32,555 bases of DNA from Ignavibacteriae bacterium HGW-Ignavibacteriae-2 (GTDB taxonomy: Bacteria; Bacteroidota; Ignavibacteria; Ignavibacteriales; Melioribacteraceae), in the NCBI GenBank assembly GCA_002839805.1, contig PGYT01000054.1:1-32555 (forward strand), read 5' to 3'. Both the position numbers and the translations under genes were made by a program. The notes below the pieces were generated by a model, which saw only the letters and a program-made list of their open reading frames with translations, did not search any database and was not told the DNA's origin. This document shows positions 1-32,555 of the stretch, piece by piece (positions within the stretch are counted from its first letter, which is position 1; each line of letters begins with the position of its first letter).

Positions 1-321
1 ACTGTGCTGTCGGAAGTGGGTTTAACTCATAAACAAAAAAATATGCCCAATATGCTTTCGGGCGGTGAAAAACAACGTATTGCTATCGCAAGAGCCATAA
101 TTAACGACCCCATGTTAATATTAGCTGATGAACCAACTGGAAATTTGGATCCTGAAACATCAATAGAAATATTGGATATACTTCGGAAGATTAGTCAAAG
201 AGGAACTTCTGTTATTTTTGCTACGCATAACTACGAACTTGTCAAAAGAGTGAATGCAAATATACTAAAGCTCGAAAATGGTAAAGCGGTTAAAGTAAAA
301 TTAAAATCTAAAAAAGAATGA
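1..321 (+). CDS. ftsE: Cell-division ABC transporter ATP-binding protein FtsE, 3' part
   Basis: The reading frame is already open at base 1, so this is the C-terminal part (about 106 residues) of a gene that starts before the window. Visible are the ABC signature LSGGEKQR, the Walker B and D-loop stretch ILADEPTGNLD, and the switch histidine in FATHNYELV. The combination TGNLDPETS and THNYELV is typical of FtsE, the ATPase that works with the membrane protein FtsX to control peptidoglycan hydrolases at the division site; LolD/MacB-type ATPases are the alternative. The Walker A half and the partner ftsX are not in the window. The gene ends six bases before the 3' end of the convergent adk gene, with no obvious terminator between them. 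Confidence 0.85.
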   Translation, partial: TVLSEVGLTHKQKNMPNMLSGGEKQRIAIARAIINDPMLILADEPTGNLDPETSIEILDILRKISQRGTSVIFATHNYELVKRVNANILKLENGKAVKVKLKSKKE

Positions 322-327
322 AATCGA

Positions 328-972
328 TTATACTTTTAAAGCCGCTAATATATCTTCAGTTACTTTTTCGATAGGGTTAGTTCCTACAACGCGCACAATA
401 GTTTTTTTGCCCATATAATAATCTAGCACTGGGCGTGTAGTTTCATTATATATTTTTAATCTGTTACGAATAATTTCCGCGTCATCATCTTTTCTTTTAG
501 CAAATACATTAGTTTTCCCGCAAACCGGGCAAGTATCGGGTTTATCCAGCAGTTTAAGATTTACAATTGACTTACAATTTAAACATTCGCGCCTGCTTGT
601 AAGGCGATCCACAAGCTGATCAACATCAGCGTCCAATTTAATAAGTGTAAAATCTTCTCTCCCAAGTTGGGCGAGAATATTGTCTAAAATTTTAACTTGA
701 TCTATTGTTCTGGGGTATCCATCCAAAATAAATCCTTTATGACAATCTTCACAATCAAGCGCCTCTTTAACAAGTTCTCCAATAATTTCATCAGGGACTA
801 AAAATCCTTTGTCCATATACTCTTTAGCTTTATGCCCGGTAACCGTATCTTTTTGGATTGAATCCCTCAGTATATCGCCAGTGGAGATGTGACGGATGTT
901 CAATTTTTCAGAAATAATTTTCGCTTGAGTCCCTTTTCCAACACCAGGTGCACCGAATATGATGAGTTGCAT
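328..972 (-). CDS. adk: Adenylate kinase, zinc-LID type
   Basis: A 214-residue protein of normal length for the long form of adenylate kinase, which interconverts ATP + AMP and 2 ADP in the cytoplasm. The P-loop GAPGVGKGT is at residues 7-15, the NMP-binding STGD follows at 30-33, and the ILDGYPRT stretch is at about 82-89. The LID domain carries four cysteines (C130, C133, C148, C151) in two Cys-x-x-Cys pairs, which in this family bind a structural zinc. The ATG start is followed directly by the expected beta strand MQLIIFGAPG. The gene is convergent with ftsE and lies in the same direction as tadA, 82 bases downstream of it. Nothing unusual was seen. Confidence 0.97.
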   Translation of the reverse strand: MQLIIFGAPGVGKGTQAKIISEKLNIRHISTGDILRDSIQKDTVTGHKAKEYMDKGFLVPDEIIGELVKEALDCEDCHKGFILDGYPRTIDQVKILDNILAQLGREDFTLIKLDADVDQLVDRLTSRRECLNCKSIVNLKLLDKPDTCPVCGKTNVFAKRKDDDAEIIRNRLKIYNETTRPVLDYYMGKKTIVRVVGTNPIEKVTEDILAALKV

Positions 973-1054
973 GAGAATATCCCGAATGATTAATTATTAT
1001 AAACACGAATTTAAATATAATGAATAAGAATTTTATTTGGATAGTAATATCCAA

Positions 1055-1534
1055 TCATAAAACCGATTTATTTTTTTCTCTTGTTTTTTTAAAAAATTCA
1101 CTCATTAATAATTGAGATTCTTGTTCGTACAATCCCGAATAAACATTAGGTTTATGGTTGTATTTATTATCTTCCAACAGATTATATAATGAACCTGCGG
1201 CGCCGAATTTAGTCTCGAATGATGCAAAATACACATTACTCAAGCGTGATAATAAAATTGCGCCGGCGCACATTACGCAGGGTTCAAGCGAAATATATAT
1301 GTCGCATTCATTAAGATATTTTGATGATAACCGGTTCGATGCGGCCGTTATCGCAATAATTTCGGCGTGTGCTGTAGCGTCTTTTAGCTTTTCCACTTGA
1401 TTGTAACCTTTCCCAATTATTTGGTTTTTATACGTTACAACCGCTCCAATAGGAATTTCATCCTCATCAAATGCTTTTTGAGCTTCTGCCAAAGCTGCGT
1501 ACATAAATTTGTAATGATCTTCGGAAAATAACAA
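1055..1534 (-). CDS. tadA: tRNA-specific adenosine deaminase TadA
   Basis: A 159-residue zinc deaminase with the catalytic HAE motif (H56, E58) and PCVMC (C86, C89), the usual zinc ligands and proton-shuttle glutamate of the cytidine/deoxycytidylate deaminase fold. IPIGAVV near residue 28 is typical of TadA. TadA converts A34 to inosine in tRNA-Arg(ACG), letting it read CGU, CGC and CGA. The start used is TTG at 1534-1532, because family members have about ten residues before the helix that begins at FMYAALAEAQ; an ATG eleven codons in is the alternative. The Shine-Dalgarno is weak (AAAGAG). A tRNA-Arg(UCG) gene lies directly upstream on the same strand, and the presumed substrate tRNA-Arg(ACG) is at 31027-31100. 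Confidence 0.93.
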   Translation of the reverse strand: MLFSEDHYKFMYAALAEAQKAFDEDEIPIGAVVTYKNQIIGKGYNQVEKLKDATAHAEIIAITAASNRLSSKYLNECDIYISLEPCVMCAGAILLSRLSNVYFASFETKFGAAGSLYNLLEDNKYNHKPNVYSGLYEQESQLLMSEFFKKTREKNKSVL

Positions 1535-1576
1535 GTGGAGGACTCTTTAGAAAATTTATATTGTTTTGTAGAATAG

Positions 1577-1650
1577 TACGCCCGGAAGGATTCGAACCCT
1601 CAACCCTTTGATCCGAAGTCAAATGCTCTGTCCAGTTGAGCTACGGGCGC
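1577..1650 (-). tRNA. tRNA-Arg (anticodon UCG)
   Basis: Read on the minus strand, this folds as a complete cloverleaf. The acceptor stem is GCGCCCG paired with CGGGCGT (G1-U72 wobble), the D-arm begins TAGCTCAACTGGACAGAGC, the anticodon stem TTTGA/TCAAA encloses loop CTTCGGA (anticodon TCG, reading CGA), and the T-arm contains GGTTCGAATCC. The discriminator base is A. The 3' CCA is not encoded. It is 74 bases long without introns and lies 42 bases upstream of tadA in the same direction. Confidence 0.95.
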
Positions 1651-2237
1651 ATATAACAAATTATTTATAAAACATATCCGGCAAAATTAAAAATGAATCC
1701 GGTATAAGATGTGAATAAATTTTATCAAAAAATCTAAATATGCTGTTAACATATGAAGTAAATATTAAAAGCACAACAATTTAAACAACACCAAAAATAA
1801 CTTTCGCTTAAAAAACACCGATTGAATTAATGCTACATTAAAAAACAACAAAAATTAATTACAGCACCAATTGTTGAAAAAATTAGAGAAGGAATATATT
1901 GAATTTGTTAGTTCTATCAAATCAAAAAAGTATTTAGAACCACTTGTTAATACATATTAAGAATAATGTTCTGCTTAGAATATAGCTTTTATTGAAAAGA
2001 AACAGAGCACAATAAAATAAACAAAATCATTTATGGGTCTACCGATATCATAGTAAATAAAATTAGGTTTTTAATAATATTTCCAGTATGTTTAAGGCTG
2101 TAAGGCAGTAACTTTAAAGTAAGCCCGCTAAAACGGGTATTTGTAGATGTAGAAGTAGAAGCAATTCAAAACTTTCCCACAGATTTTAGAGCCCTGTCAA
2201 TATTTTCAATCAATTTATTTACAAAAGGAGCACTGTT
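1651..2237. other. Non-coding AT-rich gap before the cold-shock gene
   Basis: No convincing gene was seen on either strand. Short open stretches exist (for example about 28 codons ending in TAA near 1960) but have no ribosome binding site and no family features. The last 130 bases probably hold the promoter and long 5' leader of the cold-shock gene; a small hairpin, CCCG-CTAAAA-CGGG, lies near 2123-2136. Cold-shock mRNAs often have long structured leaders, but I cannot show function here. Confidence 0.5.
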
Positions 2238-2450
2238 ATGGCAGAGCGCAAACAAGGATCTGTTAAATGGTTTAACAGCACAAAAGGTTTTGGTTTTATT
2301 CAACAAGCAAGCGGCGAAGATGTATTTGTACATTTTAAGTCAATTATTGGTGATGGTTACAAATCTTTAGAAGAAAATGATAAAGTTGAGTTTTCAGTTA
2401 CTCAGGGTGCAAAAGGTCTTCAAGCATCTGAAGTTAGATTAGTCAACTAA
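2238..2450 (+). CDS. Cold-shock domain protein (CspA family)
   Basis: A 70-residue single-domain cold-shock protein, the usual length for the family. It has the RNA-binding motifs RNP1 (KGFGFI, residues 16-21) and RNP2 (VFVHF, residues 29-33) and the aromatic patch [10 protein letters not shown]. These small beta-barrel proteins bind single-stranded RNA and DNA and act as RNA chaperones in cold adaptation or growth. The ATG has a strong ribosome binding site, AAAGGAG, at a normal distance. The gene stands alone, with a large leader region upstream and a perfect intrinsic terminator 21 bases after its stop codon, so it is a single-gene transcript. Which of the csp paralogues it is cannot be decided from the sequence. 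Confidence 0.95.
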
Positions 2451-2470
2451 AAAATAGTATTTCAGATCTT

Positions 2471-2499
2471 AAATCCCGGCAATTGCCGGGATTTTTTTT
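2471..2499 (+). terminator. Intrinsic terminator of the cold-shock gene
   Basis: A perfect inverted repeat, AAATCCCGGC, loop AATT, GCCGGGATTT, runs into an eight-base T tract. The GC-rich stem in AT-rich surroundings, 21 bases after the csp stop codon, makes this a clear Rho-independent terminator. Confidence 0.95.
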
Positions 2500-2698
2500 A
2501 TTTAAAATTGAATTCTTTTTCTCACACCTCAGATTCTTTAAGCTCTCCTACCTATTAATTGTTCAAAATCATGTTTAATTGCTATGTGTGCAGTATATAT
2601 AACTGCTCCCTTTTTCACAATGTATACTGCCGATTTAACTGGTATGATGGCAAGATTCTATTTAACTTGTGATAACTAAAGAAAATAAGGACTACGAA

Positions 2699-3076
2699 AT
2701 GGATTATATAATTGACTACCTTCCGGATAAAATGATTGTAGTCATTAAAATGAAAGGGAGAGTTAACTTTCAGATTGCAGAAAAATATTCTAAGGAATCG
2801 TTAAAACTTGCTCACAAAAATGACTGCACAAAATTTTTAATTGACCACACGAATACTATAATGCCCGGTCCTGTAAATAAAATTTACGCTTCCGGGGACG
2901 AGTTGCAGGAATTTGGTTTTAAGAATTCAGACAGGATTGCAATTGTTATTAATAATACTGGGGATGATTCTAATTTATTGGTACCAATTACGAAAAATAG
3001 CCGTTGGAGTGTCATTAAGTATTTTTATTCAGACAGAATGCAAGAGGCATATAATTGGCTTGAACAAATTGATTGA
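2699..3076 (+). CDS. Uncharacterised small protein, STAS/SpoIIAA-like appearance
   Basis: A predicted soluble protein of 125 residues. The frame could open ten codons earlier at a GTG (2669), but the ATG at 2699 has a good Shine-Dalgarno (AATAAGG, eight bases away) and is preferred. The order of elements (strand KMIVVIKMKGRVN, a helix with many lysines, strand CTKFLIDHTN, a helix, strand RIAIVINN, and a last helix DRMQEAYNWL) is what is seen in SpoIIAA/STAS-like proteins of the kind found in anaerobes and Bacteroidota. This is a fold impression, not a named family match. No catalytic motif, signal peptide or membrane segment is visible. It stands alone, with non-coding DNA on both sides. Confidence 0.6.
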   Translation: MDYIIDYLPDKMIVVIKMKGRVNFQIAEKYSKESLKLAHKNDCTKFLIDHTNTIMPGPVNKIYASGDELQEFGFKNSDRIAIVINNTGDDSNLLVPITKNSRWSVIKYFYSDRMQEAYNWLEQID

Positions 3077-3307
3077 ATGGAAAGAGTAAAGAGTTTTATT
3101 TCTTAATTAACATCTTTATACGGTAATTAGTCTTTTTATTATTTCTTAATTTTTAACCGGCCAAACATATATTACCCTTCACCTTTTGGTCCTCAGTTAA
3201 TTATTTGTTTCTAATTATTATGAAGTTTTGATTTTCAAATAATATATACGTAGTTACAACAGATATTATAATCAAGAATATTTGCTAAACCTAAAAGGGG
3301 AATAATC

Positions 3308-3430
3308 ATGAGTAAGAGTCAGGATTCTAAAAAGAGTACAAAGAAAGAACCGGCTAAAACAATGAAAGAAAAAAAAGCGGCTAAAAGGGACAAAAAAAAC
3401 GAAAAAAATAACCACGGTCTTTTGAAGTAA
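3308..3430 (+). CDS. Small lysine-rich hypothetical protein (40 aa)
   Basis: A short open frame of 40 codons with an ATG and a good upstream AAAGGGG about nine bases away. The product is highly charged: roughly 40 percent lysine, several glutamates, no cysteine, no hydrophobic segment, starting MSKSQDSKK and containing KEKKAAKRDKK. The composition indicates a disordered, basic protein that could bind nucleic acid or ribosomes. Very similar small lysine-rich proteins with this kind of start are annotated as hypothetical in many bacteria, but I cannot name a family. Codon boundaries, the ribosome binding site and the clean stop make it a likely real gene, although A-rich DNA can produce such compositions by chance. 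Confidence 0.55.
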   Translation: MSKSQDSKKSTKKEPAKTMKEKKAAKRDKKNEKNNHGLLK

Positions 3431-3933
3431 AAAAATAAAAAACATTTGTTAGAAAATAGTTGCCGGTTTAATTGACATGTTAATACCATTCCAACTTTCG
3501 GAGTGTTATTGTTTTGTATTACAAATTAATTCATCATTCAATACCGGCAATTTAATTTAATCAATATAGGTTATTGTGTGAATATTTAAGAATTATATCC
3601 GCTGAAAAACCTAAATAAATTCTAATTTATTAATTATATCATTCTTTTCCCCGCACTCGCTATCAAATAAGGCAATAGATATAATGTTGTTTCTGTTTAT
3701 TGTCCTACGAATCAAATCATAATAGTCCTCCTCTAAAAAATATGACGATATTTAAATAAGTTAAATGATAAATGCATCATATGAAGTAATATTTTTATTT
3801 AAATATATTTTTAAAATGCTTATCTATATAAAAAAAAATGTGTTGGCTCTTTTTAAGAAATACTGTATTAGCAAAAAATAGTAAACGTATAAGCTAATTT
3901 GATTTTTAAAGAAGTAATTGTGAGAACTATAGT
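3431..3933. other. Non-coding AT-rich gap
   Basis: About 500 bases of very AT-rich DNA between the small lysine-rich gene and the radical SAM gene. All frames are broken by frequent stops. I see no clear terminator hairpin, tRNA or repeat. The promoter of the radical SAM gene is presumably in the last 150 bases, but no consensus elements stand out. Confidence 0.45.
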
Positions 3934-5439
3934 ATGAATATATTAATGGTATACCCCGAATATCCCGATTCATTTTGGAGCTTTAAGCACGCTTTGAAAT
4001 TTGTATCGAAGAAAGCGAGTTTCCCTCCTCTGGGTTTGTTGACAGTGGCTTCAATGCTGCCGAGTGAGTGGAATGTTAAATTAATTGATATGAACGTTAA
4101 AGATCTTTTTGCTAAAGATATAATTTGGGCTGATTATGTTTTCATCAGCGCAATGTCTGTTCAAAGTGAGTCGGTAAATAGAGTAATAGAACAATGCGAA
4201 AAGTTAAACGCTAAAATTGTTTGTGGTGGCCCTTTATTTACGAGCAGTTCCGAATATTATGAAAATGTTGATCACCTTATTCTTAATGAAGCAGAAATAA
4301 CGGTCCCGCAATTCTTACGGGATCTTCAATCTGGTAATCCGAAACATAAATACACTTCCGAAGATTTTCCCGACATTACAACAACTCCATTACCGCTTTG
4401 GGATCTTGTATCAATGAAAAATTATACTTCAATGAATCTTCAATATTCACGCGGGTGTCCTTATGACTGCGACTTTTGTGATATTACAGTTCTTTACGGA
4501 AGAAAAACACGCACAAAAACGCAAGAGCAAGTGATTGCTGAATTAGAGAAATTATATTTAACCGGTTGGCGGGGACCTGTATTTTTTGTTGATGATAATT
4601 TTATAGGCAATAAAGTTAAATTAAAAAAAGAAATTCTTCCCGCAATTATTCAGTGGACTGAGAAAAGGAAAAATCCATTTTATTTTAATACAGAGGCCTC
4701 CATTAATCTTGCAGATGACGAACAACTAATGCAGCTTATGGTTAAAGCTGGTTTTGAAGCAGTATTCGTAGGTATAGAATCGACTAATGAAGAGAGTTTG
4801 ATAGAATGTAACAAAATTCAAAATAAAAATCGCGATTTAGTAGAAAGTGTAAAAAAAATACAAGCTGCCGGACTTGAAGTACAAGGAGGCTTTATAGTTG
4901 GTTTTGATAATGACCCTCCTAATATATTTGATAAGCTAATAAATTTTATTCAACAGAGCGGAATTGCAACAGCAATGGTTGGTTTATTAAACGCTCCAAA
5001 AGGAACAAAACTTCACAAAAGGTTAGTGGCGGAAAAAAGAATCTTAAGTGATTTTACAGGTAATAACACTGATTTTTCAATAAACTTTATTTCAAAAATG
5101 GATTCAGAAATGCTCATGAATGGTTATATAAAACTATTGAATACGATCTATTCACCAAAATATTTTTATGAGCGTGTTATGCGTTTTATGAAGGATTATG
5201 AACCCAAGAAGAAAAAAGTTTTTCACTTAAATCCAAACTATATACTCGCTCTTTTTAAGTCAATTTTCAAATTGGGTATAATAGGCGAAGAAAGGATATA
5301 TTATTGGAAATTATTTTTATGGACATTGTTTCGCAAGCCGCAGCTATTTTCATTAGCGATATTGTATACAATTTATGGATTTCATTTTAAGAAAATATCA
5401 CAAAATTATTATAAAAATAATCCACAAATGGTCGATTAA
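3934..5439 (+). CDS. B12-binding radical SAM protein, DUF4070 (HpnP-like) type
   Basis: A 501-residue protein. Residues 1-150 form a cobalamin-binding-like Rossmann domain starting MNILMVYPEYPDSFWSFKHA. The radical SAM domain follows with the 4Fe-4S motif CPYDCDFC (C175, C179, C182), preceded by the typical QYSRG. The C-terminal third (about 340-500) matches the DUF4070-type extension by layout. Characterised relatives include the hopanoid C-2 methylase HpnP, but most members are of unknown function and no hopanoid genes are nearby, so the substrate is open (methylation or another modification of an unreactive carbon). The ATG start precedes the conserved N-terminus; the ribosome binding site is weak. 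The gene is monocistronic and convergent with the sigma-54 activator that follows. Confidence 0.85.
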   Translation: MNILMVYPEYPDSFWSFKHALKFVSKKASFPPLGLLTVASMLPSEWNVKLIDMNVKDLFAKDIIWADYVFISAMSVQSESVNRVIEQCEKLNAKIVCGGPLFTSSSEYYENVDHLILNEAEITVPQFLRDLQSGNPKHKYTSEDFPDITTTPLPLWDLVSMKNYTSMNLQYSRGCPYDCDFCDITVLYGRKTRTKTQEQVIAELEKLYLTGWRGPVFFVDDNFIGNKVKLKKEILPAIIQWTEKRKNPFYFNTEASINLADDEQLMQLMVKAGFEAVFVGIESTNEESLIECNKIQNKNRDLVESVKKIQAAGLEVQGGFIVGFDNDPPNIFDKLINFIQQSGIATAMVGLLNAPKGTKLHKRLVAEKRILSDFTGNNTDFSINFISKMDSEMLMNGYIKLLNTIYSPKYFYERVMRFMKDYEPKKKKVFHLNPNYILALFKSIFKLGIIGEERIYYWKLFLWTLFRKPQLFSLAILYTIYGFHFKKISQNYYKNNPQMVD

Positions 5440-5650
5440 ATTTACAGTGATGTCTAAATATTCTTGAATAATTTTAATTCGGCAGGGATAAAAAACCTTT
5501 AAGAAGTTATCCATAATAGAAATACAGAGGTATATAAATTTCAGCTATTATTAAAAATGCAGTTTAGATTTTATTTATTAATTATGAGCAATTAATTTTT
5601 AATGATCTAAAGGAGGCTAAAATATTTTTATAGTTCTTATCATTTTGTAA

Positions 5651-7381
5651 TTAACTGATCTCCAACTTTTTCATTTTTCGCCAAAGAGTAGAGGGATTAA
5701 TATTTAATTCAGTTGCTGTTTTAGTGCGGTTCCAATTGTTCTTCTGGAGAATTGAAATTATTAATTCTTTTTCAGCTTGTTTAAAACCTTTTTTATGGTC
5801 GACGATATTATTTTTAGCGCTCTTGTTCTTGTATTCACGCAATCTTTTTGGAAGACATTCAACTTGAATTACTTCTCCACTGCATAAAACAAAACAGTGT
5901 TCTATTACATTTTCTAATTCTCGTATGTTGCCCGTCCAGGAGTATTCCATCAGAAGTTCATAAGAAGCGGAAGAAAACCGTTTGATTTTCTTATTAAATT
6001 TATTGTTAAAACTATCTATAAAATGATTTACAAGAAGGGGGAGGTCATCCATTCTTTCCCTGAGAGGAGGTAAATTAATATTTATTACATTTATTCTATA
6101 AAATAAATCCTCTCTAAATCTTCCGGCGGATATTTCCTCGGAGAGATTTTTATTAGTTGCGGCAATTATTCTCGTGGACATTTTGATTGATTTATTTCCG
6201 CCAACTCTCTCAAATTCTCGTGTTTCTAAAACCCTTAAAAGTTTGGTTTGAACTGCAGTAGAGAGATCACCGATTTCATCAAGAAACAATGTTCCGCCCT
6301 GGGCAAGTTCAAACCTACCGATTTTTGTTTTTACAGCACCTGTAAAAGCTCCTTTTTCATGCCCGAATAGTTCACTTTCGATAAGAGATTCTACAAATGC
6401 GCTGCAATTTACGGCAATAAACGGACCTGTTTTTCTCGAACTATTCAGATGAATTGCGCGCGCGGCCAATTCTTTTCCAGTACCGCTTTCACCTGTAATT
6501 AATACGGAACTATCAGTTTGCGATACGCTTTCGAGTACGGAAATTATTTGTTTAATTTCTTTATTTCTACCGACAATATTTTCGTATTTAAAAAACTTTT
6601 TTAAATGAGCTGATAAATTCCTTATCTCAGATATATCGATAAATGTTTCAACAGCGCCAATGTTTTCATTTTTATTATTAAGCAGTATTCCGGAATTTAC
6701 ACGAATAGGAATATTTCTCCCATCTTTATTTAATATTTCCAACTCGTTGCCAATCATCGATTTGCCTTTTAGAATTGTTTGTTCCATGTGGCATCCATTT
6801 CGGCAAAGTGATGAATTAAAAATATTCCAGCATTTTTTGCCTATCGCCTCCGATTTTTTATACCCGGTTATTTTTTCTGCGGATGTATTGAAAGAGGTTA
6901 CAGTCCAGTCGTTATCGATTGTAAAAGTTCCTTCTATGTTACTGTTAAAAATTGCGTCAAGTCTGTTTTTCTGATCTATTAGTTCTGAAGTTCTAAGTTC
7001 TAGTTCATCGGCTAAAGATAACATTTCCATTGTATCACGGAATACGAATACTACACTTAAAACTGAATCATTTTTACTAATTGGAGTTATTGAAGCGAGT
7101 ACATTTTTCTTATTTCCTTTTTTATTCGTGATATTTATCGCGAGATTGGTAAATGTGCGTTTGTTGTTAATCGAATCTGAAATATACTTTAGATCAGCAG
7201 GAGATTCTCGGAAAAGAATTTTACAATCAACTCCAATGATGTCATCTTCTTTATAACCGCTGATTCTTGAAGCGGCTTCATTAAATACAATAACATTCAT
7301 ATCTTTACTAATCACTGCAATTCCGTCAGGAATTACTACTACTTCCTTGTTTTTATCTATTATTCGTTTTACTTCTTTCAT
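5651..7381 (-). CDS. Sigma-54-dependent transcriptional activator, PAS-PAS-AAA-Fis
   Basis: A 576-residue enhancer-binding protein. Two PAS domains (about 8-125 and 140-255) are joined to a sigma-54 AAA+ domain with Walker A GESGTGKE (297-304), the sigma-54 contact motif GAFTGA (344-349) and Walker [10 protein letters not shown], then a C-terminal Fis-type helix-turn-helix ([19 protein letters not shown], about 547-565). The second PAS domain contains three clustered cysteines (C184, C193, C197) and the first has C53; such cysteines could hold an Fe-S cluster, metal or redox switch. The gene is divergent from the large operon beginning at 7580, and the intergenic region holds palindromes and a sigma-54-like promoter. 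In sulfate reducers the ORP operon has an adjacent sigma-54 activator in the same position, so this is the probable regulator of the neighbouring operon. Confidence 0.93.
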
Positions 7382-7422
7382 TTCTTCCTTTTGTTTGGGT
7401 ATTGCAAAACTAACTCAAGGAA

Positions 7423-7468
7423 TGCATAAATGCAACATATATGCATTAGTTATTGCATATAAGCAATA
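7423..7468. promoter_or_regulatory. Palindromic upstream activator sites (candidate)
   Basis: Two inverted repeats lie close together between the divergent activator gene and the operon: TGCAT-AA-ATGCA at 7423-7434 and TATTGC-ATATAA-GCAATA at 7451-7468, with a further ATGCAT at 7441-7446. They lie about 50-95 bases upstream of a sigma-54-like promoter at 7519, the usual place for enhancer sites of a Fis-type activator. Binding by the 5651-7381 product is inferred. Confidence 0.5.
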
Positions 7469-7518
7469 GTTGACTTTTAATAAAACCTTAATTTAGGCGA
7501 ATTTTCAGATTATAAATA

Positions 7519-7535
7519 TTGGAACGATTATGGTA
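7519..7535 (+). promoter_or_regulatory. Sigma-54-like -24/-12 promoter (weak candidate)
   Basis: TTGGAACG-ATTA-TGGTA compares with the consensus TTGGCACG-N4-TTGCW. The invariant GG of the -24 element is present, but the -12 GC reads GT. It sits 45 bases before the first operon gene and downstream of the palindromes. Plausible because of the divergent activator, weak by sequence alone. Confidence 0.35.
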
Positions 7536-7579
7536 ATAGATATATAATTACAATAATACATGAATGGGATTATAAAAAC

Positions 7580-8611
7580 ATGAGAAAAGAGATCGGTTTC
7601 TGGTTTAAACAAAAAGTTGATGCCTTCTGCCAAAAATTGGAAAGGAACATTCTCGCGGACAAATCCCTTAAATGTAAGGTTGTATTTGGACCGGTGCGTT
7701 CAAGACGGTTAGGTAATGTGCTGGGTATCAATAACGTGAAACTAAAAGTATGTTCTTATAACTGCATTTATTGTCCTTCAGGAAAAACCACATGCTGTTC
7801 AATTTGTACAAATTATTGTTTATCACCATACGAACTTCATTTATCCGTAAAAAATAAACTCAAAGAATTAAATGAATCAAAAAAGAATATTGAATATATA
7901 GTTTTTGCGGGAAGCGGAGAGCCGACACTGGATTCAAGTTTGTCCAAAGAAATTATGCTGCTGCGCGAATTCGGATATAAAATTGCTGTTTTTACAAATT
8001 CATCACTACTATGGAATCCCAACATCCGGGAAAATTTAATGTACGCAGATTATGTATCTGTAAAAATTGATACCGCAATTGAATCTACATGGCATAAAAT
8101 TAATCGTCCTCACCAAAGATTAGATTACAAAATTATACTTGAAGGGATAAAAAATTTCTCAAATAAATATAGAGGAACTTTTGTAACTGAAACGACACTC
8201 ATAAAGAATATTAATGACAGCCAGGCAGAGATAGAAGAACTTTCTAAATTCCTGAGCACAATAAAACGTAAGACATCTTATTTTATGACACCTATATATC
8301 CGCCATCGGAAAGTTATGCCGGTAGTCCGGATAACGAAACACTCAACCACATATCGGAAATGATTAAAGAACTAGTTGCCGATTCAGTTTTATTATGCTG
8401 TCCCGAAAATGAGGAGTTTTTTGTTACCGATGATTTCAGAAATGAGTTATTGGGACTCTTATCACTTCACCCTGTGAAAGTTGAAGCTGTAGAGCTGACA
8501 GCAAAATATCAAAAGAAATTACAAATTTTAGAAGAACTTATAGAAAATCGTTTAATAAATGAAATTGTTTTCGAAGGCGAAAAGTATTTTTCGGTAAACT
8601 CAGCGGAATAA
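7580..8611 (+). CDS. Radical SAM protein, COG0731 family, with extra cysteine motif
   Basis: A 343-residue radical SAM protein of the COG0731 (wyosine-like Fe-S oxidoreductase) family. The family start KVVFGPVRSRRLGNVLGIN is followed by the cluster motif CSYNCIYC (C58, C62, C65), then SAM-site features such as FAGSGEPTL. Unlike its paralogue at 12707, it has about 34 additional N-terminal residues and four further cysteines just after the cluster (C72, C73, C76, C80, in TCCSICTNYC). The C-terminal 100 residues form a small winged-helix-like region (LLGLLSLHPVKVEAV). It is the first gene of the operon divergent from the sigma-54 activator. COG0731 proteins near Mrp and NifX-like genes are probably maturation or modification enzymes, but no substrate is known. 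Confidence 0.85.
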   Translation: MRKEIGFWFKQKVDAFCQKLERNILADKSLKCKVVFGPVRSRRLGNVLGINNVKLKVCSYNCIYCPSGKTTCCSICTNYCLSPYELHLSVKNKLKELNESKKNIEYIVFAGSGEPTLDSSLSKEIMLLREFGYKIAVFTNSSLLWNPNIRENLMYADYVSVKIDTAIESTWHKINRPHQRLDYKIILEGIKNFSNKYRGTFVTETTLIKNINDSQAEIEELSKFLSTIKRKTSYFMTPIYPPSESYAGSPDNETLNHISEMIKELVADSVLLCCPENEEFFVTDDFRNELLGLLSLHPVKVEAVELTAKYQKKLQILEELIENRLINEIVFEGEKYFSVNSAE

Positions 8612-8656
8612 TTATTATGAAAGTTAATTGTATAACAAGGATACAGGCAGTTAAAA

Positions 8657-9511
8657 ATGTTTTTTGACCCGCAATGTATACCTTGCATTATTAATCAGGC
8701 TTATGAATCGTCAAAAAAATTCGCAAGCGGAAATACTGAACTACAGTTAAAAATTGTAAAAAAAATTTGTGCCGAAGTTGAGGCCGTAGATATTAATTAT
8801 ACCGCCCCTATGTTCTCATCAAGTATGCAGAAAATAATTGAGGAATATTTAGATATTAAAAATCCTTACAAAAAGCTTAAGGACAAGAACATAATAATTG
8901 CTGAAAAATTTATTCCTTACATTAAAACCCTAATCGATAGATCCGCCGATAAACTGGAGATGGCAATTAGAACGGCAATAATTGGCAACGCGATAGATTT
9001 AGGGGCGAATCCCAATTTCGATATTGAATTTGAAGTAAGCCGTATAACCTCAGGGGATATTTATTTTATTGGATATCAAAAATTTAAAGAAGATCTAAAG
9101 AAAGCGGAACTCATTTTATATATAGCTGACAATTATGAGGAAGCCCTATTCGATAAATTTCTTATAACTGCATTGCTGCCGAAAAATGTTGTATTTGTTG
9201 TTCGCTCGAAACCCATACTAAATGATATAACGATGGAAGATGCAAAAAAGCTTGAAATCGAAAAACTTTGCAAAGTAATTGAAAGTGGAAGCATAATTGC
9301 CGGCACGGATTTGAATGAGTGTACACCGGAATTTTTAGATTTATATCGGAAAGCCGATATAGTTATTTCGAAAGGTCAGGGGAATTACGAAACATTGCTT
9401 AATGAGGTAAGACCGATTTATTTTTTATTCAGAGTTAAATGCGATGTGATTGCATCCAGATGCGGATTAAAAAAGGGAGATGGAGCCTTTTTTTATAACG
9501 GTGTAGAATAA
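8657..9511 (+). CDS. DUF89 (damage-control phosphatase / ARMT1-like) protein
   Basis: A 284-residue protein of the DUF89 family, short subfamily with an N-terminal Cys-x-x-Cys (C7 and C10 in DPQCIPCIINQA). The family metal-site motif appears as IADNYEEALFDK (DN...E, about residues 152-164), and a second signature KGQGNYETL is near residue 240. Family members are metal-dependent phosphatases that remove damaged or side-product phosphometabolites; the cysteine-bearing microbial subfamily has no firmly assigned substrate. It is the second gene of the operon, 45 bases after the radical SAM gene with an AAGGAT ribosome binding site. In this setting it may clean up a sugar-phosphate or cofactor side product, which is an inference from position only. 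Confidence 0.85.
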   Translation: MFFDPQCIPCIINQAYESSKKFASGNTELQLKIVKKICAEVEAVDINYTAPMFSSSMQKIIEEYLDIKNPYKKLKDKNIIIAEKFIPYIKTLIDRSADKLEMAIRTAIIGNAIDLGANPNFDIEFEVSRITSGDIYFIGYQKFKEDLKKAELILYIADNYEEALFDKFLITALLPKNVVFVVRSKPILNDITMEDAKKLEIEKLCKVIESGSIIAGTDLNECTPEFLDLYRKADIVISKGQGNYETLLNEVRPIYFLFRVKCDVIASRCGLKKGDGAFFYNGVE

Positions 9512-9584
9512 AATGATAAATAAAAGTAAAAAAAATAAATAGCATTAAAGTCAATTAGATAAAAATTTAAAAGATAGGATCAAA

Positions 9585-10934
9585 ATGAAAAAATATGATA
9601 TCGCCATTATTGGTGGAGGACCTGCGGGTGTAACATGTGCGCTTTCAGCAAAAAATATTTATCCTGAAAAAAATGTTGTTTTGATAAGAAAAGAGCCAAA
9701 ACCGATGATACCCTGTGGAATTCCTTACGTGTTTCACACTCTTAATGAGGTCAGTGATAATATTCTACCTGATACACCGTTAATCGCTAATAAAATAGAA
9801 ATAATTAATGACGAGGCAATTGGAAGAAATGAAAATAAAATAATTCTTCAAAATAATGGTGAATTGGAGTTTGATAAACTTGTTTTAGCAACAGGATCTA
9901 AAGCGGTTCTGCCTAAAATTGAAAACGTTGATAAAGAAAATGTTTTTTTAATAATGAAAGACAAAGAATATCTGAAGAATTTGAAAACCCGGATACAGGA
10001 ATCTGAAAAAATTGTAATTCTCGGCGGCGGATATATTGGTGTTGAAGTAGCTGACGAATTATTAAAAGCAAAAAAGGAAGTTACAATTGTAGAAATGATG
10101 GACACACTCCTGCAGTCTATGGACAAAGAGTTCGGGGATAAAGTAAAAGAAATTCTTGAAAATAACGGATGTAAAATAATAACAGGAAAGAGTGTAGATA
10201 AAATTTTAGGCGATAAGAAAGTTAATGCTGTTGAATTGAACGACGGCTCAAAAGTGGACTGTGATCTTTTAATAATTTCATGCGGTTACAAACCCAATGT
10301 TGAATTGGCCGAAAAATTTAATTTAGTAGTTGAAGAAGGGAAAGGAATTTTAGTTGACGCATACTTACGTACGTCTGAAAAAGATATTTTCGCAATTGGC
10401 GACTGCGCCGCTAAATATGATTTTTATACAGGTGAGTTCTCAAATATAATGCTGGCTTCAACAGCTATGGCTGAAGGCAGGCTTGTTGGCACAAACCTCT
10501 ATTCAATAAAAGTTATTCGGCAATATCCCGGTGTTCTTGGTTCCTTCTCTACTAAAATAGGTGATACCGCTTTTGCAGTAAGCGGAATTATTGAAAAAAG
10601 AGCGAAAGCCCGCTCACTTGACTACACAGTCGGTTTCGCAAAATCAGTTGATCGCCACCCGGGTAAATTGCCAGGTGCTTCAGAAGTTACCGTGAAACTT
10701 ATTTTTTCAACTTATTCCCATACTTTAATGGGAGCCCAAATTACTGGTGGTGATTCTGTTGGTGAAATGATAAATATTGTGTCAGTGATGATTCTAAATA
10801 AAATGACCGATATAGATATTAACAATTTACAAATAGGAACTCACCCTCTCCTAACCGCTTCACCGGTAGCTTATCCTATAATTAACGCTACGGTTGACGC
10901 TATTAAGAAATGGTATAAAATGCAGGCAGTTTAA
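9585..10934 (+). CDS. FAD-dependent disulfide reductase, CoA-disulfide/persulfide reductase-like
   Basis: A 449-residue flavoprotein of the single-cysteine pyridine-nucleotide-disulfide reductase class. It has the FAD site GGGPAG (10-15), a redox cysteine C44 in PMIPCGIPYV, the NAD(P) site ILGGGYIGVEVADEL in the middle, the second FAD motif DIFAIGDCA, and a C-terminal dimerisation domain. The single cysteine in this context is characteristic of CoA-disulfide reductases, NADH oxidases and NADH-dependent persulfide reductases; the exact substrate cannot be chosen from sequence. No fused rhodanese domain is present. Within the operon it follows the DUF89 gene and precedes mrp by 16 bases, so it may supply reducing power or handle persulfide sulfur for Fe-S or Mo-S assembly. 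Confidence 0.85.
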   Translation: MKKYDIAIIGGGPAGVTCALSAKNIYPEKNVVLIRKEPKPMIPCGIPYVFHTLNEVSDNILPDTPLIANKIEIINDEAIGRNENKIILQNNGELEFDKLVLATGSKAVLPKIENVDKENVFLIMKDKEYLKNLKTRIQESEKIVILGGGYIGVEVADELLKAKKEVTIVEMMDTLLQSMDKEFGDKVKEILENNGCKIITGKSVDKILGDKKVNAVELNDGSKVDCDLLIISCGYKPNVELAEKFNLVVEEGKGILVDAYLRTSEKDIFAIGDCAAKYDFYTGEFSNIMLASTAMAEGRLVGTNLYSIKVIRQYPGVLGSFSTKIGDTAFAVSGIIEKRAKARSLDYTVGFAKSVDRHPGKLPGASEVTVKLIFSTYSHTLMGAQITGGDSVGEMINIVSVMILNKMTDIDINNLQIGTHPLLTASPVAYPIINATVDAIKKWYKMQAV

Positions 10935-10950
10935 TTAACAAGGAACAATA

Positions 10951-11781
10951 ATGAACGAAGAAGAAAAACAAAAATCTTTTGATGAAGAAGAGAAAAGGAT
11001 TAAGGAAAATATATCAAAAATATCGCACCGAATTGCTGTGTTCAGTGGAAAAGGCGGCGTAGGCAAAACTACAGTTAGTGTGAATCTTGCCTATGGATTA
11101 CAAATGGATGGACTTTCCACGGGTCTGCTGGATGCCGATATAACAGGACCAAACGTTGCTAAAATGCTTGGAATTAACAATGAATTGATTGTTGTAGATT
11201 CCAAAATGATTCCATTCGAAAAATTCGGTGTAAAAATGATTTCTATAGCATCTTTAATTGAATCCGGTCAGCCTGTAATATGGCGCGGGCCAATGCGTTC
11301 GAAAATAATCAGTCAATTTTTGGCCGATGTTGAGTGGGGTGAATTGGATTATTTGATAGCCGATCTACCTCCGGGAACCGGAGATGAAATATTAACAATT
11401 GCACAACAAATGAAACCGGACTACGCTGTTGTTGTAACAACACCTCAAGAGGTTTCAGTTATCGACGCCGAACGCGCCATTAATATGGCAAAGAAACTTG
11501 AAATTCCTTTTATAGGAGTCGTAGAAAATATGTCGGGATTTGTTTGCCCTCATTGCAGTGCTGTAATAGAACTCTTCGGTTCGGGTGGCGGTAAAAAATT
11601 AGCCGATGATTATGAAGTTCCATTCCTTGGTTCAATTCCAATTGATATCGACGCGCGAATAATGGGTGATATGGGGAAACCCATTGTACTTGAAAAACCG
11701 GAATCGGAGGTTTCTACAGCTTTTAAATCAATTTTAGATATAATGGATAAACATTACCACAATGAATTTCAATCAAACTAA
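10951..11781 (+). CDS. Mrp/NBP35-family Fe-S cluster carrier ATPase
   Basis: A 276-residue cytosolic P-loop protein. It has the deviant Walker A FSGKGGVGKTT (31-41), DADITGPNVAKMLG, the switch motif DLPPGTGDE, and a C-terminal Cys-x-x-Cys (C199, C202 in GFVCPHCS) that bridges a 4Fe-4S cluster across the dimer in Mrp/ApbC/Nbp35 proteins. These bind and transfer Fe-S clusters to apo-proteins. It lacks the N-terminal DUF59 domain found in many Mrp proteins and instead has a charged, glutamate/lysine-rich leader of about 25 residues. Its stop codon abuts the ATG of the CGGC-domain gene, so the two are translationally linked. It corresponds in type to the Mrp/ParA gene of ORP loci. Confidence 0.93.
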   Translation: MNEEEKQKSFDEEEKRIKENISKISHRIAVFSGKGGVGKTTVSVNLAYGLQMDGLSTGLLDADITGPNVAKMLGINNELIVVDSKMIPFEKFGVKMISIASLIESGQPVIWRGPMRSKIISQFLADVEWGELDYLIADLPPGTGDEILTIAQQMKPDYAVVVTTPQEVSVIDAERAINMAKKLEIPFIGVVENMSGFVCPHCSAVIELFGSGGGKKLADDYEVPFLGSIPIDIDARIMGDMGKPIVLEKPESEVSTAFKSILDIMDKHYHNEFQSN

Positions 11782-12246
11782 ATGGTAAAAAGCAAAATGA
11801 ATCAAAGAAAAGTAAAAATTGGAATTATAATCTGCGACAGATATAAAAATTGCGCAGGTGGAAAATGTTTTAAATCAATTTCTGAAAAAGCAGGAGCGTT
11901 TGATATTTATAAAGGTCAGGATGTTGAACTTGTCGGTCATACTACCTGCGGAGGATGCCCGGGCGGTAACATCGAATACGCGCCTGAGGAATTGAAGAAA
12001 AATGGTGCCGAAGTTATTCATTTTGCTACCGGTATGGTTGTTGGTTATCCCCCATGCCCATACATAGAACATTTCAAGAAATTCATTGAAACTAAATATG
12101 ATTTAAGAGTTATAGTCGGAACTCATCCAATCCCTGAAAAATATTATTTAACGCATCAGGAATTAAATACATGGAATACACCGGAGTCCCTTGATTTAAT
12201 TGAAGCCGTATTAACAAAGGAAAAAATTAGGATGAGTTATAATTAG
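11782..12246 (+). CDS. CGGC-domain protein
   Basis: A 154-residue cysteine-rich protein. The name-giving motif TTCGGCPGGN (C56, C59) is preceded by C18, C24 and C29 (ICDRYKNCAGGKCF) and followed by C92 in YPPCPY. CGGC-domain proteins occur widely in anaerobes, are thought to bind metal or an Fe-S cluster, and have no assigned reaction. The ATG follows the mrp stop codon without a gap; an internal ATG at residue 6 is an alternative start. Its linkage to the Fe-S carrier suggests a shared role in cluster handling, which is an inference. Confidence 0.8.
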   Translation: MVKSKMNQRKVKIGIIICDRYKNCAGGKCFKSISEKAGAFDIYKGQDVELVGHTTCGGCPGGNIEYAPEELKKNGAEVIHFATGMVVGYPPCPYIEHFKKFIETKYDLRVIVGTHPIPEKYYLTHQELNTWNTPESLDLIEAVLTKEKIRMSYN

Positions 12247-12313
12247 ATGATGTTAAGGCAAAGGAAAATAAAATAATCCATAAATAAAATAATTTATCGA
12301 AAGGAAAATTTTG

Positions 12314-12688
12314 ATGGCGGTTCTAACCGAAATGGTACTAAATGCATGGCAAAATCTTGAAGGACCGATTGTATTTTCTACAACCGACACTGAAGGAATT
12401 CCAAATTCAATTTATGTAACATGTGTTTCAATCTTTAATCCAGAGACAATAATTATTGCCGACATTTTTTTTAATAAAACACGAAATAATATTTTGAATG
12501 GGAGTAAAGGAACAATCCTTTTTATAACGAAAGATAAAAAATCATTCCAAATGAAAGGAAGCATTGAATACCATAAAAATGGTGAATTCTTTGATGATAT
12601 GAAAAAATGGAATCCGGTAAAATTACCGGGACATGCCGCCGCTGTATTAAAAATTGAGGACGTTTATTCCGGTTCGGAAAAACTCTAA
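12314..12688 (+). CDS. Pyridoxamine 5'-phosphate oxidase-like flavin-binding protein
   Basis: A small (124-residue) split-barrel protein. The pattern PIVFSTTDTEGIPNSIYVTCV, the strand pair IIIADIFFNKTRNNI and GTILFITKDKKSFQMKGSIEYH is the usual layout of PNPOx-like FMN- or heme-binding proteins of anaerobes. The ATG at 12314 is chosen because AAAGGAAAA lies at a proper distance; a TTG one codon earlier is also open. Reactions in this family are diverse (flavin reductases, F420 or heme proteins), so no substrate is proposed. It lies between the CGGC gene and the second radical SAM gene in the same operon. Confidence 0.75.
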   Translation: MAVLTEMVLNAWQNLEGPIVFSTTDTEGIPNSIYVTCVSIFNPETIIIADIFFNKTRNNILNGSKGTILFITKDKKSFQMKGSIEYHKNGEFFDDMKKWNPVKLPGHAAAVLKIEDVYSGSEKL

Positions 12689-12706
12689 TTAGATAATAAG
12701 GTAAGT

Positions 12707-13646
12707 ATGATAATATTTGGTCCGGTACCATCGCGCAGATTAGGCAGAAGCCTAGGAGTAAATAATATACCGCCAAAGGTTTGCAGTTACTCCTGTATAT
12801 ACTGTCAAGTTGGTGCTACTGATTCAATGAGTATAAAGAGAAAGGAATTTTATTCTTCCGATCAGATTTATTATGAAGTAGCTGAAAAGGTACGTCAATT
12901 AATTAAATTGGGAGAAAAAATTGATAATATTACATTCGTGCCGGATGGCGAACCTACACTTGACATTAATATTGGCAATACAATTGAAAAGTTAAAATCA
13001 TTTGGAATTAAAATAGCAGTGATTACAAATGCATCTTTAATTTGGGATATACAAGTTCAAAAAGATTTGATGAAAGCTGATTGGGTCTCATTAAAAATTG
13101 ATTCGGTAATTGAGAATATATGGCGTAAAATTAACAGACCGCACGGTTTACTTGATCTTCAAAAAATTTTACACGGAATTGAAGAATTTGCAGCCTCCTT
13201 CAGAGGAATATTGGTTACAGAAACAATGCTTGTTAAAGGTGTTAATGATAACCGTGAATCACTTTCTAAAACCGCACAAATAGATAAAGGGAATAAAACC
13301 TGAGAGTTCTTATATATTGGTTCCTACTCGCCCTACGGTTGAAAAAACAGCTGATGTGCCGTCAGAAGAAAGTATAAACATGGCTTATCAGATATTCAGT
13401 GGATTAATAAACAATGTTCAACTTGTAGTTTCCAATGAAGGAACAGATTTCCATTTTTCATCCGATGCTGAAAAAGAATTGTTGAGCATTTTAGCGGTTC
13501 ATCCCATGCGCAAAGATGCAGTTGAAGAATTTTTATTCCGCTCAAACTCAGATTGGAATTTAATTGATAAACTGATTAAACGCGGGCAATTAAAAGAAGT
13601 AACATTCTCGGGCAATAATTTTTTTATTAAAAATATTTCGAGGTAA
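12707..13646 (+). pseudogene. Second COG0731 radical SAM protein, interrupted by a one-base frameshift
   Basis: The first frame (12707-13303) encodes FGPVPSRRLGRSLGVNN, the cluster motif CSYSCIYC (C26, C30, C33) and most of the radical SAM barrel, ending out of register as QIDKGNKT-stop. A frame shifted by one base continues exactly where the family continues: IKGIKPESSYILVPTRP, then a winged-helix-like C-terminus up to 13646. The switch must occur between 13280 and 13301; deleting one base at about 13280-13285 restores AQMIKGIKPESSY and a full protein of about 312 residues. The gene is a paralogue of 7580-8611 without its extra cysteines. Neither half shows other decay, so the cause is either a sequencing/assembly error or a very recent mutation. 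If real, only the N-terminal part would be made. Confidence 0.85.
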
Positions 13647-13649
13647 GTG

Positions 13650-13961
13650 ATGGCTATAACAAAAAAATATTCTGATGATAAAAAATTCTGTCATGTAACA
13701 TTTAGTATTTCAAAAGAAACAGCTGATAAATTTAATCAAATATCTTTAGTGGGCGAGTTTAACAACTGGGATATTCATAAAAATAAATTCACAATTAGAA
13801 ACACTGATGGCTCACTGAGCGTTGCATATAATTTGCCCGCCGGTAAAGAATATCAATTCAGGTATTTAGGCGACGGACAAATTTGGTTTAATGAACCGGA
13901 AGCCGACAGTCATGTGTTATCCCACTATGGCGATTCTGAAAATTCAATTTTACAATTATGA
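13650..13961 (+). CDS. Stand-alone CBM48/AMPK-like glycogen-binding domain protein
   Basis: A protein of about 103 residues made of a single beta-sandwich domain. SLVGEFNNWD, the spaced beta strands, AGKEYQFRYLGDGQIWFNEPEAD and a polar C-terminus match the carbohydrate-binding module 48 / AMP-kinase beta-subunit type (isoamylase N-terminal early set). Such isolated domains are common in Bacteroidota and Ignavibacteria-like genomes and are presumed to bind glycogen or other alpha-glucans. The preferred start is the ATG at 13650, with AGGT seven bases upstream; a GTG one codon earlier is possible. It is three bases after the frameshifted radical SAM gene. No carbohydrate enzyme lies nearby, so its role inside a metal-cofactor operon is unexplained. 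Confidence 0.8.
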   Translation: MAITKKYSDDKKFCHVTFSISKETADKFNQISLVGEFNNWDIHKNKFTIRNTDGSLSVAYNLPAGKEYQFRYLGDGQIWFNEPEADSHVLSHYGDSENSILQL

Positions 13962-14043
13962 TTAAATCAAAATCATTTTTTATTGGTTTTAAGAGAAAAT
14001 AAGTAATAACCAAATTTTCTTAATAAAGTTAAAGGAGTAAAAA

Positions 14044-14256
14044 ATGCCAAACTTTGATGGAACAGGTCCACAGGGACAAGGCTCAATGACAGGCAGAAGA
14101 AGAGGACGCTGCAAAAATAATAAAGATACAGAAAATCAGAATATTGAGAACCAACTAGTTGAAAACACAGAGGTTGATAAGGCGCAGGGTCGCGGATTAA
14201 GAAAACGAAACGGCAGAAAAGGCACTGGTGGCGGTAGAAGATTTGGAAACAGATAA
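14044..14256 (+). CDS. DUF5320-family small glycine/arginine-rich protein
   Basis: A 70-residue protein with the family opening MPNFDGTGPQGQGSMTGRR followed by GRC, and a basic, glycine-rich tail (KGTGGGRRFGNR). DUF5320 proteins begin with this GTGP-G-G-MTGR pattern and regularly sit beside NifX-like and MinD/ferredoxin genes in anaerobes; their function is unknown. Only one cysteine (C23) is seen. The middle is polar, rich in Asn and Glu, and likely disordered. A strong ribosome binding site (AAAGGAG) precedes the ATG, suggesting high expression. The last 29 bases overlap the start of the next gene. Confidence 0.8.
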   Translation: MPNFDGTGPQGQGSMTGRRRGRCKNNKDTENQNIENQLVENTEVDKAQGRGLRKRNGRKGTGGGRRFGNR

Positions 14257-14719
14257 TTTCAAATCTTATAGTTCACTAATAAGTGAAAATATCAATTCGG
14301 CGGAAGATAAATATGTTGTAAAAAAAATTGCTGTCGCAATTGAGATACCTGAAAATTCTTCTCCAATGTCGGAAATTTTCGGGAGATGCAATAAATTCTT
14401 GTTCTATAACCAACAAACAAACACTCAAGAATTTATAACAAATCCATTTAAGTCTGAATTGGGTGGAGCGGGAATTCAATCGGCTAAATTTTTAATTGAA
14501 AACGAAGTTGATTTAGTAATCGTTAAACAAATTGGTATAAATCCATTACGATTTTTAAATTCTGCAAATATAAAAGTATTTGAGTGCAAAGATGGTAACG
14601 CGACTGAAGCCTTAAATAAATTGAAAGAGGGGAAACTGAGTCAAATAGAAAATGATCCCGGAGATTTTACTTTAGGAAGGAAAAAAAATAGATACGGAAA
14701 TAAATATTTAAAAATCTAG
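14228..14719 (+). CDS. NifX/NifB-like (dinitrogenase Fe-Mo cofactor family) protein A
   Basis: The conserved domain begins near residue 32 (KKIAVAIEIPENSSPMSEIFGRCNKFLFY) and contains the family signature FGRC. The fold is the ribonuclease-H-like NifX/NafY/ORP domain that binds Mo-Fe-S type clusters or their precursors. The GTG at 14228, overlapping the DUF5320 gene by 29 bases with AAAAGG five bases upstream, is the only reasonable start, as no ATG precedes the domain; the first 30 residues are therefore uncertain. The C-terminus has a basic tail, GRKKNRYGNKY. It is the most divergent of the three copies here and lacks the histidine-rich tail of copy B. Confidence 0.75.
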   Translation: MAVEDLETDNFKSYSSLISENINSAEDKYVVKKIAVAIEIPENSSPMSEIFGRCNKFLFYNQQTNTQEFITNPFKSELGGAGIQSAKFLIENEVDLVIVKQIGINPLRFLNSANIKVFECKDGNATEALNKLKEGKLSQIENDPGDFTLGRKKNRYGNKYLKI

Positions 14720-14743
14720 CAAATAAAAATAATAAGGGGAAGT

Positions 14744-15130
14744 ATGAATCAAAGAGTAGCAATTGCGATTGAAGAAAACGGTACTGAAGAAAGAGTTGCC
14801 GAACATTTCGGAAGATGTTCAAAGTTTTATGTTTGCGAACTTAACGAACAAAAAAAGGTTTTGAAAACCGAAACTTTTTTTAATCCTTTAGCAGGTGAGC
14901 ACAGCGGTGCGTGCCAATTACCAGGATATGTTAAACAATTCAATGTAGATACAATTATCGCAGGCGGTATGGGGCAGAAGGCAGTATCAAATTTTCTTGG
15001 ATTCGGTATCGATGTTATTACAGCTCCGGGTCTTCTTGCCGATGATGCTTTAAAAGAATTTGTTCAAGGAAAACTTGTTGGTTATGAAGCCTGCAAGCAC
15101 GATCATGGTCATGATAACAGCTGTCATTAA
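14744..15130 (+). CDS. NifX/ORP-like protein B with His/Cys-rich tail
   Basis: A 128-residue protein of the dinitrogenase iron-molybdenum cofactor biosynthesis family. The domain starts at residue 3 (RVAIAIEENGTEERVAEHFGRCSKFY), continues with FNPLAGEHSGAC and GGMGQKAVSNFLGFGIDV, and ends in a metal-ligand-rich tail CKHDHGHDNSCH. Relatives include NifX, NafY and the Orange Protein of Desulfovibrio, which holds a Mo-Cu-S cluster. Conserved FGRC and the C-terminal Cys/His suggest binding of a metal cluster. The ATG follows AAGGGGAAG. It lies nine bases upstream of the MinD/ferredoxin ATPase pair, the position expected for an ORP-type complex. The bound metal cannot be told from sequence. Confidence 0.88.
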   Translation: MNQRVAIAIEENGTEERVAEHFGRCSKFYVCELNEQKKVLKTETFFNPLAGEHSGACQLPGYVKQFNVDTIIAGGMGQKAVSNFLGFGIDVITAPGLLADDALKEFVQGKLVGYEACKHDHGHDNSCH

Positions 15131-15139
15131 AGGATTGAC

Positions 15140-15991
15140 GTGATAATATCTATTGCATCCGGGAAAGGAGGAACTGGGAAAACCACAGTTGCCGCCAGTT
15201 TGGCCTCTATAATCCCGGAAAGTGTTTATCTCGACTGTGACGTTGAAGAACCGAACGGGCATCTTCTTTTAAAACCCGAATTTAATTCGGAAGAAAGAGT
15301 AGAAAAAAATCTTCCGGAAATTAACCGGGATAAATGCACATTTTGCGGAAAGTGTCTTGAGGTTTGCGAATTTAATGCTCTTATAAATTTAGGATCTGAA
15401 ATTATTCTTTTTGAGGAGATGTGCCACAGTTGCGGAGCTTGTGTTCATTTTTGCCCTTCAAAAATAATTACCGAAATATCAAAAGAAATTGGAATAATTA
15501 GGAAGGGAATTGCGGATGGAAATGTTCTTTTCGTGGATGGAGTATTAAATATTGGTGAAGTATCCGTGCCTCCATTAATAAAAGAGGTGAAAAAAAATAT
15601 AGTAGAGTCAAAATTAAATATAATAGATTCTCCCCCTGGTACTTCTTGCTCTATGTTAGAGGCGGTAAGGGAATCGGACTTTTGTATACTTGTCACTGAA
15701 TCCACACCATTCGGTCTGAATGATTTAAAACTTGCCGTAGATGTGTTAAAAACTATTAAAGTTCCGTTTGGAGTAGTCATAAATAAATATGCCAAGTCAT
15801 TTATACAGATGGAAAAATATTTGTTTAACAATGGAATTGAGGTTCTTCTAAAAATTGAGTTTGATAGAAGATTTGCTGAAGCTTATTCTGAAGGGATTTT
15901 ACCGTTAAATAAATATCCGGAATTAAAAGCTGGTTTTATTGAACTTCACCAAAAAATTATGAAAAAGATGGAAATAGAAAAAATTGGGTAA
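15140..15991 (+). CDS. MinD/ParA-type ATPase with 2[4Fe-4S] ferredoxin insert (first)
   Basis: A 283-residue P-loop ATPase. Deviant Walker A IASGKGGTGKTT (5-16), then LDCDVEEPNGH, an inserted ferredoxin domain with eight cysteines (C66, C69, C72, C76 and C95, C98, C101, C105), and the switch region IIDSPPGTSCSM. This architecture, nearly always present as an adjacent pair, is the hallmark of ORP/NifX-associated loci of anaerobes (compare DVU2103/DVU2104 in Desulfovibrio); it is thought to couple ATP hydrolysis to electron or cluster transfer. The start codon is GTG at 15140 with AAAGG before it. The last eight bases overlap the following gene, implying translational coupling and equal amounts of both ATPases. 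Confidence 0.92.
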   Translation: MIISIASGKGGTGKTTVAASLASIIPESVYLDCDVEEPNGHLLLKPEFNSEERVEKNLPEINRDKCTFCGKCLEVCEFNALINLGSEIILFEEMCHSCGACVHFCPSKIITEISKEIGIIRKGIADGNVLFVDGVLNIGEVSVPPLIKEVKKNIVESKLNIIDSPPGTSCSMLEAVRESDFCILVTESTPFGLNDLKLAVDVLKTIKVPFGVVINKYAKSFIQMEKYLFNNGIEVLLKIEFDRRFAEAYSEGILPLNKYPELKAGFIELHQKIMKKMEIEKIG

Positions 15992-16865
15992 AGATTATAA
16001 ACAGATTGTAATTCTCAGTGGAAAAGGCGGAACAGGTAAAACTACTTTTTCAGGAGCGTTTGCAAGTTTGATTAATAAAAAAATAGTAATCGATTGCGAT
16101 GTAGACGCCGCCAATCTTCATCTTATTCTTAAACCCAAAATAATTAACAGATACGATTTTTCCGGCGGAAAGAAAGCCTTAATCGATAATTTTAATTGTC
16201 AGCAATGCGGTTTGTGTGAATCAATCTGTCGTTTTGATGCAATACATAATTATGAGATAGATCAGCTAAGCTGCGAGGGTTGCGGATTCTGTGTTCGGAT
16301 TTGTCCTTATAACGCAATAAAATTCGGATCTTCACAATCAGGTCATTTATTTGAATGTGTACTGGAGGATGAATCAAAATTTTATTATGCTAAACTTTTT
16401 CCTGGTGAAGGAAATTCAGGGAAACTTGTAAGTGAAATAAAGAGGAAAGCACTCGAGAATATTTCGGGGGAAATTAAATGGGTAATTGTTGATGGACCTC
16501 CCGGAATAGGTTGTCCTGTAAACGCGAGCATAGCCGGAGCTGATTATGTTGTTATTGTAACTGAACCAACAGTTTCCGGCATACACGATCTTAAACGTTT
16601 GTTGCAACTTTTAAATACATTTAAAATAAAAGCCGGTGTTATAATCAACAAAAATGATCTTAACAAATCGATTTCGGATCAGATTTATGAATATGCCGAA
16701 ATCCATAACATTCCTGTCATAGGTACTATCCCATATAATACCGATTTTGTAAAAGCTCTGATAAATGGTGCAAATATTGTGGAAAGTAATAATAAAGTTC
16801 GTGAGGAAATATCTGACATTTTAATAGGACTAGAACAAGAAGTTAATAAAACAATAAATTATTAG
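15984..16865 (+). CDS. MinD/ParA-type ATPase with 2[4Fe-4S] ferredoxin insert (second)
   Basis: A 293-residue paralogue of the preceding gene. Deviant Walker A LSGKGGTGKTT, DCDVDAANLH, eight ferredoxin cysteines (C72, C75, C78, C82 and C97, C100, C103, C107), and VDGPPGIGCPVNASI as the switch motif. It starts with TTG inside the end of its neighbour (overlap of eight bases). Pairs of this kind probably form a heterodimer binding several 4Fe-4S clusters. An ATG start is not available near the domain start, and the N-terminus MGKDYKQIVILSGKGG fits the family. It is followed ten bases later by NifX-like protein C. Confidence 0.92.
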   Translation: MGKDYKQIVILSGKGGTGKTTFSGAFASLINKKIVIDCDVDAANLHLILKPKIINRYDFSGGKKALIDNFNCQQCGLCESICRFDAIHNYEIDQLSCEGCGFCVRICPYNAIKFGSSQSGHLFECVLEDESKFYYAKLFPGEGNSGKLVSEIKRKALENISGEIKWVIVDGPPGIGCPVNASIAGADYVVIVTEPTVSGIHDLKRLLQLLNTFKIKAGVIINKNDLNKSISDQIYEYAEIHNIPVIGTIPYNTDFVKALINGANIVESNNKVREEISDILIGLEQEVNKTINY

Positions 16866-16875
16866 GAGATTAGAG

Positions 16876-17226
16876 ATGTCGAACCAAGATAAGTCTGATA
16901 AGAGTGACAAAATTGCAGTAACATCAACAGGCGGATCAATGGACGCTATATTAAGCGAACAATTTGGACGCTGTCAGTATTTTTTAATTGTCGATCCGGG
17001 AACAATGAAATTTGAAGCATTTTCAAATCTTGGAGAACAAATGCAAAGCGGCGCCGGACCAAAAGCCGCAGAGTTAATTATAAGTAAGGGTGCTAAAGTT
17101 TTAATAACCGGGCATGTGGGTGATAAAGCTGCAGAAGTGCTCAATAAAGGCGGAATAAAAATAATTGATGGTTATAAAGGAACAATTAAAATTAAAGACG
17201 CGGTTCAACTTTATTTATCTAAATAA
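16876..17226 (+). CDS. NifX/ORP-like protein C
   Basis: A 116-residue member of the dinitrogenase Fe-Mo cofactor family. After a short charged leader ([10 protein letters not shown]) it shows [28 protein letters not shown] with the FGRC signature, then [31 protein letters not shown]. There is one cysteine and no histidine-rich tail. Strong ribosome binding site (TAGGAG). This copy, directly after the ATPase pair, is the third NifX-like gene in 3 kb. By analogy with ORP, one or more of the three may be the cluster-binding product and the others chaperones or delivery proteins; the sequence does not tell which. Confidence 0.88.
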
Positions 17227-17240
17227 TAAGGAGCAAAAAA

Positions 17241-17786
17241 TTGTACATTCCTTCAAAAATATTCTTCACAAAAGGAGTGGGAAGGCATAAAGATTATCTC
17301 AGTTCTTTTGAAGCGGCTTTACGAAACGCCGGTATTGAAATATGTAATTTGGTTACGGTAAGCAGCATTTATCCCCCGGGATGTAAATTAATATCCAAAC
17401 AGCAAGGATTAGATGAAATTAGCGCTGGACAAATTACATTTGCGGTTATGGCGCGAAATGCAACAAATGAACCGAATAGATTAATTGCTTCATCAGTAGG
17501 AGTAGCAATTCCCGCTGATGGAAATCAATACGGTTATCTTTCCGAATATCATCCTTTCGGAGTTAAAGAAAAAAATGCGGGCGATTACGCGGAAGATTTA
17601 GCTGCGCAGATGTTAGCCACAACTCTTGGTGTTGAGTTTGATTCGGCCACTGACTGGAATGAGCGTGAGCAGGTATTCAAAATGTCCGGTAAAATAGTTC
17701 GGACATTTAATATTACTCAATCCGCAGAAGGTGATAAAAAAGGTTTATGGACTACGGTAATTGCCGCTGCGATATTATTACCTTAA
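17241..17786 (+). CDS. pdaD: Pyruvoyl-dependent arginine decarboxylase
   Basis: A 181-residue proenzyme of the PvlArgDC family, which decarboxylates arginine to agmatine for polyamine synthesis using a pyruvoyl group made by self-cleavage. The cleavage site is visible as [10 protein letters not shown]: in the Methanocaldococcus enzyme the chain is cut between the two serines, here S41 and S42. Start codon TTG at 17241, supported by AAGGAG seven bases upstream and by the family N-terminus [13 protein letters not shown]. Length is normal. No agmatinase or aminopropyltransferase gene is next to it. It is 14 bases after NifX-like protein C in the same direction, so it is probably co-transcribed with the cofactor operon, although the functional link is unclear. 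Confidence 0.93.
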
Positions 17787-17820
17787 TATTTAGAAAGATT
17801 AAAAACTTCAATTGGATTTG

Positions 17821-18432
17821 ATGATTAATAATAATTCCATACCGGAATCAGAAAGCGATTTATTGATTAATAAATGGGGATATGATTTTTTGGAAGAATA
17901 TTCTCAGTTGATAAATACAGCTGATTTTACTTCAGCTAAAATTGTACTTGATATTGCAACAGGTACAGGTAGAGCAGCATCTTTAATTACAAGATTAGGG
18001 ATTATCGTTTTTACTGGTGACTATAATAATAATCAAAAATTTAACAGTGAAAAAAGAATTACAAACAATTATTTAAAGCTAGTAAAATATATCAGATTGA
18101 ATCTTGAAAAAATTCCTTTTCGGGATGGCTCCATCGATAATATTGTTTGTATTAATACGTTCCATGAACTCGATAACCCTATAAATTGTATTAACGAAAT
18201 TATGCGCATTTATTCGTCAAAAGGTAAACTATTAATAGCTGATTTTAATTCCGATGGTTTTAATGTAATGGATAAGTTGCATACTCACAAATACGGCAGA
18301 CTTCATCCAAGAGGGCATATATCGTCAGAAGAAATAAAAGAAATTCTTTCAGAAAAATATTCTTATATAAAAGAAATTAATACAAAGCTGAACATAGGAT
18401 TTATTGTAAGTGGAATTAGAAATGAAAGCTAA
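17821..18432 (+). CDS. SAM-dependent methyltransferase, class I
   Basis: A protein of about 203 residues with the Rossmann-fold methyltransferase motif I VLDIATGTGRAASLI, a later motif EKIPFRDGSIDNIVCINTFHELDN (motif IV/post) and GKLLIADFNSDGF (motif V). Overall it looks like the UbiE/Methyltransf_11 type. The substrate cannot be assigned. The ATG at 17821 is used; a TTG three codons earlier is also open, and neither has a strong ribosome binding site. The C-terminus overlaps the next gene by 11 bases, so it belongs to the same operon tail as the thioesterase-like gene. Confidence 0.8.
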   Translation: MINNNSIPESESDLLINKWGYDFLEEYSQLINTADFTSAKIVLDIATGTGRAASLITRLGIIVFTGDYNNNQKFNSEKRITNNYLKLVKYIRLNLEKIPFRDGSIDNIVCINTFHELDNPINCINEIMRIYSSKGKLLIADFNSDGFNVMDKLHTHKYGRLHPRGHISSEEIKEILSEKYSYIKEINTKLNIGFIVSGIRNES

Positions 18433-18880
18433 AACAAAATATCAATTGGATGGAAATCAATCACAGTTTATTGAAATGCCATTGATGATAAATACTTTTG
18501 ATATTGATGCTGCCCGGCATGTAAATAATGTAGTTTATATCCGCTGGCTGGAGGAGTTGCGGACGAAACTGATTTCCAGCATCTGTGATTTTAAAAGGCT
18601 GATTGGAAACGGATACTACATTGTTGTTATATCCACTCTTATAAAATATAAAAAGCAGTTAAAATTATTCGATAAACCAACTGGTACGTTAAAAATTGAT
18701 TCTGTTAATCATGGGATAATAACTTTGGGGGGCGAAATAAAAATTGGCTCGCAAATATCGGCAATAGCCGAACAAAAATGTATTGTAATGGATTTAAAAT
18801 CATCCAAGATGATTCAAAATGAATTATTACACAAACTTTTTGGTAATGGTAATTTAAAACATAGAAATCACCCGAATTAA
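18422..18880 (+). CDS. Hotdog-fold acyl-CoA thioesterase-like protein (4HBT family)
   Basis: A protein of about 152 residues. NTFDIDAARHVNNVVYIRWLEELRTKL is the characteristic 4HBT/YbgC signature: the Asp-x-x-x-x-x-His-(V)NN pattern with the catalytic aspartate, followed by the long central helix. Typical products hydrolyse acyl-CoA or acyl-ACP thioesters. The chosen ATG at 18422 lies inside the methyltransferase gene; a GTG at 18410 is an alternative. It is the last gene of the plus-strand block. A stem-loop at 19032-19061 could end the transcript. Confidence 0.8.
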   Translation: MKAKTKYQLDGNQSQFIEMPLMINTFDIDAARHVNNVVYIRWLEELRTKLISSICDFKRLIGNGYYIVVISTLIKYKKQLKLFDKPTGTLKIDSVNHGIITLGGEIKIGSQISAIAEQKCIVMDLKSSKMIQNELLHKLFGNGNLKHRNHPN

Positions 18881-19031
18881 CAGAACATTGCCGGCAAATA
18901 TTGTTATAAAATGATTTTAAGTTTTTTAATGATGGTTGTCTTTTAGACATGTAGTAGATCTAAAATGGAAATGATTACTCTTAAAACAAAAGAACGCTAA
19001 AAGATTTTAAGGGTATTCGTTTTATTAATTA

Positions 19032-19061
19032 ATTAACCCACGATTAAAACCGTGGGTTAAT
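19032..19061. terminator. Stem-loop between the operon end and the peroxiredoxin gene
   Basis: An 11-bp perfect stem, ATTAACCCACG / CGTGGGTTAAT, with an 8-base loop, lies between two convergent genes. There is no long T tract on either side (TTAATTAATAAAA on the minus side), so it may act as a weak or bidirectional terminator. Confidence 0.55.
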
Positions 19062-19095
19062 ATAATAATAACTTATATACACAGAATATTTTTTA

Positions 19096-19803
19096 TTACT
19101 TCTTCAGAATAGTGTCTAAAACTTTTTCTTCACTTATTTCTTTGGTACAGAAGAACCAATCATAACATTTCATTTCTTCTTTGCCTTCCATTCTATCTTT
19201 AGCCGTTCCACATGAACCTGCCGGAGGAACGATTACAGGATCGCCCGGTCTCCAATCAGCTGGAGTTGCAACATTAAAAGCATCAGCGGTCTGAAGAGCT
19301 AATAATACTCTGTACAATTCATCAAAATTTCTTCCCAGACTTAGAGGGTAATAAATAACCGTCCTTATAATACCTTTCGGATCAATAACGAATACCGCTC
19401 TAACAGCTTTTGTGTTGCTTTCGCCGGGTTGAATCATACCGTATTTTTTAGCTACTTCCATTGTAATATCTTCAATCAAAGGGAAATTCACTTCAACATT
19501 TTTCATGCCTTTGTATTCTATTTTTTCTTTGATTGTTCTCAACCATGCAATGTGACTGTATAATCCGTCTACAGATAATCCTACAAGTTTACAGTTAGCT
19601 TGTGCAAATTGATCTTCCATAGTCGCAAAAGTCATAAATTCTGATGTACATACAGGCGTAAAATCGGCCGGATGACTAAATAGTATAACCCAGCTTCCCT
19701 TATAATCGGCTGGAAAATTTATGTCGCCTTGTGTTGTAACGGCCTTAAATTCAGGTGCCGCTTCGCCAATTCTTGGTAGGGATATTTGATTAGTTTCTTC
19801 CAT
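19096..19803 (-). CDS. Peroxiredoxin, Prx6-like long form
   Basis: A 235-residue thiol peroxidase. The peroxidatic cysteine is C52 in HPADFTPVCTSEF. The C-terminal extension carries C198 and the pair C213/C219 (KCYDWFFC), the same spacing as the additional cysteines of archaeal peroxiredoxins such as the Aeropyrum enzyme. It reduces hydrogen peroxide and organic peroxides. ATG start with GGAG upstream. It lies 60 bases after dps on the same strand and probably shares its sigma-54 promoter. Together they form an oxidative-stress pair: Dps removes iron and peroxide, and the peroxiredoxin removes peroxide. Confidence 0.95.
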   Translation of the reverse strand: MEETNQISLPRIGEAAPEFKAVTTQGDINFPADYKGSWVILFSHPADFTPVCTSEFMTFATMEDQFAQANCKLVGLSVDGLYSHIAWLRTIKEKIEYKGMKNVEVNFPLIEDITMEVAKKYGMIQPGESNTKAVRAVFVIDPKGIIRTVIYYPLSLGRNFDELYRVLLALQTADAFNVATPADWRPGDPVIVPPAGSCGTAKDRMEGKEEMKCYDWFFCTKEISEEKVLDTILKK

Positions 19804-19863
19804 TTTAGATCTCCATTAATAGTTTTAATAAGTTATTTATTTTATCATTTTTTGGGTTGATTC

Positions 19864-20364
19864 TTATTTCTCAAGAATTGACCGAAGCATCCAAACGGTC
19901 TTCTGATATTTTTCGGACAATCCGTAAAACATTCCAGCCGATATCTCGTCATTTAAATTATTTTGCATTTTATATGCGGCAGCTTTTAATTTATCGGTTA
20001 CAACTGTAAAATCGATTATAATTTTTTGAATCATCTCTGAATAGTTTGGATACTTACCGGGTTCTTCATTTAATGTGGAAATATCCAAAAACTCTTTCAT
20101 AGTGCCGGGTGTTTTGAAGCCAAGCACTCTGATCCTTTCGGCTACATTATCAATATCATCAGCGAGTCCGTTGTAAATATTTTCAAAGGCGGCATGTAAA
20201 CCGAAAAAATGCGGACCAGTTACATTCCAGTGATAGTTTCTTGCCTTTGTATATAAAACAAATTGATCGGCTAATACTTCCTTCATAAGTTCCGATATTT
20301 CGAAAGTTACCTCATTTAATACTGAATTATTCGCTGTAGCTTGTGATTTCGTTTCGTTCAACAT
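19864..20364 (-). CDS. dps: Dps-family ferritin-like DNA-protecting protein
   Basis: A 166-residue four-helix-bundle protein of the Dps family. The inter-subunit ferroxidase residues are in place: H45 in RNYHWNVTGPHF, H57 and E61 in GLHAAFENI, and D72/E76 in DDIDNVAERI. Dps forms 12-subunit shells that oxidise and store iron, consume peroxide and, in many species, bind DNA. The first 15 residues are polar and likely disordered. The ATG has AAGGAG upstream. The gene is divergent from a GAF-type sigma-54 activator, and a near-consensus sigma-54 promoter lies 39 bases before its start. It leads an operon with the peroxiredoxin gene. Confidence 0.96.
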   Translation of the reverse strand: MLNETKSQATANNSVLNEVTFEISELMKEVLADQFVLYTKARNYHWNVTGPHFFGLHAAFENIYNGLADDIDNVAERIRVLGFKTPGTMKEFLDISTLNEEPGKYPNYSEMIQKIIIDFTVVTDKLKAAAYKMQNNLNDEISAGMFYGLSEKYQKTVWMLRSILEK

Positions 20365-20402
20365 TATTAATCTCCTTAAATTTTCATTCTTTGTGTATGT
20401 TA

Positions 20403-20419
20403 TGCAACGATCATGCCGA
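20403..20419 (-). promoter_or_regulatory. Sigma-54 promoter of the dps-peroxiredoxin operon
   Basis: On the minus strand the bases read TCGGCATG-ATCG-TTGCA, compared with the consensus TTGGCACG-N4-TTGCW. The invariant GG and GC are both present at the exact spacing, with two mismatches. It sits 39 bases upstream of the dps ATG, and the adjacent divergent gene encodes a sigma-54 activator. Confidence 0.8.
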
Positions 20420-20491
20420 TTTATAAGCTAAACTTAAGTTGTTGTATTTATTGGAGTTAAAGATATTATAAATTATAAGCTTGATAATAAG

Positions 20492-20505
20492 AACGATATA
20501 TCGTT
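20492..20505. promoter_or_regulatory. Perfect palindrome, candidate enhancer site
   Basis: AACGATATATCGTT is a perfect 14-base palindrome about 73 bases upstream of the -24 element of the dps promoter and 46 bases before the activator gene. Enhancer-binding proteins of the sigma-54 class act from such positions. Binding by the neighbouring GAF-type activator is inferred. Confidence 0.5.
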
Positions 20506-20513
20506 ATCTTTGT

Positions 20514-20547
20514 AACTAAATATCGGTGTGAACTAAATATCGGTGTG
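20514..20547 (+). repeat. 17-bp tandem direct repeat at the activator start
   Basis: AACTAAATATCGGTGTG occurs twice in immediate succession (20514-20530 and 20531-20547). The second copy reaches to within four bases of the ATG at 20551 and contains the alternative GTG start at 20545. It may be a recent duplication or a pair of protein-binding sites. Confidence 0.85.
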
Positions 20548-20550
20548 ATA

Positions 20551-22050
20551 ATGACTCCAACGGAATTAAATCAAAGAGATTACATATTTCTTTCGCCTCA
20601 TAAAACAATGGGGATTGTCCTCGACGCTATAAATGAAATTGTACCATACGAACTTGCGGTGATATTAAGTAAAGAACCCGACAATAATTTAAAGGTTCGA
20701 TATGCCCGCGGTCCGCTTGTTTCGGAAAAAATAAACGAATACAGAATATCCCTTAGCTCGCATCCGGATATTGAGGAAGTGCTAAAACTCGGGGAAGTTA
20801 AACTTGTTGAAGAAACTTACAATGAAGGTCACCACGATACATACGAAGGTATAATAGATCTTCCTACAGGACATTCTTGCATGCTCGCGCCGTTAAGGAT
20901 CAATGGAGAAACATTAGGTTTAATGACTCTCGATCACCGGCAATGCGATATATTTACTCCGCAAAGGGTTAATATAACAAATTCACTATCAAAGCTGATT
21001 GCTCTGGCACTGGCTCAATCTATTGCCAACGATTCGCTTATGAATGAAAAAGAAACCTTAATTTACGAACGTACCTCTTTAATAGGGGATATAGTTTCTG
21101 TTGTTGAAGGACTTGTTGGGAAATCTCATGTATGGAAACAAGTAATTGAAAAAATAAAACTTGTGGCTCCAACGGAATCGCACGTTATGATATTAGGAGA
21201 AACTGGAACAGGAAAAGAACAGGCCGCAAAAGCGATTCATACATTGTCTAAAAGATCATCGAAACCTTTCATAACTCTTAATTGTTCGGCGCTTAACTAT
21301 AACCTTGCGGAAAGCGAATTATTCGGGCACGAGATAGGCGCGTTTACAGGGGCGGTTTCGGCCAGGAGGGGCAGGTTCGAACTTGCTGACGGCGGCATAT
21401 TATTTCTTGATGAAATAGGCGATCTTCCGTTTGATATACAACCAAAACTTTTGCGTGCAATACAGGAGGGGACTTTTGAACGGCTCGGCAGTGAAAAAAC
21501 AATTCAGTCAAATGTAAGAATTGTATGCGCTACTAATGTTGATCTGGAAGAAAAAGTTAAATCAGGAAAATTCAGGGAAGATCTATTTTACAGATTAAAT
21601 GTCTTTCCTATTGTTTTGCCTCCGCTTCGTGCCAGAAGAGATGATATTTATCTTCTATCAAATTATTTTCTCGAAAAACTGTCTGAAAAATTTAGTGATA
21701 AGAAACTGATGTTATCCAGTGAAGCGGTAAAACTTTTGAGAGATAATTTTTGGCACGGTAATGTCCGCGAACTCCAGAATACTCTCGAAAGAGCTGTTAT
21801 ATTAAGCACTGATGGATTAATTAAACCGGTTCATTTAATATTCGAAAAGGATCATAAATCCGAAAACGATTGTGAGGAGAATAACTCTGCAGTTAATTCT
21901 TTTGATGAAGAAACGAAGAAGATAATTAATAAAGCACTTAAACTTACGGACGGAAAAATTTACGGAAAAGATGGCGCCGCGGAAATGCTTAAAATAAAAC
22001 CCACAACATTACAAAGTAAAATGAAAAAATTAAAAATAACTTTTCCCTAG
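20551..22050 (+). CDS. Sigma-54-dependent activator, GAF-AAA-Fis (NorR-like)
   Basis: A protein of about 499 residues. The N-terminal 165 residues form a GAF domain (with TGHSCMLAPLRINGETLGLMTLD and Cys 110 and 132), followed by the sigma-54 AAA+ domain: Walker A GETGTGKE (216-223), GAFTGA (263-268) and Walker [10 protein letters not shown]. It ends with a short Fis-like helix-turn-helix (GKDGAAEMLKIKPTTLQSKMKKL). GAF domains of NorR-type activators sense small ligands such as nitric oxide; the ligand here is unknown. The gene is divergent from dps-peroxiredoxin, whose promoter is sigma-54 type, so it likely controls oxidative or iron stress genes. The ATG is preferred, although a GTG six bases earlier is open. 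Confidence 0.92.
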   Translation: MTPTELNQRDYIFLSPHKTMGIVLDAINEIVPYELAVILSKEPDNNLKVRYARGPLVSEKINEYRISLSSHPDIEEVLKLGEVKLVEETYNEGHHDTYEGIIDLPTGHSCMLAPLRINGETLGLMTLDHRQCDIFTPQRVNITNSLSKLIALALAQSIANDSLMNEKETLIYERTSLIGDIVSVVEGLVGKSHVWKQVIEKIKLVAPTESHVMILGETGTGKEQAAKAIHTLSKRSSKPFITLNCSALNYNLAESELFGHEIGAFTGAVSARRGRFELADGGILFLDEIGDLPFDIQPKLLRAIQEGTFERLGSEKTIQSNVRIVCATNVDLEEKVKSGKFREDLFYRLNVFPIVLPPLRARRDDIYLLSNYFLEKLSEKFSDKKLMLSSEAVKLLRDNFWHGNVRELQNTLERAVILSTDGLIKPVHLIFEKDHKSENDCEENNSAVNSFDEETKKIINKALKLTDGKIYGKDGAAEMLKIKPTTLQSKMKKLKITFP

Positions 22051-22144
22051 AAACATTTTCCATAATTTTATTAGCCGATTGATAACTGATACCAAAATCA
22101 GTCTACTTCACTATATATTAAAAACACGACCACTTAAACAACTA

Positions 22145-22164
22145 TTTCGACAATCTAGTCGAAA
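22145..22164. promoter_or_regulatory. Inverted repeat upstream of the DUF2202 gene
   Basis: TTTCGAC, six bases, GTCGAAA: a perfect 7-bp inverted repeat about 48 bases before a sigma-54-like element. It could be an activator site. It is too short and lacks a T tract to be a good terminator for the activator gene. Confidence 0.4.
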
Positions 22165-22211
22165 GTTGGATTAAATATCCCCAAATCGAGTCTTTAATAA
22201 GGATTTCCGCG

Positions 22212-22230
22212 TTGGCATAACATTTGGCAT
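22212..22230 (+). promoter_or_regulatory. Sigma-54-like promoter element before the DUF2202 gene (candidate)
   Basis: The 19 bases contain a perfect -24 half (TTGGCAT). The -12 half reads TTTGGCA, where the expected GC is present only if the spacing is one base longer than standard. It lies 34 bases upstream of the ATG at 22264 and follows a sigma-54 activator gene. Confidence 0.4.
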
Positions 22231-22263
22231 ATCCTTTACAGTACAAAATAAAGGAGAATTAAA

Positions 22264-22829
22264 ATGAAAAATATAAAAATGTTATTTGTAATAGTTTTGC
22301 TTACAAGTTTTGGTATAAGTTCATGTGCGGAAAATAATTCGACTGAACCTATTGAAAACCAAGAGATTATTTCAGATTTAACAAAGGATACAATTTTTAA
22401 TATGCCAGTTGAAGAAATTTCTGAAAATGAAAGCGAAAGTATGATCTTTATGAGAGAAGAAGAAAAATTAGCAAGAGATGTTTATATAAATCTTTATGAA
22501 AGGTATGGAATTAAAGTTTTTAACAATATCAGCAAAAGCGAGCAAACTCATATGGATGCGATTAAATATTTGCTAGAAAAATATTCGATCGATGATCCTG
22601 TAGAAACCGATGTTAAAGGTGTTTTTAAAAATCAGGAATTGCAGATCTTATATAATCAATTAATAGAGCAGGGGAAGATAACGTAGATATAGAACTAGTT
22701 TACAACAATTTATTAAAAGGTTCTGAAAATCATTTAAGAGCGTTTGTCAAAAATCTTTCCGCCAGAGGAATTAATTATGAACCTCAGTTACTGGATATTG
22801 ACACCTTTAATTCTATACTCAATAAATAA
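22264..22829 (+). pseudogene. DUF2202 ferritin-like lipoprotein, broken by internal deletion
   Basis: The first frame (to the stop at 22686) has a lipoprotein signal (hydrophobic segment 6-19, lipobox ISSC, C21) and the DUF2202 first half: MREEEKLARDVYINLYE and SEQTHMDAIKYLLEKY, which hold iron-ligand-like Glu and His. Just before the stop, a different frame takes over with the family's end: EDNVDIELVYNNLLKGS, then ENHLRAFVKNLSARGINYE to TAA at 22829. Compared with family members, about 25-30 residues containing the second metal-ligand helix (ALKVGA.IEE.DI pattern) are missing between the halves. So roughly 75-90 bases were lost with a frame change. ATG with AAAGGAG. It is likely inactive as a di-iron protein, or an assembly artefact. 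Confidence 0.8.
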
Positions 22830-22878
22830 TAAATTTTATTTCGCTTAACTAATTCTACAGTAAAAAATTGGAATCTTA

Positions 22879-22915
22879 TTACCAGTCTCTATCTTTAGAA
22901 GATGGGGACTGGTAA
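22879..22915. terminator. Bidirectional terminator hairpin
   Basis: TTACCAGTCTCTATCTT, loop TAG, AAGATGGGGACTGGTAA: a 17-bp stem with only two G-T wobbles and a three-base loop, between two convergent genes. T-rich sequence follows on the minus side (CCAATTTTTTA) and moderately on the plus side. Confidence 0.85.
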
Positions 22916-22927
22916 ATTGATTTTAAA

Positions 22928-24121
22928 TTAGCATCCGCCTACAACTCTTTTTAATACTTTCTTTACAGGACCTTTTGGTTTGCTGTTTTGGATAAGTATT
23001 GGAATCATTTCTTTAGCTTTTGTTCTAAAACGATTTGTATATACTTCGTCGATATTTTTCGGATTTTCAATCGGAGTGAAATTCAATATCTGACTATTAA
23101 ATTCATTTAAGCCACCTTTTAAAATCTTAACTTTTGTATAACCCAATTCATTAGCTACTATTGCCATCTTTCTTTCTGTTAGTTCATCATTGGCGACAAA
23201 AATATTTACACTATGTTTTAGTGTAAGGAGTTTGTTGGGTTCCTTTTCGAACATATTATCTAGTGTAAACAATGTCGATTTTGGGTAACTTAAATCCAAA
23301 TACTCCTTTTCCGATCTGAAATCAATTACCTGTAATTTATCATCCTGTTCATCCATTAACCGGTATGCAAATTCGTCAATAGTTATAGCCTCTAACTTAT
23401 ATGATTTTACGAAATTATTGTCTTTTACAAGTTCGGTCAAAGAAGCTTTTCTTTCCGGAAAAATGAAAGCTGAAACAGCCATAAGAATACCTATTGCGGC
23501 AATACCAATGTAATAGGGAGTAAAACGAATAGGAGGTTTCGAAACTCCGTTAACTTTATTCTCGATAATTGAAGAAAACCAAAAAGCAAAAAGTGCGAAA
23601 AGAATCAAAATAAACGCGAAAATATTCTGAGACATTCCCAGTGTTTCAAATATCCTTGGGTTGCCGAGATTGGCGGCTTTATACAAAGGTTCAAAAATCG
23701 GATATCCTTCGGCAAAAATTATTACGCCAAAAAATGCTCCCGCAATAAATATAATCGCGTCAATTTTGCCAATGGCAGCCGCGCATACACTTGTGCCCGG
23801 ACAAAATCCACCGAGCACAAAACCTAATCCCATTATTAAACCGCCTATAATCGCCGACCATAAAAATGTCGGATTAATATAAACGAGATTAATATCAATC
23901 AATCCATAATGCTCTAGTCCCATTATTCCAATCATAGCCACGAGTCCAGCAGTGAAAAAAACACGCAGAACTGTAAAATCGTATCCGTAAAATAACCCGA
24001 CTAATTTTTTTGATGTTGAAAATCCGGCTTGCTCTAAAATAATTCCGAAAAATAATCCTATTGCTAAAGCGACAATAAAATTTAAGTTGGTGCCTATTAT
24101 ATCAGGAACTAATGGTCCCAT
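22928..24121 (-). CDS. YeeE/YedE transporter fused to a rhodanese-like domain
   Basis: A 397-residue membrane protein. Residues 1-225 carry about eight membrane segments and the YeeE/YedE (TsuA) signature LGGFCPGTSVCAAAIG with C107 and C113; this family takes up thiosulfate or related sulfur compounds using pore cysteines. A rhodanese-like domain follows (about 245-350: LQVIDFRSEKEYLDLSYPKS), but its active-site loop, where Cys is expected, reads IFVANDELTER and lacks the cysteine. The chain ends in a basic segment and VVGGC, so the only soluble cysteine is the last residue. It is the last gene of the cytochrome operon, 15 bases after the small YeeE gene. Confidence 0.9.
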   Translation of the reverse strand: MGPLVPDIIGTNLNFIVALAIGLFFGIILEQAGFSTSKKLVGLFYGYDFTVLRVFFTAGLVAMIGIMGLEHYGLIDINLVYINPTFLWSAIIGGLIMGLGFVLGGFCPGTSVCAAAIGKIDAIIFIAGAFFGVIIFAEGYPIFEPLYKAANLGNPRIFETLGMSQNIFAFILILFALFAFWFSSIIENKVNGVSKPPIRFTPYYIGIAAIGILMAVSAFIFPERKASLTELVKDNNFVKSYKLEAITIDEFAYRLMDEQDDKLQVIDFRSEKEYLDLSYPKSTLFTLDNMFEKEPNKLLTLKHSVNIFVANDELTERKMAIVANELGYTKVKILKGGLNEFNSQILNFTPIENPKNIDEVYTNRFRTKAKEMIPILIQNSKPKGPVKKVLKRVVGGC

Positions 24122-24136
24122 GTTAAACTCTCCTTA

Positions 24137-24652
24137 TTAAATCCACAATTTTCTAAAAAAGTAAGCGAACATGTAGGCGCCGGCAAATATTGCAAACATA
24201 GTAATTAGCCCGCCTGTGGACATTACTGCCATGCCGCTTAAAGCCGCTCCGCTTGTGCAGCCTCTGCCAAGCTGTGCGCCTATTCCCCATAACAAGCCAC
24301 CAATTAAAGCGCCCGCAACTCTAAATTTAGTAGTTGTATGCGGTCCTTTTTCCAATTTAAAATTCAGGCGGTTAGATACTAATCCCGATAAAAATGCGCC
24401 TATCAATACTCCAGTAACTTCAAAAACAAGCCAATTCATAAGAGGACTTCCGCCGTGTTCTGTACCATATTCCTGATAAAATTTCGTAGACGCAGTGTGC
24501 GCTGGTGCAACACTTTCGGCAACTGTAACCGCGTAACTTTTAATGGCACCGCTGGCACCTAAACCTCTACCGGTGATATAAATAGTAGCTACCAAAAGCA
24601 AACCCAGTAAAACTCCTGCTAAATATGGGTTCATGTATTTTTTCTCTTCCAT
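24137..24652 (-). CDS. YeeE/YedE family membrane protein (small, half-size)
   Basis: A 171-residue protein with about four membrane segments and the signature LGRGCTSGAALSG (C132). It is the second, half-size YeeE unit; paired half-size units of this family usually form one transporter or work with each other. The polar loop at 44-75 is longer than usual. ATG start, lying eight bases downstream of the cytochrome b gene and immediately upstream of the large YeeE-rhodanese gene. Import or efflux of thiosulfate or another sulfur anion is the probable role. Confidence 0.88.
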   Translation of the reverse strand: MEEKKYMNPYLAGVLLGLLLVATIYITGRGLGASGAIKSYAVTVAESVAPAHTASTKFYQEYGTEHGGSPLMNWLVFEVTGVLIGAFLSGLVSNRLNFKLEKGPHTTTKFRVAGALIGGLLWGIGAQLGRGCTSGAALSGMAVMSTGGLITMFAIFAGAYMFAYFFRKLWI

Positions 24653-24660
24653 AATATCCT

Positions 24661-25323
24661 CTAATCTAAATTTTGTGTGGATAATTTTGGTTCGTTAATT
24701 TTTTTATCATTCTCATCTTCCAACTCTTCATATCCTGTTAACATAGCTTTAAGATTCGAGGTAATTGTATCACCGGTTGTGATCAAATAAAGATGTGTAA
24801 TAATGAATACAACAAGTAAAATTGCTGCCACGGTATGAAATATCGCTATGAATTCCAATGTTTTTATATTTATAGCTTCCACACCATGTTTTGAAGGATA
24901 ACGGTAAAAAATATAGAGCAATCCGGACGTAACGCTTAATGGTATTACTAAGACTTTCAAACTAAAATAAGTGATTTTTTGCAGAGGATTTAGTTTACTC
25001 AAAACACTTTTTTTAGTAGGGTGGGGCGCGTTCCTGAAAATTCCGAAAATATAATAATTGAGCTGTGCTTTAATGTTCTTTAAAGTCGGAATGTATTGTT
25101 TATACTCGCCTGTGCTTAAATGCCAGAAAATGGCAAAAGCAATTAAAATAATCAACATATATGCAGCTATATTATGATATCTAACCGCATCTCGGAAGCC
25201 GAAGAAACTGTAAGTACCGTGAATTTCGAATCCTGTAAATGCGAGAAAAAATATTAGAATCGCCTGCATCCAATGCCAGAATCTTTCAAAACTTTTATAG
25301 ATATAAAATTGTTTTTTAATCAT
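24661..25323 (-). CDS. Membrane cytochrome b (b561/FdnI-like)
   Basis: A 220-residue integral protein with four membrane segments and histidines placed as heme ligands: H17 (ERFWHWMQ), RYHNIAAY, FWHLSTGEYKQY, and AIFHTVAA / THLYLI in the last helices. This is the cytochrome b subunit type of formate dehydrogenase and thiosulfate reductase, linking the quinone pool to a periplasmic partner. Its ATG overlaps the end of the octaheme cytochrome gene by four bases, a translational coupling that marks the two as a complex: quinol to cytochrome b to octaheme cytochrome. Confidence 0.9.
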   Translation of the reverse strand: MIKKQFYIYKSFERFWHWMQAILIFFLAFTGFEIHGTYSFFGFRDAVRYHNIAAYMLIILIAFAIFWHLSTGEYKQYIPTLKNIKAQLNYYIFGIFRNAPHPTKKSVLSKLNPLQKITYFSLKVLVIPLSVTSGLLYIFYRYPSKHGVEAINIKTLEFIAIFHTVAAILLVVFIITHLYLITTGDTITSNLKAMLTGYEELEDENDKKINEPKLSTQNLD

Positions 25324-26897
25324 TTTGAAACCTCTTTACCCAATTTTCTGTAGGAAAAAAATCTAATGATGGCATGAATTAATATTCCGATAATCGTTAG
25401 AATTACTAACCACTTTCCACCTGTATCGACAACTGTGGAATAATCTCTTCCAGGCAGGTAAAAATCATTTAATCCCGCCAGACGCGAATCGTTTCTAGTA
25501 TGGCATTCGTTACATTGTACTGAATTTTCTTTCGCGGCGACCATATGATTTATAGGCCAATACATCTCAGTTTTGAGGAAAGAAACTTTACCGCTGAAGG
25601 GAAGATTTAACTCCTTCATTCCCGCTTCGGACGCAGTCAGCCAATTAAAATCTTTCCAATATGCGCCTTCACCTTTTTTATCGGCGAAAAGTTTAGGTTG
25701 TATAAGTAGTTTATTTACCGGGTCAAAAGGTTGTTTTGCAACGTGAATTTTGACGGGAATAATTTTCGATTCATCATCTAAGTAAGATCCGTTTAGCTTG
25801 TTTAAAACAAGAGGTTTAGTTGTATCCTGAATTTTATCCCCTTCAAGATAATGCGAAGCGGTACCGTTAAACCAAATATAATCAGGCTTAATATTTTTCT
25901 TCCAAACAAAACTTCCTTTAATAGACATATAGGAATGATTGCCAAGACTGTCTTCTTCAATAAATGGTTCACCGTCATTTAATTTACCGGCGGTCGACCA
26001 ATCCCAGTACATTTTTGTGGCGTTAGCTTTTGCGTAGGTTGGTATATGACAACTTTGACAAGCGACTTTTAATGTGTGTTCATTTAGAATATCATCATCG
26101 TGAGGGGTTTCAGTGTGGCATTGCTCACAATTATTTCGGTTGTGGCTCATTGAAGAAAGAGAATAAACCTTACCCGAAATATTATGCTGTTCGGTTGTGT
26201 GACAGTCAACACACTGCAAATTGACACCATCTACAGACATATGAATGTCAATGTCTTTTGATGGTTCGAACATTGCCATTTCCAGGTCACCATGTTTAAC
26301 GTTATTGCCGCCGCCTCCGAAGAAATGACAAACACCGCAATTACTTCTTTTTGGTTTGCCTACGCTGGCTGCGATTTTATTGAAATCAAGTGTCATTAAA
26401 GGCAATCCGCCTTTTTCGGGAGCTTTGGCGTAAGTCTCGGTATTATCGTGACAAACCAGGCAATCGATATTTGTAGAATCGGTATATATTTTACCTTTAC
26501 TGTCCATCCCATAACCTATATGGCATTTGGCGCAGCTTTCTTCATTCCCTTTGGTACCGATACAAAAATTGTTGATCGCGTTTCTTTTTCCCAGGTATAT
26601 TACTCCGCGACCTTCTACATATTCCTCTCGTTCCCAATTCCAGTGATTTGAATTCATCACCTGATGAGCAGTTAAGTTATGACAGGATTCGCATGCTTTT
26701 GTTACTTGCTGGGGTGAAATAAATTTCTGCTGAAGCACGGCGAATTTACTGTGATCAACAGAAGGTTTTTCAGTTCTTGTAAATTTCTCTTTTAGTTTAA
26801 TTAATGTAGTTGGTTCGTAATCTTTTTGAGAAAGAGTACCTACGGCAAGAACAATTAATAAACCTATAAAGGCAAGAATCAATACTACTTTTTTCAT
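25320..26897 (-). CDS. Octaheme cytochrome c, tetrathionate reductase (OTR) family
   Basis: A 525-residue protein with exactly eight CxxCH heme motifs, starting at residues 69, 122, 146, 187, 229, 257, 280 and 462. An N-terminal signal anchor (residues 3-22) and a C-terminal membrane helix (WLVILTIIGILIHAIIRFF) place it at the periplasmic face. The motif number, spacing and large heme-free stretch between hemes 7 and 8 match the octaheme tetrathionate reductase family of Shewanella, whose members reduce tetrathionate and, in vitro, nitrite and hydroxylamine. The four-base overlap with the cytochrome b gene and the YeeE genes downstream support a sulfur-oxyanion role. A MarR-type operator candidate precedes it. 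Confidence 0.93.
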   Translation of the reverse strand: MKKVVLILAFIGLLIVLAVGTLSQKDYEPTTLIKLKEKFTRTEKPSVDHSKFAVLQQKFISPQQVTKACESCHNLTAHQVMNSNHWNWEREEYVEGRGVIYLGKRNAINNFCIGTKGNEESCAKCHIGYGMDSKGKIYTDSTNIDCLVCHDNTETYAKAPEKGGLPLMTLDFNKIAASVGKPKRSNCGVCHFFGGGGNNVKHGDLEMAMFEPSKDIDIHMSVDGVNLQCVDCHTTEQHNISGKVYSLSSMSHNRNNCEQCHTETPHDDDILNEHTLKVACQSCHIPTYAKANATKMYWDWSTAGKLNDGEPFIEEDSLGNHSYMSIKGSFVWKKNIKPDYIWFNGTASHYLEGDKIQDTTKPLVLNKLNGSYLDDESKIIPVKIHVAKQPFDPVNKLLIQPKLFADKKGEGAYWKDFNWLTASEAGMKELNLPFSGKVSFLKTEMYWPINHMVAAKENSVQCNECHTRNDSRLAGLNDFYLPGRDYSTVVDTGGKWLVILTIIGILIHAIIRFFSYRKLGKEVSK

Positions 26898-26928
26898 AAT
26901 GTTACTCTGATTTTGATTAATCCGAACT

Positions 26929-26953
26929 AATTTATTTTATAGGCTAAAATTAT
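26929..26953. promoter_or_regulatory. Operator-like inverted repeat before the octaheme cytochrome operon
   Basis: Forward strand: TTATTTTATAGGCTAAAAT within 26929-26953, arms TTTTA / TAAAA around a five-base centre. It matches the 27415-27441 element at all but a few positions (shared TTATTTTATA-nn-CTAAAAT). It lies 32-56 bases upstream of the cytochrome start and overlaps the marR stop codon. Confidence 0.6.
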
Positions 26954-27399
26954 GTTTCTTCGACCCATTTTTTAAAAACATCCACAAGAATCTGCATCGA
27001 AAAGAAAATTTTATCCATATCATCACCCTGGACATTTTTAAGAATATCCTCATGAAGTTTATGGTAGTTCTGATTAAGATTAAGAATTAATGGGGAAGCT
27101 TTTGGCAGAAGTTTAACAATAATATTTCTTTTATCATTTTCATCAGGAATTCTTACGATGAGCTTTTTCGCCTCTAAAGAGACTAAAATATGGGTAATTC
27201 TGCCTGCTGTTAATTTTAATTTTTCGCGTAACTCCTTTATTGTAAAGGAATTGTGGAAGGCGAAAAGTTTTAACAACCTCACTTCAGTGGGCGACAGATT
27301 AAAACTTGCGGCGAAATATTCTTCTTTAATTGTACAATTGCGGGTTAAATCGCATATCATCTCTGCAAGAACTTCGTAATCGTTATTTCTTTTTGACAT
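26950..27399 (-). CDS. MarR-family transcriptional regulator
   Basis: A 149-residue winged-helix protein. The DNA-binding part runs from SPTEVRLLKLFAFHN through TIKELREKLKLTAGRITHILVSLEAKKLIVRIPDENDKRN, the usual MarR layout with the D-x-R wing (DENDKRN). MarR proteins bind palindromes as dimers and release them on ligand or thiol change. Two cysteines (C12 and C21) are near the N-terminus. The gene stands directly upstream of the octaheme cytochrome operon in the same direction, and similar inverted repeats lie before both, so it probably represses itself and that operon. The signal may be a sulfur compound. Confidence 0.93.
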   Translation of the reverse strand: MSKRNNDYEVLAEMICDLTRNCTIKEEYFAASFNLSPTEVRLLKLFAFHNSFTIKELREKLKLTAGRITHILVSLEAKKLIVRIPDENDKRNIIVKLLPKASPLILNLNQNYHKLHEDILKNVQGDDMDKIFFSMQILVDVFKKWVEET

Positions 27400-27414
27400 C
27401 TGTTCAACAATTAT

Positions 27415-27441
27415 AAATTATTTTATACCCTAAAATAATTT
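27415..27441. promoter_or_regulatory. Operator of marR: 11-bp perfect inverted repeat
   Basis: AAATTATTTTA, spacer TACCC, TAAAATAATTT: perfect 11-bp arms 16 bases before the marR start codon, as expected for autoregulation. A closely similar element occurs at 26929-26953. Confidence 0.75.
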
Positions 27442-27962
27442 GTAAATTTTGATTAGTCAAATATAATTTGATAAAGCGGAATAATTTTTTTTGTGAGAAT
27501 AATTTTTATACTCGAAGGGAGGAAATATTTTTTTAATACCCATAAAAATTATCATGATCGAATCTGCTTAAGAAGACATAAAATAAGAAAACAGCTCCTT
27601 AAGTTTCCCTGGGGGATAGTAGATTGTAGGAAATATTATAGTTTAACTTCCATTGGACGGAACATAATTATGATAAGTATCGCTCAAACCGGTAAAAGAA
27701 TTTTATAAATAACTTAAGAATTTCTTTTTGATTTTCTGGTGCTTCCATATTAATGCATCTTTAATTTAACTGCATCAGTACAAAATGGCGTCGCAAATTA
27801 CAGACACCTTTAGTAACCGGATTGTAAATCCGCCCTATAAATAAAAACCGCTCATACTCAGATCAATTGAGCAACAAACTTTATCAGCTTAGTCAATAGG
27901 GTGTGTAATCCTATATTACTGATTATTAACTGATAAAAAAGAAGCCGCACTTAGAAAATCTA
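27442..27962. other. Non-coding stretch between marR and the cotransporter gene
   Basis: No gene was recognised. An open frame on the plus strand (27493-27708) has no ribosome binding site and an unlikely protein composition. A small hairpin GGATT-GTA-AATCC lies near 27822. The end nearest 27962 follows the stop of the minus-strand cotransporter gene; no clear terminator is seen there. Confidence 0.45.
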
Positions 27963-30194
27963 TTAATTCTCTTTAATTGCTATTTCATGACCTGCTCTCA
28001 CAAAGAGTATATCTTTGATGTTCGTAAACTTTTTAAAGAATTCTCCCTTTTCCTGAATAATTTTACCAAGAGAGAAACCCATTATAACAAGATCTACATT
28101 CTCCGAATTATTTATAACAAGTGATTCATAAGGCGTTGAGTTTTTGTTCCATGTAACTTTGTTAACATTCTTTTTGGAAAAAGGAATTCTTCCTTTATCA
28201 ATTAAGTCATTTAGTTCTTCAATTTCATTTTCCATTTCGTCTTCATCAAAAGCAACACAAAGCTCAATTTCACTTCCTTTCCACTCTTTATGACCAAGAA
28301 GGATGTAGGCTAAATATATCATTAAGTTTGCATTTCGGTAATCGCCCGGAGTTAACCAAATATTTATTTTTTTTCTATATCCGAAATGACGCTCCGAAGA
28401 CCTCAGAACACAAATATTAAAGTTTACGAATGAAGCAAATTGACAGCCGTCAATTATGTCATTTATGTCTTCATGATCATCCTCATGAAATTCGAAAAGA
28501 ATACTATTGTTTTCCATTCCAGAAATGCCGGGGATTTGAACGATTTGAGCCACTGCGGTTTTAAAACTCGGTGAAATTAATGTGTCAACATAAATGCCAG
28601 CATTGGTATCCCTGCTCTGCTTGATCAGCTGTTCTAATCTTAATTTTGATTCGGTGTTAGTGCCATCATTCAAGTGTCCTTTAATAAAATGGATAAACGT
28701 TCCGAATCCGTGATGATGAGATATCCAACGCAGTAAATCGAATGGAGCTAACCTGGTTGATGAGTTTGACGAAACTGCAATAAAAGATGGTCTCCATCCG
28801 CTGGGTGATTTTTCACTTTGTTTCTTTTGTATAAGAACCTGAAGTTTTCTTGTCAATTGGAAGAGAACGCCTTTTAGCATATTTGAGAGATCGTCTTCAT
28901 CTCTGCCTCTTTTTAAGCTCATGTATAAAAGTATGATGAACACGATTGACAGGAAGGCATATAATGGAGCCATCTGAAACATCATTATAAAACATGCTAC
29001 TGCACCGAGCAAAGACAAATACCATTTTGATCTAAATGTAGGTCGGTACGATGGGTTGCCTGCAAAGTGCTCCATAAAACTTACAAGGCATAATGAGCCG
29101 TAAGTAATCATGAAAAACATACTTATAATTTGCGCGACAAAATCAACGCTTCCCATGGAAACAAAAATTAAAGCTATCACTCCGGTCACAATAGTAGCAT
29201 TAACCGGCTCATTCGAAGAGCCTTTTCCTTTGCCTAATATTTTATTTAGTGGGCTGATAGGAAAAATTTTATCGACAGCTAAAGCCTGCATTGTTCTTGG
29301 AGCAATTAATATCGAACCAATGGCTGAGGAAAGAGAAGCCGCGGCTAATCCGATAGGAATAATAGGATCCCATACAGCAACTTTGCCCATTGCGAACTGA
29401 TCAGCCGCCAATTCTTCCGGGGATAAACTCATTGATAGTTTAAAGACAACTAAAACATATACCACCATTCCTACAAGTGTTGCCGATAATGTTCCTAACG
29501 GAATTGATTTCCTCGGGTTTTTGAGGTCGCCGGACAAACCCACTCCAGCTGTCATACCTGTAAAAGCAGGGAAAATTATTGCAAACACAATAAAGAAATC
29601 ATCACCGTTGGCAATCTTTTGAAAAATATCAAGCGAACCGCTTTCCTTTGCTGTACCACCTGCAAAAAACATCGCCAATGAAATAGCAAGTATTGACACA
29701 ACAATCCATAAAGCTGTTACACCAATGTCTGCCCCTTTTCTAAAAATTATATAAAGTAAAATCAGAGTTCCGGGAATGCTAACCATCCATACACTGAGTT
29801 GAATTCCGGCAGAATCTTTTATCCAGGCAAAAAGGGGAGTAAAGGCCTCACCAAAAGCAATCATGTAAAACGCCACTGATATTGCCTGTGAAAAATAGAG
29901 CGAGATACCAATTGTTCCGCCGACCATAGAGCCGAATGATCGACTAATAATATAATACTCGCCGCCTCCTTCAACTTTTAAGTTTGTGGCGATTTCAGCA
30001 ATTGCCAAAGCAGTAGGAATTGTAATAGCATGCCCAATTAAAATGATCAGCAATGATCCCATCAAACCAACATTGGCAACCGCATAACCAAAGCGGAGAA
30101 ATAAGATTGCCCCTAAAATAGTGCTTATTGCAGCTAGAAAGACCGGTGCAGTTCCAAATCCATGCCCTTTTGAGTTTGATACTTTACTTTTCAT
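27963..30194 (-). CDS. Cation-chloride cotransporter-type permease (SLC12 family)
   Basis: A 743-residue protein. The N-terminal 440 residues carry about 12 membrane segments with the APC-fold opening GTAPVFLAAISTILGAILFLRFGYAV and GGGEYYIISRSFGSMVGG, as in Na/K/Cl cotransporters and bacterial homologues. The remaining 300 residues are cytosolic: IAVSSNSSTRLAPFDLLRWISHHHGFGTF and NIWLTPGDYRNANLMIYLAYILL resemble the SLC12 C-terminal (universal-stress-like) regulatory domain. It likely moves ions or amino acids with cations; the ions cannot be told by eye. ATG start at 30194. It stands alone. Confidence 0.88.
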   Translation of the reverse strand: MKSKVSNSKGHGFGTAPVFLAAISTILGAILFLRFGYAVANVGLMGSLLIILIGHAITIPTALAIAEIATNLKVEGGGEYYIISRSFGSMVGGTIGISLYFSQAISVAFYMIAFGEAFTPLFAWIKDSAGIQLSVWMVSIPGTLILLYIIFRKGADIGVTALWIVVSILAISLAMFFAGGTAKESGSLDIFQKIANGDDFFIVFAIIFPAFTGMTAGVGLSGDLKNPRKSIPLGTLSATLVGMVVYVLVVFKLSMSLSPEELAADQFAMGKVAVWDPIIPIGLAAASLSSAIGSILIAPRTMQALAVDKIFPISPLNKILGKGKGSSNEPVNATIVTGVIALIFVSMGSVDFVAQIISMFFMITYGSLCLVSFMEHFAGNPSYRPTFRSKWYLSLLGAVACFIMMFQMAPLYAFLSIVFIILLYMSLKRGRDEDDLSNMLKGVLFQLTRKLQVLIQKKQSEKSPSGWRPSFIAVSSNSSTRLAPFDLLRWISHHHGFGTFIHFIKGHLNDGTNTESKLRLEQLIKQSRDTNAGIYVDTLISPSFKTAVAQIVQIPGISGMENNSILFEFHEDDHEDINDIIDGCQFASFVNFNICVLRSSERHFGYRKKINIWLTPGDYRNANLMIYLAYILLGHKEWKGSEIELCVAFDEDEMENEIEELNDLIDKGRIPFSKKNVNKVTWNKNSTPYESLVINNSENVDLVIMGFSLGKIIQEKGEFFKKFTNIKDILFVRAGHEIAIKEN

Positions 30195-31026
30195 TTGTGC
30201 TTCCCATTTTACATAAGAAAAAATTCCAAATTTTTACTAAAGCGCAGCTGTCATACCAATTACAATGCCTTTTCGTTAATATGCTTACTTATATAAATAG
30301 AAGCAATAATTCCTGAGCCAGAACCCAATAAATAATTTTAATGAAAAAGTCATTGCCCGAATATTATAATTGTTTAGTCCTGAAATAGGTTACCTCATTA
30401 GTAGTTTTGAAGCGTTAGATTTATATGTAAAATTGTTTACCCCACCTGATTTACTCTTGTTGCAAGCGTTTTTCAGATAGTTGTAAAAAACTCGCCTCAG
30501 TATTATAACCAATGTAACAAAATCATCCAAATCCGATATTTCAAATTACTTAATTTGAGGGAATCATTTGCCCGATAACAAACCTTGTATAATTCGTATA
30601 AAGGGTGTTAATAACAAATCTCTTTCTGTCTCAGATTAATTGGAGATAGAAAGTCACAATTATACGGCAAGTAATTTACTATATCAATTACCGGAGATAT
30701 TTTAAAGTGATCGAAAAATATTTGCCGATGATGCGACAGATTCAGGCAATTAATACGAGTAATAAGGTAATGATTTTCAATTAGCCAGTCTTATGATATT
30801 GTTCGTCTGTATTTCAGGGAAACATATCTGCATAATTCTAAACCTTATTACTTGAATATCTCATTGCCATCAACCGGTGAACCTGATATTATAGTTGTTA
30901 TGCCTTATACTTAGTATAGTAATGAGGAAGGATAATACTTTTTCTGTGTTACATTAGTAAATAAAAAAGCCTCTCCCGATTTTCGAAAGAGGCTTTATTT
31001 TGTTGTCCTTTAAGGACTTATGTTTG
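30195..31026. other. Long non-coding gap with terminator at its end
   Basis: More than 800 bases without a recognisable gene. One open stretch of about 45 codons on the plus strand (about 30777-30914, ending TAG) reads as protein-like but has no start codon or ribosome binding site, so it may be a remnant. At 30243-30259 on the minus strand TTGGTATG-ACAG-CTGCG keeps the GG and GC of a sigma-54 promoter at the right spacing, 49 bases before the cotransporter gene; weak. The terminator at 30966-30996 is listed separately. Confidence 0.45.
30966..30996 (-). terminator. Intrinsic terminator of tRNA-Arg(ACG)
   Basis: AAAGCCTCT paired with AGAGGCTTT, with an inner CGA/TCG pair. On the minus strand the stem is followed by six T. 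It lies 31 bases after the tRNA 3' end in its reading direction. Confidence 0.85.
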
Positions 31027-31090
<64 letters not shown>

Positions 31091-31100
<10 letters not shown>

Positions 31101-31306
31101 ATATTAAAATAAAATTTTCAACTACTCGTCCGGCGTAGTCTGTTTTTAGACGAAGACGGAAGCTATGAGCGCATAATAAAATAAAATTTTCAACTACTCG
31201 TCCGGCGTAGTCTGTTTTTAGACGAAGTCGGAGACTATGAGCGCATAATAAAATAAAATTTTCAACTACTCGTCCGGCGTAGTTTGTTTTTAGACGAAGT
31301 CGGAAG
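31091..31306. repeat. Three 72-bp tandem repeats growing from the tRNA-Arg 5' end
   Basis: Units begin at 31091, 31163 and 31235. Each starts CTATG(A/G)G(C/T)GCAT (forward strand), followed by a T- and A-rich spacer, ACTACTCGTCCGGCGTAG, and a short hairpin GTCTG-TTTTT-AGAC (GTTTG in the last), ending CGGAAG or similar. The first ten bases of unit 1 are the tRNA's own 5' end; the later units read as the 5' end of a slightly different tRNA (minus strand GCGCTCATAG). Confidence 0.9.
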
Positions 31307-32412
31307 CAAAAAATGAAAATTTAAAATACAAAGAACAAAATTATTCTAAATACAATTTAGAATTAATAGCGTAAAAAAATAGAGAAGAAATATACAATAA
31401 ACGATTCTGTAATTCAAACAGAAGAATTATTTTAATCAGTTGAGTAAAGAATTTATATAAATTTTAATCAGTAAAAAATTAAAATGAGAGGGAATCTCCT
31501 AATAAGTTAAATTTAAAAATAATGTTTTGAATTATTTTCTTGACAAAGTACATCATTATCCTTATCGTTACAATTACCAGCCAATCAGTTGTCTTATTAT
31601 TTCGTCGCATGTCGACTATAATTGTATTTTATCCGGTTGTTTAAAAATCCGGATAAAAAATTATAATTTTTTTGTAGCACATTACAGAATTTTGACAAAA
31701 AAATATTTTTAATTACTGATAATTTTTTAGTAGTTCAAAATTAGAATAATATATTTTCCATTTTAGAATAGCTTAGGCACGGCTTTTCTGAAATTAATTA
31801 CCGGTTCTTTAATAAAAGAAAATGATTTAACAAGTGATGGGGAACAAAAAGTAATATTTATTATTTATTTACTATTTTGTTTCAAATTATGGACATTTTA
31901 TTATCCGTTAAACAATTGTTGTTCTTAAAATTACTGATTGTATTTATGTAACTGGCATTTGTGAGTTTGAAATGGCGGTTATATTTATATTATCAAATGA
32001 GGCGCACCCAGAGTTTGGGTAGAGTAATTCTAAGGATATCAGTTTAATTTGAGACAGTTGGTAAAAATTTATATTCTTTAATATAAGATAGAATGTATTT
32101 TTTTCTTGCATTATAAAAACTGCAATCTTATATTAACAATACCAGCCATCTTTAATTGTTTTTATTTAACGTTTGTCTCTATATTTGAGCGTTTAACCAT
32201 AATATTATTGTGGGGCGTGTCATTATTTTATGATTATTTCATATTCGATTTGTTTTAAGTATATGACATAATAGTGAGGTATCAGATGGCGAAATAAAAT
32301 TTTTATTCCAGCGTTTAAGTGAAGGGGCACAAGATACTTTAAACGTATTCAGGAAAAAGTTACCAGCCAAAAATAATAATTAAAGTATTCTAGCATAAAG
32401 TGGGGACTTATT
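31307..32412. other. Long AT-rich non-coding stretch
   Basis: About 1.1 kb with no gene recognised. An open frame at 31527-31712 starts with TTG, lacks a ribosome binding site and is rich in Tyr, Ile and His as expected from random AT-rich DNA. A hairpin TTATCCGG / CCGGATAA lies at 31629-31656, followed by A/T runs; it may be a weak terminator. The final bases should contain the promoter of the gene at 32413. Confidence 0.45.
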
Positions 32413-32555
32413 ATGAGGTTTAAACATTTTACAATATTCGCGTTACTGCTTTTTAGTTTTACGTGGCTTAACGCGCAAAATATTACTCTCAGCGTTGATA
32501 ATGGGACCATCGCTGAGAATGGGGGTGTGGCAACTTTTACAGCTACGGCTGATGC
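32413..32555 (+). CDS. Secreted protein with signal peptide and Calx-beta-like start, 3' end cut by the window
   Basis: ATG at 32413 opens a frame running to the window edge (47 complete codons). Residues 1-23 form a signal peptide: MRFKH, hydrophobic core FTIFALLLFSFTW, cleavage likely after LNA. The mature start, NITLSVDNGTIAENGGVATFTA, has the alternating strand pattern and the SVDNGTIAENGG turn seen at the start of Calx-beta and related adhesin repeats, as in large cell-surface proteins of Bacteroidota-related bacteria. Nothing can be said about the rest. The ribosome binding site is modest (TGGGGA). Confidence 0.75.
   Translation, partial: MRFKHFTIFALLLFSFTWLNAQNITLSVDNGTIAENGGVATFTATAD

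Follow-up and report, generated by a model that had tools for sequence, protein, structure and literature searches.

A candidate sigma-54 stress switch with a sister of NorR beside dps in Ignavibacteria

In textbook accounts, peroxide defence belongs to OxyR, PerR and sigma-S. OxyR and PerR work with sigma-70-type polymerase, and the dps, ahpC and kat genes under their control are the same kind of targets as those described below. FhlA and HyfR are known as GAF-containing sigma-54 activators, and the described system most like the present one is NorR-norVW of E. coli, in which a GAF-AAA+-HTH activator is encoded divergently from its sigma-54 target with three boxes between the two. The spacings of these boxes are 24 and 21 bp; about 87 bp separate the nearest one from the predicted start, and 12 bp separate the last one from norR. 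The three sites of NorR are reportedly the subject of Tucker et al. 2010. According to one article, NorR depends on all three, which serve as a scaffold for its oligomer (PMC2941729); another describes a related NorR-type system, NorR2 and hcp, in Vibrionales (PMC1274295). In Proteobacteria, according to a 2025 survey, peroxiredoxin COG0450 belongs to a cluster in which predicted sigma-54 regulation is enriched (PMC12316311). Our own search by title or start of the abstract, with subscription journals mostly outside its reach, found no paper on sigma-54 control of dps or on a sigma-54 peroxide regulator.

In this study, we analysed a dps operon and its divergently encoded activator in a 32,555-nucleotide stretch of Ignavibacteriae DNA (hereafter the window, meaning that whole stretch). 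The features of the locus are as follows; "passing loci" are those that pass the three-box spacing test described below.

19096–19803, minus strand: peroxiredoxin gene (AhpC/TSA with 1-cysPrx_C; Pfam PF00578 and PF10417; NCBIfam NF009668 above cut-off), operon gene 2, 60 bp past dps.
19864–20364, minus strand: dps, ferritin-like DNA protection protein, the first target gene (Pfam PF00210; NCBIfam Dps model with a score below its cut-off).
20418–20403, minus strand: predicted sigma-54 promoter (-24/-12), CGGCATGATCGTTGCA, with 9/11 consensus positions, exact spacing and counterparts at related loci.
20481–20512, plus strand: predicted ordinary promoter of the activator gene, TTG-N21-TATCTTTG, overlapping box 1; TTG and TAnnTT are found here in 11/16 loci.
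20492–20505, unstranded: predicted enhancer box 1, the palindrome AACGATATATCGTT, about 106 bp upstream of the predicted dps start and inside the spacer of the activator's predicted promoter.
20514–20527, unstranded: predicted enhancer box 2, AACTAAATATCGGT, 22 bp after box 1 (22–24 bp in the 16 passing loci).
20531–20544, unstranded: predicted enhancer box 3, AACTAAATATCGGT, 17 bp after box 2 (16–19 bp in the 16 passing loci) and 6 bp before the activator ATG.
20551–22050, plus strand: NorR-sister sigma-54 activator gene (GAF, AAA+ with GAFTGA, Fis-like HTH by eye), its start moved from GTG 20545.

An earlier note on this DNA had described a near-perfect -24/-12 element ahead of dps, a 14-base perfect palindrome at enhancer distance and a divergent GAF-type sigma-54 activator. 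The first is a fair description, as the GG-N10-GC spacing of the element is exact and two of the 11 consensus positions differ; the palindrome is exact at the position listed; and the GAF domain, the AAA+ domain and the GAFTGA loop were all found. In the 186-bp segment concerned, a -24/-12 score as high or higher on the same strand arose in 0.8% of 5000 dinucleotide shuffles, and element and palindrome arose jointly in 0.04%. Counting from the promoter places the predicted dps start at about 20392, roughly 28 bases ahead of the dps ATG at 20364, with an AGGAGA between the two, and rpoN has one match in the genome. Downstream of the palindrome, boxes 2 and 3 form a 17-bp direct repeat. All three boxes are 14 bp long and follow the consensus AACkAwATwTCGkT, drawn from 48 boxes, of which 48 have C3 and 47 have G12.

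An ortholog search of 58 genomes, this one included, gave at least eight further full-length activator orthologues among the matches listed (58–81% identical), the remaining listed matches reaching no more than 54% identity and for the most part covering the AAA+ part alone; a truncated copy is also present in G031. The window and the eight orthologues agree throughout (9/9) in having a divergent dps, three boxes at spacings of 22–24 and 16–18 bp, and a sigma-54-like site of 7–11 out of 11 between boxes and dps. The same 58 genomes contain 24 Dps matches, ten adjoining the activator and 14 elsewhere (one of these, L083, being a doubtful Dps at E 4.7e-4). Boxes are found at all ten dps genes beside the activator; two or more are found at none of the 14 others, one of which has a single 12-of-14 match. 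Sigma-54-like scores of at least 8/11 occur in this linkage scan at 7/10 dps genes beside the activator versus 3/14 others, so that the promoter score alone discriminates poorly. Conservation in relatives, which the earlier note had named as a check, is borne out in that promoter-like site, boxes and activator occur together. Its proposal that the divergent GAF activator exerts sigma-54 control over dps (and the peroxiredoxin gene) from the palindrome is likewise supported by comparison, that is, through conservation. The proposal is incomplete, not wrong, as the system takes in three boxes, a sister of NorR as regulator, other peroxide-defence genes, and relatives in Desulfosarcina and Myxococcota.

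The wider comparison used 20 loci with readable upstream DNA, namely 17 loci together with L088, L089 and L091 from a scan of the genome_contigs collection. These three came to notice through their boxes and were kept for their GAF H-S-C and second-Cys signature, which a scan of 90 other loci, one that may have missed some carriers, found only in the same three, in repeats of counted loci (the repeats being L086, L087, L166–L168, L170, L171, L173, L174, L177 and L178) and in G130. G031 was counted although the contig ends within its activator (68% over 115 residues). G267 (L181) and G384 (L183), which run off their contigs, were left out, as was L109 from Desulfobacterales, which has two box-like matches, no dps or peroxiredoxin match, and an activator match that begins only at residue 111 and lacks the signature. 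L088, with its activator split between two frames, is absent from both the 17-sequence alignment and the tree; L091 is in the tree and absent from that alignment.

The divergent operon encodes peroxide defence at all 20 loci, with dps in 16 (once behind ahpC), peroxiredoxin or AhpC alone in three and katG in one. Where dps is the first divergent gene (15/20), it is followed by a peroxiredoxin gene in nine loci, by a catalase gene in one (G003) and, within the stretch seen, by neither in five. G130 has ahpC and then dps, and G167 has a DUF454 gene and then a PF00141 peroxidase resembling KatG (L176; PF00141 by Pfam, KatG by eye, the gene being cut by the locus end). The divergent gene is a peroxiredoxin gene in Desulfosarcina and an AhpC-type peroxiredoxin gene in both Myxococcota. 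At two of the 20 loci, L091 and L182, the AhpC gene was assigned from tblastn and sequence, not from Pfam. Within the stretches seen, norVW, hmp, hcp and norB occur in none of the 20 divergent operons. The peroxiredoxins behind dps are of two kinds: those of the window and G013 are 87% identical, and those of the other loci compared (L005, L004, L007 and L008) are about 45–47% identical to that of the window, which suggests an exchange of the operon's second gene.

The three-box spacing test is passed by 16/20 loci and by 0 of 4800 shuffles of those 16, a result that is partly circular because the box consensus was derived from the same loci. Four loci fail. Both Myxococcota, L089 and L091, carry three boxes with the order of the two spacings swapped (19/23 and 17/22); two boxes are found in L179, and the five matches in L182 are scattered. 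In L180 (G376), a further box match near the activator start accompanies the tested three and perhaps belongs to a second set. The best sigma-54 site placed in the gap matches at least 9/11 positions in 15/20 loci and 7–8 in G003, G008, G013, G299 and G167. From box 1 to the predicted start is 84–107 bp in the 14 passing loci with the chosen site in the gap; L003 and L176, whose better-placed sites score 7, fall outside this count. In L008 (G012), two sigma-54-like sites of 9 and 7 of 11 overlap in tandem, 13 bp apart, between boxes and dps. Promoter-like site, boxes, activator and peroxide-defence target are shown by comparison to form one conserved unit.

The activator itself has an AAA+ domain (PF00158, 233.8 bits) with Walker A GETGTGKE and the GAFTGA loop; its C-terminus gave no HTH_8 match at E 0.001 and has a conserved helical end carrying PTTLQSKMKKL or a near variant. 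The box test is passed by 15 Ignavibacteria loci, the window among them. In 14 of these an ATG opens the activator 4–10 bp past box 3; in the remaining one, G376, the activator starts further on, past a further box. The placement of the ATG after box 3 in these 14 loci makes ATG 20551, and not GTG 20545, the likely start in the window. Directly after box 1, TAnnTT is found in 13/16 loci (11% under a mononucleotide-shuffle null), and in 11/16 a TTG lies 19–23 bp upstream of it with box 1 filling the spacer (null 2.2%), a pattern at the activator gene that we take to resemble the TTG/TAnnTTTG promoter of Bacteroidota. The arrangement suggests that the activator may repress its own gene from box 1 in its promoter spacer; we treat this as a lead, since the promoter pattern was sought after the alignment had been viewed.

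With respect to spread, the activator is found at E 1e-130 or better in 18 of 391 genomes of the class. Among 395 genomes of the phylum, seven matches exceed 800 bits, all of them in this class, and the other eight are at about 400 bits. Relatives were found in Desulfosarcina cetonica (53% identical over the best segment) and in two Myxococcota (39–40%) in the genome_contigs collection, by a scan with short peptide patterns that kept the best 80 of 589 confirmed and is no census. Plasmids gave no match at E 1e-100.

Relationship to known regulators was assessed with family models and a tree. The best NCBIfam models are NorR (NF003451, 371.9 bits against a cut-off of 476) and NifA (369.3 against 528.85), both scores lying below the cut-off. 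In a tree of 38 rows, a single group (98/91) holds the 18 activators whose targets are peroxide-defence genes; it joins E. coli NorR and Enterovibrio NorR2 (99/96) as their sister and not from inside, NorR being represented by these two rows only. Some other rows of the tree are long-branched, and letter make-up deviates in seven rows, including both Myxococcota and E. coli NorR.

The GAF domain carries a set of five residues, D96, H108, C110, D128 and C132, that is invariant in the 17 aligned activators. In NorR numbering, D96, H111, C113 and D131 are kept in 17/17, and H129 (window numbering) is gained relative to NorR in 13/15. The second Cys (C132 in the window, four residues after NorR D131) is present in 17/17 and absent from both NorR rows; both Myxococcota have it. 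The NorR study names R75, Y98, D99, H111 and C113 as residues whose change disrupts the iron centre (PMC2941729). In 15 rows, H111 and C113 are kept in all 15, Y98 in 14, D99 in four and R75 in none, and the full set is found in no row. A structural model of the GAF domain (mean pLDDT 82, pTM 0.80; 63–70 in the blocks covering 81–110) pairs strands 109–117 and 120–128 as a hairpin in which H108 and C110 open one strand and D128 ends its partner. From strand register only, this should bring H108 and C110 next to D128 and H129 and close to C132, and it is plausible that the His/Cys/Asp set of the model forms a metal or thiol site. A PDB sequence search with the GAF domain returned no match, Foldseek matched the GAF model best to varied GAF domains, led by a cAMP-bound one at 14% identity, and the best 50 rows of the full-length fold search were sigma-54 activator AAA+ structures.

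The activator need not be the sole peroxide regulator in its hosts, as Fur-family proteins are present in 15/17 of the activator genomes searched and OxyR homologues in 5/17. The Fur-family proteins may include a PerR. At E 1e-20, an OxyR homologue is absent from 12/17 of these genomes, some of them drafts, the present one included. On contig C19 of G031 (L221, L084), a second, distant dps without boxes stands about 120 bp from a divergent OxyR homologue, so that this genome has two dps genes, each beside a different kind of regulator. A wider regulon was considered and rejected. Over nine genomes, the strict box motif matches 23 times when both strands are counted for palindromes; 18 of these matches lie at the dps locus, and G005 has none. 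The five outside the locus are not above the 11 of a reversed control; three of them fall within long reading frames, L048 falls outside such a frame and L055 is ambiguous.

Sigma-54 seems to be heavily used in this genome, since the activator has at least 25 matches in it, mostly to the AAA+ part. The window also encodes a second sigma-54 activator, of PAS type (5651–7381, minus strand; best NCBIfam model PrdR, below cut-off). Just after the activator gene lies a DUF2202 lipoprotein gene (22145–22686, plus strand) with sigma-54-like sites at 22213–22228 and 22225–22240 and an inverted repeat, TTTCGAC-N6-GTCGAAA, at 22145–22164 that differs from the dps boxes; the reading frame of the gene seems broken near 22686. 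An ORF of 216 aa that by eye looks similar occupies the same place in G013 (L034) and has a sigma-54-like site matching 10 of 11 positions.

As a whole, we read the locus as a self-contained local sigma-54 stress switch for the dps operon, a reading to which we assign, from the sequence comparisons, a probability of roughly three in four. The activator would sit and assemble on the three boxes between its own gene and dps, and once bound it may hold down its own promoter, whose spacer contains box 1. The signal would be peroxide or the oxidative state of the D96/H108/C110/D128/C132 site, which could hold a non-haem iron, like that of NorR, or be a Cys pair. Peroxide is the likeliest signal, at about even odds and judged from the targets, with NO as its main rival. 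The fuller proposal is held tentatively, at somewhat less than an even chance: it states that this clade, the sister of NorR, detects peroxide directly by means of a GAF site rebuilt from the five invariant residues, substitutes for OxyR or PerR, and in Ignavibacteria acts from a three-box enhancer on Dps, peroxiredoxin/AhpC and catalase or KatG, relatives being present in Myxococcota and Desulfosarcina.

The H-x-C and two Asp held in common with NorR could mean NO sensing. The switch would then be the same, with a NorR-type iron site, which in NorR itself brings about activation by NO as a mononitrosyl iron, calling up Dps and peroxiredoxin to deal with peroxynitrite and with iron that NO has released. 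Peroxiredoxins also reduce peroxynitrite, and the sister relationship to NorR, the four residues kept in 17/17 together with Y98 in 14/15, and the NorR kind of three-box layout all speak for an NO sensor. We nevertheless regard it as unlikely, because R75 (0/15) and D99 (4/15), at which substitutions disrupt the NorR iron centre according to that study (PMC2941729), are mostly gone, the second Cys is invariant, and the divergent operons, as far as seen, include a catalase and a KatG-type peroxidase and in 0/20 cases norVW, hmp, hcp or norB.

A second rival keeps the same switch and lets it respond to oxygen, to free iron or to some small ligand held by the GAF pocket, with Dps serving for iron storage. 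GAF domains bind many ligands, and the cAMP-bound domain at the head of the Foldseek matches agrees with such a role; the invariant His/Cys/Asp set, which resembles a metal or thiol site, and the partner genes for peroxidases and a catalase make it distinctly improbable. It is hardly credible that the -24/-12 match and the palindrome are chance features of AT-rich DNA and that an ordinary promoter drives dps. The palindrome alone is weak, as an equally long one occurs in 4.5% of shuffles and the window has another four perfect palindromes that are 14 bp or longer; yet orthologues whose activators are only 58–81% identical retain the promoter-like site, the boxes and the spacing. A chance palindrome was rejected because it is kept in register in relatives, and this conservation is why palindrome and promoter are taken as real.

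The best reading of the window system is a NorR-type module that would have been re-wired for peroxide defence. In both systems the last box stands just before the regulator ATG, and the box spacing of 24/21 bp in E. coli compares with 22–24/16–19 bp in 16 loci here. The two differ in their targets, which are NO enzymes for NorR and Dps, peroxidases and catalase for the activator described here. They differ too in the site core, which for NorR is GT-(N7)-AC (PMC1274295), a core that the consensus AACkAwATwTCGkT does not contain. A true NorR was rejected as the identity of the activator because the model cut-off, two of the five iron-centre residues, the site core and the targets all speak against it. 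An FhlA- or HyfR-like activator was rejected on the tree, in which both E. coli proteins fall outside the group formed by NorR and the peroxide-defence activators. In contrast to the OxyR and PerR systems, this locus has a sigma-54-like promoter and an AAA+ activator, and a dedicated sigma-54 circuit should be silent in the off state and strong in the on state, because ATP-driven activation is needed. Sister regulators of one layout, one with NO enzymes and the other with peroxide enzymes as targets, that differ in a handful of sensor residues amount to a natural experiment, which brings the choice of a GAF domain between NO and peroxide within reach of a test.
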